From: Deltaproteobacteria bacterium
Lineage (GTDB): Bacteria; Myxococcota; JACPTQ01
Length of the DNA stretch: 64,000 bases
Reading direction: 5' to 3'
Assembly (NCBI GenBank): GCA_016192705.1
Contig: JACPTQ010000009.1
Coordinates: forward strand, 1-64,000
Shown: positions 1 to 64,000 of the stretch, piece by piece
How the letters are laid out: every line of letters starts with the position of its first letter
How positions within the stretch are numbered: the first letter of the stretch is position 1
Translations under genes and position numbers: made by a program
The notes under the pieces: generated by a model
The model's input: the letters and a program-made list of their open reading frames with translations, nothing else
Databases searched by the model: none
Told to the model about the DNA's origin: nothing

Positions 1-653
1 CAAATGTCGTTCGGTGCGCTCCCCCAGATGCCGACAAGCCAACTCGTGGTTGGACTCGGAACGCCAGACCACGTCGCGCCGTTCCAGTGAAGGATCGTGC
101 CGTTGTTTCCAGTGGCCCAAACGTCGCCCGCGTCGGCGATCCAGAGGCCGCGAAGTTCGTTGCCCTGCGGCAGCGGGTTTTGCCAACACCAAAGGTCGAC
201 CGAGCAAACGCCGCCGGCGTCGGCCGCCGCCCCCGCATCCACTCCCGCATCCGCACCCGCGTCCGCTCCCGCATCCACACCCGCACCCGCGTCCGGTCCC
301 GCATCCGCACCCGCGTCCGCTCCCGCGTCTTCCGCATCCGCTCCCGCATCTTCCGCACCCGCATCCGCACCCGCATCCGCTCCCGCATCCGCACCCGCAC
401 CCGCATCCGCTCCCGCGTCCTCACCCGCACCCGCATCCGCTCCCGCGTCCTCACCCGCGTCTCCTTGAATTGCATCACAGCTCGTCGCGACGACACACAC
501 CGACGCGCAACATTTCTCGTTTCGAAAACAATCCAGGTCGCTCCGGCACGGACCCCCGGCGCCCGGCATCGCCCGACAAGCCGCCGCGACGACCGCGACC
601 AGCACCACGCACGCTCTGAAACATCGCTCAGAATCGAAAAGCAACCGACACAC
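1..653 (-). CDS. Repeat lipoprotein with Asp-Ala-Gly linker, 3' end outside window
   Basis: I translated the minus strand directly, because this frame is open from about 653 to the window edge. The N-terminus (GTG at 653 or TTG at 644; no in-frame ATG) gives a hydrophobic segment ending in a lipobox-like VVAAAC. A short Cys-rich stretch (CRSDLDCFRNEKCC) and a long D-A-G-rich linker follow. The linker is followed by a Trp-rich region with GTILHWNG, ATWSGV and GIWGSAPND. Such motifs are typical of the beta-propeller-like repeats of myxobacterial outer-surface lipoproteins. The start overlaps the end of the upstream TPR-PEGA gene. The role is unknown; an exported, surface-anchored protein is inferred. 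The exact start is uncertain. Confidence 0.7.
   Translation of the reverse strand, partial: MCRLLFDSERCFRACVVLVAVVAAACRAMPGAGGPCRSDLDCFRNEKCCASVCVVATSCDAIQGDAGEDAGADAGAGEDAGADAGAGADAGADAGADAGAEDAGADAEDAGADAGADAGPDAGAGVDAGADAGADAGVDAGAAADAGGVCSVDLWCWQNPLPQGNELRGLWIADAGDVWATGNNGTILHWNGATWSGVPSPTTSWLVGIWGSAPNDI
233..468. repeat. Hexamer-based tandem low-complexity tract coding for Asp-Ala-Gly linker
   Basis: Imperfect tandem repetition of GCATCC, GCACCC, GCGTCC and GCTCCC units on the plus strand. On the minus strand it reads as alternating D-A-G and G-A-D-A-G. It is the linker of the overlapping lipoprotein. It also generates spurious plus-strand frames rich in Pro-His-Arg or Ala-Pro-Ser. Such tracts tend to vary in length by slippage. 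Confidence 0.85.
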
Positions 654-1614
654 CCGTTCCGCCACGCGGCGCAAACCGACCCTGCTTGTCTCTCAACACC
701 TGCTCTCGGTGAACCAAGAAGAGAATGCCCGAGCTCGCGAGAAGACCGCCCCCCGCAGCCATCAGCACGACCCCCGCGTTCAGGCTCGAATTGAAGCTGC
801 TCTTCTCGCGCTCATATTCAGCCGCAAGCATCGAAGACTTTTCAGGCGCTGCGGGCGCCCAGTACAAAACCGCCCCAACGACCGCGGATAGCGCCCCAAC
901 GCCAAGCGCAACAATGGCCAAGGTTCGCGTCGCCTTTCGCGACTTGACCACCGGGACGCTTCGACGCGCCTCTGGAGGGATGACACGCTTTGCGTTTCGC
1001 TCGAGCGTGCCGTCGATCCTCTTCTCCTCGCCCGAAACCGAGGGGAACGCAACGCGTGGCTTGAGCTTCACGACGACTTTGAGGAGGCGGCCGACGTGAA
1101 CAATGACGTTGTCGAGTTCGCCAACAAAGCGTCCATCGTCTGTCGCGACGCGCAACCGGCGCTTCCCGATTTTCACCGTCACAACCGTCGGCAAATGGCC
1201 CTGCTCGATCCCATCGATGAAAAGTCGCGCAGCCGGTTGGTCCGCGGTCACCGAGAGCCGTCCATCGAGACGGTCTCGCACGCCCCGAAAAAGCGCGACG
1301 GCCTTCGGCGTGTCCTCGTTTGGATCCACGTCGATGAGCGGGTCCGCTGTCAACGCCTGCACAAACGCCGCTTCCGCCTCGGCAATCTGCCTGCGCTCGA
1401 TCTCCGCAAGTCCAAGCATCTTAAACGCCACGGCCCGTCTTGCCGCTCCGCCGAGCTTCGGCGCAGCCCGCCGAAGGATATCGGCCGCCTTCTCCCAATT
1501 GCCGCGCGTAAACTCCTGCTCCGCGCGCTTCATCTCGTCGGCGTCGTCACCGGCACTGGCCTCAACCGCGCTGAGCACCGCAAGCAACCCTATTGCAAGC
1601 GCACCGACTCTCAT
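628..1614 (-). CDS. TPR-PEGA envelope protein with two membrane segments
   Basis: 328 aa. An N-terminal signal peptide (MRVGALAIGLLAVLSAVEASA) is followed by a TPR-like helical region (about 25-110). A PEGA-type beta domain follows (about 118-185; it contains LFIDGIEQG). Two hydrophobic segments lie near the C-terminus (about 230-255 and 280-300), and the protein ends in VSVAFRF. The start overlaps the stop of the upstream kinase by 4 bases (ATGA), so the two are almost certainly translated together. PEGA domains are linked to surface-layer or envelope proteins in other bacteria. The same kinase plus TPR-PEGA arrangement recurs at 21.4-24.6 kb, which suggests the kinase acts on or through this protein. 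Its function is otherwise unknown. Confidence 0.8.
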   Translation of the reverse strand: MRVGALAIGLLAVLSAVEASAGDDADEMKRAEQEFTRGNWEKAADILRRAAPKLGGAARRAVAFKMLGLAEIERRQIAEAEAAFVQALTADPLIDVDPNEDTPKAVALFRGVRDRLDGRLSVTADQPAARLFIDGIEQGHLPTVVTVKIGKRRLRVATDDGRFVGELDNVIVHVGRLLKVVVKLKPRVAFPSVSGEEKRIDGTLERNAKRVIPPEARRSVPVVKSRKATRTLAIVALGVGALSAVVGAVLYWAPAAPEKSSMLAAEYEREKSSFNSSLNAGVVLMAAGGGLLASSGILFLVHREQVLRDKQGRFAPRGGTGVSVAFRF

Positions 1615-3458
1615 GGCGTACGTTCAAGGTGAACCGTAACTTCGGCGCTCTTCCCGGCCAACGTTACTTTTCGACCCGCTGTCTCGTACCCCTCTTTGTC
1701 GACGCGAATCGTGTGCGTGCCGTCGGACGGCTTGAACCGCGCGACGCGCGACGTTTGCGTTTCCCGGCCGTTCAGCGAAATCGAAGCCCAGCACGCCTTT
1801 CCGGTGTCACGACAGATCACAATCACGCGAAGCTCAGCCGCCGTCGTCGCACGCAGAGCTTCAACACGCGGTGGCGGTTGGGGAACCGCGTCGAGTCGCG
1901 TACCCGAATTCCCGAACTCATCGCGATGCTCCGATTTCGCAGCCGCCCGTCTCGCGGCAGTTGTCGCTGGAACGCTGGGGCGCAACGACGATGTTGAGGC
2001 TCCGAGGCGGACCGCCCGCGCGCTCGCCTTTTTCTCACTCCGTTTGACGCGCTCACGTAAGCGTGGGTCCGACGCGGCCTTTACGACCGTGCGCATAATC
2101 GAATCCACGCGTGGCGGCTCGACCACCCGCGGATGAGCTCCCTCACGGGTTTGCGGCGCATCGGGTATTCCCGCCCGCGTCGCATCCGCGCTCTCGACAA
2201 TCGGCCGCTCCACGCGAGGTGTTGGCAACGGGACGACGTCGCTCGAAGTCTCGACCGCAGAACCGACTCTCCCGTCTTCGGTCCCACGACCGGTCACAAA
2301 CAACGAAACCGTGACACCCAGCGCCAGAATCCCCGCCGCGATCGCCACCCAAGCGCCCGGCCGCAGCCTCGTCGTCTTTGTCCGGATCGCCGTCGTCTCA
2401 AACGCCGTTGGCGTCCCAGCGTTCCGTGTCGCCGGCCGCGACACCGACTTCTTGACCTGCAAGGGCTCGCCCCTTGCCGCGCTCTGTACTTCAGTCCTCG
2501 TGTCACCAACCAGCGCGACACGCATTTCGCGCGCGCTCTGAAACCGCTCGCTCGGTCGCTTCATCGTTGCGCGTAACATAACGTCCCGCAAATTATCCGG
2601 GACCGTCTTCTCGATCTCTTTCGGCAAGGGAGGCAGGTTCTCGTAAAGATGCCTCATCAGAACTTCCTGCGAATCGTCGTCGGCGAACGGTGGAACGCCG
2701 ACCAGCAGCTCGTAAAGCATGATGCCAGCGGAGTAAATGTCGCTCCGCGCATCCGCGCGCCCCCCGGCCGCCTGCTCTGGCGCCACATAAAACGGCGTTC
2801 CCACGACGAGCCCAACTCCGGTTGCCGTCACAGCCGGGCCGCTCGTCGGCTCGCGAAGCACTTTCGCAATTCCAAAGTCGAGCAACTTCACCAAACTGCC
2901 GCCGTCGTCCGTTTCCATCAGCATCACGTTCGACGGCTTCAAATCGCGGTGAATGATCCCCTTCGCATGCGCGTGGTCGAGCGCCTTGAGAATCTGCGCC
3001 AGAATCGAGACCGCGCTCGCCGGCGGAATCGGTTTTCCGAGCGCAAGGCGATCCGCGAGGAGGAGCCCCCGCACGAGCTCCATCGCGAGAAAAAGGTCCC
3101 CCGACTCGGTCTCGCCAAAATCGATCAGCGTCACGATGTTCGGGTGCGAAAGGCTCGCGACGATCTCCGCTTCCTGCCGAAACCGCCGCACGATGTTCGG
3201 TATCCGAGACACATCCGTCCCGATGATTTTCAGCGCGACGGACCGATTGACGCTGAGTTGCGTCGCCTCGTAAACGACGCCCATTCCACCCGCCCCAACC
3301 TCCTTCACGATCTTGAAACGTCCCGCGACCACCGTCCCGGCGGAATAACGCTCCGCGATCACTTCATGCGCCGTCGGCCCAGGTTGTACGCCCTCTCCCA
3401 ACTTGCCTCCGTGCGAGTCCGTTAGGCGCGGCTCAAGCTGCCGCGACCAACGCCACAA
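1611..3458 (-). CDS. Serine/threonine protein kinase with C-terminal PEGA domain
   Basis: 615 aa. The Hanks-type kinase domain covers about 47-310. It has the glycine loop VGAGGMGVVYEA, the catalytic HRDLKPSNVM, DFGIAK and the APE-region VAPEQA, all intact. A single membrane helix lies near 372-395 (WVAIAAGILALGVTVSLFV), followed by a Pro/Arg-rich linker and a PEGA-like domain at about 540-615 ending in VTVHLERTP. Topology: cytoplasmic kinase, with linker and PEGA domain outside the inner membrane. The first 40 residues are not part of the domain, so the true start could lie a little downstream. It forms an overlapping pair with the downstream TPR-PEGA gene. Confidence 0.92.
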   Translation of the reverse strand: MWRWSRQLEPRLTDSHGGKLGEGVQPGPTAHEVIAERYSAGTVVAGRFKIVKEVGAGGMGVVYEATQLSVNRSVALKIIGTDVSRIPNIVRRFRQEAEIVASLSHPNIVTLIDFGETESGDLFLAMELVRGLLLADRLALGKPIPPASAVSILAQILKALDHAHAKGIIHRDLKPSNVMLMETDDGGSLVKLLDFGIAKVLREPTSGPAVTATGVGLVVGTPFYVAPEQAAGGRADARSDIYSAGIMLYELLVGVPPFADDDSQEVLMRHLYENLPPLPKEIEKTVPDNLRDVMLRATMKRPSERFQSAREMRVALVGDTRTEVQSAARGEPLQVKKSVSRPATRNAGTPTAFETTAIRTKTTRLRPGAWVAIAAGILALGVTVSLFVTGRGTEDGRVGSAVETSSDVVPLPTPRVERPIVESADATRAGIPDAPQTREGAHPRVVEPPRVDSIMRTVVKAASDPRLRERVKRSEKKASARAVRLGASTSSLRPSVPATTAARRAAAKSEHRDEFGNSGTRLDAVPQPPPRVEALRATTAAELRVIVICRDTGKACWASISLNGRETQTSRVARFKPSDGTHTIRVDKEGYETAGRKVTLAGKSAEVTVHLERTP

Positions 3459-3499
3459 GTGTAGCGCATGGGCGGAATTCTCTTCAATGAAGGCGGTGT

Positions 3500-4894
3500 T
3501 TACTCGTGGTAAGTGACGCCGATTTCAACCGACGCGGCCACCGGGGACAGGACAACGGCGGCCAGGCGATCGAAGACGTCAGCGCCGAATTCCGACGCAA
3601 GAGCCCGCGCGGTCGCGTCGCCCATCGTGCGGGCGAGCGTCAAACCAAGCGCTTCGAAAGGCGAGGAATCAACATCACAAGCGACAACGACGCTCGCAGA
3701 TTTCATCGTCCCGGACGCGTGAACTTCCGCGCTCTCCTCGCGAAGCCGTAGCCCAATCGACGCGCCGCCGTCCGCGTCCAGGCGCGAGGTCGCTTCACCC
3801 GCAAACGTCGCGTGCGCGTCGAAACCATCTCCCGCACGCCATCGCAGCCGCGCGTTCTCGATCGCCGCCGCATGAAACGGCCCGTTGCGGTCCTCGGCAC
3901 AGCTGAGAAGCCATGCCGGCGGCAACGCACCCTGGACCACGAACGCTTGCACACTCACGTCGGACGTCGACATCCCAGCAACGCGGTGGTGCACGGGCCC
4001 CGATGGACCCGCAACGCGCAATCGCCATGGTTCAATGAGGGATGAGAACTGAAGCGCCGGCACGAGCATTCGGAACGCCGGCGAGAGGGGTGCGAGGGCG
4101 CTTCGCGCGGCTTCGACGGAAATCTCGCGAGCCACCGCAACCGACCGAATCATGGCGTCGCCCATGGTCGTTGAGAAGTTCTCGCGCAGGGAACCATAAA
4201 GCACGCCGCGAACGGGCGCAAAGAGTGTGTCGAACACGGCGCACGGCGACTGCAAAGCGCGCGCGTGTGCATCGACCATCTTATTGTGTGAATCGACCCA
4301 GAAGAGGCGCGGAAAAATGTCGGCCACGAAAAAAGCAAGCGCAAGTCCAGGAACTCGAGCAGCTCCGGCGCCGCCTGCGAGCACCTCGGGAAGGAGCGCT
4401 CGGCAGAATCGCGCGCCAAATGTATCCCCGACGCGAACATACGCAAAAACGAAATCAGACAACGTCACGCGGACGCCCGTCCGAACAAACGCGTCGATCT
4501 CAGCGCCCCAACGCCAAGCCCCAGCCGCGACCTCGCGCGCGAAGGCGCGAACGGCGCTTCGCGAAAAAACAAACGGCGACGGACTTCCGGCGAGCGCCTG
4601 CACCGGCGTCTCGCCATCGTCCTCAAGGACCGTGATTCCGGCGCGCGCGAGCGCCTCGATGACGGCGTCTTCATCGCCAACCGATGATGGTCGCCTGAGC
4701 GCCGCGGCCAAACGATCGACGGCGCCTGGGTCATCAACGGGCGCCGGTCTCGCGGGCTGGATCCGCGTCGGCGCTGGCCCCGCATCCGCACCCGCGCCCG
4801 TCTCCGCACCCGCTCCGACCTTTCCGCACGACGCGAGCGCGCACGCCGCAAACGTCGCGACGACCAGCATCCACGCTTGTTTTCGGGTTGTCAT
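3500..4894 (-). CDS. Hypothetical lipoprotein
   Basis: 464 aa from the ATG at 4894. I chose this start because it gives a good lipoprotein signal (MTTRKQAWMLVVATFAACALASC, lipobox ALASC). A longer frame reaches 5014 but adds an Arg/Cys-rich stretch with no protein character. A short G-A-D-A-G linker follows the Cys. The rest is a mixed helical and beta body of about 420 residues that I do not recognise; the second half has strand-like repeats (for example LRWRAGDGFDAHATF, SAEVHASGTMKSASVVV). It lies just upstream of the kinase on the same strand, with a 41-base gap, and may be co-transcribed. Function unknown; an outer-membrane or periplasmic location is inferred. Confidence 0.7.
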   Translation of the reverse strand: MTTRKQAWMLVVATFAACALASCGKVGAGAETGAGADAGPAPTRIQPARPAPVDDPGAVDRLAAALRRPSSVGDEDAVIEALARAGITVLEDDGETPVQALAGSPSPFVFSRSAVRAFAREVAAGAWRWGAEIDAFVRTGVRVTLSDFVFAYVRVGDTFGARFCRALLPEVLAGGAGAARVPGLALAFFVADIFPRLFWVDSHNKMVDAHARALQSPCAVFDTLFAPVRGVLYGSLRENFSTTMGDAMIRSVAVAREISVEAARSALAPLSPAFRMLVPALQFSSLIEPWRLRVAGPSGPVHHRVAGMSTSDVSVQAFVVQGALPPAWLLSCAEDRNGPFHAAAIENARLRWRAGDGFDAHATFAGEATSRLDADGGASIGLRLREESAEVHASGTMKSASVVVACDVDSSPFEALGLTLARTMGDATARALASEFGADVFDRLAAVVLSPVAASVEIGVTYHE

Positions 4895-5222
4895 GTCGCA
4901 GGCGGTCTCCACCAACCCCGTTACAAAGCACATTCCGCGCCGACAGACACGACACGACGCACGCGGGTCGCGGGAGGCCCGCGTAGGCGCGCGTCCGCAG
5001 GGTCTGAGGTGCACTGGTAATTATGTGCGCACGCCCGTCGCCCGGCCTCCGTTGATATTAAACAACTTTTGTTTTCATGTCAGACTCGAGGACGTCCGCG
5101 CGCCGAAGCAGACTCCCGACGACCCGCAGCGATATCGGGGCGGTCGGCAGTTCAGATTCACTTCGGGAGGGGTCATATGTCCCCATTCTCCTTGGCGCAG
5201 TGGACGGTGTAGTCTCGTCCCG
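4895..5222. other. Intergenic region between divergent lipoprotein and ribD genes
   Basis: 328 bases with no convincing gene. An AT-rich island at about 5051-5080 (TTGATATTAAACAACTTTTG) stands out from the GC-rich surroundings. It is the likely site of promoter(s) for the lipoprotein and/or the riboflavin operon, but no well-spaced -35/-10 pair could be settled. I looked for the conserved core of an FMN riboswitch ahead of ribD and did not see one. Confidence 0.5.
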
Positions 5223-6428
5223 ATGGGTCGGTCCGAATCGCGCCTCAAAATCGCCTTCACCGCTCAAGATGCGGCGAGGATGCGCGACGCGCTCGCCCTC
5301 GCTGGGCTGGGGCACCGCAAGACAGCGCCGAACCCCGTCGTTGGCGCCGTCATCGTTAAGGCCGGTCGCATCGTTGGAACCGGCTGGCATCGCCGAGCCG
5401 GCACCGCGCACGCCGAAGTCCACGCCATCGCCGCTGCGCGCGGGCGCACCCGAGGCGCCACGCTCTACACGACGCTCGAGCCGTGCGACCATGTCGGCCG
5501 CACCGCGAAATGCACCGACGCCATCCTTCACGCCGGCATCACGCGCGTGGTCGTCGCAACGCGCGATCCCTCGCCCCGCGTCAACGGCGCCGGCATCCGT
5601 CGCCTGCGGCGCGAAGGGGTTCGCGTCGACGTCGGGCTTCTCGAGGCTGAGGCGCGCGCACAGAACAGCGCCTACGAATTCGCATGCACGCGGGGGCGCC
5701 CCCTCGTCACGCTCAAAGTCGCGCTGACGCTTGACGGAAAAATCGCAACGGAAACGGGCGATTCCAAGTGGGTCACCAGCGAAGCCGCGCGTCGGCGGGC
5801 CCGGGCCCTTCGTGCCGAAAACGACGCGGTGTTGGTTGGCGTCGAAACCATCTTGGCCGACGACCCGCGTCTCACCGCGCGCTTTCCGGGTGCCCGCGAG
5901 CCGCTTCGCGTCGTTCTCGACTCGCGCCTGCGCACCCCCCCCGACGCTGCGCTTTTTCACGATGTTCGTCGCGCGAGCGTTCTCATCGCGACCGCAGAAA
6001 ACGATACCGACACGCGCGCGGAAATCCGCGCCCGCTTAGAGTCCCGCGGCGCAGAGATCGTCGAGGCGCCAGCCGACGCGCACGGCATTCGCATCGATGC
6101 ACTCCTCGCCGAACTTCAACGGCGCGGCGTCCAATCGCTTCTCGTCGAGGGCGGCGCCAGAGTTCACGGGTCGTTCATTCGCGAGTGCGTCGCCGATCGC
6201 CTCGTCGCATTCGTCGCACCGAAGCTCCTCGGCGATGCGCGCGCGAAGTCGTTCTTTCACCGTGGCCGTGCGGCATCGATGGCCGACGCGATTCACGTCG
6301 AGGCGACCAACTTCGAGCTCGTCGGTGGCGACATCATGCTCACGGGGCGGTTTGCGTTTGGGGGGAGGAGGAAAAAGACGAGGACGAGTACGAAGACGAC
6401 GACGAGCACGAGGAAGAGGAAGAGGTAA
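5223..6428 (+). CDS. ribD: Bifunctional riboflavin deaminase/reductase RibD
   Basis: 401 aa. It carries out the second and third steps of riboflavin synthesis: deamination of the diaminopyrimidinone, then NADPH-dependent reduction of the ribosyl side chain. The deaminase domain (about 12-150) has the zinc motif HAEVHAI and the pair TTLEPCDHVGRTAKC. The reductase domain (about 155-380) has TLKVALTLDGKIA, SKWVTSEAAR and LLVEGGARVHGSF. The open frame extends upstream to 4227, but RibD similarity begins after the ATG at 5223. The last 20 or so residues are an unusual Lys/Arg/Thr-rich tail (GRRKKTRTSTKTTTSTRKRK) encoded by a purine-rich tract at about 6361-6428. First gene of the riboflavin operon; ribE follows after 3 bases. 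Confidence 0.95.
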   Translation: MGRSESRLKIAFTAQDAARMRDALALAGLGHRKTAPNPVVGAVIVKAGRIVGTGWHRRAGTAHAEVHAIAAARGRTRGATLYTTLEPCDHVGRTAKCTDAILHAGITRVVVATRDPSPRVNGAGIRRLRREGVRVDVGLLEAEARAQNSAYEFACTRGRPLVTLKVALTLDGKIATETGDSKWVTSEAARRRARALRAENDAVLVGVETILADDPRLTARFPGAREPLRVVLDSRLRTPPDAALFHDVRRASVLIATAENDTDTRAEIRARLESRGAEIVEAPADAHGIRIDALLAELQRRGVQSLLVEGGARVHGSFIRECVADRLVAFVAPKLLGDARAKSFFHRGRAASMADAIHVEATNFELVGGDIMLTGRFAFGGRRKKTRTSTKTTTSTRKRKR

Positions 6429-6431
6429 GAG

Positions 6432-7058
6432 ATGTTCACGGGAATCGTTGAAGGCAGAGGGCGAGTGCGCGCGATGGCGCGACGCGGAACATCGGCGCGG
6501 CTCGACATCGAACCAGAAAAGCTGCGCGCGGCCGACCTCACGATGGGGGAGAGCATCGCGATCGATGGGTGCTGCTTGACCGTCGTCTCGATCGCGGGAA
6601 AGGCGTTCGCGCTCGACGTGAGTCACGAGACGCTTGAACGCACAACGCTTGGCCAGCTTCGCGCGGGCCACGTCGTCAACCTCGAACGCGCGCTCCGCGT
6701 CGGCTCCGCGCTGGGTGGCCACTTCGTCCTCGGCCACATCGACGGCGTCGGCGAAATCACGTCGATCGACCGTCACGGCGACGCCTGGGATGTCACTTTT
6801 CGCGCGCCGCGCGAAGTCGCGGAGTTCCTTATTCCAAAAGGAAGTGTTGCGATCGACGGCATCAGCTTAACGGTCAATCGCTGTACGGACACGGATTTCA
6901 GTGTTACACTCATTTCTCACACGCGCGCCGTTACGACGCTTGGAGCGGTCAAGAGCGTCGGCGCAACGGTGAATCTCGAGGCGGATGTCCTCGGGAAATA
7001 TGTGAAGCGGCTCCTCGGTGGACGCGAAGGAGCGCGAAACGACTGGGGATTTGTATGA
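6432..7058 (+). CDS. ribE: Riboflavin synthase, alpha subunit
   Basis: 208 aa, the usual length. It dismutates two 6,7-dimethyl-8-ribityllumazine molecules to riboflavin. It begins [12 protein letters not shown], and the two homologous lumazine-binding halves are visible. The first has [13 protein letters not shown] and [14 protein letters not shown]. The second has [18 protein letters not shown] and FSVTLISHT. The start lies 3 bases after the ribD stop; the stop overlaps the next gene by 4 bases (ATGA). Confidence 0.96.
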
Positions 7059-8242
7059 GCGACGCCGAGACGGTCATTTCACGCATGCGGTCGGCGCTTG
7101 ATGAGATCCGTGCGGGGCGCGTCGTCATCCTCGTCGACGACGAAGACCGCGAAAACGAGGGCGACCTCTGCATGGCCGCCGAGCGCATCACGCCCGATGC
7201 CATCAACTTCATGGCGACGCATGGGCGCGGGCTCATCTGCCTCACGCTGACCGAAGAAAAAGTTCGCGCGCTCGATCTGCCGATGATGGTTCGCGAAAAC
7301 ACATCGACCTTGGGCACAGCGTTCACCGTGTCGATCGAGGCACGCCGCGGCGTAACAACGGGAATCAGCGCGGCCGACCGCGCGGTGACGATTCTCGCGG
7401 CCGTCGCCGACGACGCACGCCCCGAAGACCTCGTGCGCCCGGGTCATGTCTTTCCACTCAAGGCGCGAAATGGCGGTGTCCTCGTTCGCACGGGGCAAAC
7501 CGAAGGCTCCGTCGATCTCGCGCGCCTTGCGGGCCTCAGGCCGGCTGGGGTGATTTGCGAAATCATGCGCGAGGACGGCCAGATGGCGCGCCGCGAGGAC
7601 CTCGAAAAGTTCGCGAAAGACCACGGCCTCATGATCTTGTCGATCGCGGACATCATCCAATACCGGCTCGAACGCGAGTCGCTCGTCGAACGCATCTCGG
7701 AGGCTGAACTGCCGACGGCGCTCGCCGGCACGTTCAAGGCGCAGGTCTTTTCGAACCTCGTCGACTCACGCGTCCACTTGGCGCTGACGAAGGGAACCAT
7801 CGAGCGCGACCGCCCGATCCTCGTGCGCGCGCACACGGCGTGCATCACGGGCGACGTTTTTGGGTCGCGACGCTGCGCGTGCGAAGCACAGTTGCGCGCG
7901 GCGATGCGGAAAATCGAAGCCGATGGGAACGGCGTTATTTTGTACCTCGGGATGGAGCCGTCGCGCGCGGCGCTGCTTCGGGAATTCGACACGCACTCGG
8001 CACATCGCGATTTTGTGCCGTCGGAAGGGGGACGCCTCGCGGCGCTCCGTGAATTCGGCATTGGCGCGCAAATCCTGAAGGCCCTCGGCGTCGGGAAGAT
8101 GCGCCTCATGACCAACAGCCACGCGCGAGTGGTTGGAATCGACGGGTACGGCCTCGAAATCGTTGAGCGTGTGCCATTTGAGTCGGCAACGCTCGCGCCC
8201 GTGCCGATCGAAGCCGCGAAAGCCGAAAGGAAAAAGCCGTGA
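7055..8242 (+). CDS. ribB: DHBP synthase fused to a degenerate GTP cyclohydrolase II domain
   Basis: 395 aa. The N-terminal half (1-200) is a 3,4-dihydroxy-2-butanone-4-phosphate synthase: [43 protein letters not shown]. The usual GHTE reads GQTE here. The C-terminal half (about 205-378) is homologous to GTP cyclohydrolase II and keeps the zinc cysteines C263, C274 and C276 ([12 protein letters not shown]). However, the catalytic RQEGRGIGL segment is replaced by [10 protein letters not shown] (299-308). The Tyr-containing AYALQD segment is absent. The Asp of the usual ADxRD motif is Ala ([14 protein letters not shown]), although its Arg remains. I infer an active RibB and a RibA half without normal activity, like the RibBX proteins described in Proteobacteria. 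Confidence 0.88.
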
Positions 8243-8709
8243 GCCGCACATACGAGGGAAAGCTGACCGCCGCGGGAATTGATTTTGGGATCGCGATCTC
8301 GCGCACAAATTCGCTTGTCACGGAGCGCCTGTTGAGCGCCGCGCTTGATGTTCTCAAGCGTCACGGCGCCGATGACGCGCGCCTCCGGATTGCGTGGGTC
8401 CCGGGCGCGTTCGAGCTGCCTCTCGTTGTGAAGAGATTCGCGGAGTCGCAGAAGGTGCGGGCCGTGATCGCGCTCGGATGCGTCGTGCGCGGCGGAACAC
8501 CGCACTTCGATTTCATTGCGGGCGAAGTTACGCGCGGGTGCGGCGACGTTCAACGCACAACGGGAGTTCCCGTCGCGTTCGGCGTTCTCACGACCGACAC
8601 ACTCGACCAAGCGCTCGATCGGGCGGGCGGCAAGCACGGCAACAAAGGCGCAGATGCGGCGCTCGCGGCGATCGAAATGGTTAATCTGCTCGCGGAGCTC
8701 AAGGAATAA
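8239..8709 (+). CDS. ribH: 6,7-dimethyl-8-ribityllumazine synthase
   Basis: 156 aa with a GTG start overlapping the previous stop (GTGA). It condenses the RibB product with the RibD product to give lumazine, the substrate of RibE. Diagnostic motifs are ISRTNSLVTERLL, VPGAFELPLVVKR, GCVVRGGTPHFDFI (with the catalytic His), VPVAFGVLTTDTLDQA and NKGADAALAAIEM. The length and motif order match the family. A 12-base gap separates it from nusB. Confidence 0.96.
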   Translation: MSRTYEGKLTAAGIDFGIAISRTNSLVTERLLSAALDVLKRHGADDARLRIAWVPGAFELPLVVKRFAESQKVRAVIALGCVVRGGTPHFDFIAGEVTRGCGDVQRTTGVPVAFGVLTTDTLDQALDRAGGKHGNKGADAALAAIEMVNLLAELKE

Positions 8710-8721
8710 GGCAAGACGACA

Positions 8722-9138
8722 ATGGGACAGAGACGACGGGCGCGCGAGTGCGCCGTACAGATCCTTTACCAAATGGACACGAATGCGCTCCCCGTCGAGC
8801 AGGCGCTCGGGCATTTTTGGGGCAGCTTTGCGGAGGGTGAAACCGATCGCGCGTTCGTCGAGCGCATCGTTCGCGGCGCGACCGACAACCGCGCGGCGAT
8901 CGACGAACGTCTCGCGACGGCGTCAAAGAATTGGCGGCTCGACCGCATGCCCGTCGTTGACCGCGCCATTCTGCGCGCTGCCGCGTACGAGCTTTTGTTC
9001 TGCGACGATATCCCAGCGCGCGTCGCAATCAACGAAGCGATCGACATCGCGAAACGCTTTGGCAGCGAGGAGTCGGCCCCGTTCGTCAACGGCATCCTCG
9101 ATAACCTCGCGGGTGAGAAGCTCGCCAAGGCGAAATAA
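8722..9138 (+). CDS. nusB: Transcription antitermination factor NusB
   Basis: 138 aa, the usual length. It binds boxA RNA with NusE in rRNA antitermination complexes. The N-terminus (MGQRRRARECAVQILYQMD) and the LPVVDRAILRAAAYELLF-type central motif (here MPVVDRAILRAAAYELLFCD) are typical. The C-terminal helix has ARVAINEAIDIAKRFG and FVNGILDNLA. Placement directly after ribH is the common bacterial arrangement and closes the operon. The convergent ATP-grasp gene ends 14 bases away. Confidence 0.95.
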   Translation: MGQRRRARECAVQILYQMDTNALPVEQALGHFWGSFAEGETDRAFVERIVRGATDNRAAIDERLATASKNWRLDRMPVVDRAILRAAAYELLFCDDIPARVAINEAIDIAKRFGSEESAPFVNGILDNLAGEKLAKAK

Positions 9139-9152
9139 AAAAGCCGGAAGGA

Positions 9153-11240
9153 TCAACCGCGGCGTGCTGCGCGTATCCCCGCAACTTCTGCATTCGGTGT
9201 GGAAACGCGCTCGCGATGGCGCCGAATCGCGCCCGCGAGGATGTCGCCGATGAGCCCGTTGTAGTCGATGCCGCCCGCACGCCCGATGAGGACGAGATCC
9301 GAAAAGCCGGGCGTCAGCCCTGGGAGTGGATTCGCCTCCAAGAAGTAAGGAACGCCGTTCGCGTCCATTCTGAAGTCGATGCGCGCGACGTCGCGAAGCC
9401 CGAGCGCCTCGAACACACCCTGGGCCGCCACCTCCAGCGCCCGCTGCTCGCGCGCCGTGATGTTCGCCGGGCAATCGTACCGCACGCGGCGATCCCACTC
9501 TTGTTTGATCGCGAAATCATAAACCGGGAACTCCGCCTCCGAATTCAAGAACACGATTTCCATCGGCGGCAGCGCGCGCGGGCGGCGATCGCCGAGAACC
9601 CCCACCGTAAACTCGCGCCCCACCACGTACTCCTCAACGAGCGCCGGCTGCCGGTACCGCTCGATGAGCTCCGTCGCCACGCGTCGCGCTTCGGCCTCGC
9701 TCGTCACAACCGAGCGCGCCGTGATCCCCTTCGACGACCCCTCAAACGTCGGTTTCACAATGACGGGGTAGCTGAGCCCCTTCATGATCTTCGTGCGCGT
9801 CGACGACACAAGCTGAAACCGCGGCGTCGCGAGGCCATGCGAGGCGACGACCCGTTTCGCAAGCGCCTTGTCGAGACACACGGCGAGCGCGCCGACGTCG
9901 CTCCCCGTGTATGGAATCCCAAGCAGCTCGAGGAGGGCCGGAATGTGCGCCTCGCGATTTCGCCCCTCGCGCCCCTCCGCAATGTTGAACACCACATCAA
10001 CCGGCGTTTCGGTGAGCGCCTGCGCAAGCTCAGGCCCCGCCTCGAAATGAACGACGCGATGCCCAAGCGCCCCAATCGCTTCCGCAATCGCATTGATTGT
10101 CGCCGGTGGATCGTATTCGGCCTCGTCGTCGTCGGCGGCCGTTATCGCCATGTTGCCATCAAGCGCCCGTGGCTTGACGCGCTTGACGTTGTACGTGAAC
10201 CCAACGGCGAGCGGACCTGCGTGTGCGCCGCCGCTCTTCCCCGTGCGCCCGTGCGACAACAGCCCGTACCGGCGCGCCGCGCTGTCGACGATCGACAAAA
10301 TGACGCCCGCGAAATCGAGCCCCGACCGCGACGCCGCCAAAAACAACCCGGCCTCGGGATTCAAACTCGGCAATGCGTTCACCTCGAGAAAATAAATAGC
10401 GCCGTCGTCACCAAACCGCACGTCGATGCGCCCAACGTCACGCACCTTGAGCCGCCGGAACGCCTCGCGCGTAAACGCCACAAGCCGCTCCTGCGCACCG
10501 GCCGGGATGGGCGCCGGAATCACGATACGCACGCTCCCAGCCGCAGCCGACTTGAGCGTGTAGTCGTACAGGCGATACGGAGTTTCTTCGATCGCCTCGT
10601 ATTCGTACGCAAACGGCGTCAGGACACCGAGCGAACCCTCGAGAAACGGCACCGCGACATCAATCCCGTGAATATACTCCTCGACGAGCAGCCCGTTCGG
10701 AAACCGCGCAAGCAACCCCTTCGCGCCGCGAACAATCTCAACAAGTCGGTCGTACGACGTTGCCACCGACGACGCCGAAATCCCGAGGCTCGACCCTTCG
10801 AAATTCGGCTTCGCGATAACCGGGTATTTGAGCCCCCGACACGCCGCCCAATCCGCCTCGCTCCGAACCACGCACCCCCCGGGGATCGCGATACCGAGCC
10901 CCCCGAGCGCCGACTTCGTCATCGCCTTATCGAGCGTCAGCGCGAGCGTCCATGCGTCCGACCCAGTGAACGGAATCGCCATGTCCTCGAGCACCGCGGG
11001 GACGAGCGCCTCGCGGTACGGCCCGCGCCGCCCCTCGGCGATATTGAAAACCAAGTCTGGCCGAAACGCCGCGAGCTTTCCCACCGTCCGCGCGAGCGGC
11101 TGCGATACGTTCACTGCCTCAGCGACGTGTCCGCCGCTCGAAAGGGCGCGCAAGATTTCGTTGATGGTTTCCGGAGGATCGTACTCAGCTTCGTCTTCGT
11201 GCGTCGATGTCTGAACGTTACAAGTGACCAGAATTCTCAT
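9153..11240 (-). CDS. Tandem ATP-grasp ligase (two D-Ala-D-Ala-ligase-like halves)
   Basis: 695 aa from the ATG at 11240 (MRILVTCNVQTS). The open frame continues to 11381, but the extension overlaps the GNAT gene and has no protein character. Two complete ATP-grasp units lie in tandem, about 1-335 and 345-685. Each starts with a DEAEYDPP(E/A)TIN motif followed by VFNIAEG and (I/Y)PFTGSD-like segments. Each has its own glycine-rich loop (NFEGSSLGI; TFEGSSKGI), VEEY strand and Mg-binding end (FLEVNALPSLNPEAG; FLEANPLPGLTPGF). Both active sites look intact. The N-terminal subdomain differs from true Ddl, so the substrate is not predicted. Its start overlaps the GNAT stop by 23 bases. Known relatives form amide or peptide bonds via acyl-phosphates. 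Confidence 0.88.
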   Translation of the reverse strand: MRILVTCNVQTSTHEDEAEYDPPETINEILRALSSGGHVAEAVNVSQPLARTVGKLAAFRPDLVFNIAEGRRGPYREALVPAVLEDMAIPFTGSDAWTLALTLDKAMTKSALGGLGIAIPGGCVVRSEADWAACRGLKYPVIAKPNFEGSSLGISASSVATSYDRLVEIVRGAKGLLARFPNGLLVEEYIHGIDVAVPFLEGSLGVLTPFAYEYEAIEETPYRLYDYTLKSAAAGSVRIVIPAPIPAGAQERLVAFTREAFRRLKVRDVGRIDVRFGDDGAIYFLEVNALPSLNPEAGLFLAASRSGLDFAGVILSIVDSAARRYGLLSHGRTGKSGGAHAGPLAVGFTYNVKRVKPRALDGNMAITAADDDEAEYDPPATINAIAEAIGALGHRVVHFEAGPELAQALTETPVDVVFNIAEGREGRNREAHIPALLELLGIPYTGSDVGALAVCLDKALAKRVVASHGLATPRFQLVSSTRTKIMKGLSYPVIVKPTFEGSSKGITARSVVTSEAEARRVATELIERYRQPALVEEYVVGREFTVGVLGDRRPRALPPMEIVFLNSEAEFPVYDFAIKQEWDRRVRYDCPANITAREQRALEVAAQGVFEALGLRDVARIDFRMDANGVPYFLEANPLPGLTPGFSDLVLIGRAGGIDYNGLIGDILAGAIRRHRERVSTPNAEVAGIRAARRG

Positions 11241-11718
11241 TCTGCGCCAACACCTTTCTGTAAATGATGAGGTCGTCGCCCACCTTGTAGTAATCGGGAA
11301 TGCGGGCCGCCACGGAATAACCCGCTCTGTCGTAAAATGCTCTCGTTTTAGCGTACGCCGGATTCGAGCCCGTCTCGACAATCAGGTGGCGCGCGCCCCC
11401 CATTCGCAACTCCTCCTCAACCCCCGCAAGCAGCCCGCGCCCAAGCCCACCCCCACGGCGGAACGAACTCACGGCGATCCAGTACAGATCGAACGTCGCG
11501 TCGGTCATCGGCGTCGGGCCATAACACGCATACCCGAGCGCCGTGTCGTTCTCATCCGTTGTGATTCTGAAAATGTAATCGGTCTGCGCGTCATCGGATA
11601 ACGCGGCGTCGACCAGCTCAATCGCGCACGCCTTCTCCGCGTCCGTGAATTCTGTCGTACCGCGGATCAGGCGAACAAGCTCAGTTCGATCGCGCGAGCA
11701 AAGTTTCCGAATTCTCAT
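11218..11718 (-). CDS. GNAT-family N-acyltransferase
   Basis: 166 aa from the ATG at 11718 (MRIRKLCSRDRTELV); upstream residues of the open frame look non-coding. The acyl-CoA binding motif is SSFRRGGGLGRGLLAGVEEE, preceded by the DLYWIAV strand and followed by HLIVETGSN and the GNAT end AFYDRAGYSVAARIPDYY. It probably transfers an acetyl or other acyl group to an amine. It is embedded in an overlapping ATP-grasp operon: 38 bases of overlap with the upstream ligase and 23 with the downstream tandem ligase. That context suggests capping or tailoring of a ligase product, which is inference. Confidence 0.85.
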   Translation of the reverse strand: MRIRKLCSRDRTELVRLIRGTTEFTDAEKACAIELVDAALSDDAQTDYIFRITTDENDTALGYACYGPTPMTDATFDLYWIAVSSFRRGGGLGRGLLAGVEEELRMGGARHLIVETGSNPAYAKTRAFYDRAGYSVAARIPDYYKVGDDLIIYRKVLAQNENSGHL

Positions 11719-12811
11719 AGCCCTTTTCTTGCCGTTCACGTCTCTCGCCCCGTCGATCTTGACGTTGCGATGCGGCCACTCGCCGCCCCGCTCTCGCCCG
11801 CACCTTCGCGCCGTTCGCGATCGCGTATGTAACAATCTTCTCGATCATCGCCGTGTAATCAAGCCCGGCCGCCGCCGCCGCGCGCACAAACCCAGCACCC
11901 GGCGAAATATCGGGGTTGGGATTCACCTCGATCACATAAGGCTGCCCGGTCGGCGAAACGCGCAAGTCGACCCGCGCGTACCCGGTACACCCAACGCCAT
12001 GATACGCAAGAACCGCCACGCGCCGAAGTTCCTCCGCAAGTCCGTCGTCAATCTTAGCCGGCACTTCAGACGGCGTCGACAGATACTCCCAAGACCGCGC
12101 GGTCCACTTCGCCCGATAACTGCAAATGCGCGCCACACCGGGCGGAAACCCGTTGAACCGAATTCGGCCGATCGGAAGCGTCTCGCCGCCACACCACACC
12201 GGCACGGAGTACTCGTCGCCGTCGATGTACTCTTCGACGATGGCTGGCTGCTTGAAGCGCCACATCACATAGCGCGCCCGCTTCGCGAGCGAGAGCGCAT
12301 CGCGCACAACCGAGTTTTGGCTGATTCCGATCGAACCATCTTCGCGCACCGGCTTCACGATCGCCGGCAAGAAATCGACGTCACCACAACGCCGCATCTC
12401 GTCCACCAACACGCCGCGCGGTGTCGGAACACCCGCCTCCACAAGCGCGACCTTCGCCTTGAACTTATCCAGACAGCGCTCGAGGCACTTCGGCGTGCCC
12501 CCCGTGCTCACGATTCCAAGACGATCGAGAAGCGACGCCACCCACGCCTCGCCGCGACTGTCGCCCGCGACCGCCTCGCACGAATGAAACACCCAAGCCG
12601 GGCGCATGCGGACCAGCTCGCTTCGCAAATCGTCGACATCGGACCCAACCGGCACAAGCTTCAACGATCCCGCGATGGCCCGTCGCGCAATCAACTCGTT
12701 GAGCGAGCGTTCAATCGCGTCGACACACTTCATCACACTCTTGTGCGCAACCAGCGATTCAATCCCGTTCGCGTTGGTGAGTGTCTCCGCGTTGTAAAGA
12801 AGGGCAAACAC
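11681..12811 (-). CDS. ATP-grasp ligase, D-Ala-D-Ala-ligase-like
   Basis: 376 aa from a GTG at 12811, one base after the stop of the receiver gene (TGA-C-GTG), with a GGAG a few bases further up. The frame stays open to 12961, but that part runs antisense in sense to the receiver gene and is Arg-rich. The ATP-grasp fold is visible: DKFKAKVALVEAGVPTPRG, IVKPVREDGSIGIS (nucleotide loop), AIVEEYIDGDEY and the metal-binding YARVDLRV plus YVIEVNPNPDISPGAGF. The N-terminal domain is unlike Ddl. The C-terminal 40 residues are basic and Arg-rich. Substrate unknown; the genomic partners are a GNAT and a tandem ATP-grasp. Confidence 0.87.
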   Translation of the reverse strand: MFALLYNAETLTNANGIESLVAHKSVMKCVDAIERSLNELIARRAIAGSLKLVPVGSDVDDLRSELVRMRPAWVFHSCEAVAGDSRGEAWVASLLDRLGIVSTGGTPKCLERCLDKFKAKVALVEAGVPTPRGVLVDEMRRCGDVDFLPAIVKPVREDGSIGISQNSVVRDALSLAKRARYVMWRFKQPAIVEEYIDGDEYSVPVWCGGETLPIGRIRFNGFPPGVARICSYRAKWTARSWEYLSTPSEVPAKIDDGLAEELRRVAVLAYHGVGCTGYARVDLRVSPTGQPYVIEVNPNPDISPGAGFVRAAAAAGLDYTAMIEKIVTYAIANGAKVRARAGRRVAASQRQDRRGERRERQEKGYENSETLLARSN

Positions 12812-12812
12812 G

Positions 12813-13283
12813 TCAGACGTGCTCCGCCGTTTCGCCAACGTCCGCGGCAGCCGCAGCCGCGGCCCCAACCGCATTTGCAACGACACCGGCTGTTGGCGCG
12901 GCCTTCGCACCCGCAGCCAATCGTGCCGAGCGGCGCGCGGCAACGGTTTCGACCGCCGCAAGTATTTCGCTCAGACGAAACGGCTTTGACAAAAGCACGA
13001 TCTCGCCCGTCTCAAGGTACGACCGACTAAACCGCTCGCCGTAGGCCGTGATAACGACGATCGCCGTCTCCGGCTGTACCGCCCGCGTCTCTTCGATCAC
13101 CTCGAGCCCGTCAACATCGGGCATGTTGAGGTCTGTGATGACCAGGTCGAACGGAATCGCACCGAGACTTTCAACGGCCAAGCGACCGCTTGAAACCGTC
13201 GTTACCGCGTGCCCTTCCTCGCGAAGCACTTCGGCGAGGGCGTCCCGCGTGTTGGGTTCGTCGTCAGCAACCAGAATGCGCAC
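12813..13283 (-). CDS. Single-domain response regulator with Ala-rich tail
   Basis: 156 aa from the GTG at 13283 (MRILVADDEPNTRDAL); a TTG at 13289 is possible. The receiver domain covers residues 1-120, with acidic pocket ADDE, phosphoacceptor Asp in VITDLNMPDVDG, the Thr in VVITAYG and the Lys in LLSKPFRL. After the receiver there is only a low-complexity Ala/Val/Gly tail and no DNA-binding domain. It is the first gene of the ATP-grasp operon, with one base between its stop and the next start. This is an unusual position for a CheY-like protein; it may modulate the enzymes or cross-talk with the neighbouring histidine kinase. Confidence 0.88.
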   Translation of the reverse strand: MRILVADDEPNTRDALAEVLREEGHAVTTVSSGRLAVESLGAIPFDLVITDLNMPDVDGLEVIEETRAVQPETAIVVITAYGERFSRSYLETGEIVLLSKPFRLSEILAAVETVAARRSARLAAGAKAAPTAGVVANAVGAAAAAAADVGETAEHV

Positions 13284-13296
13284 GCGCAATTAACTG

Positions 13297-13312
13297 AGCA
13301 ACTCAAGTGCCA
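13297..13312 (-). promoter_or_regulatory. Sigma-54 promoter (-24/-12) of the ATP-grasp operon
   Basis: On the minus strand the site reads TGGCAC-TTGAG-TTGCT, matching the sigma-54 consensus TGGCAC-N5-TTGCW exactly with correct spacing. The predicted start of transcription is near 13286-13288. That is within a few bases of the GTG (13283) of the receiver gene, so the message would be leaderless or nearly so. A sigma-54 activator gene lies 1.7 kb away in the divergent operon. Confidence 0.82.
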
Positions 13313-13381
13313 CTCAACTCACGTAAATTCCCTTTGGTTTATGAGATGTGCGGGCACCCTCGCCGCGTTCGTTTTCTTGCG

Positions 13382-13416
13382 CTGAGAGTTTCATTCTCAA
13401 ACTGAGAGCAAGTCTC
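13382..13416. promoter_or_regulatory. Candidate upstream activator site: direct and inverted repeats
   Basis: CTGAGAG occurs twice, at 13382-13388 and 13402-13408, exactly 20 bases apart (about two helical turns). TGAGA (13383-13387) also pairs as an inverted repeat with TCTCA (13395-13399), and GAGAG with GTCTC further on. The block lies 70-104 bases upstream of the sigma-54 promoter, the normal distance for an enhancer bound by an NtrC-type protein. It overlaps the -35 region of the divergent kinase promoter, so autoregulation is possible. Binding by the adjacent activator is inferred. Confidence 0.5.
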
Positions 13417-13422
13417 TATAAT
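13394..13422 (+). promoter_or_regulatory. Sigma-70 type promoter of the histidine kinase operon
   Basis: A perfect -10 TATAAT at 13417-13422 lies 17 bases after a partial -35 TTCTCA at 13394-13399. Transcription should begin near 13429, at or just before the GTG (13433) of the histidine kinase. This again implies a leaderless or very short-leader mRNA. Confidence 0.6.
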
Positions 13423-13432
13423 CGCGTTGCTC

Positions 13433-14986
13433 GTGTCGCTTCGAAAAAAACTTTTCCTCTCGTTCCTCGCGCTCGCGTGCCTCGTTGGTGTGGCGAGCTT
13501 CTATTTTATTCAGCGCCTCCACGAGATGAACGAAATCGTCGAGACGATGCTCTCGGTCGACGTCAAAACCATCTACTTTGAAAAAGGGTTTCGCGAAGCG
13601 TTTTATCGGATGCAGAGCGCCGGCCGTCGGTATCTCGACAAGGGAAACCCAGAAGACCTGCGCGCAATGGAGGATTTCAAACGCACGTGCGTTGAACAGC
13701 TCGAGCGCATCGTCGTGCTGCTCGACAGCGCGAAGGAACGAAAGATTCTTGCGCAAATCGAAGCGGGATATCGAAGAATGAATCTTCTTTTTGCAGAGGA
13801 CATCTCGAGCCGAAAAGCAAACGCCCTAGGCGAAGCGCCCAACGAAGCCAAACGGTTCCAAACCTCGGAAGAGATCGCCAAGAATATTCACGCGCTTGTG
13901 CGACTTTCGGACCAATCGATCGGCCTGCAGGTCAGCCGCGCGCAGAAAATAGGAACGACGGGGCGACAAATCGGCTTCGTCGTTGCAGGCATCGGGCTGT
14001 CGGTTGGATTCGTGCTCGCGTGGCTCCTCACGCGGCGCATCACGCGACCCATCGTCGAACTCGGCCAGGCAACGGAGCGCGTCGCCGCCGGCGAGTTCCA
14101 TGTGCGCACACCTGAGCGCGGCAACGACGAGCTCACACAGCTGGCGCGGCAGTTCAACCAGATGGCGACCCGCCTCGCCGAACTGGACGGCGCGAAATCG
14201 GCGTTCATCGCGAACGTGAGCCACGAGCTTCGCACACCCCTGACCTCCATTCGCGAGGCCAACAAACTCATCCAAGACGGACTTGCCGGCCCGCTCACGT
14301 CGCAGCAACGCGAGCTGCTCGATATCTCCATGGAGGCGTGCCGTCGCCTCATCGATCTCGTCAAGGACGTTCTCGAGCTCTCAAAAATGAAGGCACACGT
14401 TGTCCCGTTTCGATTCGAGCCGACCCCGATCGATTCGCTAATCGAGGAGTGTCTGTCCGAGTTTCGACTTGTCGCACAAAAAAAGGGGATTGCCGTTGAG
14501 TTCAGTGCCGAGGGCGAAGTCCCGCCTGTCGTCGTTGACCGTCAACGCGTAGCGCAGGCGATTTCGACGCTGCTCACGAACGCGCTCAAGTTCACCGCGG
14601 AGCACGGCCGCATATCGGTCACGCGTCGGGTCGCCGCAGCCCCCGACTCGCCTCCTCCGTGGGGTCGAGCCTCGCCGAGCAGCGCGACCGGCCGCTCCAA
14701 CTTCGAAACGCCAGCCGGAAAACAAGCCGCACGCGGCGTCGATTCGCGGCGCGTTGTCGGCGCGATATCGGACAGCGGCGCCGGGATTGCGCCCGATCGG
14801 CTCACGGAGATTCGGCGACGACTCGAAAGCGGAACGGTTGGCGTTGAGGGCGGGCTCGGCCTCGCGATCGCGCGCGAAGTCGCGATTGCGCACAACGGCG
14901 ATCTCGTTCTTGAGAGCCAGCAGAACGTCGGCACAACCGTGCGTTTTTCGTTGCCGGTGACGTCGCCAAAGAGAGAGGGAGCGTAG
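13433..14986 (+). CDS. Membrane sensor histidine kinase, HAMP-containing
   Basis: 517 aa from GTG 13433 (TTG 13427 is also possible). The first membrane helix (KLFLSFLALACLVGVASFYF) is followed by a periplasmic helical sensor of about 150 residues and a second helix near 182-203. A HAMP linker (RRITRPIVELGQATERVAAG), the dimerisation/phosphoacceptor box SHELRTPLTSIRE and an ATPase domain follow (N-box LTNALKF, G1 DSGAGI, G2 GLGLAI). An insertion of about 45 Ser/Pro/Gly-rich residues lies between the N and G1 boxes and is unusual. The layout resembles GlrK/QseE. It is followed after 2 bases by its likely partner, the NtrC-type regulator. Confidence 0.93.
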   Translation: MSLRKKLFLSFLALACLVGVASFYFIQRLHEMNEIVETMLSVDVKTIYFEKGFREAFYRMQSAGRRYLDKGNPEDLRAMEDFKRTCVEQLERIVVLLDSAKERKILAQIEAGYRRMNLLFAEDISSRKANALGEAPNEAKRFQTSEEIAKNIHALVRLSDQSIGLQVSRAQKIGTTGRQIGFVVAGIGLSVGFVLAWLLTRRITRPIVELGQATERVAAGEFHVRTPERGNDELTQLARQFNQMATRLAELDGAKSAFIANVSHELRTPLTSIREANKLIQDGLAGPLTSQQRELLDISMEACRRLIDLVKDVLELSKMKAHVVPFRFEPTPIDSLIEECLSEFRLVAQKKGIAVEFSAEGEVPPVVVDRQRVAQAISTLLTNALKFTAEHGRISVTRRVAAAPDSPPPWGRASPSSATGRSNFETPAGKQAARGVDSRRVVGAISDSGAGIAPDRLTEIRRRLESGTVGVEGGLGLAIAREVAIAHNGDLVLESQQNVGTTVRFSLPVTSPKREGA

Positions 14987-14988
14987 CG

Positions 14989-16452
14989 ATGAGCGGTGAG
15001 CATATCCTGGTTGTCGACGACGATCGCCACATCCTGGAGGTGTTGCGGCTGCGCCTTCAAGCGAACGGCTACAAGATTTCGTGCACGCTCCGCCCAGAAG
15101 AGGCGCTTGAATGGGTCACCTCCCGAAAGCCGGACCTCATGATCGCCGATCTTCGAATGGCCGGCATGGATGGCCTCACGCTGCTCCGAGAAGCGCGGAC
15201 CGCGAATCCCGACCTTCCGGTCATAATTCTGACGGCTCACGGCAGCATTGAGAACGCCGTCGAAGCGGTGCGCCAAGGCGCGTATGGGTACGTCACAAAG
15301 CCATACGACGACGCGCAACTGCTTCAAGAGCTGAAAAACGCGCTCGAGCGGCGACGCCTTATGCGCGAAGTGAATCGACTCGAGTCGATCGTCAAGGAGC
15401 GCTTCGACGTCGGCGAGATCATCGGCAAGGCGGCCCGCATGGTTGCGGTGTTTGAACAGGTTGAACGCGTCGCACCGACCGACGCGACCGTGTTCATCTC
15501 GGGCGAAAGCGGCACGGGAAAGGAGCTCGTCGCAAAAGCGATTCACCTCGCAAGCCCGCGCGGGAAAGGGCCGTTCGTCGCCGTCAACATGGGCGCACTC
15601 CCCGAAACGCTCCTCGAAAACGAGCTCTTCGGGCACGTCAAGGGGGCCTTCACGGGCGCGAACCGCGAAAAAGAGGGGCTCTTCGCCGCGGCTCAAGGCG
15701 GGACGATTTTCCTCGACGAAATTGGCGACGCGCCACTTCCCATTCAGGTTAAGCTGTTGCGGGTGCTCCAAGATCGCAAGTTCACACGACTCGGCGAAGT
15801 TCACGAAATCGAAACCGATGCGCGCGTCATCACCGCGTCGAATCGCGATTTGCGAAAAATGGTCAAGGACGGGAAGTTTCGCGAGGATCTGTTTTTCCGA
15901 ATCCACGTCGTGCCGATCGAACTGCCGCCGCTCCGAGACCGTAAGGACGACATTCCGCGGCTCGCGTTTCATTTTCTAAAAAGGTTCTCTGAGCAAGTGG
16001 GACGCGAAATTCGGGGGTTCTCGACAGCGGCGCTTGAGGCTCTCATCGCGTACGATTGGCCAGGGAACGTTCGCGAGCTCGAAAACACCATTGAGCATGC
16101 GGTGGTCATGGCGAAAGCTGACGAAATCCAGGCGAGCGAGGTCACGTTTATCTCGCGATCGGGCGCAGCGGGCCGAGGCCAGTCCGTCGCGGGCGCCGCC
16201 GGAAGCGTCTTGACCGAGGCGCCGTCGCTGCCGCCGTACAAACAGGCGCGCGAGAGCTTCGAGCGCGAGTACCTCGAGCAACTCCTTCGGCTGACGCGCG
16301 GTAATGTCAGCGCCGCGGCGCGGCTTGCCGGAAAATACCGTGCCGACCTCTACGGCCTCCTTCGTAAACATGGGCTCGATCCAGGCACGTTCAAGGGGGC
16401 CGGGGGTGAACCGACCCCAGCCGAAGACGCCGCTGGCGACGATGAAAAATAA
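14989..16452 (+). CDS. Sigma-54-dependent NtrC-family response regulator
   Basis: 487 aa. The receiver domain (1-120) has VVDDDRH, phosphoacceptor [11 protein letters not shown] and VTKPYDD. The AAA+ sigma-54 interaction domain covers about 140-380, with Walker A GESGTGKE, the sigma-54 contact loop GAFTGA, Walker [12 protein letters not shown] and [11 protein letters not shown]. The C-terminal Fis-type helix-turn-helix is near 440-470 ([20 protein letters not shown]). All parts needed for activation are intact. It resembles GlrR. The start follows the kinase stop by 2 bases, with a GAGGGAG ribosome site inside the kinase end. Candidate sigma-54 promoters flank this operon on both sides (13297 and 16626), making them its probable targets. 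Confidence 0.94.
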
Positions 16453-16625
16453 GTCACCCGGCGCTCGGCCTGGAGGGCATCGCATACACACCCACATCGA
16501 CTTAACTGCATGTATTGATTACGTTTAATTAGGCCGGCCGGGGCCTGGCCGAATCTTCATACAGATCACCCCACTTTTTGCCCTAAAACCTATTCGAAAA
16601 ACCCACGTTTATCTGTGATTTCAGG

Positions 16626-16641
16626 TGGTCCGAAGCTTGCT
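16626..16641 (+). promoter_or_regulatory. Candidate sigma-54 promoter before the GT2 gene
   Basis: TGGTCC-GAAGC-TTGCT has the invariant GG and GC at the required distance and a perfect -12 half, but its -24 half is weaker (TGGTCC instead of TGGCAC). The expected transcription start is near 16653, just ahead of the glycosyltransferase start codons (16668/16680). It sits right after the gene for a sigma-54 activator. Confidence 0.5.
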
Positions 16642-16667
16642 CACCTCTGACGCGAGAAAGGCCAGTG

Positions 16668-18053
16668 ATGGAGAGAACGATGAATTCTGTTGTGAGCGAC
16701 CAAATAATCGCGCAAAGCGTTGCGGCCGGAACGACGGCGCTTCGGCCCCCATGGACCAAGGAGGCGCCGCTCAAGATTGCCATCTCGGTGGCGACCATCG
16801 GAATCATTGCGCTCGCGAGCTCGCTGAGTGCGGACCAAGAAGTTGGCGCGTTCAAACAAATCGACGCGTATTGGAGTTACCTCGCGCCCATCGCGCGCGT
16901 CTTCGGCCTCATCCTGCTCTTTGCGTTGGCCGTTCGCACGCTCATTTGGCTGTTTTATAAGCCGTTCAGGTACAAGGGCGGACCGCTCCCGCGACTCACC
17001 GTCGTTATTCCGGCGTACAACGAAGGCGCGATGGTCGAGAAATCGATTCTCTCGATCGTGGCTGCCGATTACCCACGCGAATTGCTCGAAGTCATCGCGG
17101 TCGACGACGGCTCGAAGGACGACACATGGATGTACATCGAGCGTGCGCGGCACCAACACCCGGGCGTCGTGCGTTCGGTGCGGCTCGACCGAAACCGCGG
17201 CAAGCGCGCGGCGCTTTACACTGGCTTCAAGGCGGCACGCGGCGAAGTGATTTTGACGATGGACTCGGACAGCGTCGTCGCGAACGAAACGCTCAAGAAC
17301 ATGGTCGCGCCGTTTTTGGCCGACGCGCGCATTGGCGCGGTCGCTGGGAACGTCAAGGTTCTGAACCGCAACGACAACTTCCTGACGCGCATGTTGTGGG
17401 TGCGCTACGTGATGGCGTTCGACTACACGCGGGCGTATCAATCGGTTTGCCGCACGGTGACGTGCTGTCCGGGTGCGCTCACGGCGTATCGAGCGAGCGC
17501 GCTCCAGGGCGTGGTCGAGAACTGGATGAATCAACAGTTCTTGGGCGGGTCGTGCACGTACGGCGAAGACCGCGCCATGACGAATTACATTTTGAACGCG
17601 GGGTACGACGCGGTCTACCAACGAAACGCGCTCGTCTACACGGTCGTGCCGCAAACGTTCAAGGGGCTTTCGCGAATGTACACGAGGTGGGCGCGCAGCA
17701 ACATTCGCGAAAGCATGATTTTTGGGAAGCAGATCTTTACGTCGCAGCGAAAATGGCGCGGCGCCGCGTTCTCCGTGTTCGACTTTCTGACGACGTTTGC
17801 GATTTTGCCGTTGCAATATCTGCTCATCACATACACCTATTACCTCATTCTCCATTCGCCGGTGTTCTTCATTCAGGCGATGGCCGGTGTCGCGTTTGGG
17901 TCTCTCATCTATATGATGTATTACGTGCGCACCGAAAAAAGCACTGATTTCATTTATGGCATCGCCTATTCGTTCTATTCGTTTTTCGCGCTGCAATGGA
18001 TCATGCCTTACGCGGCGCTCACGCTTCGCAATCGGTCGTGGATGACGCGGTAA
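16668..18053 (+). CDS. Processive family 2 glycosyltransferase, hyaluronan/chitin synthase-like
   Basis: 461 aa. Starts at 16668 and 16680 (MNSVVSDQII, preceded by GGAGAG) are both possible. Two membrane helices lie near 35-55 and 70-95. The GT-A domain has VVIPAYNEGAMVE, VDDGSKDD, the DXD-like TMDSDS, the acceptor-side GEDRAMT and the processivity-type motif YTRWARSNIRE, which corresponds to QxxRW. Three to four C-terminal helices would form the translocation channel. Relatives polymerise and export hyaluronan, chitin or similar beta-glycans from UDP-sugars. The exact polymer cannot be told. It is followed by the Tat-exported and sulfatase-like genes. Confidence 0.88.
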   Translation: MERTMNSVVSDQIIAQSVAAGTTALRPPWTKEAPLKIAISVATIGIIALASSLSADQEVGAFKQIDAYWSYLAPIARVFGLILLFALAVRTLIWLFYKPFRYKGGPLPRLTVVIPAYNEGAMVEKSILSIVAADYPRELLEVIAVDDGSKDDTWMYIERARHQHPGVVRSVRLDRNRGKRAALYTGFKAARGEVILTMDSDSVVANETLKNMVAPFLADARIGAVAGNVKVLNRNDNFLTRMLWVRYVMAFDYTRAYQSVCRTVTCCPGALTAYRASALQGVVENWMNQQFLGGSCTYGEDRAMTNYILNAGYDAVYQRNALVYTVVPQTFKGLSRMYTRWARSNIRESMIFGKQIFTSQRKWRGAAFSVFDFLTTFAILPLQYLLITYTYYLILHSPVFFIQAMAGVAFGSLIYMMYYVRTEKSTDFIYGIAYSFYSFFALQWIMPYAALTLRNRSWMTR

Positions 18054-19246
18054 CGCGGCGCGAGTTTCTTTCGACCTCCGGTGCCGCTGTCGCGGGTGCA
18101 ACGGTGCTTGCGGCGGCTGGGTGCACGACGCCTGAGCGCCGAGCGCCAACGCCGATCGATGTCGCGACGGGTGCAACGCGGGCGGCGTCACCCAAGGCAG
18201 TCCGTGTCGTTTCTGCGACGGTCACGGATGAACGCGCGCGGGCGGTCGCGAGGGCGGGAGTTGCCCAAGCGAAACACGACGACCCAGCGGCGGTCGCGCA
18301 CGCGCTTCTCACGCTTATCGCGCCAAGCATCGGCGATGGCCCGGTGTTTATCAAACCCAACCTCAATTTCAACTCGAAGGACTTTGCCGCGGGACGCCTT
18401 AAGCCCGCTCACCTCGCGCCCGTGACCGTGTCGCCGCGATTCATCGAAGGCGTGCTCGACTATTTTCGCGAGCGCGGCGTTCCGTATTCGAGAATGGCGG
18501 TTGGAGAAGGGTTCGGCTATCGCACGACCGCGAACGGCGTCATTCAGTTCCTGGGGATCGATGCGCTCTGCCGAAAGCGCGGCGCCCAGACCGTTGACCT
18601 GAACGCGGCCCGTGCCGTCAACGTGAAGCTCGCGTCGGCTCGCACGATGACGGAGATCGACATCGCCGAGCCCGTATGGAACGCGTTCGACCGCGGGGTG
18701 CTGGTGTCGTGCGCGAAACTGAAAACGCATCGATACCCCGTCACGACGCTCACGCTTAAAAACATGATGGGCGCCATCCTTCCGTACAACCAAAAATGGC
18801 GAATGCACGCGGAACTCGTCCAAGGGTTTAAGCGCGGCGCGATTCGACGCAGCGATTACTTTACGTCGCTCGACGTTTTCTCGTCGCGCCTCACCGACTT
18901 TTGCGCGCTCACACCGCACGTTGCGCTGGTCGATGGCGGCGTTTGCGGCGAAGGCGACGGACTCAACGTCGAGCGCGAGGGCGGGCTGACGAACGCCGTG
19001 CCGCTCGGCGTCGGGTTCGGCGGACTTTCGTCAGTCAATGTCGATGCCGTTGCGTCGGCGTTCATTGGGTTCCCGGGCGAAAACCCCAGCGTGCCCGGAT
19101 TCCCGGAGTTGCGCGTCCTCCCGTGGCTCGCAGAGCCCGCGCGACGCGGTTACGGGTTCGCGACCGCAACCGGCCCCGCGCGTCTCGGCGCCAAGCTCGC
19201 GCCGCCTCCACGCTTTCGGTACACCTGCAAATATCGTCTCGTTTAA
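18038..19246 (+). CDS. Tat-exported DUF362 protein
   Basis: 402 aa from a GTG at 18038; an ATG at 17996 would add 14 residues and overlap the GT2 gene by 58 bases. The twin-arginine signal VTRREFLSTSGAAVAGATVL runs into a lipobox-like AAAGC, so it is probably a folded, membrane-anchored exported lipoprotein. The DUF362 core contains PVFIKPNLNFNS, KLKTHRYPVTTLTLKNMMG and ALVDGGVCGEGDG. No ferredoxin-type CxxCxxC is present, unlike some DUF362 proteins. The enzymatic role of the family is not established. It probably belongs to the same transcription unit as the glycosyltransferase upstream. Confidence 0.85.
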   Translation: MDDAVTRREFLSTSGAAVAGATVLAAAGCTTPERRAPTPIDVATGATRAASPKAVRVVSATVTDERARAVARAGVAQAKHDDPAAVAHALLTLIAPSIGDGPVFIKPNLNFNSKDFAAGRLKPAHLAPVTVSPRFIEGVLDYFRERGVPYSRMAVGEGFGYRTTANGVIQFLGIDALCRKRGAQTVDLNAARAVNVKLASARTMTEIDIAEPVWNAFDRGVLVSCAKLKTHRYPVTTLTLKNMMGAILPYNQKWRMHAELVQGFKRGAIRRSDYFTSLDVFSSRLTDFCALTPHVALVDGGVCGEGDGLNVEREGGLTNAVPLGVGFGGLSSVNVDAVASAFIGFPGENPSVPGFPELRVLPWLAEPARRGYGFATATGPARLGAKLAPPPRFRYTCKYRLV

Positions 19247-19282
19247 CGAAGCCCGAACGCAAGTTGATCCGCTTTTCAAACG

Positions 19283-21430
19283 ATGCTTAGACTCCGTGTG
19301 GACGTGGCAGACCACAAGACACCCCGCATCATTACCAGCGGACTCGCCGCCGGCGTTGTCGCTGGCGTCGTGGAATGCGCCTACGCGTTCGCAATCGGCT
19401 CGGGCATTACCGGTTTCGGTGCGGCCCTCCTCTTCTGCGTGCAGGTTGTGGCGTGGACGATTGCCGCCGCGGCTCCCATCGTTCTTGGCGTTCACATCGT
19501 GAATCACGTCGCGCGCCATCCGGGACGCCGTTTCGCGCGCTCTCTCCGCGATCCAGCGACGGACGCTCGTTGGTCTGTGTGGGTCCTCGCCATTGGCCTT
19601 ACCCTTGCGGTCTACGTCACGGTTTTGTTTCTCCTCGCCGATCAACAGCTTGTCGGAAAACGCCCGCGCGGCGCCTCCCTCGGCGCCTTCGTCATCTCAG
19701 CCGTCGGGGCCATCGTTGTCCTCGGCGCCGTCGCGACACTCACCGCACGCGCTGTCCTCCGCCACGTCCGGCTCCCTTCGCAACGCCACACGACGCTCCC
19801 GCGTGTCGTTCTTGCGCTTGCGGCCATCGGCGCCATTCACGTTTCGATCGTTGCCACGTGGTTAAACTCGTCGCTCGAAATCGGCTTCGGTGTCGACCTG
19901 CGCATCGCCATCATCCCCTTGGTCTTCATCACCGCATGGGGCGCGCTTTACCGACTGTCGACCACGCCCCTGTGGAGCGTCATCGACGCGTGGTCGTCAA
20001 AAACTCGCGGTGCGCTGCTCGGCTTGTTCGTCGCCTTCGTTTCGGTGGGCCTCCTCGCGATCGGCCAGCGCGCCGACGCGGACGCCGCACTCGTGTCGCG
20101 CTCGTTTGTCCCGCGCATCCTGCTTGGCCTCCTTCATCCGCCCGATGATACCCCCGCGTTCGCACAGCCGATGAATGCCGTCGCTTCGCCCGAATCTGCG
20201 ACACCCGATCCGCCCGAGGATCCCGTTCCCGATCGTGCGCTCACCCTCGACGCAGCCATCACCTCACCCGGTGACGAAAAGCCGCCGCCAAATTCGCCGC
20301 GCCTAAAACCGAACATCGTTCTCATTACCATCGATACGCTGCGTCCGGACCATTTGGGTGCGTATGGCTACGCTCGCCCCACGTCGCCCGAGATCGATCG
20401 CTTCGCGACGACCGCGGTTCTGTTTAAGCGGGCTTACGCGGCCGCGCCCAACACCCCACGCTCAATTCCATCGATGTTGACATCGCGCTACCCATCGCAG
20501 ATCCCGTGGCGAAATCCGGCCAACTACCCGCCGCTCCCCAAACAGGTTCGAACCGTCGCCGAAGACCTCGAAAGGGCGGGCTATCGCAGCCACGCCATCT
20601 TGACGCATTGGTACTTTCGCCGCGAGCGCGGCCTCGCGCGTGGTTTTCACACGTGGGACACGTCGCTCGTCGACGACGACATCGAAACCGGCCGCGAAGA
20701 ATCCGCGCCCCGCGTGACCGAGCGCGCGCGGCGACTTCTCGCGCGCAGCAAAGACGCAAAGAAGCCGTTCTTCTTGTGGGTGCATTATTTCGAGCCCCAC
20801 CATTTTTACATTTTGCACAAAGGCTCGCCGACGTTTGGCACCGCCATGATGGACAAATACGATCACGAAATCCGTTTCGTGGATCGCGAGGTGGGTCGGC
20901 TCTTGAAACATCTCGACGACCTCGCCCTCTCGAAAACAACGGCGGTCATTCTCACGTCGGATCATGGTGAAGCGTTTGGAGAGCACGCGAAGTACTGGCA
21001 CGGCCATGCGCTCTACGACGAGCAGCTCCGCGTTCCGCTGTTGATTCGGGCGCCGCTCGCCCGCCCGTCTGTGCGCGCGAGTGAAACCGTTGCGTCGCTT
21101 GTCGACTTGCGCCCAACGATTGCCGAGCTCGCCGGGGTCAACCCCATCGGGCCCATCGCGGGACGAAGCCTCGTCGCAGCGCTCCGCGGCGAGCCGCTCG
21201 CAGACCGCGCCGTGTTCGCCGAAATCCTTCCGCAGCCGAATTACAGCGCGCACCAACGAATGGTGCTCCGCGGCACCTGGAAACTCATTGAAGACTTACG
21301 AATGCGCTCAGTCGAACTCTACGATCTCGCGACGGATGCGCGCGAGCAACGGAATGAAGCAACACGCGCACGGGCCATGGCCGACCAGCTACGCGCATCA
21401 CCCGCGGCTCTCAACGGAACCCATCCTTAA
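19283..21430 (+). CDS. Sulfatase-superfamily protein with N-terminal membrane domain
   Basis: 715 aa. About seven hydrophobic segments fill the first 265 residues, and a Pro-rich linker leads to an alkaline-phosphatase/sulfatase fold from about 345. The metal-site strand NIVLITIDTLRPDHLGAYGY and the second metal cluster DHGEAFGEHAKYWHGHALYD are intact. The usual formylglycine motif C/S-x-P-x-R is not present; the equivalent segment reads AAPNTPRSIPSML, with a Thr where the nucleophile is expected. It may therefore be a phosphotransferase or phosphohydrolase rather than a sulfatase. Membrane location and position after a polysaccharide synthase suggest modification of an extracytoplasmic glycan or lipid. 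It converges on the next gene with only 4 bases between them. Confidence 0.85.
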   Translation: MLRLRVDVADHKTPRIITSGLAAGVVAGVVECAYAFAIGSGITGFGAALLFCVQVVAWTIAAAAPIVLGVHIVNHVARHPGRRFARSLRDPATDARWSVWVLAIGLTLAVYVTVLFLLADQQLVGKRPRGASLGAFVISAVGAIVVLGAVATLTARAVLRHVRLPSQRHTTLPRVVLALAAIGAIHVSIVATWLNSSLEIGFGVDLRIAIIPLVFITAWGALYRLSTTPLWSVIDAWSSKTRGALLGLFVAFVSVGLLAIGQRADADAALVSRSFVPRILLGLLHPPDDTPAFAQPMNAVASPESATPDPPEDPVPDRALTLDAAITSPGDEKPPPNSPRLKPNIVLITIDTLRPDHLGAYGYARPTSPEIDRFATTAVLFKRAYAAAPNTPRSIPSMLTSRYPSQIPWRNPANYPPLPKQVRTVAEDLERAGYRSHAILTHWYFRRERGLARGFHTWDTSLVDDDIETGREESAPRVTERARRLLARSKDAKKPFFLWVHYFEPHHFYILHKGSPTFGTAMMDKYDHEIRFVDREVGRLLKHLDDLALSKTTAVILTSDHGEAFGEHAKYWHGHALYDEQLRVPLLIRAPLARPSVRASETVASLVDLRPTIAELAGVNPIGPIAGRSLVAALRGEPLADRAVFAEILPQPNYSAHQRMVLRGTWKLIEDLRMRSVELYDLATDAREQRNEATRARAMADQLRASPAALNGTHP

Positions 21431-21434
21431 ACTC

Positions 21435-22724
21435 TTAAAACCGCCACGCGCCCTGGAGCATCGGCGTCGTAACACCCCGCGCATCGCGCACCGCTCCAAT
21501 ACCCAAAACGCGAAGCGGGCTCTCAGCCACGCTCTTCTTTGATGTCGCGTCGAGAATGAGGAGGACTCCTCCCGCTATCGTCAAGACGAGGCCGGGCCAC
21601 AGCGTAATATTCGCGATCGTGGACGTGTCATCTGCCCGTTCTTGATACTCCGCCTGAAGCTGTTTAAAGTTGGGTTCGTTGCCGGTGAGAGCGTCGTCGT
21701 CGCTTTTTGCACTCAAATTCTTGATGGCAGAAATGAAGCCAACAATGGTCGAGAGGCCCCCGACTCCGACGAGCGCCCAGCCCCACGTTCGCATCCACCG
21801 TGACGGCTTCTTGACGACGCCCGTTGAAATCGTCGTCGTCGTCGTGGTCGTCTTCGGTGGCGTCGCCGTGACCGCGGTCGTCGTCGTTTTGGGCGGAGTT
21901 GTGGTTGTCGTTGTTGTCGTCGTCGTCTTTGGCGGAACAGTCGCTACCGTCGCGGTCGTCCCCGCGGCCTTCTCAAGCGGCTTCAAGATCGCCTTCACAC
22001 CCCCCGCCTCAATCACAACCTTCTCCCGAATCGGCGCAAACCCAGCAAGCTCAATCACGACCACATACTCGCCCGCGTCAACCTCATAATTCTCAATCGG
22101 CGTCTTCCCGATCTCCTTTTCGCCAATCGACACCGTCGCCCCCTTCGGCACCGAATCGATCGCAATCTTCCCCGTCGACGGTCCGAACTTCACTTCCTCC
22201 GTCACCGACCCATCCACCGCAACATAAATCGTCCGCTCCTGCGATTTCCCCTTCGACGTCACAACAACCTTGCGCTTCCCACTGGGAACATCCTGCGCCT
22301 CGCCGCACTTTCCGGCCGGCCTCCCGTCGATTTCAACTTGCGCGTCCTCACGATCGCATTTGATCGTCAGCTTTCCGCGCATCTTCGCCTTGACGCCCAC
22401 AAAAAACTCCACAATCGATGGTGGATAACGGTTCGCGTCGAGCCCCTCCTCCGGATCAAGTTCGATCGCCTTGCGAAAAGAAGCCGACGCGTCACCGTCC
22501 TTGTTAATCGACACGTACGACGCCCCAAGCAGCCGATACGCCAACGCTCGTTTTTTCGCGTCGCCGCCCCGCTCAACGATTTTCTTGAGCGTTGCAATCG
22601 CCTTCTTGAAGCTCCCAGCCGCGTATTCGCGAACCGCCTTCTTCACCGCAACATCGAGCGCATCCGCACCCGCGACCCGCGAAACTCCAACCAAGACCAC
22701 AACAACAACGAATCGCTTAAACAT
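21435..22724 (-). CDS. TPR protein with two PEGA domains and Thr-rich linker
   Basis: 429 aa. The signal peptide MFKRFVVVVVLVGVSRVAG is followed by a TPR-like region (22-110). PEGA-like domains lie at about 117-180 (KCDREDAQVEIDGRPAG) and 185-250 (IAIDSVPKGATVSIGEKEIG). Next come a Pro/Thr linker with long Thr runs (about 255-300) and two membrane helices near 315-335 and 377-400. The C-terminus ends in LQGAWRF. The linker is encoded by a GTC/GTT-rich tract at 21829-21946. It is homologous in layout to the protein at 628-1614 and, like it, follows a PEGA kinase gene (10-base gap). Confidence 0.85.
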   Translation of the reverse strand: MFKRFVVVVVLVGVSRVAGADALDVAVKKAVREYAAGSFKKAIATLKKIVERGGDAKKRALAYRLLGASYVSINKDGDASASFRKAIELDPEEGLDANRYPPSIVEFFVGVKAKMRGKLTIKCDREDAQVEIDGRPAGKCGEAQDVPSGKRKVVVTSKGKSQERTIYVAVDGSVTEEVKFGPSTGKIAIDSVPKGATVSIGEKEIGKTPIENYEVDAGEYVVVIELAGFAPIREKVVIEAGGVKAILKPLEKAAGTTATVATVPPKTTTTTTTTTTPPKTTTTAVTATPPKTTTTTTTISTGVVKKPSRWMRTWGWALVGVGGLSTIVGFISAIKNLSAKSDDDALTGNEPNFKQLQAEYQERADDTSTIANITLWPGLVLTIAGGVLLILDATSKKSVAESPLRVLGIGAVRDARGVTTPMLQGAWRF

Positions 22725-22734
22725 GCCCCGATCC

Positions 22735-24630
22735 TTACTTCTTCTTCATCTCAAACGGAACAGAGATTGTCTGCCCAGCCCTCACGACGCGCTTCTGCAT
22801 CACCGCCTTGTAACCGCCGAGCGCGACTTCAACTGTGTAAGCTCCGGGCGGCACGCGCATATTCACCGGCGCCTGCCCTTTGCTCTGGCGGTTCACCCAG
22901 ACGTTCGGGCGCAACGACCCTGAATCATCGTACGCGATGATCTTGAGCGTCCCAAGCGTTGGCTTCGCGGGTTGCGCGCGCTCCAGAATAAAACTCCGCT
23001 CGCGCTTCGTTCCTGCAATGAATTCGATCGTCTCCCGGACCGTTCCAAACCCAGCTTTCGACACCTCGACGACGTGTCGGCCTGGTTCGAGCATCAACTC
23101 ACCGTTTTTCGGAACCGGCACCTCTTTGCCGTCAACGGTCAGCTTCGCGCCTTCGGTCATCTTACTCACGATAAACAATGCCTTTGGCGGTTCGGGCCGC
23201 GGCGCCATCGGAACCGTCGGCAGCGGCGCCGAAGCACGCGCTGGCTCAGGCGAAACCCCACGCGCATCACCAGAACCTGCGGGTCTCATCGGTGGCGCAG
23301 TTGTCGGCGTGCGCGGCTCAACGCGTTCGTCGACACCTCGCGCCGCCACCTCGCCAACTCCGGGCGGCTTCGTGTTCGACCCGCGGCTCATCACAAACAC
23401 CGCGCCCACCGCCACCGCCGCCGCGAGAACGCCCCCGACGACATACGCTTTTTTCCGACGCGTCCTCGCCGCAATTTGCGCTTCACCAAAAAACGCCGTC
23501 GGACCCGTCGGGAGCTGCGACGGCATCACGGTCGCTTCAAACGCCGACGGCGCATACGACAACGTTTGCGGCCGCAGCGAGCCGACGCCGGTTCCCGCGT
23601 TCGTCAAACCCGAGACCGGCGTTTGCGTGGCCATCGCGCCCGTTACCGCGGCGTTGGGTAAGCTCGTCCACGTCCCAGACTGAACGGAGTACCCGAGCGC
23701 CTGCGCCGCGTGATTAAGCGCGGCCTTAATCTCGAGCGCGCTTTGGAATCGATCCTCTTTCTTTTTCTCAAGTGCCTTCATCACGATCGTCGAAAGCGAT
23801 TTCGGAATTGACGGGTTGATCGATTCAAGCGGTGGTGGCATCTCGGTCAAGTGCTTCATCACGACGTCAATGACGTTCGCCGCGATGAACGGCAACCGCC
23901 CCGCGAACACCTCGTACATGACAACACCGAGCGCATACAAGTCGCTGCGATGGTCAACAAGCTTCGAGTCGCGCGCCTGTTCGGGTGCGATGTAGTGCGG
24001 CGTTCCCATGACGAGCCCAGTCTTCGTGAGCGCGCCCGCGCCCGACCCCTCGGCCTGACGCAGTACGCCAAAGTCAAGCAACGTCACGCGCCCCGAGCTG
24101 TCGACCATCACGTTCGACGACTTGATGTCGCGGTGCACATACCCCGCGCGATGAATCGCATCGAGCCCATCGCAGATCTGCGTGACGACGTGAAGGGCGC
24201 TCCCCGCATTCAGCGACCGACTTCGAATCAGCTTTGTCAACGTCTCGCCCTGGATCAACTTCATGACAAAAAAGTTGAATCCTTGGTCGGTGCCAACGGT
24301 GTAAATCGGCACGATGTTCGGGTGATCGAGCGCCGCGGCCGATTGCGACTCGAGCAAGAACCGCTTGACGAGTTCCGGATCCGAGTTGAACTTCGACGGC
24401 AACACCTTGATCGCCACAATTCGCTTCAGGCTGATGTCTTCGCCGCGATAAACCGTCCCCATCCCGCCGCGCGCGATCGGCCCAACGATTTTGTACTGGT
24501 TCTTGAGGAGGGTACCGGGCGGAACTTCGTCCTCGAGGGCCACGGGTTGTGCTTGCGGCGCGGGCGCTCCGCACGATGGGCAGTAGTCAAACGCGTCTTT
24601 ATGGTCGACGCCGCAGCCGACGCATTTCAT
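22735..24630 (-). CDS. Serine/threonine protein kinase with zinc ribbon and PEGA domains
   Basis: 631 aa from the ATG at 24630 (MKCVGCGVDHKDAFDYCPSC), a start that places a CxxC...CxxC zinc ribbon at the N-terminus; an ATG 7 codons upstream is possible. The kinase domain covers about 48-315, with IARGGMGTVYRGE, HRDIKSSNVMV, LLDFGV and YIAPEQA. A Pro/Thr-rich stretch, a membrane helix (VVGGVLAAAVAVGAVFVM, near 400) and two extracytoplasmic PEGA-like domains (KLTVDGKEVPVPKNG; NVWVNRQSKGQAPVNMRVPPG) follow. It pairs with the TPR-PEGA gene downstream, repeating the module at 0.6-3.5 kb. The zinc ribbon distinguishes it from the first kinase. Confidence 0.93.
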   Translation of the reverse strand: MKCVGCGVDHKDAFDYCPSCGAPAPQAQPVALEDEVPPGTLLKNQYKIVGPIARGGMGTVYRGEDISLKRIVAIKVLPSKFNSDPELVKRFLLESQSAAALDHPNIVPIYTVGTDQGFNFFVMKLIQGETLTKLIRSRSLNAGSALHVVTQICDGLDAIHRAGYVHRDIKSSNVMVDSSGRVTLLDFGVLRQAEGSGAGALTKTGLVMGTPHYIAPEQARDSKLVDHRSDLYALGVVMYEVFAGRLPFIAANVIDVVMKHLTEMPPPLESINPSIPKSLSTIVMKALEKKKEDRFQSALEIKAALNHAAQALGYSVQSGTWTSLPNAAVTGAMATQTPVSGLTNAGTGVGSLRPQTLSYAPSAFEATVMPSQLPTGPTAFFGEAQIAARTRRKKAYVVGGVLAAAVAVGAVFVMSRGSNTKPPGVGEVAARGVDERVEPRTPTTAPPMRPAGSGDARGVSPEPARASAPLPTVPMAPRPEPPKALFIVSKMTEGAKLTVDGKEVPVPKNGELMLEPGRHVVEVSKAGFGTVRETIEFIAGTKRERSFILERAQPAKPTLGTLKIIAYDDSGSLRPNVWVNRQSKGQAPVNMRVPPGAYTVEVALGGYKAVMQKRVVRAGQTISVPFEMKKK

Positions 24631-24699
24631 CGCGGACTTCTCATGTCGCATTCAAGAGTAACATACGGGATTAACCGAAAAAAGCTGGCGGGGTGGGTG

Positions 24700-25356
24700 T
24701 TAGAACGACATCGTTGACGGCGGCTTCGGAACCACGATTTTCGGCTCCGTCGCCTTTTGAACGTCGTCGGCCGAAACGCCCGGCGCAACTTCGACAAGAC
24801 AAAGCCCGTCGCGTGTCACGTCGATGACCGCAAGGTCGGTGATAATTCGATTGACGACGCCGCGCCCCGTGAGCGGCAACGTGCACCGATTCAAGATTTT
24901 CGGCTTCCCCTCTTTCGTCGTGTGTTCCATCGCAACGATAAGCCGCTTTGCCCCGCACACAAGGTCCATCGCGCCGCCCATCCCCTTGACCATCTTCCCG
25001 GGGATCATCCAGTTCGCGATGTCGCCGTTCGCCGCAACCTCCATCGCCCCAAGCACCGCGACATCGATGTGCCCGCCGCGAATCATCGCGAACGAATCGG
25101 CCGACGAAAAATAACTCCCGCCCGGAAGCACCGTCACCGTCTCTTTCCCCGCGTTAATGAGGTCGGGGTCTTCTTCTCCCTCATAAGGATACGGCCCAAT
25201 CCCGAGCATCCCGTTTTCCGACTGCAGCACGACGTCGATCCCGCGCGGGATATAGTTCGCAACGAGCGTCGGCATCCCGATCCCCAAATTCACAAAATCG
25301 CCGTCATGCAGCTCGCGCGCAACCCGCATACAAATCTGCTCACGCGTCAACGGCAT
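24700..25356 (-). CDS. scoB: 3-oxoacid CoA-transferase subunit B
   Basis: 218 aa. With subunit A it moves CoA between succinyl- or acetyl-CoA and acetoacetate (or a related 3-oxoacid). The catalytic glutamate lies in [15 protein letters not shown], and [29 protein letters not shown] and [11 protein letters not shown] are typical of the family. Its start overlaps the subunit A stop by one base (TAATG). Last gene of the thiolase/CoA-transferase operon. The exact acyl specificity (AtoA-like or succinyl-CoA type) cannot be decided by eye. Confidence 0.94.
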
Positions 25357-26051
25357 TATCGTTTCCTCGTCGTACGCCGCTCAATCGGCTTTTCGTATTT
25401 TTCTCCGCGCAACACGCGCGTCACATAAACGCCCGGCGTATGGACCTGCTCAGCGTCGATTTCGCCAACTTTCACAATCTCCTCGACCTCCGCGATCGTG
25501 CAGCGCGCCGCGGTCGCCATCATCACCGTGAAGTTGCGCGTCGTCTTTTGATACGCGAGATTCCCCCACGGATCGCCGCGCCACGCCTTAACGAACGCGA
25601 AATCGGCTTTGAGCGGCTTTTCGAGGATGTACTCGCGCCCATCGATGACGCGCGCCTCCTTCCCCTCGGCGACGACCGTGCCGACGCCCGTTGGCGTGAA
25701 GAACCCGCCGATCCCCGCGCCGCCCGCGCGAATCCGCTCCGCGAGCGTCCCTTGCGGCACGAGCTCGACCTCAAGCTTCTTCTCGAGAAAAAGCCGCTCG
25801 AACGTTTTGTTTTCGCCGACGTAACTCGAAATCATCTTTTTCACTTGCCCCGCGGCGAGCAAGATCCCGAGCCCTTTGTTGTCGATGCCGCAGTTGTTCG
25901 AGATGATCGTGAGTCCCCTCACGCCCTTGCGATGAAGCGCGTGGATAAGGTTCTCGGGATTTCCGCAAAGCCCAAACCCGCCCGACATGATGACCGCGCC
26001 GTCGCCGATATCCTTGACCGCTTCGTCGGCGTTCGCGACGACTTTGTTCAT
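25356..26051 (-). CDS. scoA: 3-oxoacid CoA-transferase subunit A
   Basis: 231 aa. It contains the CoA-binding [19 protein letters not shown], followed by [51 protein letters not shown] and [16 protein letters not shown], all characteristic of subunit A. The start overlaps the thiolase stop (ATGA) and the stop overlaps the subunit B start. The operon order thiolase, A, B fits conversion of acetoacetate to acetoacetyl-CoA and then to two acetyl-CoA, or the reverse. Confidence 0.94.
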
Positions 26052-27238
26052 CGTTCCCCAGCCCTTTCGACCACCATCGCGACCGCTTCGCCACCCCCGA
26101 TGCAGAGCGAAGCCAAGCCCCGCTTAGCTTTCCGCGCCGCCATCGCGTACAAGAGCGTCACCAAAATCCGAGAGCCCGAAGCACCGATCGGGTGACCGAG
26201 CGCGACGGCGCCACCGTTCACATTGACGCGCGCCGCATCGAGCCCGAGCTTTCGGTTGTTCGCGAGCGCAACGACCGCAAACGCTTCGTTGATTTCCCAA
26301 AGGTCGATGTCGCCCTTTGCGAACCCCGCGCGCGCAAGCGTCCGATCGATCGCGACCGCCGGCGCCGTCGTAAACCACTCGGGCGCCTGCGCCGCCTGCC
26401 CGTACGCGACGATCTTCGCGAGCGGCGCAAGTCCGCGCCTCTTCGCGACGTCGGCCGCCATCACCACAACCGCCGCGGCGCCATCGTTCAACTTGCTCGA
26501 ATTCCCGGCTGTGACCGTGCCGCCCTCGGCCTGAAACGCCGGCCGCAACGTCCGCAGCTTCTCGAGCGGCGCCGCGAACGGCTCTTCGTCGGTGTCGACG
26601 ACCACGCTCTCACCCTTTCGGCCGGGCAGCGCCACCGCGACGATTTCACTTTTGAAGGCCCCCGTTTCGACCGCCGTCTTCGCGCGTCGATAGCTCTCAA
26701 GTGCATACGAATCCTGGTCCTCGCGCGAAACACCACACTCACGCGCGCAGAGCTCGGCCGCGTTCCCCATGTGAAAATTGTTGTAGACGTCCCAAAGCCC
26801 GTCTTTGATGACGCCGTCGACAACTTGCCCGTGCCCAAGCCGATACCCGCCGCGCGCTTTGTCGAGGTAGTACGGCACGTTCGACATCGATTCGATCCCG
26901 CCCGCAACGACGACATCGGCGTCACCCGCGCCCACGGTCTGCGCCGCGAGCATGACGGTCTTTAGCCCCGATCCGCAAACCTTGTTGACCGTCGCGGTCG
27001 GCACGCTGTTTGGAATGCCCGACGCGAGCGCCACTTGCCGCGCGGGCGACTGCCCCAGGCCGGCCGGAAGAACGTTGCCAATATAGACTTCGCCAACATC
27101 GTCGGGTTTGACCGACGCGCGCGCAAGCGCCTCCTTCACGGCCGTCGCGCCAAGCTGTGGCGCGCTCACCGTCGCGAGTTTTCCTTGGAACGAGCCGATC
27201 GGCGTTCGAGCGGCACCAACGATCCAAACTTCACGCAT
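26048..27238 (-). CDS. atoB: Acetyl-CoA acetyltransferase (thiolase)
   Basis: 396 aa, standard length. The active-site Cys lies in VNKVCGSGLKTVML, the His in GHPIGASGSRI and the second Cys in LCIGGGEAVAM; GGIESMSNVPYYL and WEINEAFAVV are also present. It begins MREVWIVGAARTPIGSF. It cleaves acetoacetyl-CoA to two acetyl-CoA (or condenses them). First gene of an overlapping operon with the two CoA-transferase subunits. Confidence 0.95.
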   Translation of the reverse strand: MREVWIVGAARTPIGSFQGKLATVSAPQLGATAVKEALARASVKPDDVGEVYIGNVLPAGLGQSPARQVALASGIPNSVPTATVNKVCGSGLKTVMLAAQTVGAGDADVVVAGGIESMSNVPYYLDKARGGYRLGHGQVVDGVIKDGLWDVYNNFHMGNAAELCARECGVSREDQDSYALESYRRAKTAVETGAFKSEIVAVALPGRKGESVVVDTDEEPFAAPLEKLRTLRPAFQAEGGTVTAGNSSKLNDGAAAVVVMAADVAKRRGLAPLAKIVAYGQAAQAPEWFTTAPAVAIDRTLARAGFAKGDIDLWEINEAFAVVALANNRKLGLDAARVNVNGGAVALGHPIGASGSRILVTLLYAMAARKAKRGLASLCIGGGEAVAMVVERAGER

Positions 27239-27316
27239 GGTTCACCTCCGTCTGACTCGTGAAAGAACTAACCCCGCCCCATCGAGCTGTCAATCGCGCA
27301 CGCCCGCAAAAACCTG

Positions 27317-27835
27317 CTACAGCGCGCGGCTTTTCATATGTTCGCGCGCGAGCTCCGCGTAGCTCGCCGCCGACCGGTGAAGCCCCGCAATTTCGTCCGA
27401 GGTCAACTCGCGCTTCACCCGCGCCGGCATCCCAAGCACCAAGGTCCGTGGCGGAATCTTCATCCCCTCGGGCACAACCGCCCCCGCGCCGACGAGCGCC
27501 TCATCGCCCACTTCGGCGGCGTCCATCACGATCGCGCCGATCCCAACGAGCGCGTGGTTCCCGACCGAGCACGCGTGGAGCGTCGCGTGGTGGCCGACCG
27601 TCACACCCTCGCCGACCGTGCAGCCGTACTTGCCCTTGCGCGCGTGGACCATCACAAAATCTTGGAGGTTCGTGCGGGCGCCGATTCGAATCGCCTCGAC
27701 GTCACCGCGAACAACGCTTTGGTACCAGATGCTCGCCTCGGCGCCGATTTCGACGCGGCCAATGACGATGGCGCTCTCAGCGACAAAAACGGTCGGGTGA
27801 ATGGTCGGCTCGAAGTTCAGGTATGAGCGAATCAT
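27317..27835 (-). CDS. Gamma-carbonic-anhydrase-like hexapeptide protein
   Basis: 172 aa from the ATG at 27835 (MIRSYLNFEPTIHPTVFV), which begins exactly where family similarity does; the open frame to 27931 adds an unrelated stretch. A left-handed beta-helix of hexapeptide repeats is visible (VIGRVEIG, SIWYQSVVRGDVEAIRIG, NLQDFVMVHA). Zinc-type histidines lie in MVHA and VGHHATLHAC. A C-terminal helix follows (EIAGLHRSAASYAELAREHM). Length and motifs match the YrdA/CaiE-like branch, whose carbonic anhydrase activity is often unproven. Transcribed alone; divergent from the aminotransferase gene. Confidence 0.88.
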   Translation of the reverse strand: MIRSYLNFEPTIHPTVFVAESAIVIGRVEIGAEASIWYQSVVRGDVEAIRIGARTNLQDFVMVHARKGKYGCTVGEGVTVGHHATLHACSVGNHALVGIGAIVMDAAEVGDEALVGAGAVVPEGMKIPPRTLVLGMPARVKRELTSDEIAGLHRSAASYAELAREHMKSRAL

Positions 27836-28102
27836 GCGGCCTCCGTCCGCGCGCAGGTAGAACACCGACCGCCGTGAAAAGCAAGGGATCGTTGCAACCA
27901 AACCGTGAAACATGTTGACAGCTGTGGCCATTTAACCACACACGACGCCTCCAACCTAAAAAATGCCTCCTAAATTCACTAGGGTTTTTGCTCGCGTGTC
28001 CGGCCTATGGATTGCTTATAGCGACATCAACTATTGGTCTATCTTCCGTCGGTCGGCCAAAATGTGGTGAGGCGGGTTGCGCAAGCTCGAGAGGAGTTGT
28101 TG

Positions 28103-29458
28103 ATGGCGCGGAAGCGGAACAGTTCGAAGGGCGGGGGGAACGGCAAGGTCGATATCACGCTGTTTGAGAAGCGAATTCGACGGGGGCTGCAGCAGGGGCG
28201 CGATCTTCTCGCGGAGATCGTCACGCGAACGGCGCCAAAGCCCGGGGCTCGAATTGACGCGCGCGTCGCCGACGCAACCGAAATTCGAACGAACGGCTAC
28301 ATTGAGAAACTGCTCGAGCACAAGGAGTACCCGAAATATGTCCTTTTGAATCCGGGGCCCGTGCAGACGACGGCGCAGGTGAAAAATGCGCTCGTGCAAC
28401 ACGACATCTGCCACCGCGACAGCGACTTTTCGGACATCTTGAGATCCGTCGAAGAAAAGTTGCTCAACGTGATGGGCGCTGAGGGGAATCACCGCGCGTT
28501 CGTTATTACGGGATCGGGGACGAGCGGAATGGAGTGCGCGATATCGTCGGCGATCCCCGAGGGGAAAAAGCTCGTCGTCGTGTCGAACGGGGCGTTCGGC
28601 GACCGCATCGGCGAAATTGCGGAGCTGCACCGGATTCCGGTCGTCGACGTGCGATTTTCGTGGGCGCATCCGGTGCGCGTCGCCGAAGTTGAGCGCGCGC
28701 TTGCGGACCCGGATGTTTTCGCGGTCGCGATGGTGCACCATGAAACGTCGATCGGCTTGCTAAATCCGATTCGCGACCTGGGGCGGCTCGCGGCGAAATA
28801 CGACAAACTGTTCATCGTCGATTGCGTGTCGTCGCTCGGCGGCGAACGGTTTTCGCTTGAGCTGGACCAGATCGACATCGCCGTGTCGAGCGCGAACAAG
28901 TGCCTTCACGCGGTGAGCGGACTCGCGGTCGTCGCCGTCCATCAGCGCGTCTGGGATCGCATTCGCGATGTGCGGCCGCGCGTTTATTATTTGGATTTGA
29001 AGCGATACATGCGCTACGCCGTTGACCTCGAGCAAACGCCATTTACGCCAGCGGTCAACACGCTTTTTGCGCTCGACCGTGCGCTCGGAGAATTGCTCGC
29101 GGAGGGCGTCGAGGAGCGCATCAAGCGGTACGAATCGCTCAACGCGCTTATCCGGCGTGGACTTGCGGGCCTCGGCGTCGAGCCGTTTACTGAAACTGGG
29201 TGCGAATCGCACACCATCTCATCGTTTTTCACGCCAGAGAGCATCGCGTTCGACGACCTTTATCGCGAACTGAAAAACCGCGGCTTCATCATTTACAACG
29301 CGAAGGAGCATCTGAAAGACCGCGTCTTCCAAGTCGCCAACATGGGCGCCCTCACGCGCGGCATGATCTACGATTTTCTGTTCCACTTCGAGCAGGTCTT
29401 AAAGCAGCACCAGCGATCCGTCGCGAAGCAATCGCGCGCGCACCTCGCAGTCATCTGA
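28103..29458 (+). CDS. Class V aminotransferase, PhnW-like
   Basis: 451 aa from the ATG at 28103 (MARKRNSSKGGG), which has a strong GAGAGGAG ribosome site; an earlier in-frame ATG at 28034 lacks one. The first 60 residues are a basic extension. The catalytic core starts at LLNPGPVQTTAQVKNAL and continues with CHRDSDFSDIL, TGSGTSGMEC and FIVDCVSSLGG. The PLP-binding Lys lies in SSANKCLHAVSGLAVV. The closest resemblance is to 2-aminoethylphosphonate-pyruvate transaminase and alanine-glyoxylate-type enzymes. No phosphonate genes are nearby, so the substrate is open. Confidence 0.85.
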   Translation: MARKRNSSKGGGNGKVDITLFEKRIRRGLQQGRDLLAEIVTRTAPKPGARIDARVADATEIRTNGYIEKLLEHKEYPKYVLLNPGPVQTTAQVKNALVQHDICHRDSDFSDILRSVEEKLLNVMGAEGNHRAFVITGSGTSGMECAISSAIPEGKKLVVVSNGAFGDRIGEIAELHRIPVVDVRFSWAHPVRVAEVERALADPDVFAVAMVHHETSIGLLNPIRDLGRLAAKYDKLFIVDCVSSLGGERFSLELDQIDIAVSSANKCLHAVSGLAVVAVHQRVWDRIRDVRPRVYYLDLKRYMRYAVDLEQTPFTPAVNTLFALDRALGELLAEGVEERIKRYESLNALIRRGLAGLGVEPFTETGCESHTISSFFTPESIAFDDLYRELKNRGFIIYNAKEHLKDRVFQVANMGALTRGMIYDFLFHFEQVLKQHQRSVAKQSRAHLAVI

Positions 29459-29483
29459 TCCGGGACGCTGCCACCCAAAGTCG

Positions 29484-29511
29484 TTGACAATCTGGCGCAA
29501 ATGTTTATATT
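29484..29511 (+). promoter_or_regulatory. Strong sigma-70 promoter of the small membrane protein gene
   Basis: A perfect -35 TTGACA at 29484-29489 is followed after 16 bases by TATATT at 29506-29511. Transcription should start near 29518. That leaves a 5' leader of about 26 bases with a GGGGGAAA ribosome site before the ATG at 29545. This is among the best sigma-70 promoter matches in the window. Confidence 0.72.
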
Positions 29512-29544
29512 GCCTACTTCACTGCGCGCCAAAGGGGGAAACGA

Positions 29545-29796
29545 ATGGCAACTGACAATGGAATCGGTCGCGTGAAAAGTTTCGTCGACAAGAACCTGTT
29601 CGTGGTCGGTCTCGCAACCCTTCTCATCTCAGTTAGCCTGGTTGCCATCTTGATCATTAACCCGGGCGCACTCACCTCTTTCAGCGATGGACCGTTTGCC
29701 AAGGGAATGAAAGCCGGCGTTGGCCTTGGCGCGGCGCTATGCTTCGCGGCCTTCCTCTATACGATTATCCGCGCGCTTCGGTTGCGCAAGCGGTGA
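29545..29796 (+). CDS. Small two-helix membrane protein, unknown
   Basis: 83 aa. It begins MATDNGIGRVKSFVDKN. It has two hydrophobic segments, about 18-40 (LFVVGLATLLISVSLVAILI) and 58-75 (GVGLGAALCFAAFLYTII), and ends in a basic RALRLRKR tail. A purine-rich ribosome site (AAAGGGGGAAACGA) sits directly before the ATG, and a near-consensus promoter lies upstream. This supports a real, probably well expressed gene. I do not recognise the family. It lies between the aminotransferase and the convergent mutase gene. Confidence 0.7.
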   Translation: MATDNGIGRVKSFVDKNLFVVGLATLLISVSLVAILIINPGALTSFSDGPFAKGMKAGVGLGAALCFAAFLYTIIRALRLRKR

Positions 29797-29872
29797 AGAT
29801 AACTCTCTCGGTTGCTGAATTTCAGCGGCACCTACAGCCTCGCGCAGGTTCATCCAATCGCCGCGCAAGTCT

Positions 29873-31438
29873 TTACGGCCGGTAGCGGCCCCAGACCGCG
29901 GCGATGGCGTCGACGATCTCGCCGGTCGTCGCGTAAGCGCGCACAGCGGCGATGATGGGGGGGATCTGTGCGTCGCCACGCTCGGTCGCTGTACGGACGT
30001 CGGCGAGAGCGCCGGAGACGGCGTCGTTGTCGCGCCGCGCACGCAGGGTGTGCAGTTTCTCGATCTGCGCGGCCTCGGCGGCCGGGTCGAGTGGAAACCG
30101 CGCGAGACGGCTTTGCTCGAGACGCTGAAACGCGTTGACGCCCACGACCACGCGCGCGCCGCTTTCGATTTCGCACTGGGCCCGGTACGCCTCGTCGTCG
30201 ATGGCGCGCTGCATGAACCCATTTTCGATCGCCGCAACCGCGCCGCCCATCGCGTCGATCTCGTCGATGAGAGCGACGGCGCGCTTTTCAAGCTCGTCGG
30301 TCAGCGCTTCGACGTAGTACGAGCCGCCCAAGGGATCGGCGACATCGGCGACGCCGGTTTCGTGTGCGAGAATCTGCTGCGTCCGCAACGCAATTTCTTG
30401 CGACTCTTCGGTGGGTATTGAGATCGCTTCGTCGCGACACGACAGCGCGAGCGACTGCACGCCGCCCAAAACCGCCGCCATCGCCTGATACGCCGCGCGA
30501 ACAACATTGTTCTCTGGTTGTTGCAACGTCAGCGTCGCGCCCCCCGTTTGCGAATGCGTGCGAAGCTGCCACGATCGCGGATCGCGCGCCCCGAACCTCT
30601 CGCGTAGGATGCGCGCCCAAAGCCGCCGCAGCGCCCGATACTTCGCGACCTCTTCGAAAAAATGGTTATGCGTGTTGAAAATCCACGAGATGCGCGGCGC
30701 GAACGTGTCGACGGCCACGCCCCATGCGCGCGTCGCGTCGACATAGGCGATCGCGTTCGACACCGCAAACGCCATCTCCTGCACCGCCGTCGAACCCGCA
30801 TCGCGCATGTGATAGCCCGACGCGCTGATCGGGTTCCACTTGGGCAACTCGCGCGCCGAGTACGCGATAAGCTCCGCGGCAAGCCGCAGCGCATGACGCG
30901 GAGGAAAAATGTACGTGCCGCGTGCGACGTACTCCTTCAAGACGTCGTTTTGCGTCGTGCCCGAAAGCTGCGCAAGCGGCACGCCGCGCTTCTCCGCAGC
31001 GACGACATACATCGCGAGCAGAATCGCCGCGGGCGCGTTGATCGTCATCGACGTCGACACGTCGCCGAGCGGAATACCGTCGAACAACTCCTCCATGTCG
31101 GCGAGCGACGAAATCGAAACGCCGACCTTGCCGACTTCACCCTCAGCGTTCGGGTGATCCGCGTCGTATCCGTTCTGCGTCGGCAAATCGAACGCCGTCG
31201 AGAGCCCCGTCTGCCCGTTCGCGAGAAGGTATTTAAACCGCGTATTGGTTTCACGCGCCGTCCCCGTGCCCGCGTATTGGCGCATTGTCCAAAGGCGCTT
31301 GCGATACATCTCGGCGTGAATCCCACGCGTGTACGGGTACTCGCCCGGCGCACCAAGATGGGCGTTCCGCGCGTCGCCCCCTGAATAAACATTTTCGAGC
31401 GGAATGTGCGATGACGTCTCTCGAGGTTTGTCAGCCAT
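29873..31438 (-). CDS. Methylmalonyl-CoA mutase, large (catalytic) subunit without B12 domain
   Basis: 521 aa from the ATG at 31438 (MADKPRETSS); the longer frame to 31909 lacks homology. It carries the TIM-barrel substrate-binding part of acyl-CoA mutases: RQYAGTGTARETN, TAFDLPTQNGYDADHP, SGTTQNDVLKEYVARGTYIF and RTHSQTGGATLT. The Tyr of RQYAG and the Arg of VARGTYI match methylmalonyl-CoA rather than isobutyryl-CoA mutases. The cobalamin-binding DxHxxG domain is absent, so a separate small subunit must exist elsewhere. It would interconvert methylmalonyl-CoA and succinyl-CoA in propionate metabolism. It follows the transporter gene on the same strand after 53 bases. Confidence 0.9.
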   Translation of the reverse strand: MADKPRETSSHIPLENVYSGGDARNAHLGAPGEYPYTRGIHAEMYRKRLWTMRQYAGTGTARETNTRFKYLLANGQTGLSTAFDLPTQNGYDADHPNAEGEVGKVGVSISSLADMEELFDGIPLGDVSTSMTINAPAAILLAMYVVAAEKRGVPLAQLSGTTQNDVLKEYVARGTYIFPPRHALRLAAELIAYSARELPKWNPISASGYHMRDAGSTAVQEMAFAVSNAIAYVDATRAWGVAVDTFAPRISWIFNTHNHFFEEVAKYRALRRLWARILRERFGARDPRSWQLRTHSQTGGATLTLQQPENNVVRAAYQAMAAVLGGVQSLALSCRDEAISIPTEESQEIALRTQQILAHETGVADVADPLGGSYYVEALTDELEKRAVALIDEIDAMGGAVAAIENGFMQRAIDDEAYRAQCEIESGARVVVGVNAFQRLEQSRLARFPLDPAAEAAQIEKLHTLRARRDNDAVSGALADVRTATERGDAQIPPIIAAVRAYATTGEIVDAIAAVWGRYRP

Positions 31439-31491
31439 GCGCATCAAGCGGTAACACGCGCCGCGCGCGCGCCGCAACCATCGCCGCGCGA

Positions 31492-32994
31492 TTACGAGAG
31501 AAAGAGCGGAACGAAAGCGTATGCGTATAGCGTGAGAAGCGCGATTGCGATGAGGTCCAGCACAAAGCCCGCGCGAATCATCGTGCGGAGGCGAATGTAG
31601 CCGCTCCCAAAAACGATCGCGTTCGGCGGCGTTCCAGCGGGGAGCATGAAGTCGCACGAGGCGCCGAGCGCACTTGCCGTGAGGACGGGGAGGTTGGGCG
31701 GCAAGACGTTCAGCATGACGTTGATGGTTGCCGTATTCGATGCGACCGCCGAAAGAAACACCGTTGCGAATGTTGCGATGCCAATCTGCGACAAGAGCGA
31801 GAGATCGCGGAGTCCCGATAGCGCACTTGCGGTGATGACGCCAAGGCCGCTCCCTTCGATCGCTGCGGCGAGCGAGAAACTGCCGCCGAGCAGCACGAGC
31901 GTTCCCCACGGCGCGCGCCGAAGAGCGCGAAACGACAAGACGCGAAGCGCGATGAGCGACAGCGCGGCGAGAATGGCGATGGTGGCCTCGACGTGTTTAC
32001 CAAGCAGTTTGAATCCGGTCCCCAGCACACCGTTCATAAGCGGCGCGAGCACAGAGCGAATCGGATCGGCGCCGATCCAAAGGGCGGCCGCGGCAAGAAA
32101 CACGAGCGCCACGCGCTTTTCCGCACGGGATATGGGCCCCAGCGACGCAAGCGTGCGCGCGATCGCGTCACGCCCCCGGGTTTCGGCGAGACCATCGCGC
32201 CGCGCGATTCGCCAAAGCACCATCCACACGATCGGCAAGAAAAGGCAAACGAACGGCAGCCCGACCGCCGCGTATTCGAGAAAGCCGATGTCACGCCCAA
32301 GCTTTGCCGAAACAAATCCAACGAAGATCGAATTCGTTCCCGTCCCGATTTTCGTTCCGATGCCACCGACGTTCGACGCATACGCAACGGCGAGCATGAC
32401 CGCCGCGCCAAAACTCGCGAGGCGCGCCTTCCCGCTCTCGAACTCGATTTCGCGCACGAGCGCCAGCCCGATCGGCATCATCATCACGGCGGTCGCGGTG
32501 TTCGAAATCCAAAGCGACACCGCAGCCGTCGCGACGATCATCCCGATCAACAGCCGACGCGGCGACGACCCGATGCGCCGCATGATGTGAAGCGCCACGC
32601 GCCGATGTAAGTTCTGCTCTTCCATCGCGGCGCCGAGCGCGATACCACCCATGAATAGAAAAATGTACGCGTCAACGTACGGCAACGCCGCGTCGACCAA
32701 TCCGCGCGCGACCCCGTTGCCAAAAACGTCGAGCGCGGGGAAAAGCGCAAGCGGGAGAGCCGCCGTCCACGCGATCGGAATCGCCTCGGTGAACCACAAG
32801 ACCGCCATCAGCGCGAACACCGCCGCGGCCAGCGCCGGGCGATCGCCATACGCCGCAGCCGAATCGCGGAGCCCCAGCGGCGCAAACGCTACGACGCAAA
32901 ACAGCGCGACGGCGACGCCGCAAGAAACAACCCTCCCACGCGTCACAACAGCCACGCGGCTTTGACGGCTCTTACCAAAACGATCGACCCACAC
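31492..32994 (-). CDS. DASS/SLC13-family sodium-coupled anion transporter
   Basis: 500 aa with about 11-12 hydrophobic segments. Family signatures are WFTEAIPIAWTAALPL, the two SNT motifs (LWISNTATAVMMMPI; AVASNTATINVMLNVL) and the substrate loops GTKIGTGTN and LPAGTPPNAIVFGSG. It probably imports dicarboxylates such as succinate, or sulfate, with sodium. The start lies 2 bases after the stop of the glycosyltransferase upstream, so it may be read through from the polysaccharide operon. The mutase gene downstream makes a C4-dicarboxylate role plausible but unproven. Confidence 0.88.
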   Translation of the reverse strand: MWVDRFGKSRQSRVAVVTRGRVVSCGVAVALFCVVAFAPLGLRDSAAAYGDRPALAAAVFALMAVLWFTEAIPIAWTAALPLALFPALDVFGNGVARGLVDAALPYVDAYIFLFMGGIALGAAMEEQNLHRRVALHIMRRIGSSPRRLLIGMIVATAAVSLWISNTATAVMMMPIGLALVREIEFESGKARLASFGAAVMLAVAYASNVGGIGTKIGTGTNSIFVGFVSAKLGRDIGFLEYAAVGLPFVCLFLPIVWMVLWRIARRDGLAETRGRDAIARTLASLGPISRAEKRVALVFLAAAALWIGADPIRSVLAPLMNGVLGTGFKLLGKHVEATIAILAALSLIALRVLSFRALRRAPWGTLVLLGGSFSLAAAIEGSGLGVITASALSGLRDLSLLSQIGIATFATVFLSAVASNTATINVMLNVLPPNLPVLTASALGASCDFMLPAGTPPNAIVFGSGYIRLRTMIRAGFVLDLIAIALLTLYAYAFVPLFLS

Positions 32995-32996
32995 TC

Positions 32997-34115
32997 TTAT
33001 CTCGACGATGTTGCCAGAAGCATATCAACGGTTTGCGTCGCCGTTTTGTCCCATGTGAAAGCGCGACTGCGCGCGAGAGCCGCCTCGCGCAATCGTTGTT
33101 TTTCACCGTCCGCGCTCTCAACGAGCTCTGCCATAACGTTCGCGAGGTCGATGGCGTTGCCCCCATCGTAATAACAGCACGAATCTTTGTAGAACTCAGG
33201 CATCGGCGGCGTCTTCGTCGAGATGCAGAGGCAGCCGTGGCTCATCGCCTCAAGAACCGTATTCGGACAAGCCTCCGCGCGACTCGTCGTGATTGAGACG
33301 CGGCAATTCATGTAGCACCAAGCCATCTCAACGGGCGACAGATGTCCGAGCCAAACAACTAAGTTCGCGACTCCGCACCGTTCAGCCAAGCCCGCCATCG
33401 CCCTCAAATACTGGTGTTGCGCGGTTTCGAATCCCCCGGCGATCGCGAGCGGAATCTCGATCCCCCGCAGTTTCAAGTGCGCAACCGCCTCAACAGCGTC
33501 CTCTAATCCCCGGGCCGGCCGAATCGATCCCGCTGTAAACGCAAACCGCCCGGGGGTAAGCGCCCCCGCAGAGACCGGCGAACAAGCGGAAACCCCGCCC
33601 GCATGGTCTTCGACACCGTGGTAAATGACCGACACCTTTTCCGCCGAAATTCCCCATCGCCGCACGAGGAACTCCTTGACGTGCGCCGAGACCGCAATAA
33701 CGGACGTCGCCGCGCGGCACGCATGACGGCTTGCGGCGCATCGTGCGAGATTTCGAAGTTTCTCGGGCCAGGGATTTCCCGCAAACGGCGCCTCAAGCGG
33801 CTCCATATTTCGCACCATGATCGCCGTTGGTGTCCCCGTTTCGAGGTGTCGAGATGTTGGGATGAACACGACGTTGGGGTTTATCTCTTGGAGGCGGCGG
33901 TTCAACGAGGGATACCCACGCCACGGGTCGTCGCGTGGCCAACATTCGGCGCCGAGCGCACGAAACGCTGGAGCCTCCACAAACTCCGGAGGCACAAAAA
34001 CATTCATCGCGCCGATTCGGGCATCGCGCCGCATCCGTGGGACGACGGCTGAGAGGTATTTTTGGTACCCACCGCTCAAGCCACCGCTGGTCAAATTGAC
34101 CAGCGCCACCTTCAA
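32997..34115 (-). CDS. Family 4 glycosyltransferase
   Basis: 372 aa from a TTG at 34115 (MKVALVNLTSGGLSGGYQKY). An excellent GGAGGA lies 6 bases upstream, and the TTG overlaps the stop of the preceding methyltransferase (TTGA). The GT-B fold is recognisable: N-terminal glycine-rich TSGGLSGG, the ISAEKVSVIYHGVE hinge and the C-terminal nucleotide-sugar motif SRAEACPNTVLEAMSHG (EX7E). Cytoplasmic, probably adding one sugar to a lipid-linked repeat unit. Part of a minus-strand operon with the asparagine-synthase-like and methyltransferase genes. Confidence 0.88.
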   Translation of the reverse strand: MKVALVNLTSGGLSGGYQKYLSAVVPRMRRDARIGAMNVFVPPEFVEAPAFRALGAECWPRDDPWRGYPSLNRRLQEINPNVVFIPTSRHLETGTPTAIMVRNMEPLEAPFAGNPWPEKLRNLARCAASRHACRAATSVIAVSAHVKEFLVRRWGISAEKVSVIYHGVEDHAGGVSACSPVSAGALTPGRFAFTAGSIRPARGLEDAVEAVAHLKLRGIEIPLAIAGGFETAQHQYLRAMAGLAERCGVANLVVWLGHLSPVEMAWCYMNCRVSITTSRAEACPNTVLEAMSHGCLCISTKTPPMPEFYKDSCCYYDGGNAIDLANVMAELVESADGEKQRLREAALARSRAFTWDKTATQTVDMLLATSSR

Positions 34116-35110
34116 GATTGATCCTCCGCGGGTTTCACCCCGCGACCAACAAGGACGCCGCGCCGAAAGACCTCGACGTTGGTGAACCCGATTTGCGCAA
34201 ACCAGGTTTCGAGCGTTCCCGCGGTTTGCGGCTGATCGTACGTTGGCGCAAGCATGTCGAACGTATCGAGAATCGCCCACTCCTTCTGTTGCGCGCGCGA
34301 CAACGGAATGACGCCGTCGTAATTGGCGACCGGCAGCGCATACTTCAGCTTTTGCCCAACATAGGGGACTTTGCCCAATCGAACGCTGACCGGAAGAAGG
34401 ACCGTCACCATCGCCTCAACCAGTCGAAACAGCCGCTCGCTGTTCATTCGCTTCGTGACCGGCCGAATCCAGTACTTTGACCAAAGGGCGTTGAGCAGCA
34501 ACCGAGGATAAATGTCAACGGCCAACCTCCCACTCGGTTTAAGGGGCCCCGCAAGCGCCTTGAACGCGCGCTCGACGTCGGGTGTGTGCTGCAAAACCCC
34601 GAGGCAGTAAACAAAGTCGAAAGCGTTCTGCTTGAACGGGAGATGATAGACGTCACCTTGAACCCCGTGAAGTTGGGTCTCGCGTTCGAGGTTTTTCACG
34701 CACGCGTCGACCGCGCTTGAACGATCCATCGCGACAACGTGGGCGCCAGCTTTCACCGCAACTTCCGCAAAGCGACCGGCGCCGTACCCAACATCGAGGA
34801 CCCACTTCCCGCGAAGTTCCTCGGGCGACCAACCTGACGACTCGAAAAATCGGTCGCGCGACAGCGTCAACCCCGCGTGGCTGTCGAGCTGCGTGCGCGC
34901 AAAGCGATTCCATTGAAAACCGAAACTCTGCGTGTAGTCGTCTGTCGGCACAAACCGCAGAATCCCATTGACAACAGGGTATTCCTGACGACAAGCCTCG
35001 CACCGAACGGCGCCGTCTTGAATCTCGGCGCCCGAGTTCGAACCGGCCGTCCACGCGATGTCGCCAGCGCACTTGGGACAACAAAGCACGTCAAGGAGTT
35101 CGCGTTTCAT
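34112..35110 (-). CDS. Class I methyltransferase with N-terminal zinc ribbon
   Basis: 332 aa from the ATG at 35110 (MKRELLDVLCCPKC), overlapping the previous stop by 4 bases. A Trm112-like zinc ribbon (CCPKC...CEACRQEYPVVNGI) precedes a SAM-binding domain: WVLDVGYGAGRFAEVA, VVAMDRSS and FDFVYCLGVLQHTPD. The length and the zinc ribbon are common in methyltransferases of surface polysaccharide clusters. It probably O- or N-methylates a sugar. The downstream glycosyltransferase is translationally coupled. Confidence 0.87.
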   Translation of the reverse strand: MKRELLDVLCCPKCAGDIAWTAGSNSGAEIQDGAVRCEACRQEYPVVNGILRFVPTDDYTQSFGFQWNRFARTQLDSHAGLTLSRDRFFESSGWSPEELRGKWVLDVGYGAGRFAEVAVKAGAHVVAMDRSSAVDACVKNLERETQLHGVQGDVYHLPFKQNAFDFVYCLGVLQHTPDVERAFKALAGPLKPSGRLAVDIYPRLLLNALWSKYWIRPVTKRMNSERLFRLVEAMVTVLLPVSVRLGKVPYVGQKLKYALPVANYDGVIPLSRAQQKEWAILDTFDMLAPTYDQPQTAGTLETWFAQIGFTNVEVFRRGVLVGRGVKPAEDQS

Positions 35111-37011
35111 GAATCGCCTGCAAATAATAACCGCGCGGGGATGCGGATTCCATACTGGCGGCGCCAAAGCTCGAACATCGTCAGCGCGAAGACACGGTGC
35201 GCATTCGACCGACCCCGTCGCTGCCCTTTGAGCAACCTCTGAATCGCGCGCGGCTCGAACACGTTTGGGTCGGCTTCGGCCAGAACCGAAGTAAAAAAAT
35301 CTCCCCAGTCTCCCTTGAGCCATTCGCCGAGTGGCATTGTGAACCCTTGTTTGCGCGTCAGGTCGAGACTCGGCGGAAGGTGGCGGCCAGCGAGCTGACG
35401 GAGCAGAATCTTTCTTTTCCACGTCGTCGCACGAAATGGGTCGGGCAAATCACGGAACGCAAACTCGACCAACCGATGGTCCAGGAACGGTGCGCGGTAT
35501 TCAAGCGAATAAAGCATCGTCGCGCGATCCACTTTGACCAAGTAATCGTCGACGAGGAGCGATCGGAAGTCGAGGCGCGTCGCCTGCTGCAAAGCCGAAA
35601 GCGCCGGCTCGACATGCGTCGCGAGGGCTTCCTCGGCGCGGACAAAGCTCGATTTCCTGCTTCCCAAAAGAGGCGACAAATCATCGCGGGAGGCACGATC
35701 GAAATAGAGGTTGTTGTGAACAAGGCTCTCGCGCAGCCCCCCGGCGAGTCCGACGAGAAAGTTTCGACCCCGGGTGCCCAGCGGCGTCAATCGGCGCGAG
35801 ATTTCCGCGATGCGGTCAAGTACACCGACCGGTGCGAATCGGCGAAGCTGCTCCGCGATTTGGACCCGGTTGTATTGCGGGTAGCCTCCAAACAGCTCGT
35901 CGCCGCCGTCGCCGCCCAAGACGACTTTGCAGTGCTGCGACACCAGCCGCGAGATAAGTGCCGTCGGGACGATGGCGTGGTCGGCGATCGGTTCATCGTA
36001 TTGACGGGCCAGCGTTTCAAGAAAGGGGACTTCGCAGGGTCCTACTTCGAGCTCCGTGTGATCGGTTTCAAAATGCTCGGCGACGATCCGCGCGTACGGG
36101 CCTTCGTCGAAACGAGGATGTCCCGTAAACCTCGCGGTGAAACTCTTGACCAGCTTCGACGAATGTCGGGCGGCCAGCGCGACGAGCAACGACGAATCGA
36201 CGCCCCCCGACAACAAGATCGAAACCGGAACATCGGCGACAAGCCGACGACGAATCGAATCGGCGAGAAGAGACTCCGTCCGCTCGAGCAACTCGTCCGC
36301 GGTGTATTTCGCGCTGGGGTTCGACGCGGGCAGATTCCAATATCGCCACACGCGAAGCGACGCGTTTTCAATGTCGTAAATGGCCGCGTGCCCCTGGGGC
36401 AGCTTCTTGATGCCGCGGAGCATTGAACGATCGCCCCCAACATACCCGTACGCGAGGTAGTGATCGAAGGATTGAACGTCGAGGTCACGCGGTAAAGCCG
36501 GGTCGGCCAAGAGTGCCTTTAGCTCCGAAGCAAACACAAACTTCCCGTTACCGAAAAAATAAAAGAACGGCTTTTCGCCCGCACGATCGCGCGCCACAAA
36601 CACACGGTTTTGTTCGGCGTCGTAAAGCGCGAATGCGAACATTCCGTTGAGCCGGTCGAGGCAATCGACACCCCATTCACGATAGGCGACGAGAATGACC
36701 TCGGTGTCGCACCGACTTCGAAACGAATGCCCGCAACCCTCAAGCTCGCCGCGAAGATCCTGATGATTATAAATCTCGCCATTGAAAACGATGGTGAGAT
36801 GCCCCGACGAATCCGACATCGGTTGGTGCCCGGCCGGCGACAGATCAACGATGGCGAGCCGCTGGTGTGCGAGGCCGACGTGGCGTCGGGGCGATAGGAA
36901 GATGCCGTTGTCGTCGGGGCCGCGGTGCCGCATCGTGTCGGCCATCGTCGACAACAGGCGATCGCCATTTTCTATTGGGGTCGTCGAGACGATGCCGCAA
37001 ATTCCACACAT
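35107..37011 (-). CDS. asnB: Asparagine synthase-like glutamine amidotransferase
   Basis: 634 aa from the ATG at 37011, chosen because it puts the catalytic Cys at position 2 (MCGICGIV). The N-terminal Ntn glutaminase domain contains HRGPDDNGIF, AIVDLSPAG, FNGEIYNH and RCDTEV. The C-terminal AMP-forming synthetase domain has the PP-loop LLSGGVDSSLLVAL and GGDGGDELFGGYPQY. In polysaccharide clusters such proteins are thought to amidate uronic acids or related sugars; true asparagine synthesis is also possible. It lies 7 bases downstream of a glycosyltransferase gene. A second copy is transcribed divergently at 38.3 kb. Confidence 0.92.
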   Translation of the reverse strand: MCGICGIVSTTPIENGDRLLSTMADTMRHRGPDDNGIFLSPRRHVGLAHQRLAIVDLSPAGHQPMSDSSGHLTIVFNGEIYNHQDLRGELEGCGHSFRSRCDTEVILVAYREWGVDCLDRLNGMFAFALYDAEQNRVFVARDRAGEKPFFYFFGNGKFVFASELKALLADPALPRDLDVQSFDHYLAYGYVGGDRSMLRGIKKLPQGHAAIYDIENASLRVWRYWNLPASNPSAKYTADELLERTESLLADSIRRRLVADVPVSILLSGGVDSSLLVALAARHSSKLVKSFTARFTGHPRFDEGPYARIVAEHFETDHTELEVGPCEVPFLETLARQYDEPIADHAIVPTALISRLVSQHCKVVLGGDGGDELFGGYPQYNRVQIAEQLRRFAPVGVLDRIAEISRRLTPLGTRGRNFLVGLAGGLRESLVHNNLYFDRASRDDLSPLLGSRKSSFVRAEEALATHVEPALSALQQATRLDFRSLLVDDYLVKVDRATMLYSLEYRAPFLDHRLVEFAFRDLPDPFRATTWKRKILLRQLAGRHLPPSLDLTRKQGFTMPLGEWLKGDWGDFFTSVLAEADPNVFEPRAIQRLLKGQRRGRSNAHRVFALTMFELWRRQYGIRIPARLLFAGDS

Positions 37012-37018
37012 CGTCGCG

Positions 37019-38125
37019 CTACCGTGCCCGGCCGACTCGGCGTCGCGACCGCTCAAGCACCGCCGCATAGACCTTCTCGTATTCGTTCGCGACCGACGCG
37101 ACCGACCACGAACTCGTCTTCTCCTTCGCAACGGCCGCGCGCCGCTTCGCCGCGACACGGTCGTTGAGCACGTTCTTTAGCGCCAGGGCGATCGCGTGAG
37201 GATCGTGCGGATTCACGAGCAGCGCGGACTCCGCGTTCAGAAAACTGCGGTGCGCGGGGATATCCGAAACCACCAGCGGACATTCGCACGCCATCGCTTC
37301 CAGCACGGCGTTCGGTTGCCCCTCAAGAAAACTCACCGACACGAAAGCGTCCGCACGCTTCATGTGGGGCCAAATATCAGCGATATAGCCTGGGCAAACA
37401 ATCCGGCTCGATAGCCCTCGCGCACCTATCCACGCTTTCACCGCCCCAAGTTCCGGCCCGTCGCCGCAAAGCATAACGGACACGGTTGAATCGGCAAGCA
37501 GGTGCTCGAGCGCGCTGAGTAAGTTCGATAAGTTCTTGTGTGGGTGAAACCGCCCGGCGGACAGGACCACTTTCTGTTCGGATGCGATACCCAAAAATCC
37601 GTCCTTCCACGGCACCGTATTTTCGATTTCAGAAAGTGGCACCGCGTTCGTTATGAGAAAGCGTTTCTGCGGAAATGGCTGCGATTGCCAATAGGCGATT
37701 CCCCCTTGGGAATTCGCGACGACCGCCGCCGCACTTACCGCCACCACTCGGCGCACCAAACTCTTAACAAATTCTGGGTGACCCTCAAGGTTGGTTGGTT
37801 CTCGCAAAACCCACGGAATTCTGTTGACCGCTGCCGCCAACCCGCCAAGGATATCCATCTGAAGCATCCACGTCTGGATCACGTCGATTTCCGATTCTGA
37901 GATGGTCTTCTGGATCTGGAAGAGCAGTCGGGGATCGTAGTTGTTGCGGCGTGATAGCTGCGTGGCTCTAATGCCTGCTTCTAAGAGCGGCTGCGGGTTA
38001 CTCCCGGCCGACGTGAAACACACATGAACCTCGTGTCCGCGGCGCGCCATTTCGGGGGCAATGAGACTCAACTGCCGTTCTGCGCCGCCGCCGGAAAGCG
38101 ACGGGATCAAAAAAAGCAAGCGCAT
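37019..38125 (-). CDS. Family 4 glycosyltransferase
   Basis: 368 aa. It begins MRLLFLIPSLSGGGAERQLS, the classical GT4 start with a glycine loop. The C-terminal Rossmann half has VVLSAGRFHPHKN, MLCGDGPELG and the EX7E motif FLEGQPNAVLEAMACECP. First gene of a minus-strand operon that continues with the asparagine synthase-like, methyltransferase and second glycosyltransferase genes. It is divergent from the plus-strand asparagine synthase-like gene, with 129 bases between the starts, the probable promoter region for both. Confidence 0.9.
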   Translation of the reverse strand: MRLLFLIPSLSGGGAERQLSLIAPEMARRGHEVHVCFTSAGSNPQPLLEAGIRATQLSRRNNYDPRLLFQIQKTISESEIDVIQTWMLQMDILGGLAAAVNRIPWVLREPTNLEGHPEFVKSLVRRVVAVSAAAVVANSQGGIAYWQSQPFPQKRFLITNAVPLSEIENTVPWKDGFLGIASEQKVVLSAGRFHPHKNLSNLLSALEHLLADSTVSVMLCGDGPELGAVKAWIGARGLSSRIVCPGYIADIWPHMKRADAFVSVSFLEGQPNAVLEAMACECPLVVSDIPAHRSFLNAESALLVNPHDPHAIALALKNVLNDRVAAKRRAAVAKEKTSSWSVASVANEYEKVYAAVLERSRRRVGRAR

Positions 38126-38254
38126 TGGCTGCGAGTATCGCAGACCCGCTCAATGACACAAGAGTTCGACCACAACACGACGATCCACCGATTTGACGTT
38201 GGCATCCTAACCGTCTCTAATCGATGTGGCTGCGTGGAGGCGCATCGCAGAATC

Positions 38255-40144
38255 GTGTGTGGGATTTGTGGAAAACTCGATTTTCGCGGAGGCGCCGTAT
38301 CGCCGGCACTTATCGAGAAAATGTCGAACACCCTTGTGCACCGTGGACCTGACGACGCGGGCGTCTACACCGCGCCCTTCATCGGCCTTGGGCAACGCCG
38401 CCTCTCGATCATCGACTTGCGCCCGAGCGCAACGGCGCCCCTCTCGAATGAAGACGGCACGGTTTGGGTGGTCTTCAATGGCGAAATCTACAACTACCGC
38501 GAGTTGCGCGCGGCCCTTCGCGAGCAGGGGCACGCGTTTCGCACCGAGAGCGACACCGAAGTCATCGTTCACCTTTACGAGGAGCATGGGACCGCGTGCG
38601 TTACGAAAATGCGCGGAATGTTCGCGTTCGCAGTTTGGGACGCACCGCGGAAACTGCTCTTCTGTGCGCGGGATCGATTTGGGAAGAAGCCGTTTTGTTA
38701 CGCGCGCACCGAGCGAGCCTTTGTTTTCGGCTCGGAGATCAAGGCGATCTTGGCGGACCCCGATGTGCACGTCCTACCGGATTACGGGGCGATCGACAGC
38801 TACCTCGCACTCCAATACGTGCCAAGTCCGCAGACCGCCTTCAAAGGAATCAAAAAACTGCCCCCGGCTCACTTCCTCACATGCACCGCAAACGGCGACG
38901 TGCGCGTCGAGCGATACTGGGAGCCGCCCGCATTTCGCGCGCCGATAAGAGCCGATCCGGTCGAAATCGAATCCGAGATTGTGCGTCGGCTGCGCGAGGC
39001 GGTGCGCGCGCGACTCATCTCGGACGTTCCACTGGGAGCGTTCTTGAGCGGCGGCATCGACTCTGCTGCGGTCGTCGCGCTTATGGCGGCTGAGGGCGGC
39101 GCCCCCGTCAAGACGTTTTCGATCGGCATCGACGATGCCGCGAACAACGAGGTCCCGTTTGCGCGCCTCATCGCCGAACGTTACCAAACCGAACACCACG
39201 AATTGATGGTAACAGCCGGCATCAAGGATCTGCTCCCAAAACTCGTGTGGCATTACAACGAGCCGTTTGCCGATTCGTCCGCAATACCGACCTATTACGT
39301 CGCGGAAATGACGCGCCGAAATGTAACGGTGGCCTTGAGCGGCGACGGCGGCGACGAAGTTTTCGGCGGCTACGCGAGTTATGGCAACACGCTTGCTTGG
39401 GGCGCCGCCGACATCGTTCCGCGCGGACTGCGACGCCCGCTCGGATTCGGAATGAGCCGCATCCTCGATCGTCTTCCGTACAGCAACCTTGGAAGCCGAG
39501 TGTCGCGCGGAGTTGCCCTGTTGGCGGCCGATGTCAACGAGCGGTTTGTGCAAAGCACCCAAGTTTTCAAGCCAAGCGAGCGCCGCACCCTGTACACGCC
39601 TGAATTCAAGACACGCCTCGCCGAATGCAATGACCGCACCGTCACGGCGTTACCGTATCGAGCGGACGACGACGCGCTCGACTGGATGATGCGCCACGAC
39701 CAACATTACTATCTGCCGGATTGCCTCATGACGAAGGTCGATATCGCCGCGATGGCAAACAGCCTCGAAGTTCGCTGCCCGTTCCTCGACCACGCGTTCG
39801 TCGAGTTCGCGGCAACGATTCCGCCACGACTCAAGCGCGACGCGACCGGCGGCAAAGCAATCCTAAGGCGCGCCCTCGCGTCGCTCTTACCGGACGCAAC
39901 CTTGACGCGAAAAAAAACCGGTTTTGGCATCCCGCTCGCGGCGTGGCTTCGCAGCCCCTTGCTCCCGATGATGAAGGAGACCCTGCTCGGCGAACGCTGC
40001 CTTCGACGCGGTTTGTTCGAACGCCGCTTTCTCGAGCGCATGGTCGCCGAACACGCCTCCGGCGCCCGCGATTGGTCGACGCGCCTTTGGGCACTCCTCT
40101 TCCTTGAGCTTTGGTTTCAGATGTGGATTGATCGGCGCGGATAG
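38255..40144 (+). CDS. asnB: Asparagine synthase-like glutamine amidotransferase, second copy
   Basis: 629 aa from a GTG at 38255, which places the catalytic Cys second (MCGICGKLDF); the frame is open to 38024, but nothing there belongs to the family. The glutaminase domain has HRGPDDAGVY, SIIDLRPSAT and FNGEIYNYRE. The synthetase domain has FLSGGIDSAAVVALM, SGDGGDEVFGGYASY and KVDIAAMANSLEVRCPFLD. It is clearly diverged from the copy at 35.1 kb (for example GID versus GVD in the PP-loop), so it is not a recent duplicate. It is followed on the same strand by an FkbM-type methyltransferase. Confidence 0.91.
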   Translation: MCGICGKLDFRGGAVSPALIEKMSNTLVHRGPDDAGVYTAPFIGLGQRRLSIIDLRPSATAPLSNEDGTVWVVFNGEIYNYRELRAALREQGHAFRTESDTEVIVHLYEEHGTACVTKMRGMFAFAVWDAPRKLLFCARDRFGKKPFCYARTERAFVFGSEIKAILADPDVHVLPDYGAIDSYLALQYVPSPQTAFKGIKKLPPAHFLTCTANGDVRVERYWEPPAFRAPIRADPVEIESEIVRRLREAVRARLISDVPLGAFLSGGIDSAAVVALMAAEGGAPVKTFSIGIDDAANNEVPFARLIAERYQTEHHELMVTAGIKDLLPKLVWHYNEPFADSSAIPTYYVAEMTRRNVTVALSGDGGDEVFGGYASYGNTLAWGAADIVPRGLRRPLGFGMSRILDRLPYSNLGSRVSRGVALLAADVNERFVQSTQVFKPSERRTLYTPEFKTRLAECNDRTVTALPYRADDDALDWMMRHDQHYYLPDCLMTKVDIAAMANSLEVRCPFLDHAFVEFAATIPPRLKRDATGGKAILRRALASLLPDATLTRKKTGFGIPLAAWLRSPLLPMMKETLLGERCLRRGLFERRFLERMVAEHASGARDWSTRLWALLFLELWFQMWIDRRG

Positions 40145-40190
40145 CTGCCAAGTTGACTCGGGCAATTCAGCGTCCTATCGTTCCGACCTC

Positions 40191-41024
40191 ATGCTGAGCC
40201 TCTTCAAGCCTTACGTCGAACGCTACCCCGCGATCGCGAACACCTACCGCAGACTCCGCGCTTTTTGGTCGTCGCGTAACCGGCGGCTACGAACAACGGC
40301 CGCCGGATTTCAGCTTATCGGCGATGACTCAATGGCTGACGGCAGTTTCGAGCCGGACGAAACAATACTCGTCCAGAACAACATCGGAAGCTACGACGTA
40401 TTCGTCGACGTCGGTGCCCACGTCGGTTTTTTCACTTGCCTTGCCGGCTCCCGTGGCCGGCGCACGGTATCAGTCGAACCCTGCACGGACAACTTGACGC
40501 TTCTATACAAGAATCTCGTTGCCAATGGTCTCGATCACGCCGAGGTCTTCCCGGTGGGCATTGCCGCTGAGCCGGGCCTACGAGTCCTTTACGGTGGGGG
40601 TACGGGCGCTTCTGTCGTACCCGGATGGGCTGGCGCCTCGTTGCAGTACGCCCGCGTAATCCCGGTCACCACACTCGACACGCTGCTCAGCGGCCGATTC
40701 GAATCTCGCCGGCTCTTCGTGAAAATAGATATCGAGGGTGGCGAATTCGACGCTCTGCGAGGTGCAAGCGAGACACTCTCCCGATCGCCACATCCCACGT
40801 GGCTCGTGGAGATCTGCCTCGCAGAACACTGGCCCCGCGGGCAAACCCCGCACTTCCGCGAGGTGTTCGAGGTCTTCTGGCATCACGGTTATCAAGCGCG
40901 GACGCTCGACGCTGCTCGTCAGATCGTCACGTCAGACGATATCTCCCGGTGGGTAAAAACCAACCGGCGTGGTTTCGGAACCCATAACTTCGTTTTCACA
41001 GATCCGAACCACGTACTTCTGTAA
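40191..41024 (+). CDS. FkbM-family methyltransferase
   Basis: 277 aa from the ATG at 40191 (MLSLFKPYVERYP); the earlier frame overlaps the asparagine-synthase-like gene. SAM-binding motif VFVDVGAHVGFFTCLAG, VSVEPCTDN, and the FkbM-typical LFVKIDIEGGEFDALRGA followed by VEICLAEH. It probably O-methylates a sugar of the surface glycan. It starts 46 bases after the amidotransferase and is probably co-transcribed. A lower-GC block of minus-strand genes begins right after it. Confidence 0.88.
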   Translation: MLSLFKPYVERYPAIANTYRRLRAFWSSRNRRLRTTAAGFQLIGDDSMADGSFEPDETILVQNNIGSYDVFVDVGAHVGFFTCLAGSRGRRTVSVEPCTDNLTLLYKNLVANGLDHAEVFPVGIAAEPGLRVLYGGGTGASVVPGWAGASLQYARVIPVTTLDTLLSGRFESRRLFVKIDIEGGEFDALRGASETLSRSPHPTWLVEICLAEHWPRGQTPHFREVFEVFWHHGYQARTLDAARQIVTSDDISRWVKTNRRGFGTHNFVFTDPNHVLL

Positions 41025-41295
41025 ACCAGCGAAAAAGTAACCGCCGTAACGCGTTCCCGCTGTTCTCTCGATTTCCGACCGCTTCTCTTCCCCCGGGGCT
41101 TGGGCGTCGCCTGATCGGCCGGAGGATAATGTTCACAAACCTCGGCAACGGAATCCCACACTTACTGTTTCGTCATCGCGAAGATTCCGCATCCGAAAAG
41201 ATCCGATCGTCGAACGAATCGTCTTTTGCATGTCGGGTCCAAAGACCTGAAACGAGGTCTGGATGTTCCGAAGCTGGTGTCTCATTGCGTTTCCA
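41025..41295. other. Gap between convergent genes; nothing recognised
   Basis: 271 bases between the FkbM and flippase stops. Both strands were read in all frames. Only short frames without recognisable motifs appear, and no terminator-like GC hairpin with a T run was seen. Its place at the edge of a lower-GC block makes it a possible recombination junction. Confidence 0.4.
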
Positions 41296-42609
41296 TCACT
41301 GGCTCTTGGGTCGTACTAAGGTACTCGAACAGAGACCGGCTGAAGCCCTCCTCCGGTAGACGATTAGACCCGCGATCGTCAAAAACACGGTTGCGACAAA
41401 GAACCGAAAAACCTCTCCACCACCGACGCCTATGACGCCAGCCTTGGGAACCACCACTACGCACACAAGCAGCATCGCCACAAAACTGACAACCGTGTTC
41501 AGCAGTTGAAGTCGGAATGCACGCGCCGCTGATACTACCAGAGTACCGTGGGTAGAAAGCGTTCCGATGGTCAGCGCCACCGCCAACAAGACGAGAGGCT
41601 GAGCGGCTGATTCGTATTCGGGAGTGAAAAGCAGGCTGATCAACGGGGCACCAAAGAGGAAACAGGTGAGAGTAAAAAGCACACTGCCGGCCACTTGCAC
41701 AGCGGTTACCTTGATCGCCAAGCGGTTAAACGCAGACATCTGTCCATCTTGAAAATAGCGTGCGGCGCGAGCAAGCGTCCCCTGGCTCACTCCGCTCATG
41801 AACACCCCGATGACGGTTAATGGCATCATGGCGACGGAATAGATCGCGACGGATTCTACGCCATGGTAACGATCAAGAAAGTAGCGCGGGAGATTTGTCG
41901 CCAGAGTGCCGACTGCGCCACCAAGCGCCAGCGGAAACGCTGTCCAAATCAGTCGACGAAGGGAAGCCGGATTGCGCACAAGAAATTGTTCACCGCCTCT
42001 CCCCAGCCGCCTTTGCACGCCAAGGTCATACAAGAGTGTCGCGGCGTGTGCGCCGGCAAAGCCTGCGACGGCCCAAAGAAGACTACCAGTCGTCCAGAAA
42101 AGGACAAGAAGCAACGCCAACGTGGTGATTCCCCTGGTGATCTGTCCAATCGCGGCGAGGTCTATTCGCTCGGACTGCTGCATTCTTCCTTGAAGAACAT
42201 CGCTTATCGACTCGAAACTCTTCGCGAGTCCCACGAGCAATATGATCCAAGGAGAATCTGTAAAACCCACCGCCGCGATAATCGCAATCGCTGGGAGAGC
42301 AGCCGCCGTCAGGACTAATCGACACCAAAGGTAATTGCCGAAACAGAACTGATGTTGGGCGTCAGTTACCAGGACCTGCCTCAACTGCATTTGGCTAAAA
42401 ATGATAACGGGCGAGACCACGGCGAGCGCGAGTGAAAACTCCCCAACAATTTTCCTGCTGCCGATCTTTGCCAGAATCATGAGGGTCGCCATTTGACAAA
42501 CCAGGTAAACCCCATTCCCAAGCGTTGCCCAAAGAACACTGGAACGAAGACTCATGGGGCGCGATCGTTTCTCGTCGCCCTCCTTGGATTCAAGCGGCAT
42601 ACGGCTCAC
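41296..42609 (-). CDS. Polysaccharide flippase (Wzx/MATE-like)
   Basis: 437 aa with 11-12 hydrophobic segments spread evenly. Possible starts are M1, M4 and M19 (MSLRSSVLWATLGNGVYLVC); the last begins at the first helix and is plausible. The pattern is that of the oligosaccharide flippase superfamily, with SQMQLRQVLVTDAQ after the second helix, as often seen in Wzx proteins. It would move lipid-linked repeat units across the inner membrane. Lower GC than neighbouring plus-strand genes. The C-terminal fragment of another flippase lies at 45.4 kb. Confidence 0.85.
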   Translation of the reverse strand: MSRMPLESKEGDEKRSRPMSLRSSVLWATLGNGVYLVCQMATLMILAKIGSRKIVGEFSLALAVVSPVIIFSQMQLRQVLVTDAQHQFCFGNYLWCRLVLTAAALPAIAIIAAVGFTDSPWIILLVGLAKSFESISDVLQGRMQQSERIDLAAIGQITRGITTLALLLVLFWTTGSLLWAVAGFAGAHAATLLYDLGVQRRLGRGGEQFLVRNPASLRRLIWTAFPLALGGAVGTLATNLPRYFLDRYHGVESVAIYSVAMMPLTVIGVFMSGVSQGTLARAARYFQDGQMSAFNRLAIKVTAVQVAGSVLFTLTCFLFGAPLISLLFTPEYESAAQPLVLLAVALTIGTLSTHGTLVVSAARAFRLQLLNTVVSFVAMLLVCVVVVPKAGVIGVGGGEVFRFFVATVFLTIAGLIVYRRRASAGLCSSTLVRPKSQ

Positions 42610-42725
42610 TCATGCCTTACAACCAGATGGATTATGCAAAACTCATATGCCACGAGCAGCGGCGCGTGTTCCTGATCCGGACACGGTTTCGGTTTTCCTG
42701 CGCACGTACCATCCTTAAGCTGGAA

Positions 42726-43619
42726 TCATCTGGCGCGGTTGCTCCGCTCGTGTAATGGTCCAGGGAGCATGCGCTCGAACACGAATTCGTTGTTGCCCAT
42801 TCCGCCTCCGACAGATTTCAGTTTTCGCAACGCAAATCCTCGCTCCCGGAGAAAATCAAGCACCTGATCAGGTCTCGCCACCTCGAATGGATACCCGCCA
42901 AGCCAGTCGACCCAATCATGGACCATGGACATACCACGAGTTTTCTTATAGTTGGCATAGCGCCGCAGGGGTGAGCGCCACTTCACGATGTCTCCGGCTA
43001 TTCCGGCGAGGAAGAAGTAAGGAAAAAACACAGCCGGTACGAGCGCTCTACCAAGAGGCCCGGAACAGTATACCTGCTTCACATGAGTCCAGACGCGCGA
43101 GCGCCAACCCTGATCGTTATAAAGGCCGATGAAGAGCCTAGCGCCCGGCCCAACACGCGCGGCGACGTTTTCGATCGACTTCCACATCGCGCCAGTGTGG
43201 TGGAGCACGCCCCATGAGTACACGACGTCGAACTGCCCAAGTGAACTCATGAAGTCCTCGTCGAGAAGGGAACCTTGTTCAATCAACCAGTCCGGATCAT
43301 TTGGACAGTACTGAGTCCAAAGCTCGCGAGTGCATGCAACGGATTGCGGATCGTAGTCGAACGATCTGACACGGGCGCCAAGTCGCCGGGCGGCTAGAGA
43401 GAAAAGCCCGCTGCCCGAACCAGCGTCAAGGAATATCCGGCCCCGAAGGTCATCGACCTCGAGCATGGATCGCAGTGAGCGCTCAGCCTCGGCGATATGG
43501 TCTTCAGTGAGATGGTCGAGGAAGGCACGCCAGTTCTTGCCGAACTCGAAGCGCCTGCCGCACGAAACCTCCTGCGCGTGTTTCTCGCTCAGCGTCGGAG
43601 TCTGGTTTCCGCGGGTCAT
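42726..43619 (-). CDS. Class I SAM-dependent methyltransferase
   Basis: 297 aa. SAM motif IFLDAGSGSGLFSLAARRLGA, acidic RSFDYDPQSVAC and FDVVYSWGVLHHTGAMW. The C-terminal half has the segment MSMVHDWVDWLGGYPFEVA and ends near GGGMGNNEFVFER, a pattern seen in methyltransferases of O-antigen or capsule clusters. The start overlaps the stop of the carbamoyltransferase by 4 bases (ATGA), so the two are translated together and may act on the same sugar. Confidence 0.87.
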   Translation of the reverse strand: MTRGNQTPTLSEKHAQEVSCGRRFEFGKNWRAFLDHLTEDHIAEAERSLRSMLEVDDLRGRIFLDAGSGSGLFSLAARRLGARVRSFDYDPQSVACTRELWTQYCPNDPDWLIEQGSLLDEDFMSSLGQFDVVYSWGVLHHTGAMWKSIENVAARVGPGARLFIGLYNDQGWRSRVWTHVKQVYCSGPLGRALVPAVFFPYFFLAGIAGDIVKWRSPLRRYANYKKTRGMSMVHDWVDWLGGYPFEVARPDQVLDFLRERGFALRKLKSVGGGMGNNEFVFERMLPGPLHERSNRAR

Positions 43620-45358
43620 GATGAACGCGTTTTCGTTAGCAGGAATGGCCCAATAGCGAGGTACTCAAGACCAGACCTATCAACAGTCGAAATTGCATCT
43701 TCGGGCGAGCACACGACAGGTTCTCCGTGAAGATTGAAGCTTGTGTTAAGACACCCCCCAACGCCTGTCCGCGCCTTAAACGTAGAGATAATCTCATGAA
43801 ACTCTGGATTGAACTGCGGTCGAACGCGTTGCGGTCGCAGCGTCTTGTCCATCGGATGGACGGCAGCGCACAAGTCGACTTGCGCTTCCGGCGTGCTGTC
43901 AAATGTGATGCACATGAAATCCGCGCTAATGCTCTTGGGATTTCGCACGTAACGCGAGAAATCCTCTGCAAGAATCGCCGGTGCAAATGGCATCCAGAAA
44001 TCGCGGCACTTGATGGCTTCGTTAATTACTTTCACATTACCACCATGTCGCGCGTCAGCGAGAATGGACCGATTGCCAAGAGCCCTCGCACCAAACTCCA
44101 TCCGTCCGCTACATCGCGCGACGACTTTGTTCTCGGCCAAAAGCTCGCCAACCGCGCGATTGATGTTCTCTGGGCGCGTGATCGCATAGCGCTCGAAAGC
44201 CCGGGTTTTCTCAAGGGTGGCAGTCACCTCCTCGTCGGAGTACGACCGCCCAAGATAGAGGTGCTCGAACGGCTTTAGCGGATGTCCTCCATCAAATTCA
44301 GCGGCTCCCCATGCGGCCGCACCAAGCGCGCAACTCTCATCGCCAGAAGATGGCATCACAATAATCCGATTCACCTCGGGCAATTCAGCAAGCTTTTGGC
44401 AGGCCTTCACGTTCATGAAGACGCCCCCTGCAACCGCGATATCGTGGCAATCTGTTTTCTTGACCCAATACCTTACCCACTCGATGATGAGGTCTTCGGT
44501 TAGTTGTTGGATCGCCCCGGAAATATTGTCGAAGCGCTGATAGCGAAAAAGTCGCTCCAACTCAGAAGCAAGATCGGAAAGCGCCGGTCGGCTTTCCCAT
44601 CGGCCGTGTTTGTTGATTCGCAACAGAATCTTCAGACGAACAAGGATCTCCTCGAAATACTGCCGTTTCGCGTACGGTGCCAATCCCATGACCTTAAACT
44701 CGTGTTCCAGCGCCTTCATTCCTAGGATCATCGTGGTATAGGCGTAGTAATAACCCAGCGAATGTTGTCTATCGACTTCGCTGAGCACGGCGAGTCGGCC
44801 ATCACCAAATCGACTTACGGTTGCGCACTTTTCGTCGCCTTCCCCGTCCAAGGTAAAAATCAACGCTTCCCTCCACACAACGATATTCGGTAACGGACTG
44901 AAAGCGTGGCACAAGTGGTGGTCAAGAAAAACAATCTTATCAGCTGGAATTCTGATCGCTCGGCTGAAATATGCAGTCGCCTCGGCGCGAAGGTTCTCTC
45001 GTCGCTCGTTGATCGCGCGCCGAAGATCGCCAATCCTCTTGTGGAGAGCTGAGCCGAGAATCCTTAACCTGAGAGGCTTACCGTCGGCAAAAGCCATGTG
45101 CGTGGCAGGCGGGCGCGATCTGAACGAATTGGCCTTCAAATCCAAGTAGCCATAAATGGACTTCTGAAAAAGGACGGCTCGGTCAATTGAATCCGGTGGA
45201 AGAACGTTCTGATAGACGTAATCCAAAGTGCGCTCAGGAAAACCGACACTATTCTTGATGCGATTGAAGCGCTCTTCGCTCTGACAGAACGTAATCCGGC
45301 CGTCCTGGATCAGGCAAACCGTAGCGTTGTGTCCATAGTCTAATCCCAAAATGTTCAT
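43616..45358 (-). CDS. NodU/CmcH-family carbamoyltransferase
   Basis: 580 aa, usual length. The N-terminal Kae1-like domain begins MNILGLDYGHNATVCLIQDG and has the metal-binding FLDHHLCHAFS and TLDGEGDEKCAT. The central motifs are VMGLAPYAK, VAGGVFMNVKA and SSGDESCALGAA. The C-terminal domain has GRMEFGARALGNRSILADAR and LNTSFNLHGEPVVC. It uses carbamoyl phosphate and ATP to O-carbamoylate a sugar hydroxyl. First gene of the lower-GC minus-strand group with the methyltransferase and, after a gap, the flippase. Confidence 0.93.
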   Translation of the reverse strand: MNILGLDYGHNATVCLIQDGRITFCQSEERFNRIKNSVGFPERTLDYVYQNVLPPDSIDRAVLFQKSIYGYLDLKANSFRSRPPATHMAFADGKPLRLRILGSALHKRIGDLRRAINERRENLRAEATAYFSRAIRIPADKIVFLDHHLCHAFSPLPNIVVWREALIFTLDGEGDEKCATVSRFGDGRLAVLSEVDRQHSLGYYYAYTTMILGMKALEHEFKVMGLAPYAKRQYFEEILVRLKILLRINKHGRWESRPALSDLASELERLFRYQRFDNISGAIQQLTEDLIIEWVRYWVKKTDCHDIAVAGGVFMNVKACQKLAELPEVNRIIVMPSSGDESCALGAAAWGAAEFDGGHPLKPFEHLYLGRSYSDEEVTATLEKTRAFERYAITRPENINRAVGELLAENKVVARCSGRMEFGARALGNRSILADARHGGNVKVINEAIKCRDFWMPFAPAILAEDFSRYVRNPKSISADFMCITFDSTPEAQVDLCAAVHPMDKTLRPQRVRPQFNPEFHEIISTFKARTGVGGCLNTSFNLHGEPVVCSPEDAISTVDRSGLEYLAIGPFLLTKTRSS

Positions 45359-45414
45359 TCAGTACCTCGCAGTTACCAAATTAGTTCGAGTCGATACGAC
45401 CTGCATCGAGTTAT

Positions 45415-45774
45415 ATGTCACCCACGATCCCGGGTACAAGTCATCTTGCGATCGAAACGCTGCGAACGCGTCACCTCGACGCCTGGTTCCCGCCGCTCTT
45501 GTTTGTCATGATAGGAAGGGCGATGTTTCTTAAGATGGAAGGAAATGGAAGACGACGTACCATCGGAATGAACCTGCTGAGCCGGATGCAAACCCGGGCG
45601 ATGATGCTGGCGAAAATTGTTACCGCCGTCATCGGCATCGCGGTTAGTTACGCGGGCACGTACGGCTGGGGTATAAATGGGGTCGGGTCTGCCGCGGTGA
45701 TCTTCTCTGAATTTCTCTTCGTCTGGTTGATGCTGGTGTCATTGAGACTCGGAGGAACAGGGGCCGTGTCTTGA
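45415..45774 (+). pseudogene. C-terminal fragment of a flippase-like membrane protein
   Basis: 119 codons open from an ATG at 45415. The segment FPPLLFVMIGRAMFLKMEGN, then GRRRTIGMNLLSRMQTRAMM and helices ending YGWGINGVGSAAVIFSEFLF look like the last quarter of a Wzx-type flippase. No N-terminal part exists upstream; the sequence instead runs into the start of the oppositely oriented carbamoyltransferase. The stop overlaps the TTG start of the next gene (TTGA), as in an intact operon. I read this as the surviving 3' end of a flippase gene cut off by insertion or recombination just upstream. Confidence 0.6.
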
Positions 45775-46547
45775 GAGCCACACTCCTTCGTTTTTACTCG
45801 CTCCTCAGCGGACAGATCGGTTTTGATCCCCTTAAACCGCTCCGCACGCTACGCGGCCTACCGGGTTACTTCCGCGACATGCGGCAATTCCGCGCCGGCT
45901 ACACGGGAGAGTTCGTGATCTCGCCGGCTTTGCAGAACCGAAGCGAGGAAGGCGGCACGACGAAGAGTGAGTATTTCTGGCAAGACCTTCTTGTTGCTCG
46001 AAAGATCTTTGAGGCTCGTCCGACTCGCCACATCGACATCGGATCGCGCATCGACGGTTTTGTCGCGCACGTCGCCGCCTTTCGTGAGATCGAGGTCTTT
46101 GACATCCGACCGATCTCGACGAATATCCCCGGGATAAAGTTCACGCGAGCAGACCTTATGGATCCGGTCGGCGAGCTCTCCGAATGTTGCGATTCGCTCT
46201 CATGCCTACACGCGCTTGAGCACTTCGGGCTCGGACGTTACGGCGATCCGGTCGATCCGCTCGGATTTGAACGTGGGCTCGCCAGCATGGCGCGTCTTCT
46301 GAAATCGAAAGGCGTCTTCTACCTGTCCGTTCCCATCGGGATCGAGCGCGTTGAGTTCAACTCGCACCGCGTGATCGATCCGCGCAAATTGGTCGAGCTC
46401 GCAAGTCGCAGTGAGCTTCATCTGTCCGCGCTGACCATTATTCACCCGGGCGGCGGGGTCAGCGAACGGGTCTCACCCGACGTGGCGCTCTACGACCTCG
46501 CACGCTTGACGTACGTGCTGGGCGTCTTTACCTTCGTGAAATCATGA
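45771..46547 (+). CDS. DUF268-type protein, methyltransferase-like
   Basis: 258 aa with a TTG start overlapping the previous stop. Conserved features of DUF268 proteins are visible: RHIDIGSRIDGFVAHVAAF, EVFDIRPISTNIPG, DSLSCLHALEHFGLGRYGD and VFYLSVPIGIERVEFNSHRV. The fold resembles a SAM-dependent methyltransferase (IDIGSR as motif I), but activity in the family is not established. It is regularly found in polysaccharide clusters. Overlaps by 4 bases (ATGA) with the next gene. Higher GC than the minus-strand genes on either side. Confidence 0.75.
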   Translation: MRATLLRFYSLLSGQIGFDPLKPLRTLRGLPGYFRDMRQFRAGYTGEFVISPALQNRSEEGGTTKSEYFWQDLLVARKIFEARPTRHIDIGSRIDGFVAHVAAFREIEVFDIRPISTNIPGIKFTRADLMDPVGELSECCDSLSCLHALEHFGLGRYGDPVDPLGFERGLASMARLLKSKGVFYLSVPIGIERVEFNSHRVIDPRKLVELASRSELHLSALTIIHPGGGVSERVSPDVALYDLARLTYVLGVFTFVKS

Positions 46548-47341
46548 TGGTGATCGATTCGACCTGCACGCTCCTGGTATCGAGCTGCGACGGGTACGCG
46601 GATCTTTGGCGTCCATACTTCACCCTTTTGGAGAAGCGCTGGCCCGACCGTCCATTTCCGGTCGCGCTGGTTACGGAGGAAAAGGATGCGGGCCTACCGT
46701 GGGTACGTTCGCTGCGGCTCGGCTCTGGCATGGACTGGTCGACGCGAAACCTGCGCGCGCTTGACGCCATCACGACACCGTGGGTGCTCTTCACGCTCGA
46801 GGACTTTTTTTTGCGGCGACGAACCAACACAGCCCAGGTGTTGCGACTGTTCGAGACAGCACAGCGTGACAGCCTTCAGACGCTGCGACTAATTCCGCGG
46901 CCTGGTCCGACAACTCGCGTCCCAGGCAACGATGAATACGGGCTGATCGACGTCGGCGCGCCTTTTCGGGTGTCGACGCAAGCGGCGTTTTGGCGAGTCG
47001 AGACCCTGCGCGGACTAATGGTACCGGGCGAGTCGATTTGGCAATTCGAGATGAATGCCACTGAGCGTTGCGGGTATCTCGACCGTTTTGCGGCGGTTTG
47101 GCGCGATGCACTCGGCTACCGACACCATGTGGTCGAGCGCGGCAAGTGGTTTCCGTGGGATGCGTGGCACTTCCGTCGGCTCGACATTGGCGTAGACCTC
47201 AAGGCGCGGTCTGTGATGTCGGTCGAGGAGGCCACACGGTGGCTGATCGGAAAGGCAGCGAATCCTCTGATTCAAAAGATGTCACCAGCTTTGCGCCGCG
47301 CGCTGAAGCCGGTCGCGAAGCGATTGGGTTGGTTCAAGTAG
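46544..47341 (+). CDS. Putative glycosyltransferase, unclassified
   Basis: 265 aa. The N-terminal strand CTLLVSSCDGYADLWRPYF, the RWPDRPFPVALVTEE segment, and WSTRNLRALDAI followed by WVLFTLEDFFLRR look like a GT-A-type domain. LEDFFL takes the place of a DXD motif. The C-terminal part contains several conserved Trp residues (GESIWQFEMNATER, GKWFPWDAWH). The family was not identified with confidence, and no assignment to a sugar is possible. It is coupled by overlap to the DUF268 gene and followed after 13 bases by a family 2 glycosyltransferase. Confidence 0.6.
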   Translation: MMVIDSTCTLLVSSCDGYADLWRPYFTLLEKRWPDRPFPVALVTEEKDAGLPWVRSLRLGSGMDWSTRNLRALDAITTPWVLFTLEDFFLRRRTNTAQVLRLFETAQRDSLQTLRLIPRPGPTTRVPGNDEYGLIDVGAPFRVSTQAAFWRVETLRGLMVPGESIWQFEMNATERCGYLDRFAAVWRDALGYRHHVVERGKWFPWDAWHFRRLDIGVDLKARSVMSVEEATRWLIGKAANPLIQKMSPALRRALKPVAKRLGWFK

Positions 47342-47354
47342 GAGCGACCTCTTC

Positions 47355-48308
47355 GTGTTACCCTTTACGGTCTTCACGCCTACTTACGACCGCGCGCACA
47401 CACTCCGCCGGGTTTACGACAGTCTCTGCAAGCAACCCGCCCGCATGTTCGAGTGGCTGGTCGTCGACGATGGATCGCACGACGAAACGCCGAGTCTTCT
47501 GGCCGGGCTGACCCGAATCGCGCCGTTCTCAATGCGCACGATTCGGCAGCCGAACGGGGGGAAGCATCGCGCACACAACGCGGCACTCCCCCTCTTGACC
47601 GGCGAATTGACGGTCTTCCTCGACTCAGACGACGAACTCACGCCCGGGGCACTTGAGGCGATATGGCGCGAGTGGCAGTCCATCCCCGCGGCCGTCCGCG
47701 ATCGGTACGCCGGTATCATCGGGCACTCCTCTGACGCCAACGGGAAGCTCGCGGGCAAACGCCTCCCATCGAGCCACGTCGATGGGTCGCACTTCGAGCT
47801 CGTCGCGGGCGGAGTGATGGTGGGCGAAAAGCTTCCTAGTTACCGCACGGATCTGCTCCGCGGATATCCGTTTCCAGAACGGCATGGCGACAACAGCCTC
47901 GTGCCCGAAGGCGTCGTCTGGCTAAGGATCGGGGAAGCTTATACCGTGCGGTGCATCGACACGATCGTTCGCGTGTACCACCGCGATCTCACCGACGACA
48001 ACACCCTGATGAACCGCTTCAAGAGCCCGACGAGCAACGCGTGGGGGCGGATGCAATACGGCATCGTCGCGCTCAATCTCGCTCGCACTTACTGGCCACG
48101 GTTCGCGCCGATGTTCGCCAAGGTCGCCGCCCAATATGTTCGGTGCGCCCTCCATGTCGGGGTGCCTGTCATTCACCAAGCTCAGCCGCTCGAGGGAGCG
48201 CTGCCGCGGACGCTCTGGGCCGTGGCGATTCCAATTGGGACTGCCGCGTGGCTGACCGACCGTTTGCGCACCGCGCGGCCGTCGACTGAGAGCGGCGTTT
48301 CAAAATAG
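47355..48308 (+). CDS. Family 2 glycosyltransferase
   Basis: 317 aa from a GTG at 47355 with AGGAG upstream. GT-A motifs are FTVFTPTYDRAHTLRRVYDSL, WLVVDDGSHDET, NGGKHRAHNAAL and the metal-binding VFLDSDDELTPGALE. It lacks membrane helices in the catalytic part; a weakly hydrophobic stretch lies near the C-terminus. It probably transfers one sugar to a lipid-linked acceptor. Last gene of the short plus-strand group 45.8-48.3 kb; it ends 8 bases from the convergent polymerase gene. Confidence 0.9.
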   Translation: MLPFTVFTPTYDRAHTLRRVYDSLCKQPARMFEWLVVDDGSHDETPSLLAGLTRIAPFSMRTIRQPNGGKHRAHNAALPLLTGELTVFLDSDDELTPGALEAIWREWQSIPAAVRDRYAGIIGHSSDANGKLAGKRLPSSHVDGSHFELVAGGVMVGEKLPSYRTDLLRGYPFPERHGDNSLVPEGVVWLRIGEAYTVRCIDTIVRVYHRDLTDDNTLMNRFKSPTSNAWGRMQYGIVALNLARTYWPRFAPMFAKVAAQYVRCALHVGVPVIHQAQPLEGALPRTLWAVAIPIGTAAWLTDRLRTARPSTESGVSK

Positions 48309-48316
48309 GCTGTGAC

Positions 48317-49789
48317 TCAGTGCCCGCCGGTCATTGTGTCAGGCGCTCGATTCCGGGTTTCATCTCCGGCCCTCTTCGTCCACCGGATAACCCAGCCAAC
48401 AACCACGAATGGCGGGAGCACTCCGTAGACGATCGAGCGAATTAATTCAAAAGTGCTCGATCGAAATGTACGAAAACAGGTTGCGCAAATAAAAAAGTAC
48501 ACAGCGGCGACCCACCAGCGCGAACCCCTTCGGCGGTACCAGGCAACAATTTTGGCGAAGAAAACACCGATGACGAGGCCTTTGAAAAAGATTTCGAAAT
48601 ACCCGAGGCCAATGATCGACTCGGACAAAACTCCGAAGGCGTACCCCTGGCCCAGTTCGATAAGGTCAGGCGCGAAGTGGCTCAGATACCATTCACTCCC
48701 GGTTATCTTTTCGAACGGCAGGATTTGCTGGGGGATAATGGCCAAAAAATCGGCCAGATAAACCTGGGGCGGAGCCGCGGGCAACAATCCCGCTGCACGG
48801 CTCACGAAGATGTCGGCGACCGTCGAAAAGCACGCCTCGAACTCATTGCCCCCTAAAACTTGCACGTCGCGTTTGCCGCCCCGTAATTCACCAAACACGA
48901 GAAATACCGCAAGAAGAACCGCGCCTAAGATGCCAAACTCTACCACAGACAATTTGCGAACCCGGTCGTGGAACAAAAGAGCGGTCACCAGACAAAGCAC
49001 GACGAACTCGTGCCGCTCGCCAAACCTCAATAGAACGGGGAGGATGAATACTGCGAAAAAGAGGACAATGAGCTTCCCGTTTCTGCGATAATCGTTAAAT
49101 AGCGCAATCAGGGCTGCGAGCTTCAGTGGAAGCAACATGAGCTGGGTGTTGAGGTAAACTTGGCGGACGACAAGCGGCAAACTGAAATACTGAGGGGCTT
49201 TGCCGTACTCAACCTGGGTAATCCCGAAAACCGATTCGATGATCGCCCGCAGTCCCACAATTACCACAATTAAGACGAGGGCAACCCACGCGATTCGGTT
49301 TCCTTGTTCGACGGTTCGCGGGAGCTGGGCTTGTCTGCCGTGGCGCGTGATGAGATACCCGGTGGCGAACGCAAATAAATATACGGCATGCATTCCGCCG
49401 ATCTCCGCCATTATTCCCGGAGACAGCATGTTTCTTGCGAGCCGATAATCGCTCCTCTCGGTAGCGGATAGTCCGTTGGCCAGGAATGAAATGAGCGGGT
49501 ACGCGCCATAGAGGATGATAACCAAGGAATAAAGAAATCCGAGGTCGTCCACGGGAAACCTGCCACTGAGCGGGAGCCGAATCCATAACATCCCTCCTAT
49601 CGTCACAAGCGCAAGCACCGGAAGCGCGACGACAAAATACTCAGATGGCAGAGAAACATAGATCATGATGCCGGTGGCGCACATCGAGGCAAGCGCGAGA
49701 GAATACCGACGGGCGAAAAAAACGGAGAGTCCGAAGGCAACCAGAAGCGTAGCGAGTATTAATATCAACCCGGTGTAAAAATCGACCAT
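48317..49789 (-). CDS. O-antigen/polysaccharide polymerase, Wzy-like
   Basis: 490 aa with at least ten hydrophobic segments and a large polar loop at about 295-370 (FGELRGGKRDVQVLGGNEFE to KITGSEWYLSHFAPD). It has no recognisable catalytic domain, as is normal for Wzy. The helix-loop distribution, the length and the surrounding flippase and transferase genes support a repeat-unit polymerase. Second lower-GC minus-strand block. Separated from the next minus-strand gene upstream by about 210 bases that hold a possible gene remnant. Confidence 0.75.
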   Translation of the reverse strand: MVDFYTGLILILATLLVAFGLSVFFARRYSLALASMCATGIMIYVSLPSEYFVVALPVLALVTIGGMLWIRLPLSGRFPVDDLGFLYSLVIILYGAYPLISFLANGLSATERSDYRLARNMLSPGIMAEIGGMHAVYLFAFATGYLITRHGRQAQLPRTVEQGNRIAWVALVLIVVIVGLRAIIESVFGITQVEYGKAPQYFSLPLVVRQVYLNTQLMLLPLKLAALIALFNDYRRNGKLIVLFFAVFILPVLLRFGERHEFVVLCLVTALLFHDRVRKLSVVEFGILGAVLLAVFLVFGELRGGKRDVQVLGGNEFEACFSTVADIFVSRAAGLLPAAPPQVYLADFLAIIPQQILPFEKITGSEWYLSHFAPDLIELGQGYAFGVLSESIIGLGYFEIFFKGLVIGVFFAKIVAWYRRRGSRWWVAAVYFFICATCFRTFRSSTFELIRSIVYGVLPPFVVVGWVIRWTKRAGDETRNRAPDTMTGGH

Positions 49790-49798
49790 GCGCGCCTC

Positions 49799-50002
49799 AA
49801 TGAAGACTGGTTGCTTTTAATAGTAGCATCGCCCCAGTCGGCACTCCCGATTAAGTCGTGATACACCCGCTTCATGTTGTCGGCGGTCGCGGGCTGATCG
49901 AAGAGGGGCTTCCACAGCCGTACGTTTCGATTTACGAGCAGCTCGAGCGCGAAGGCCGCGTCGCGCCGCCGGCGATGTCGTCCCCAATGCACGGCTCGCG
50001 TC
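49799..50002 (-). other. Gap holding a possible gene remnant
   Basis: On the minus strand one frame stays open through most of this gap. It reads DAAFALELLVNRNVRLWKPL then FDQPATADNMKRVYHDLIGS before a stop near 49765, inside the polymerase gene. Its composition looks protein-like rather than random, but it has no start of its own and I could not assign a family. It may be the decayed 3' end of a glycan gene. Nothing else was seen in the gap. Confidence 0.25.
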
Positions 50003-51184
50003 TTACGCCAAGTTAGTCTGCGGCTGAAATACCCAATTCTTGATCCTCGCGGCAATCGACTTAAACGAGTTGTCCTCAAGCCTTATGAGGCGATCGTGAA
50101 TCCGCAGAGCATTGTCCTTGCGTTGCCGCAAAACACCACCGTTCGAAAGGGACGACACCACAGCGCTCATTTGTGCCCGCCTCGCCTCTCGCTTAGAACA
50201 CTCGGATACAAGAAATCCAGCTTCGCCCAACATGCGCCACGCGTCTGACGATTCAAGACCATTGAACAATATTATTTGCCCAGCGCATATCGCGCTCACG
50301 GCCTTGGACGGAACGCAGACGTGTGTCCACTCCGGAGAAAGGCTAACGAGGTGTATATCGATGAATTGGAGTTCGCTTCTGCTGACCGCGTCGACCAACT
50401 TCACTGCCGGATGACCCTTCAGCCTTTCAACGACGCGCTGTGCCTTAGAGCCGTAAACGGACAAGATGAATTGGTGCAACTTCGCATCGAGTAAATTGAC
50501 GAAATCTACAACGAATTCAGGATCGTGCGCCTCGCCGAGGTTGCCAACATAACCGAAATAGATCTTTCGATCATCTTGTCGCCACTTCGGTTGAGTCGCC
50601 GAAAAGTGGTCGGTAAAAACACCGCATGGCAAGACGACCTGAGGGACCGGTGCGGCCCAACGACGTTGGAGAAAACTCGCTTGCTCCTCGCCCAGCGCTA
50701 CAAGCAAGTCGGGTGGATTCTGTCGAAAACTCTTCAATAGATACCGATAAACCGGGTTCCCTTCCCGGACCAGCCGTGCGGCAGAAAATGCATCAGGATA
50801 CACGTCCATTGACCAGTAGACCCAGGGTACGCGCGCCGCTTTACACAGTCTTCCCGCCCAATAATTCAAGAACGGTGGGGCCGTCATCGCGACAATAACA
50901 TCGCCGAGTTCGAGCGCCTTCTTTATTAGACGACGCCCTTCGATCAACGAGCTGAACAATCTAAATATCTTACCCTTTCCGTTGTACACAGATTTCAAAC
51001 GAATTGCCGCGCCGACGGGTCCTTTTTGGCTCCCTCCGCCTTCGTAAGGGGCATCGACACACACAGTCGAGACGTCGACCCCTGGAATTTCGCGAATGAG
51101 AGACTCCACCAACAGACACGCTGACTCCGCTGTAATATTCGGACTCGGCGGGTAATACCTATTTACCAGACAGATTCTACCCAT
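50003..51184 (-). CDS. Family 4 glycosyltransferase
   Basis: 393 aa from the ATG at 51184 ([20 protein letters not shown]), which overlaps the end of the epimerase gene by 8 bases; an ATG 11 codons upstream is less likely. GT-B features are YYPP near the N-terminus, the domain hinge [12 protein letters not shown] and [16 protein letters not shown]. The sugar-nucleotide end carries [18 protein letters not shown], the PSK-type motif of some GT4 enzymes in place of a clear EX7E. Lower GC than the flanking plus-strand genes. Forms a unit with the CDP-sugar epimerase-like gene. Confidence 0.85.
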
Positions 51185-52235
51185 TCCGCCTTTCTTTCCA
51201 GGACTCGTAAATCTCACCGAAGATGTCGTCGAGCGACTTTGTAATCCTCCATTCGGGGTAGTGGCGTTTCATTTTCCCCAAGTCACTGATGTAGCAGATA
51301 TGGTCCCCTTCCCTGTTCTTATCGACATATTCGTACACCATCTTTTTCGAGGAGATCGACTCAATCTTGCCGAACGCTTCCACCATCGAGATGGAATTAT
51401 CTCGACCGCCTCCGATATTGTAAACTTCGGCGATCCTTGGTCGTGTGTAGAACGCCCGAATGAACGCTGCAACATCGTGCGAATGAATGTTGTCGCGAAC
51501 CTGCTTCGCCTTGTAGCCGTACACGCGATAGAGTTTGCCCTCCAGATTGCACTTGATTAAGTAGCTGAGGAATCCATGGAGCTCGACCCCAGAATGAAAC
51601 GGACCTGTGAGACAACCACCCCTTAAGCAGCAGGTCCTGATTCCAAAATACCGTCCGTACTCCTGGACCATAATATCTGACGCCACTTTCGACGCGCCGA
51701 ACAACGAATGTTTCGACTGGTCGATGGTAAAACCCTCGTTAATCCCGTCTCGATATTCAGGATCGTCGTAATCCCATCGAGTTGGACACTCAATGAGCCT
51801 AATGTTGTTCGGCGCATCGCCGTACACTTTGTTCGTCGACATGTGGACGAACACTGCGCTTGGGCAATAGCGACGCGTTGCTTCAAGCAGGTTGAGGGTT
51901 CCGACGGCATTGGTTTCGAAATCGTCAAATGGAATCGTCGCGGCTAAGTCATGGCTGGGTTGCGCGGCGGTATGCACAATGAGCGACGGTCCCAGTTTCT
52001 CGATCGTCTTTAAGACCCCCTCGCGGTCCCGGATGTCGAGCTCGATGTGCCTGAAATTGGAATGATCGGCTTCAAGACGTTTTTGGTTCCATCGCGTGTC
52101 GCCGGGTTTTCCAAAGAAGACCGCCCGCATGTTGTTGTCTATGCCATAAATAACATCGAATTCAGTTTTGAATGCGGAAACCACTTCCGAGCCAATCAAA
52201 CCGGATGATCCTGTAACTAACATCACTTTGGACAC
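51177..52235 (-). CDS. rfbE: NAD-dependent CDP-paratose 2-epimerase-like protein
   Basis: 352 aa from a GTG at 52235 ([20 protein letters not shown]), preceded by GGAG. The open frame continues to 52946, but that part is antisense to another epimerase. The Rossmann motif TGSSGLIG and the distinctive series [40 protein letters not shown] and [19 protein letters not shown] are typical of CDP-paratose/tyvelose epimerases. This suggests a dideoxyhexose or a related sugar, but no CDP-sugar synthesis genes are in the window. The active-site Tyr/Lys pair reads HSLFGASK, with Phe where Tyr is usual in SDR enzymes. Confidence 0.82.
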
Positions 52236-52388
52236 AGCGAGCACTCCAATCAGTTTGTTCGAATCATAGCATCCCCGAACCGCTGATGAAATGAATGACG
52301 CATGGGGGAGGAAGGGCTGTGCTTGAGTTGCGTCGAGCGCGCGGAGATAATCACGGGCGCGTTGGAGACGGCAGGGATCAGCTCTAAA

Positions 52389-53360
52389 ATGCGCGTCGCC
52401 GTTACCGGCGGGTCTGGGTTTATCGGAACGAACATGGTCGACCATTTTTTGTCTTGGAGGGTTGACGTGCGCTCGTTTGATCATAAGCCGCCCCGGAAGG
52501 AAGCCCATCGCCCCTTGTGGCGCGAGGTGGACATTTGTGATCGCGCGCGGCTCGACGAGGTTCTCCGAGAGTTTTCGCCAACGCACATTGTCCATCTCGC
52601 CGCGAAAACCGGAATGGATCTGAGCGACATCTCGTTTTTCGCGGCAAACATGGACGGCGTGCAGAATCTCATCGACGTCGCGCGAACGTTGCCAAAGTTG
52701 CAGCGCGTTTTGTTCACGTCGACGCTTCTCGTTTGCCGAAACGGCTATGTTCCGAGCGACGACACCGACTACGGCCCGCCGAATCTTTACGGTGAGAGCA
52801 AAATGCGTGGCGAGCAGATCGTCCGCGCGGCGGGCCCGCTCCCGTTTGGGTGGACGATCGTGCGTCCGACCGCGATCTGGGGGCCTTGGTTCGAGGCGCC
52901 GTACAAATTGTTTTTCAAGATGGTTGAGCGCGGTCTTTATTTTCATCCTGGCCGAAAGCCGGTTTTTAAGGCGCAGAGCTTTGTTGCGAACACGTGCTAC
53001 ATGTTTGAGAGACTTCTTGTTGCGGCACCAGACGAAGTGGAGCGACGCGTCTTTTATCTTTGCGATTATCCCAAGCGCTCGGTCACTGAATGGGCGACAG
53101 CGATTCAGCGTTGCATGGGCGTGCGTCGTATTCTGACCGTTCCCCGACCGCTTCTGCGCGCCGTTGCGCGCGTCGGAGATGCGGCGATGCGGCTCGGGTG
53201 GAGCGATCCGCCGCTTTCAACGCGGCGATACAACAACATGCTGGTCGAGGCGCCGTATCCGGTCGAGCGAACCGAGCGCGTGGTCGGGCCGCTCCCGTAC
53301 ACGCTCGAAAACGGTGTGGCGGAAACGGTGCGGTGGCTAAGGGACAGCAATTTTCGCTGA
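52389..53360 (+). CDS. NAD-dependent sugar epimerase/dehydratase
   Basis: 323 aa from the ATG at 52389 ([20 protein letters not shown]); the longer frame to 52302 is unlikely. Extended SDR features are the TGGSGFIG nucleotide loop, [22 protein letters not shown] and the catalytic YGESK in [22 protein letters not shown] in the substrate region also fits. The substrate cannot be assigned. It is divergent from the rfbE-like gene (153 bases between starts) and of higher GC, marking a boundary of the lower-GC block. A decayed gmd follows it. Confidence 0.87.
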
Positions 53361-53445
53361 AGCCCCAGGATGACGTTTTGCGTCGTTTGGTTTCTCCTGG
53401 CCGCGACTTGATGTTATTCGTTGGAATCGTTTCGCGACGACCGCA

Positions 53446-53601
53446 ATGCCAAAAGTTGCACTGATCACCGGAATAGCAGGGGAGGACCGGACTTACCGCG
53501 CTGAGTGTTTTTCCAAAAGGGGACCGTCATCCACGGCATCACGCGTCGCTCTTTAACACCGATCGCATCGATCACATTTACTACGAGCTTACTGAAGAAC
53601 C
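53446..53601 (+). pseudogene. gmd: Frameshifted 5' remnant of GDP-mannose 4,6-dehydratase
   Basis: Reading three frames in turn gives a recognisable Gmd N-terminus. Frame 1 from the ATG at 53446 reads MPKVALITGIAGEDRTYRAE. A shifted frame from about 53507 reads FFQKGTVIHGITRRSL, and a further frame from 53555 reads NTDRIDHIYYELTEEPL. Intact Gmd proteins have the order MxKVALITGITGQDG, FLLEKGYxVHGIxRRSS, FNTDRIDHIY. Here two frameshifts, altered key residues (GQDG is GEDR) and loss of everything after about 52 residues show a dead gene. It is cut off by the end of the oppositely oriented glycosyltransferase. Confidence 0.8.
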
Positions 53602-53607
53602 ACTCGA

Positions 53608-54750
53608 TCAGGCGCCCGTCTCAACCCAACTCGGCGCGCTTCCCCCGCCCAAGAGCCACTCATAGGTCTTGCGCATTTTCTCGCCCACTGAACTCCACGA
53701 ATAATGGCGCGCCACGAAGTCGCGTCCCCGCTCGCCCATCGCCCGCAGGTCATCAGCCGACGTGGACAGCGCCGAGCGCAGCGCATCCGCGAGCGGCGGT
53801 ACACCGATATCAATCCACCAACCCACCCGAGTCTCCTCGAGCCATCGCCACGGCGTCCGCTTCGTCGTGATGACCGGAAGCCCGTGGGCGAGCGCCTCGC
53901 CAACGACCATGCCAAAATTCTCGTCAAAGCTCGGCAACACGAATACGTTCGCGGATGCGAAAACATCCGTCTTCTCTTCCCCGTATCGCGCATCCAGAAA
54001 CTCGACGCGCACATTCATCAGTCGACGCGAGAGACTCCTGAGCGACTCCAAGTATCTCGTCGGTCCAGGCCCGCAAATGACGAGCTCCCAGTCCGGGGCG
54101 TCGGCCTCCACGAGGTTCCACGCGCGAAGGAGATTCTCGAGCCCCTTCTTCTTATCGAGTCGCCCCAATGAAAGGACGCGCTTTCGCGTCGTTACGACAG
54201 CGCGCTGCACCGATCGCGAAGCAGGTTCGACACCATTTGGAATGACCGCAATCGGCATTCGAAACCCGAGACGTCGCAAATCCTGGCGCTCCAAATCCGA
54301 CGTCGCGTGAAGACACGACGCGCGAAGAAGCGAAGAACGTTGGAGCAAAAACCACATGATCCATTTCTTGACGCGTGAATACGCAACGGCTGGCGGTGCC
54401 AACATGCCTCGAGGCGCGAGAACAAACGGCACTTTCGCCAGGCGCGCCGCGCGCTCGGCATAAATCGCTGGCATCATCCAGATGCCGTGGTTATGCACAA
54501 GATCCGCGGTTTGAGATTCAATCGCGAGCCCCCTGCGCATCGCGGGGGAAACGCCGAGCCGACGCGGGAAGCGCCAAAATGGATGACAGGTCACGGGAAA
54601 CGAGAACTCGCGAACACCGGTTTCCCAGTCAAGTGTGTGAATCGCCACGTCGACGCCAGCATTCTTGAGCGCCAAGCAGAGCGCCGGCACAGATGTCGGC
54701 GGGCCACCCCGTTCTCGGTTAAGCCCAGGCAAAACATGGATAACCTTCAT
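53608..54750 (-). CDS. Family 4 glycosyltransferase
   Basis: 380 aa from the ATG at 54750 (MKVIHVLPGLNRERGGPPTS); upstream residues of the open frame are antisense or intergenic. GT-B layout: GGPPTSV near the N-terminus, HNHGIWM, the hinge MPIAVIPNGVEPA, RVLSLGRLDKKKGLENLL and the EX7E motif FDENFGMVVGEALAHGLPVI. The GGPPTSVPALC start and HGIWM segment are common in transferases using GDP- or UDP-sugars in colanic-acid-like clusters. Divergent from the second carbamoyltransferase. Confidence 0.9.
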   Translation of the reverse strand: MKVIHVLPGLNRERGGPPTSVPALCLALKNAGVDVAIHTLDWETGVREFSFPVTCHPFWRFPRRLGVSPAMRRGLAIESQTADLVHNHGIWMMPAIYAERAARLAKVPFVLAPRGMLAPPAVAYSRVKKWIMWFLLQRSSLLRASCLHATSDLERQDLRRLGFRMPIAVIPNGVEPASRSVQRAVVTTRKRVLSLGRLDKKKGLENLLRAWNLVEADAPDWELVICGPGPTRYLESLRSLSRRLMNVRVEFLDARYGEEKTDVFASANVFVLPSFDENFGMVVGEALAHGLPVITTKRTPWRWLEETRVGWWIDIGVPPLADALRSALSTSADDLRAMGERGRDFVARHYSWSSVGEKMRKTYEWLLGGGSAPSWVETGA

Positions 54751-54843
54751 GCGCCGACAACGAATGTAGTGGGACGCGCCGCACGCGGCAAGCATGTAAC
54801 TGGACATCGCCCGGGCGCGTTCGTATTCTGATTGTGTACCGGA

Positions 54844-56589
54844 ATGAGTGTCGTTCTCGGAATAAACGCGTTTCATCCAGGCGCCGCCGCGGCCGTCGTT
54901 GTTGACGGTCACCCGGTCGCGGCGATTGCCGAAGAGCGGCTCAACCGCGTGAAGTACTACGCGAAGTTCCCCAAGCTCGCAATCCAGCGGTGCCTAGAGA
55001 TGGCGGGCGTGACGTGGCGCGACGTCGACGCCGTCGCGATTGGGCGCGATGCTTCGGCGAACGTGAACAAGAAAATCGAGTACGCCCTCAAGAACCCCAG
55101 CAACCTTTTGAACCTCCTCAAGATTAAGCGGTCGCGCGGCCGCCTCGACGATCTTCGCGCGCTCATCGCGACCGAATGCGACGTCCCGACGGCGTCGCTC
55201 CGATTCAACCAGCACAACATCGAGCATCACCTCGCGCACACGGCCAGTTCGTATTTCGTTTCGCCCTGGGACCACGCGGCCGGAATCACCATCGACGGCT
55301 CGGGCGATTTCGTGACGTGCCTCCTGTCCGAGTGCCGCGGCGACACGATTGAAACCAAACGCCGCATTTTCGTGCCGCACTCTCTCGGCTCGCTCTACAC
55401 GATGATCTGCCAGTTTATCGGTTACGGCACATACGGCGACGAAGGCAAAGTGATGGGTCTTGCACCGCTCGGCACCGACCGCCACCGCGCGCTTTTCGAC
55501 GACATGATCACCCTCACCACGAAGGGACTTGAGCTGAATCCAAAATACTTCGTCCCCTTCGGCGCCAATCAGGGGATGACGATTCGCGACAACGGCGAGA
55601 TGGAGCTGCAGCGCCATTACTCTGATCTTGTCGTCGACAAGTTTGGGCTGCCGCGGGTCCGCCACGCCGAGCTCACCGACCGCGACAAGGATCTCGCGTT
55701 CGGCCTCCAGCGCGTTTTCGAGACGGCGTATTTTCATTTGTTGAACTTGCTTCACCGTCTCGTTCCATCCGATCGCGTTGTGATGGCCGGCGGTTGCGCG
55801 CTCAACAGCGTTGCGAACGGGAAGCTGTTTGGTGAAACACCGTTTCGTGAAACCTGCATCCAGCCGGCCGCGGGCGACGAGGGGCTTGCGCTTGGAGCCG
55901 CACTGTACGTGAGCAACATTTTCTTGAAAGAGAAAAAGCGTTTCGTTATGCAGAACGCGTACCTCGGACCCGAGTTCAGCGACGACGCCATCCAGCGCGA
56001 CCTTGAGAGAAGTGGCGTTCCGTTCGCCCGCTGCGATCGCGGGGCTCTCCTCGACGAGACCGTCGTCGATCTCGTCGCCGGACGTGTCGTCGGCTGGTTT
56101 CAAGGGCGGATGGAGTGGGGACCGCGCGCGCTCGGCAACCGCTCAATCCTCGCGCACCCCGGCCTCCCGGACATGAAGGATGTCCTGAACGCGCGCATCA
56201 AGCACCGCGAGTGGTTCCGTCCGTTTGCCCCATCGATCCTCGCCGAGCATCAGTCCGACGTGTTCGAGCACGATCACCCGTCGCCGTACATGCTGCACGT
56301 CTACAAGATTCGACCGGCCTGGCGCGAAAAGCTCGTCGCGGTCAATCACGTTGACGACACGGGACGCCTCCAAACCGTGGCGCGCGATGAAAACCCGCTC
56401 TACTATGACCTGATTCAGAAATTCTTTGAGAAAACCGGCATCCCCGTCATCCTTAATACGAGCTTCAATGAAAACGAGCCGATCGTCTGCGCGCCGCAAG
56501 AAGCGATCGATTGTTACCGGCGCACGAAAATGGACACCTTGGTGATCGGCCCGTTTGTTTGCCGAAAACAGAATCAGGGAGCCGCGTAA
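54844..56589 (+). CDS. NodU/CmcH-family carbamoyltransferase, second copy
   Basis: 581 aa from the ATG at 54844 (MSVVLGINAFHPGAAAAVVV); a TTG at 54832 would add four residues. The Kae1-like half has NIEHHLAHTASSYFVSPWD and TIDGSGDFVTCL. VMGLAPLGTDRH and MAGGCALNSVANGKL follow. The C-terminal half has GRMEWGPRALGNRSILAHPG, PFAPSILAE and ILNTSFNENEPIVC. Metal and carbamoyl-phosphate residues look intact. It differs substantially from the copy at 43.6 kb and belongs to the higher-GC part of the locus. It would O-carbamoylate a sugar or another hydroxyl. Confidence 0.93.
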   Translation: MSVVLGINAFHPGAAAAVVVDGHPVAAIAEERLNRVKYYAKFPKLAIQRCLEMAGVTWRDVDAVAIGRDASANVNKKIEYALKNPSNLLNLLKIKRSRGRLDDLRALIATECDVPTASLRFNQHNIEHHLAHTASSYFVSPWDHAAGITIDGSGDFVTCLLSECRGDTIETKRRIFVPHSLGSLYTMICQFIGYGTYGDEGKVMGLAPLGTDRHRALFDDMITLTTKGLELNPKYFVPFGANQGMTIRDNGEMELQRHYSDLVVDKFGLPRVRHAELTDRDKDLAFGLQRVFETAYFHLLNLLHRLVPSDRVVMAGGCALNSVANGKLFGETPFRETCIQPAAGDEGLALGAALYVSNIFLKEKKRFVMQNAYLGPEFSDDAIQRDLERSGVPFARCDRGALLDETVVDLVAGRVVGWFQGRMEWGPRALGNRSILAHPGLPDMKDVLNARIKHREWFRPFAPSILAEHQSDVFEHDHPSPYMLHVYKIRPAWREKLVAVNHVDDTGRLQTVARDENPLYYDLIQKFFEKTGIPVILNTSFNENEPIVCAPQEAIDCYRRTKMDTLVIGPFVCRKQNQGAA

Positions 56590-56598
56590 AGAGCCCCC

Positions 56599-58842
56599 CT
56601 ACGCACCCGCGCCGTCGGGGCCCGAACTCGGCGACGACTCCGCTGTCCCGGGCCGGCTGTAGTACCCGTATCGCCGCGTGTAGCCATAATGGTAGTAATA
56701 GCCGTAGCGTCGATCCTCGAGGTCAACGCTGTTTAGAATTGTGCCGAGCAAGTGGGCCTTGAGGGCCCGAAGTTGCCGCGTGCTGCGGCGCAGCGACTCG
56801 CGTGCCGTGCGCGCGCCGTTCGCAACGAGCACCGTCCCGTCGCACACGGTCGCGAGCAGGAGCGCATCGGCGACAACAAGGCTGGGCGGCGAATCGTAAA
56901 TCACCATATCAAACCGATCGACAAGCAACTCAAAGACCTTCTTGAACCGCGCGGATTGAAGAAGCTCGCTCGGATTGGGCGGAACCGGCCCGCACAAGAG
57001 GAGAGACAGATGCGGAATTCCCGAGTCAACCAAAACCTCCTCGAGAGGAATGTCCATCAAAATCAGCGACGAGATCCCCTTGTCGTTCTGCTTTCCGTAA
57101 ACGCGATGAATGTTGGGACGCCGCATGTCGGTATCAACCAAAACAACGCGCTTCCCCGTGAGCGCCACAGACGTCGCGAGATTGCACGCGACGGTTGTCT
57201 TCCCCTCTTCGGGGCCCGAACTCGTGACGACAATGCTCCGAAGCGGTTTATCGGGCGACATGAAAAACAAGTTCGTCCGAATCGCCCGCACCGCCTCGCT
57301 CACAAACGACTGCGGGTCGACTTCGCTGCTTCGCGCGGGCGGACTCTTGGCGACGCGCGCATTGCGGACGAGCGGAACAATTCCGAGGAACGTCGCCCCC
57401 GTCAGCGCCTCGACCTGTTCCTGGGTTCGAACCGAGGTATCCAAACTGTTGAGCAGCATCGCGAGAAAAACCCCCAACACGATCCCAAGCACCAACCCAA
57501 CCGCGAGGTTCACCATGAACCGAGGCCGCACGGGAGCTCTGGGAACCTGCGCGCGGTCAAGCACGGTGACGTTGTTCGCGATCTGCGTCTCGTCCTTCGT
57601 CAGCTCGATCTCCTTGATGCGCTGAAGCACGCGCGACAGCGACATCTCCGAGTACTTCACGTCGCGCAAAAGCCCACTGTAATCCGCCTCCCGCGCCGTC
57701 AATTGCCGCGCAACCGAATCATCCCGCTGAAACGCGACGTGCGCCTCGCGTTCAAGCTTCTGCAGCGCCCTCAAATTCGCCTCTCGCTCCTTGGTCGACA
57801 CATTTCGATTCTTTCGAAACTTCGCGACCTCTTCCGTCAGCGCCGCGCGCGCCGTCTCGAGCTCTTTTTTCACATCGCGAACGTCCTGATATTTCTCTTG
57901 GTACCGCTCGAGCAGCTTTTTGTAGCGTCGGTCGATTTCGGAAATATCCGCCTTGAGGCGCTGAACAAGCGCGTTCTGAAGCACGGCACTCGAAACCTCC
58001 GGATTCGCCCAATCGCCGTTGAGCTTCTTGAGCTCCGCGAGCTCCTTTTCGAGTGAGTTCCGGCTCCACGTCACCTCTTGGTATTTTTTCCACGCCGATT
58101 GTAGCTTTTCGCTCTGTATTCTTAGGTTGTCCTCAAATCCTGGCACGCGGAACCCGTGCTTCACCCGAAACTCCGAAAGCACACGCTCGGCGCTCGCGAG
58201 CTTCTGTTCGAGCCCTGGCACCGCGCCGACGAGCTTCGCAAGCGCGTCCTGCGTCGTGCTCCCTTTTCGCGCCACATTAAACTCACGATACGCCTCGGCC
58301 ACCGCAATCGACAGCCGCTGGGCGCGCGTCGGCTCAGAGTCCTCAACCACCACAGCCACCACCCGGCTGTCACGCACCGGCTCAACCCGCGTCGCACCAA
58401 CGAGCCGCGAAACGGGGTCTGTGCGCTTGAGCGCCTCCGCAAGCCGGGGTGTTCCTTCGAGCTCCTTGAGCCCCAGAAAATCGAGGTCGCGCGCAAGCCC
58501 CTCCGCGCGCACCACGCGCTCTGCGACGGCACGGCTTCGAATCACCTGATACTGGGTCTGAAAAAACTCCTTCGACGCCCAATATCCGCCCGTTCCCAGC
58601 TCGACGACTTCGCGAACGTTTGTGATGACTTGCGGCGTTTGCGTGTTGATTTCAACCGTCGTCTTCGCCGCAAAAATCCGAATCTGACTGTCGGTCCAAA
58701 AAAAAGTCCCCGTCGAAACACCTGCGGCGACCAACAAAATGAGCCACTTGCGGCGCAACAAAAGCCGCCCAAACTCGATGGCGCGCTCAAGGGAAAGCGA
58801 CGACTCATCGCGGGCGTCCGCCGTCTGCGGGGCTTCGACCAT
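56599..58842 (-). CDS. Wzc-type polysaccharide co-polymerase with tyrosine autokinase
   Basis: 747 aa. The Wzz-like chain-length part has a membrane helix at about 34-52 (WLILLVAAGVSTGTFFW), a long coiled-coil periplasmic region (about 200-430) and a second helix near 460-480 preceded by RAPVRPRFMVNLAVG. The cytoplasmic BY-kinase domain has Walker A SSGPEEGKTTVACNLA, A' VVLVDTDMRRPNIHR and B MVIYDSPPS. The C-terminus carries a Tyr cluster (RRYGYYYHYGYTRRYGYYS), the expected autophosphorylation tail. It controls polymer length and export in a Wzy-dependent pathway. No wza or phosphatase gene was seen in the window. Divergent from rimO. Confidence 0.93.
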   Translation of the reverse strand: MVEAPQTADARDESSLSLERAIEFGRLLLRRKWLILLVAAGVSTGTFFWTDSQIRIFAAKTTVEINTQTPQVITNVREVVELGTGGYWASKEFFQTQYQVIRSRAVAERVVRAEGLARDLDFLGLKELEGTPRLAEALKRTDPVSRLVGATRVEPVRDSRVVAVVVEDSEPTRAQRLSIAVAEAYREFNVARKGSTTQDALAKLVGAVPGLEQKLASAERVLSEFRVKHGFRVPGFEDNLRIQSEKLQSAWKKYQEVTWSRNSLEKELAELKKLNGDWANPEVSSAVLQNALVQRLKADISEIDRRYKKLLERYQEKYQDVRDVKKELETARAALTEEVAKFRKNRNVSTKEREANLRALQKLEREAHVAFQRDDSVARQLTAREADYSGLLRDVKYSEMSLSRVLQRIKEIELTKDETQIANNVTVLDRAQVPRAPVRPRFMVNLAVGLVLGIVLGVFLAMLLNSLDTSVRTQEQVEALTGATFLGIVPLVRNARVAKSPPARSSEVDPQSFVSEAVRAIRTNLFFMSPDKPLRSIVVTSSGPEEGKTTVACNLATSVALTGKRVVLVDTDMRRPNIHRVYGKQNDKGISSLILMDIPLEEVLVDSGIPHLSLLLCGPVPPNPSELLQSARFKKVFELLVDRFDMVIYDSPPSLVVADALLLATVCDGTVLVANGARTARESLRRSTRQLRALKAHLLGTILNSVDLEDRRYGYYYHYGYTRRYGYYSRPGTAESSPSSGPDGAGA

Positions 58843-58874
58843 TCACCCGTAATGGTAACCGAAAGGAGAAACCG

Positions 58875-58903
58875 CTTCCAGGCGTCGCCAAAATCTGTAT
58901 AAT
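58875..58903 (+). promoter_or_regulatory. Probable rimO promoter
   Basis: A perfect -10 TATAAT at 58898-58903 lies 17 bases after a weak -35 CTTCCA at 58875-58880. The predicted start near 58910 leaves only about 8 bases before the rimO ATG at 58918, a very short leader without room for a ribosome site. Confidence 0.5.
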
Positions 58904-58917
58904 GACGGGTTTGCACG

Positions 58918-60324
58918 ATGGCGAATCGCACACTCCATATGGTCTCGCTCGGTTGCCCGAAAAACCTCGTCGACAGCGAGGTGATGCTTGGGAGCCTTCT
59001 CGAGACGGGGTACCGCGTCATCGACGATCCCGCGAAAGCCGCGCTCATTCTCGTCAACACATGCGCGTTCATCGACGCGTCAAAAAAGGAATCCGTCGAC
59101 GCCATTCTTGAAATGGCAGCGCAAAAGGAGAGCGGCAGTTGCGAACGCCTCGTCGTCACGGGATGCCTCGCGCAGCGTTACGTCGACGCGCTTCGCCACG
59201 AGATCCCCGAGGTCGACTTATGGGTCGGCACCGGCGAATTCCAGAACATCGCGGCGCTCGTCGCTGAGCCGCCCGCGGACGGTGTCGCGGTCGCAAACCC
59301 CGTGTACGTCTACGACTCGCGCGTGACACGTGTGAACTCGCGGCCGGCGCACAGCGTGTATGTGAAGGTCAGCGAGGGCTGCGGCAACCCCTGCACGTTT
59401 TGCATCATCCCCAAGCTTCGCGGCGACTTGAGGAGTCGTGCCATCTCCGATATCGCGGCCGAGGTTGCGAACTTGGCGTCGCGCGGAATGTTTGAGGTGA
59501 ACCTCATCGCGCAAGACTTGAACGCCTACGGCGCGGATCGCCACGACGGCACCGACCTCGCGAAACTGCTCCGCGCGATCGCGCGCATCGATGGCGTCGG
59601 CTGGGTGCGCCTCCATTACCTTTACCCACGGCCATTTCCGCGCGACCTGCTCTCGGCGATCGCCGAGGAACCGCGCGTCGCGAAGTACATCGACATCCCG
59701 TTTCAGCACATCTCGGATCGCATTTTGCGCGCAATGAAGCGCGGGCGAGGCGAAAAATTCCATCGCGAGCTCGTGGAAAAACTGCGCGCGGCGATCCCGA
59801 GGGTTTCGCTCCGTACGTCGCTCATTGTTGGCTTTCCTGGCGAGACCGACCGCGACTTTGAGCGCCTCTACGACTTCGTGGAAGAAATGCGCTTCGACCA
59901 TGTTGGCGTTTTCGAATACTCGCCCGAGGAGGGGACACCGGCGGGCACGATGCGGCGACAAGTCCCAGCGCGCGTGAAAGCTGAGCGGCGCCATCGGCTC
60001 CTCACGCTTCAGCGACGTCTTTCACGAGAGCGGCTCGCCGCGTACGTGGGTCGCGAGGTCGATGTGTTGGTTGACGAAGTCGCCGAGCAGGCGCGGGGCC
60101 GCCTCGAATCGCAGGCGCCTGAAGTTGACGGCCACGTCGTCCTGCGCGGGTCGTGCCGACCAGGCGATCTCGTGCGTGCGCGCATCGCGTCGAGTGGCGA
60201 TTACGATCTGTCCGCAGAGGTCGTCCAGATCCTCCAGCCATCGCGGCTCGCGTCGACATCGCGGACGCCGGCGACCAGTGCACAAATCCAGCTCGCCTCA
60301 CGCGCACTCCCCGTCATTGGCTGA
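58918..60324 (+). CDS. rimO: Ribosomal protein S12 methylthiotransferase RimO
   Basis: 468 aa. It is a radical-SAM enzyme that methylthiolates Asp of ribosomal protein S12. The UPF0004 domain carries VSLGCPKNLVDSE, VNTCAFIDASK and VVTGCLAQRY, whose three Cys bind the auxiliary cluster. The radical-SAM motif CGNPCTFCIIP is followed by YLYPRPFP and DIPFQHISDRILRAM. A C-terminal TRAM-like region has AYVGREVDVLVDE. The GCPKNLVDSE signature separates RimO from MiaB. The C-terminus is about 25 residues longer than the domain. Followed after 31 bases by ddl. Confidence 0.95.
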   Translation: MANRTLHMVSLGCPKNLVDSEVMLGSLLETGYRVIDDPAKAALILVNTCAFIDASKKESVDAILEMAAQKESGSCERLVVTGCLAQRYVDALRHEIPEVDLWVGTGEFQNIAALVAEPPADGVAVANPVYVYDSRVTRVNSRPAHSVYVKVSEGCGNPCTFCIIPKLRGDLRSRAISDIAAEVANLASRGMFEVNLIAQDLNAYGADRHDGTDLAKLLRAIARIDGVGWVRLHYLYPRPFPRDLLSAIAEEPRVAKYIDIPFQHISDRILRAMKRGRGEKFHRELVEKLRAAIPRVSLRTSLIVGFPGETDRDFERLYDFVEEMRFDHVGVFEYSPEEGTPAGTMRRQVPARVKAERRHRLLTLQRRLSRERLAAYVGREVDVLVDEVAEQARGRLESQAPEVDGHVVLRGSCRPGDLVRARIASSGDYDLSAEVVQILQPSRLASTSRTPATSAQIQLASRALPVIG

Positions 60325-60355
60325 AATCCCCGCGCCGCTGCGATACAGTTTCCCC

Positions 60356-61534
60356 ATGTCGATAAAGATCCGCGTCGCAATCCTTTACGGCGGGCGTTCC
60401 GCCGAACACGAAGTTTCGCTTCTCTCCGCGCGCAATGTCGTCGCCGCACTTGACCGTTCGCGCTTCGAACCAATTCTTGTCGGTATCGACAAGCAAGGCG
60501 CTTGGAGGCTGCAAGACAAACGAGCGCTCCTCGAAGCCCCGCGCGATCCGCGCCTCGTGCGTTTGAACACCGCTGGACCCACAGTGTCGCTCACGTCAGA
60601 AGATTTCAACGCCAAGGCGCAAAGGAGCAAAGACGCAAAAAACGAAACCTCTTCCCTTGGCGTCTCCGCGCCTTTGCGTCAAGCTCCGACCCTCGTATCC
60701 ACGAATGCCGTCGCCGCCGAAGTCGTTTTTCCGGTCCTGCACGGACCGATGGGCGAGGACGGAACCGTTCAGGGAATGCTCGAGCTTGCGGGACTACCCT
60801 ACGTCGGCGCAGGCGTTCTCGGCTCAGCGGTCGGCATGGATAAAGACGTCATGAAGCGACTCCTTCGCGACGCTGGATTGCCTGTGACGCCGTTTCGCAC
60901 GATTCGCAAATCCGATTTCGCGCGGGATCCCGCGGCGTCATGCGCTCTTGCGGCTGAAGTTGGATTCCCGATCTTCACGAAACCCGCCAATCTCGGGTCG
61001 TCCGTCGGCGTGCGTCGCGTCGCATCGGCCAGCGAACTTCGCGACGCGCTCGCGCACGCGTTCGCGTTCGACACGAAGGCGCTTACCGAAGCCGCCGTCG
61101 ATGGTCGCGAAATCGAATGCTCCGTGCTCGGCAACGACACTCCCATCGCGTCGCTCCCGGGCGAAATCATCGTTCATCACAAGGACGGGTTTTACTCGTA
61201 CGATGCAAAGTACATCGATGAAAACGGCGCCGCGCTTGAAATTCCCGCGAAACTCACGCCCGAACAAATCGGCGTCGTTCAATCCCTCGCCGTTCGCGCG
61301 TTCCATGCGCTCGAATGTTCAGGCCTCGCGCGCGTCGACCTCTTCTTGCGCCGCACGGACGGTGCGTTCATTGTAAACGAAATCAATACAATTCCCGGGT
61401 TCACGGCCATCTCGATGTACCCAAAGCTTTGGGAAGCAAGCGGCATCGGCCCAACGGAACTCGTGTCGCGACTCATCGACCTCGCGCTTGAGCGTCACGC
61501 CGAGCGACAAAAACTCAAAACGTCAGGCGAATGA
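60356..61534 (+). CDS. ddl: D-alanine-D-alanine ligase
   Basis: 392 aa from the ATG at 60356 (MSIKIRVAILYGGRSAEHEV); the frame is open to 60062, but that overlaps rimO. It forms the D-Ala-D-Ala dipeptide of peptidoglycan. Motifs are GGRSAEHEVSLLSA, VFPVLHGPMGEDGTVQG, MDKDVMKRLL, the nucleotide loop FTKPANLGSSVGV, the omega-loop FYSYDAKY (Tyr form, D-Ala specific) and metal-binding FIVNEINTIPGFT. Residues about 83-113 (FNAKAQRSKDAKN to APLRQAPT) look inserted relative to other ligases and are encoded by a palindromic repeat element, yet the frame and all catalytic motifs remain intact. Confidence 0.95.
   Translation: MSIKIRVAILYGGRSAEHEVSLLSARNVVAALDRSRFEPILVGIDKQGAWRLQDKRALLEAPRDPRLVRLNTAGPTVSLTSEDFNAKAQRSKDAKNETSSLGVSAPLRQAPTLVSTNAVAAEVVFPVLHGPMGEDGTVQGMLELAGLPYVGAGVLGSAVGMDKDVMKRLLRDAGLPVTPFRTIRKSDFARDPAASCALAAEVGFPIFTKPANLGSSVGVRRVASASELRDALAHAFAFDTKALTEAAVDGREIECSVLGNDTPIASLPGEIIVHHKDGFYSYDAKYIDENGAALEIPAKLTPEQIGVVQSLAVRAFHALECSGLARVDLFLRRTDGAFIVNEINTIPGFTAISMYPKLWEASGIGPTELVSRLIDLALERHAERQKLKTSGE
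60616..60680. repeat. Palindromic repeat element inside ddl
   Basis: The arm 60616-60636 (GGCGCAAAGGAGCAAAGACGC) pairs with 60660-60680. Of 21 positions, 17 are Watson-Crick, one is G-T and three are mismatched; 23 bases lie in the loop. Sequences such as CGCAAAGACGCAAAGG and CTTTGCGTC are characteristic of a short dispersed palindrome known from intergenic DNA of several bacterial groups. Here it lies in frame inside a coding sequence. Confidence 0.75.
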
Positions 61535-61543
61535 AACGCGCGC

Positions 61544-62932
61544 TCAAGGACGTCTCACCTGCGCAAGCCGTCCTGTCGCGGGATCAACGAGACTAAAAAA
61601 AGTCCCCGCACCACGATGCGCGAACTGTCCAAACTTCGCGGTGCGTGCGTCGATCTCCTCTTGTGTGACAACAAGCTTTCGCAAAACCCCCGTCGCCACG
61701 GCCTTTTCGCCGCGCAGGTCCGGCGCATCGCTCGCAACGTCAACACTCAAAAGCGTCGCAATTTTTGAACTCTCGACGACACCCTCCAGCGTGACGAGCC
61801 TCCCGACGGCCGCGCCGAGTTGCGATGCGTCCCTGACGACGATCGGCGCCTCGCCGCTCGGTGTCCAATTGCTGTCGCGCCGATCCCCGAACCGCTCCCG
61901 CACCCTCTTCGCGCGCTCCACGTACTTCACGAACGCGGGAATCGCGATTGCGCTCATCATTCCGACCGTCGCAAAATCATCAAACGCAAGTGTCATCGCG
62001 CCGGTCAAGAACTTCCCCTCGCGCGCAACCTTCGCGCCGTCGACCATCTTCGTGAGCTTGTCGACGCCGCCCACGAGCGACACGCCGACCGCGGCTTGTG
62101 GCGGCAACCGGTCGATCATTCCGCGATACTTCGCGATCGCTTCCTTCGCCTTCACTTCATAAGCAACAAGATCGGCCTCGTCGCCAGAGCCCCCCGCAAC
62201 CAAGCGATACCCAGACGCGCTCTTTTCAGCGACCGCAAAAATGGTCCGAAACCGCAGCTTCCCATCGATCTTTCCAAATCCAAACGCCCCAAACGTTTCC
62301 CCGCCAAACCCCTTGCGCAAACCACGCACGTCGCGAAGTGCCGCGACCCCAGGATGATCGACTTTTTTCTCGCTTTTCTCCCACGCCGCGATCTCGTCGA
62401 GCAGGTCCTTCGATTTCGACACCACGACGAACTCGCCGAGGTCGCGGCTCGCCGCCATCACGTCAGCGGCCTTCGCACCAGCACCGCGAGGAACGAACGC
62501 TGCGATCCCCATGCGGCACAACGCAAACACGACACGCGTATACCCAGACGGATCAAAGCCGAGCTCCTTGGTGATCTCTTCGCGTACCTTCGCCCGCGCT
62601 TTCGCCGGATCGAGAAGACCGGCGAGCTTCGGATTTGACGCGACGAGCCCCACACCCAACGGAGATTTCGCGATGTCACCGACCGTCTTCAACAACTTTG
62701 TCACGAGCCCCTTGTCGCCGAGAAGTGGTTCAACCGATCCCCATGCGACGCCGTCGCAGCCGTTCGGAGGCGTCAAAACAACAATTCGGTCGAGTTCATC
62801 CGCGCCGCGCGCAGCCGACATCGCGCTCGCGTCGGTCGCCGTCCCATCCGATTGGCGAATCACAAACACGAGCGCCGCCACGAACGCGGCGGCCCCGACC
62901 CAAATGGCGATGGCCTCTTTTTTCATCGACAT
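61544..62932 (-). CDS. Hypothetical membrane-anchored protein
   Basis: 462 aa. One N-terminal membrane anchor (EAIAIWVGAAAFVAALVFVI, 6-25) and a large extracytoplasmic body. Two thirds of the way along it contains GMMSAIAIPAFVKYVERAKR, which closely resembles the start of type IV pilin helices (AIAIPAFxKYxxRAK) but is internal. The C-terminal 100 residues contain LGAAVGRLVTLEGVVESSKI and could form an OB-like or similar beta domain. Not recognised as a known family. It is convergent with ddl (9 bases) and lies downstream of the cyclic-nucleotide-binding gene. Confidence 0.7.
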   Translation of the reverse strand: MSMKKEAIAIWVGAAAFVAALVFVIRQSDGTATDASAMSAARGADELDRIVVLTPPNGCDGVAWGSVEPLLGDKGLVTKLLKTVGDIAKSPLGVGLVASNPKLAGLLDPAKARAKVREEITKELGFDPSGYTRVVFALCRMGIAAFVPRGAGAKAADVMAASRDLGEFVVVSKSKDLLDEIAAWEKSEKKVDHPGVAALRDVRGLRKGFGGETFGAFGFGKIDGKLRFRTIFAVAEKSASGYRLVAGGSGDEADLVAYEVKAKEAIAKYRGMIDRLPPQAAVGVSLVGGVDKLTKMVDGAKVAREGKFLTGAMTLAFDDFATVGMMSAIAIPAFVKYVERAKRVRERFGDRRDSNWTPSGEAPIVVRDASQLGAAVGRLVTLEGVVESSKIATLLSVDVASDAPDLRGEKAVATGVLRKLVVTQEEIDARTAKFGQFAHRGAGTFFSLVDPATGRLAQVRRP

Positions 62933-62951
62933 CCCCTCCTCGCCTAAACGG

Positions 62952-63476
62952 TCAGAGAATCGGGCGCGAGCTGCGCAGTTTCTCAGCGAGGTTCGATTCG
63001 ACGAGTGCCGCGTCAGTTTGTCGCAGACGGCGGCTGATCTCGCGCGCGATGTTCATGACGATGAGCGTGAACGTCTTGAGCTCGCGGTGAGACAGTTGGT
63101 GCAGGTCGCGATTCGATAACGAGAAAGTCGCAGTCTCTTCGATGGCGCGAACCGTCGCGGACCGCGGCTGAATATCGATGACCGCCATCTCGCCAAAAAA
63201 ATCGCCACCCGAAAGCGTCGCAAGGAGAAGTGGCGCCGCTCCGTTTTGACCGCCGCGCTCGACAACCACCTTCCCGCTCCGAACAATATACATCTCGCGC
63301 CCCGGTTCGCCCTCGCTCACGATGACGTCACCCGCGCGGTACGCGTGCTCGCGGAGCAACGCCGCGACGCGCTCAAGCTCCTCGCCGAGAAGCCCGCCAA
63401 AAATCGGAGTGTGTCGCAGAATCTCTTTCTTCGCGTCCACGGCCGGGCAGCTAACACGATTGCCGCCTCGCGTCAA
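62952..63476 (-). CDS. Cyclic-nucleotide-binding domain protein
   Basis: 174 aa; a GTG at 63440 (MDAKKEILRHTPIFGGL) is an equally likely start. A cNMP-binding beta-roll: LREHAYRAGDVIVSEGEPGR, MYIVRSGKVVVER, GDFFGEMAVIDIQPRSATVRA. The phosphate-binding cassette is GEMAVIDIQPRSATV, with the RSAT arginine present. There is no C-terminal helix-turn-helix, so it is not a CRP-type regulator; it more likely senses cNMP and acts on a partner. It follows a sigma-54 activator-like gene on the same strand after 10 bases and precedes the unknown membrane protein. Confidence 0.85.
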   Translation of the reverse strand: MTRGGNRVSCPAVDAKKEILRHTPIFGGLLGEELERVAALLREHAYRAGDVIVSEGEPGREMYIVRSGKVVVERGGQNGAAPLLLATLSGGDFFGEMAVIDIQPRSATVRAIEETATFSLSNRDLHQLSHRELKTFTLIVMNIAREISRRLRQTDAALVESNLAEKLRSSRPIL

Positions 63477-63486
63477 ATGTTGACGC

Positions 63487-64000
63487 TTAACGAAAATCCT
63501 CGACTTTAAGATTGTGGCGCTTCAGCCAGCGATAAAGCTGGACGCGATCCTTCCGATAGTGGCGCGCCACTTCCGAGACGTTGCCGCGGTGTCGCTCGAG
63601 AAGCGCGCGAAGCTCGCGTTCCGTCGGCGCGACCTCAGTCTCTTCGACCGGCTCGTCCGCCGCCGATTCAAACGCCAACCCAACGCGATCGTGAAACTCA
63701 TTTGGCAGCAAGCCTCCCGTCAGCGCGTCGCGATCGCCCAACCGCTCGGCGATGATGGCCGCGATCGATTTCAGTTCACCGCCGTTCCCCGGCCAATCGT
63801 GCACGAGCAACGGCTCCACAAAATCGGCCGTCGGTGCGGGGACCCGTCCCGACGCGGCCTTAACGAGAAACCTCGCAATGGGGACGATGTCGAGCCGCCG
63901 TGCCCGAAGCGCAGGGAGCGCGATCCGATGATGCATAAACCGGTCGCGAAGCGCCGCGACGATGCGCCCGGCACCGACCTCGTCGTCGAGCGGATTAATC
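63487..64000 (-). CDS. Sigma-54 activator-like protein, C-terminal part
   Basis: Only the last 170 or so codons are inside the window; the frame is open to the edge. It contains the end of an AAA+ domain (LRDRFMHHRIALPALRARRLDI, compare the usual LPPLRERREDI; DWPGNGGELKSIAAI, where NtrC proteins have GNVREL). A Fis-type helix-turn-helix follows (GNVSEVARHYRKDRVQLYRW). The GAFTGA loop and the sensor domain lie outside, so its activity cannot be judged. Such proteins in this lineage often carry N-terminal FHA domains, which cannot be checked here. Confidence 0.8.
   Translation of the reverse strand, partial: INPLDDEVGAGRIVAALRDRFMHHRIALPALRARRLDIVPIARFLVKAASGRVPAPTADFVEPLLVHDWPGNGGELKSIAAIIAERLGDRDALTGGLLPNEFHDRVGLAFESAADEPVEETEVAPTERELRALLERHRGNVSEVARHYRKDRVQLYRWLKRHNLKVEDFR

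Follow-up and report, generated by a model that had tools for sequence, protein, structure and literature searches.

Gene layout and candidate control of the operon

The window, the whole stretch of 64,000 nucleotides analysed here, carries four linked minus-strand genes flanked by nusB and a histidine kinase. They encode, in order, a stand-alone CheY-like receiver, an ATP-grasp ligase (named AG1), a GNAT N-acyltransferase, and a fused protein with two further ATP-grasp domains (named AG2 and AG3). The layout given in the first-pass annotation is exact, with a 1-base gap after the receiver, an overlap of 38 bases between the AG1 and GNAT genes, and an overlap of 23 bases between the GNAT and AG2-AG3 genes. 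The start positions of the last three genes match those of homologues. The separate ddl that had been placed at 60.4 kb is also present and starts near 60.36 kb.

Table 1 Features of the operon and its divergent neighbours in the window
Feature	Position	Strand	Basis
Perfect sigma-54 consensus match, TGGCAC-N5-TTGCT, TGGCACTTGAGTTGCT; candidate promoter	13312-13297	-	Motif
CheY-like receiver (RR), stand-alone, 156 aa, GTG start, Ala-rich tail, without output domain	12813..13283	-	Pfam Response_reg, 3.8e-24
AG1, Ddl-fold ATP-grasp ligase, A1 family, 376 aa, GTG start	11681..12811	-	Pfam Dala_Dala_lig_C, 1.6e-24
GNAT N-acyltransferase, cluster-associated family, 166 aa	11218..11718	-	Pfam Acetyltransf_1, 8.3e-08
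AG2-AG3, fused tandem Ddl-fold ATP-grasp ligases, 695 aa (AG2, residues ~1-335; AG3, ~344-680)	9153..11240	-	Two Dala_Dala_lig_C stretches (Pfam)
Divergent sensor histidine kinase (HAMP, HisKA, HATPase), candidate signalling partner	13427..14986	+	Pfam; adjacency only
NtrC/AtoC-type sigma-54 activator with receiver domain, candidate operon activator	14989..16452	+	Sigma54_activat, 1.1e-68, HTH_8; adjacency only

The site upstream of the receiver matches the -24/-12 consensus and the genome encodes one copy of rpoN, which makes it a candidate promoter; perfect matches are not commoner genome-wide than in the reversed control (9 versus 12). The implied transcription start lies around position 13286, 2-4 nt before the receiver GTG, so near the start codon that the mRNA would be leaderless. 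Upstream of the site, no inverted repeats that could serve as activator sites were found by program, and short ones were seen by eye. No receiver linked to AG1 or the GNAT was found in related clusters. Thus, of the earlier proposal of a receiver in first place behind a sigma-54 promoter, the perfect motif stands, but the promoter is a motif only and the arrangement is not conserved; both elements are local to the window genome and not conserved parts of the system. The divergent kinase and sigma-54 activator probably control the operon, which is our guess at its regulation.

Fold, residues and phylogeny of the ligases

The AlphaFold (AF2) models of AG1 (pLDDT 91.9) and AG3 (pLDDT 90) match complete Ddl structures across both domains with a TM of around 0.8 by target, and an NCBIfam model for Ddl covers AG3 from residue 28 through the end. 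The N-terminal domains had been described as not those of Ddl; this is correct for sequence identity only and wrong at the level of the fold. The Ddl catalytic residues K97, K144, E180, E187, K215, R255, D257, E270, and N272 are present, with D in place of E187 in AG2, and the residue alignment bears out the view that the nucleotide and metal residues are intact at all three ATP-grasp sites. By contrast, the D-Ala-binding and triad residues are lost: H63 is E in all three domains, whereas Y216 becomes W/S/Q and S281 becomes A/A/F across the three. S150 (Ddl numbering) is also lost in AG1. The replacement of Y216, S281, and H63 extends throughout the ligase families and is not confined to the window domains.

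In the phylogenetic tree, AG1 falls within the A1 clade, which comprises 33 rows (support 100/98), AG2 belongs to the tandemN clade (100/100), and AG3 to the tandemC/A3 clade (100/94). All three lie outside Ddl, whose separate branch consists of only two sequences, the genome's own Ddl and E. coli DdlB. Against the NCBIfam Ddl cut-off of 243 bits, AG1 scores 118 and a single-domain A3 scores 200, and the tandem protein (P0004) reaches 336 only with its two domains summed. The window ligases share with Ddl (E. coli DdlB, P. aeruginosa DdlA/DdlB) the whole fold, including the N-terminal domain, and the ATP and Mg2+ residues, but differ in clade, in the D-Ala residues, and, for AG1, in falling under the cut-off. 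The loss of the D-Ala-specific residues and the separate clades uphold the earlier conclusion that the operon is not a duplicated Ddl.

A cell-wall side pathway, with the ligases producing dipeptides of modified D-amino acids for use in peptidoglycan and the GNAT acting on D-Ala as its acetylation substrate, would agree with the Ddl fold and with the nearest solved structure to the GNAT, PDB 2r7h (E=2.5e-37), deposited as a putative D-alanine N-acetyltransferase. That name, however, is marked as putative, and no use of it was found in the literature searched. Together with the family-wide residue replacements, the position of the families outside Ddl, and the lack of any Mur or penicillin-binding gene conserved beside the clusters, this makes such a pathway very improbable.

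A conserved ligase-GNAT-KamA module

We searched named genomes with the GNAT family and found an A1-type ligase directly upstream of a family GNAT in 70 of 75 testable loci; conserved co-occurrence of ligase and GNAT was the test named beforehand, and the result is stronger than anticipated. Among the 54 loci that could be tested in full, 37 carry the complete set of A3, A1, GNAT, and KamA, a lysine 2,3-aminomutase-like enzyme, ordered A3-A1-G-K or K-A3-A1-G; they span about 12 phyla. Furthermore, an A3-type ligase accompanies the GNAT in 39 of the 40 GNAT-bearing genomes of the phylum. The description of the operon as an undescribed combination thus overlooks a widespread core of two ligases and a GNAT, usually with the aminomutase-like gene, although the literature searched for aminomutase in combination with ATP-grasp, GNAT, or D-Ala ligase gave no account of the cluster. 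The conserved module supports, from gene neighbourhoods, the suggestion that ATP-grasp and GNAT enzymes form a peptide-type metabolite pathway. Iyer et al. (2009) reportedly predicted, by comparative genomics, ATP-grasp/GNAT amidoligase neighbourhoods making peptide metabolites.

Among neighbouring proteins of at least 90 aa, no further gene is conserved around the module across phyla, and only lineage-specific neighbours are seen. Rfam finds no riboswitch near 17 clusters or in the window (only tRNAs), so nothing points to salt control. The GNAT, a separate 166-aa protein, is matched by neither an AblB model nor any GNAT-ATP-grasp fusion model of NCBIfam (E<=0.01). Its distant plasmid-borne relatives (32-43%) are solitary where annotated, as are a few near relatives; being stand-alone genes, the plasmid relatives were rejected as carriers of the system.

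In Myxococcota, AG1-GNAT and the tandem AG2-AG3 usually occupy separate loci. They are joined in the window, where AG1 is directly followed by the family GNAT, AG3 provides the A3-type ligase downstream instead of upstream, and no KamA gene adjoins the operon. Full-length homologues of AG2-AG3 (47-54%) occur in about 50 of 97 relatives; when the tandem protein by itself was used to scan named genomes, it gave 0 matches, its peptide patterns probably being too specific. A Peptidase_S58 gene adjoins the tandem gene in 22 of 26 loci, and the S58 peptidase of the window's own genome shows 60% identity. The named S58 relatives DmpA and BapA are aminopeptidases that make and use beta-alanyl peptides (PMC9570944). 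This neighbour hints at beta-peptides, though not all S58 peptidases are beta-specific.

In Myxococcaceae, AG1-GNAT adjoins a transglutaminase-fold protein. By analogy with the beta-lysylation of EF-P by EpmA/EpmB, the ligases might attach beta-lysine or a short peptide to a side chain or an end of a protein for the GNAT to cap, and EpmB does belong to the KamA family. Such tagging is improbable: no acceptor protein of at least 90 aa is conserved beside the clusters, and the fold and the closest sequences are those of dipeptide-forming Ddl, with RimK-like relatives much weaker.

Cluster KamA scores best against AblA; its scores of 480-497 bits fall short of the cut-off of 525, with two of the three scanned sequences being partial. 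The two Asp aligned to the lysine side chain binders of 2a5h are kept in 48 of 52 KamA rows, a count that takes in the reference as well as the protein of the window's own genome; the remaining four are gapped or misaligned. The window's genome encodes one KamA-like gene (C11) on another contig. The absence of KamA beside the operon and the sub-cut-off scores count against a beta-lysine reading. In an alternative that we regard as unlikely, though worth weighing, Myxococcota have lost the aminomutase step within the same architecture, and the ligases join ordinary L- or D-amino acids into an acetylated peptide. In its favour, neither AG1-GNAT nor AG2-AG3 has a linked KamA, be it in the window or in Myxococcaceae, C11 is of a divergent type (262 bits against 525), and AG2 is an extra ligase beyond the four-gene set. 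Conversely, C11 keeps both Asp, AblA-like enzymes are encoded elsewhere in Myxococcaceae genomes, and the S58 neighbour hints at beta-peptides.

Proposed pathway and its implications

Gene content, order, family membership, the intact catalytic residues, and the lost D-Ala-specific residues are features of the sequences themselves. On this basis, we give about even chances to the window operon being the Myxococcota form of a widespread KamA/A3/A1/GNAT pathway to a short N-acetylated peptide, probably containing a beta-amino acid. For the chemistry, we infer that KamA would supply the beta-amino acid, most likely L-beta-lysine, that the ligases would use ATP to activate a carboxylate as an acyl phosphate and couple two or more amino acids, and that the GNAT would acetylate (or acylate) an amine as a cap. 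The exact substrates are guesses, and so is the role of the product, which may be a compatible solute or some other small metabolite inside the cell. In the window genome, the fused duplicate AG2-AG3 would take the place of A3, and the aminomutase, if used, would come from another locus.

Three known systems resemble parts of this scheme. The AblA/AblB pathway to N-epsilon-acetyl-beta-lysine of methanogens and green sulfur bacteria shares lysine 2,3-aminomutase and a GNAT, whereas the module adds two ATP-grasp ligases, the window GNAT does not match an AblB model, and the window has no linked KamA. The N-acetylglutaminylglutamine amide (NAGGN) osmolyte pathway (asnO/ngg), in which the GNAT is fused to an ATP-grasp domain, likewise combines peptide ligation with N-acetylation into a capped dipeptide, but the window has no neighbouring asnO-like gene, its GNAT is not of the fusion type, and its ligases are Ddl-type. 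EpmA/EpmB also employs a KamA-family enzyme making beta-lysine for ligation; unlike the module, it has no GNAT, and its ligase is a LysRS-like enzyme, not an ATP-grasp one.

Since sequence models make the ligases resemble D-alanine--D-alanine ligase and the acyltransferase a generic GNAT, misnaming comes easily. The data argue for a single pathway whose partner set is defined and whose product is likely derived from a beta-amino acid, and the defined partners make that product findable by four-gene expression. Judged from sequence comparison, the window carries the Myxococcota version of a gene set found in about a dozen bacterial phyla. More tentatively, and with clearly less than even confidence, the pathway may be an undescribed, broadly conserved one in which Ddl-descended ligases make an N-acetylated beta-lysine peptide, a new class of internal metabolite (e.g. 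a compatible solute) in about a dozen phyla, with the duplicated fused ligase of the window adding one residue. The pathway assignment would correct annotations across many uncultured phyla, and it would be a specific instance of enzymes with the Ddl fold put to use in making a peptide metabolite beyond the cell wall.

Gene order, ligase families and active sites of the operon

The window operon is one lineage's own version of a peptide-ligase module that is widespread in bacteria; the usual gene set of this module comprises ATP-grasp ligases of families A3 and A1, a GNAT and a lysine 2,3-aminomutase-like enzyme (KamA). The re-read coordinates of the four minus-strand genes all agree with the first-pass annotation, with a gap of 1 base and then overlaps of 38 and 23 bases from receiver to tandem, and the gene starts match those of homologues, whose first strand is the same. 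Histidine kinase and NtrC-type activator genes, assigned by Pfam, are divergent from the operon.

Features of the operon, its surroundings and unlinked genes of the same genome (G000)
Feature	Coordinates	Strand	Basis or remark
Receiver	13283-12813	minus	Pfam Response_reg
AG1	12811-11681	minus	Pfam Dala_Dala_lig_C
GNAT	11718-11218	minus	Pfam Acetyltransf_1
Tandem AG2-AG3	11240-9153	minus	Pfam Dala_Dala_lig_C twice
nusB-like gene	ends 9138	plus	named by eye from sequence; operon faces this gene
TCTCAG half-sites	13385-13425		two in tandem, with imperfect inverted partners, between the divergent genes
Divergent KamA-like radical SAM protein	L178:3548-4912 (G000:C11)		insertion after CxxxCxxC motif; both lysine-type Asp kept
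Peptidase_S58 gene	G000:C46:14919-16016		60% identity; unlinked to tandem

In a tree of 87 ligase rows, including only two D-alanine--D-alanine ligase (Ddl) sequences, AG1 falls within the A1 family (support 100/98), AG2, the N-terminal half of the tandem protein, clusters with other N-terminal halves (100/100), AG3, the C-terminal half, clusters with C-terminal halves and A3 (100/94), and both Ddl sequences lie apart. This placement suggests that the tandem, seen here only in Myxococcota, arose most simply by duplication and fusion inside the A3 family. Numbered after E. coli DdlB, residues K97, K144, E180, K215, R255, D257, E270 and N272 are conserved in all three domains, with D in place of E187 in AG2, leaving the nucleotide and metal sites of each intact, as first proposed. 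Every family member read has E in place of H63; Y216 is replaced by W, S or Q and S281 by A, A or F in AG1/AG2/AG3, and S150 by G in AG1. With residue roles presumably as in established Ddl biochemistry, the retained catalytic residues and altered D-Ala-tied residues suggest that all three should be active ligases with substrates other than Ddl's; these replacements and the tree also bear out the view that the operon is not a Ddl duplication. The best structural matches of the AlphaFold models of AG1 and AG3 (pLDDT 91.9 and 89.9), built with relatives from named-genome loci, are complete Ddl structures. In these models the N-terminal domain thus has a Ddl-like fold, contrary to the first-pass annotation.

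Distribution of the module

The window genome (5.2 Mb), which belongs to Myxococcota, was compared with relatives from the same phylum, all outside its own family. Full-length tandem AG2-AG3 (47-54% identity) occurs in about 50 of 97 genomes, separate from AG1-GNAT in the other genomes read. Of the 26 tandem loci read (L031-L049, L062-L068), 22 have a Peptidase_S58 (DmpA/BapA-type) gene next downstream on the same strand, and hemB and an RDD protein often lie upstream (Myxococcaceae and neighbours). In Myxococcaceae, AG1-GNAT is conserved as a pair of its own, and a transglutaminase-fold protein usually comes next; in L069-L072, L074, L075, L078, L079, L081 and named Myxococcaceae loci, which show this arrangement, the pair is divergent from both an HD-domain gene and one resembling NUDIX plus metallo-beta-lactamase. 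In five genomes (G016, G002, G034, G019, G025), a KamA-family gene adjoins single-domain A3 and A1, with GNAT present in most. An A3-type ligase is found in 39/40 GNAT-bearing genomes (Fisher p about 3e-10, uncorrected for relatedness).

Scanning named genomes with a GNAT alignment confirmed at least 571 loci, of which the best 80 were read. The proposed co-occurrence of ATP-grasp and GNAT is seen in most of these, with an A1-type ligase immediately upstream of GNAT in 70 of the 75 loci with enough sequence; since GNAT was the starting point, the query itself does not bias linkage figures towards ligases or KamA, but the alignment was built from ligase-linked GNATs and the best matches favour their close relatives. 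Where sequence sufficed on both sides, 37 of 54 of these loci carry the full set (A3, A1, GNAT, KamA); most of the others come from Myxococcaceae and related taxa and have A1-GNAT-transglutaminase. Judged by record titles, the full set spans KSB1, Ignavibacteriota, Bacteroidota, Aminicenantota, Acidobacteriota, Lentisphaerota, Kiritimatiellota, Calditrichota, Neomarinimicrobiota, Chloroflexota, Planctomycetota and deltaproteobacterial/Myxococcota genomes, and no other neighbouring gene was common to the phyla compared. More distant plasmid GNATs stand alone. Two deltaproteobacterial MAGs (L161 and L162, one titled Syntrophaceae) carry the same GNAT family without ligases, directly followed by a 6-phosphofructokinase-like gene (named by eye).

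Candidate regulation

The receiver is indeed the first gene of the operon, but no conserved receiver accompanies the system in the related clusters read. The proposed sigma-54 promoter is a perfect motif match, with rpoN in the genome and an activator gene adjacent; however, control matches in the genome are similar in number, and the site geometry would give a leaderless mRNA. Sigma-54 control from this candidate promoter is plausible, and both receiver and motif look like local additions. The TCTCAG half-sites overlap a sigma-70-like site for the histidine kinase.

KamA substrate and predicted product

P0005, one cluster KamA, can be aligned with 2a5h, the lysine 2,3-aminomutase of C. subterminale (E=5e-142), in which, according to established work, two aspartates bind the lysine side chain. 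Both are conserved in 48 of 52 aligned rows (including 2a5h and the own-genome protein), and the remaining four have gaps or misalignments at these positions. The best NCBIfam match of cluster KamA is AblA, whose cut-off of 525 bits is not reached (480-497 bits). Together, the retained aspartates and the AblA match make lysine the likely substrate. The only KamA-like gene of the window genome, on another contig, is of a divergent type (262 bits against AblA); a second, more distant KamA-type match is present in many relatives.

The closest solved GNAT, PDB 2r7h, was deposited as 'Putative D-alanine N-acetyltransferase'; no paper backing this name was found in the literature search, and it may reflect Ddl-annotated neighbours. 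The search found no description of the gene set, and novelty is claimed cautiously because the most relevant survey (Iyer et al. 2009) lay outside its coverage. The predicted product is most probably a short N-acetylated peptide, which may include beta-lysine.
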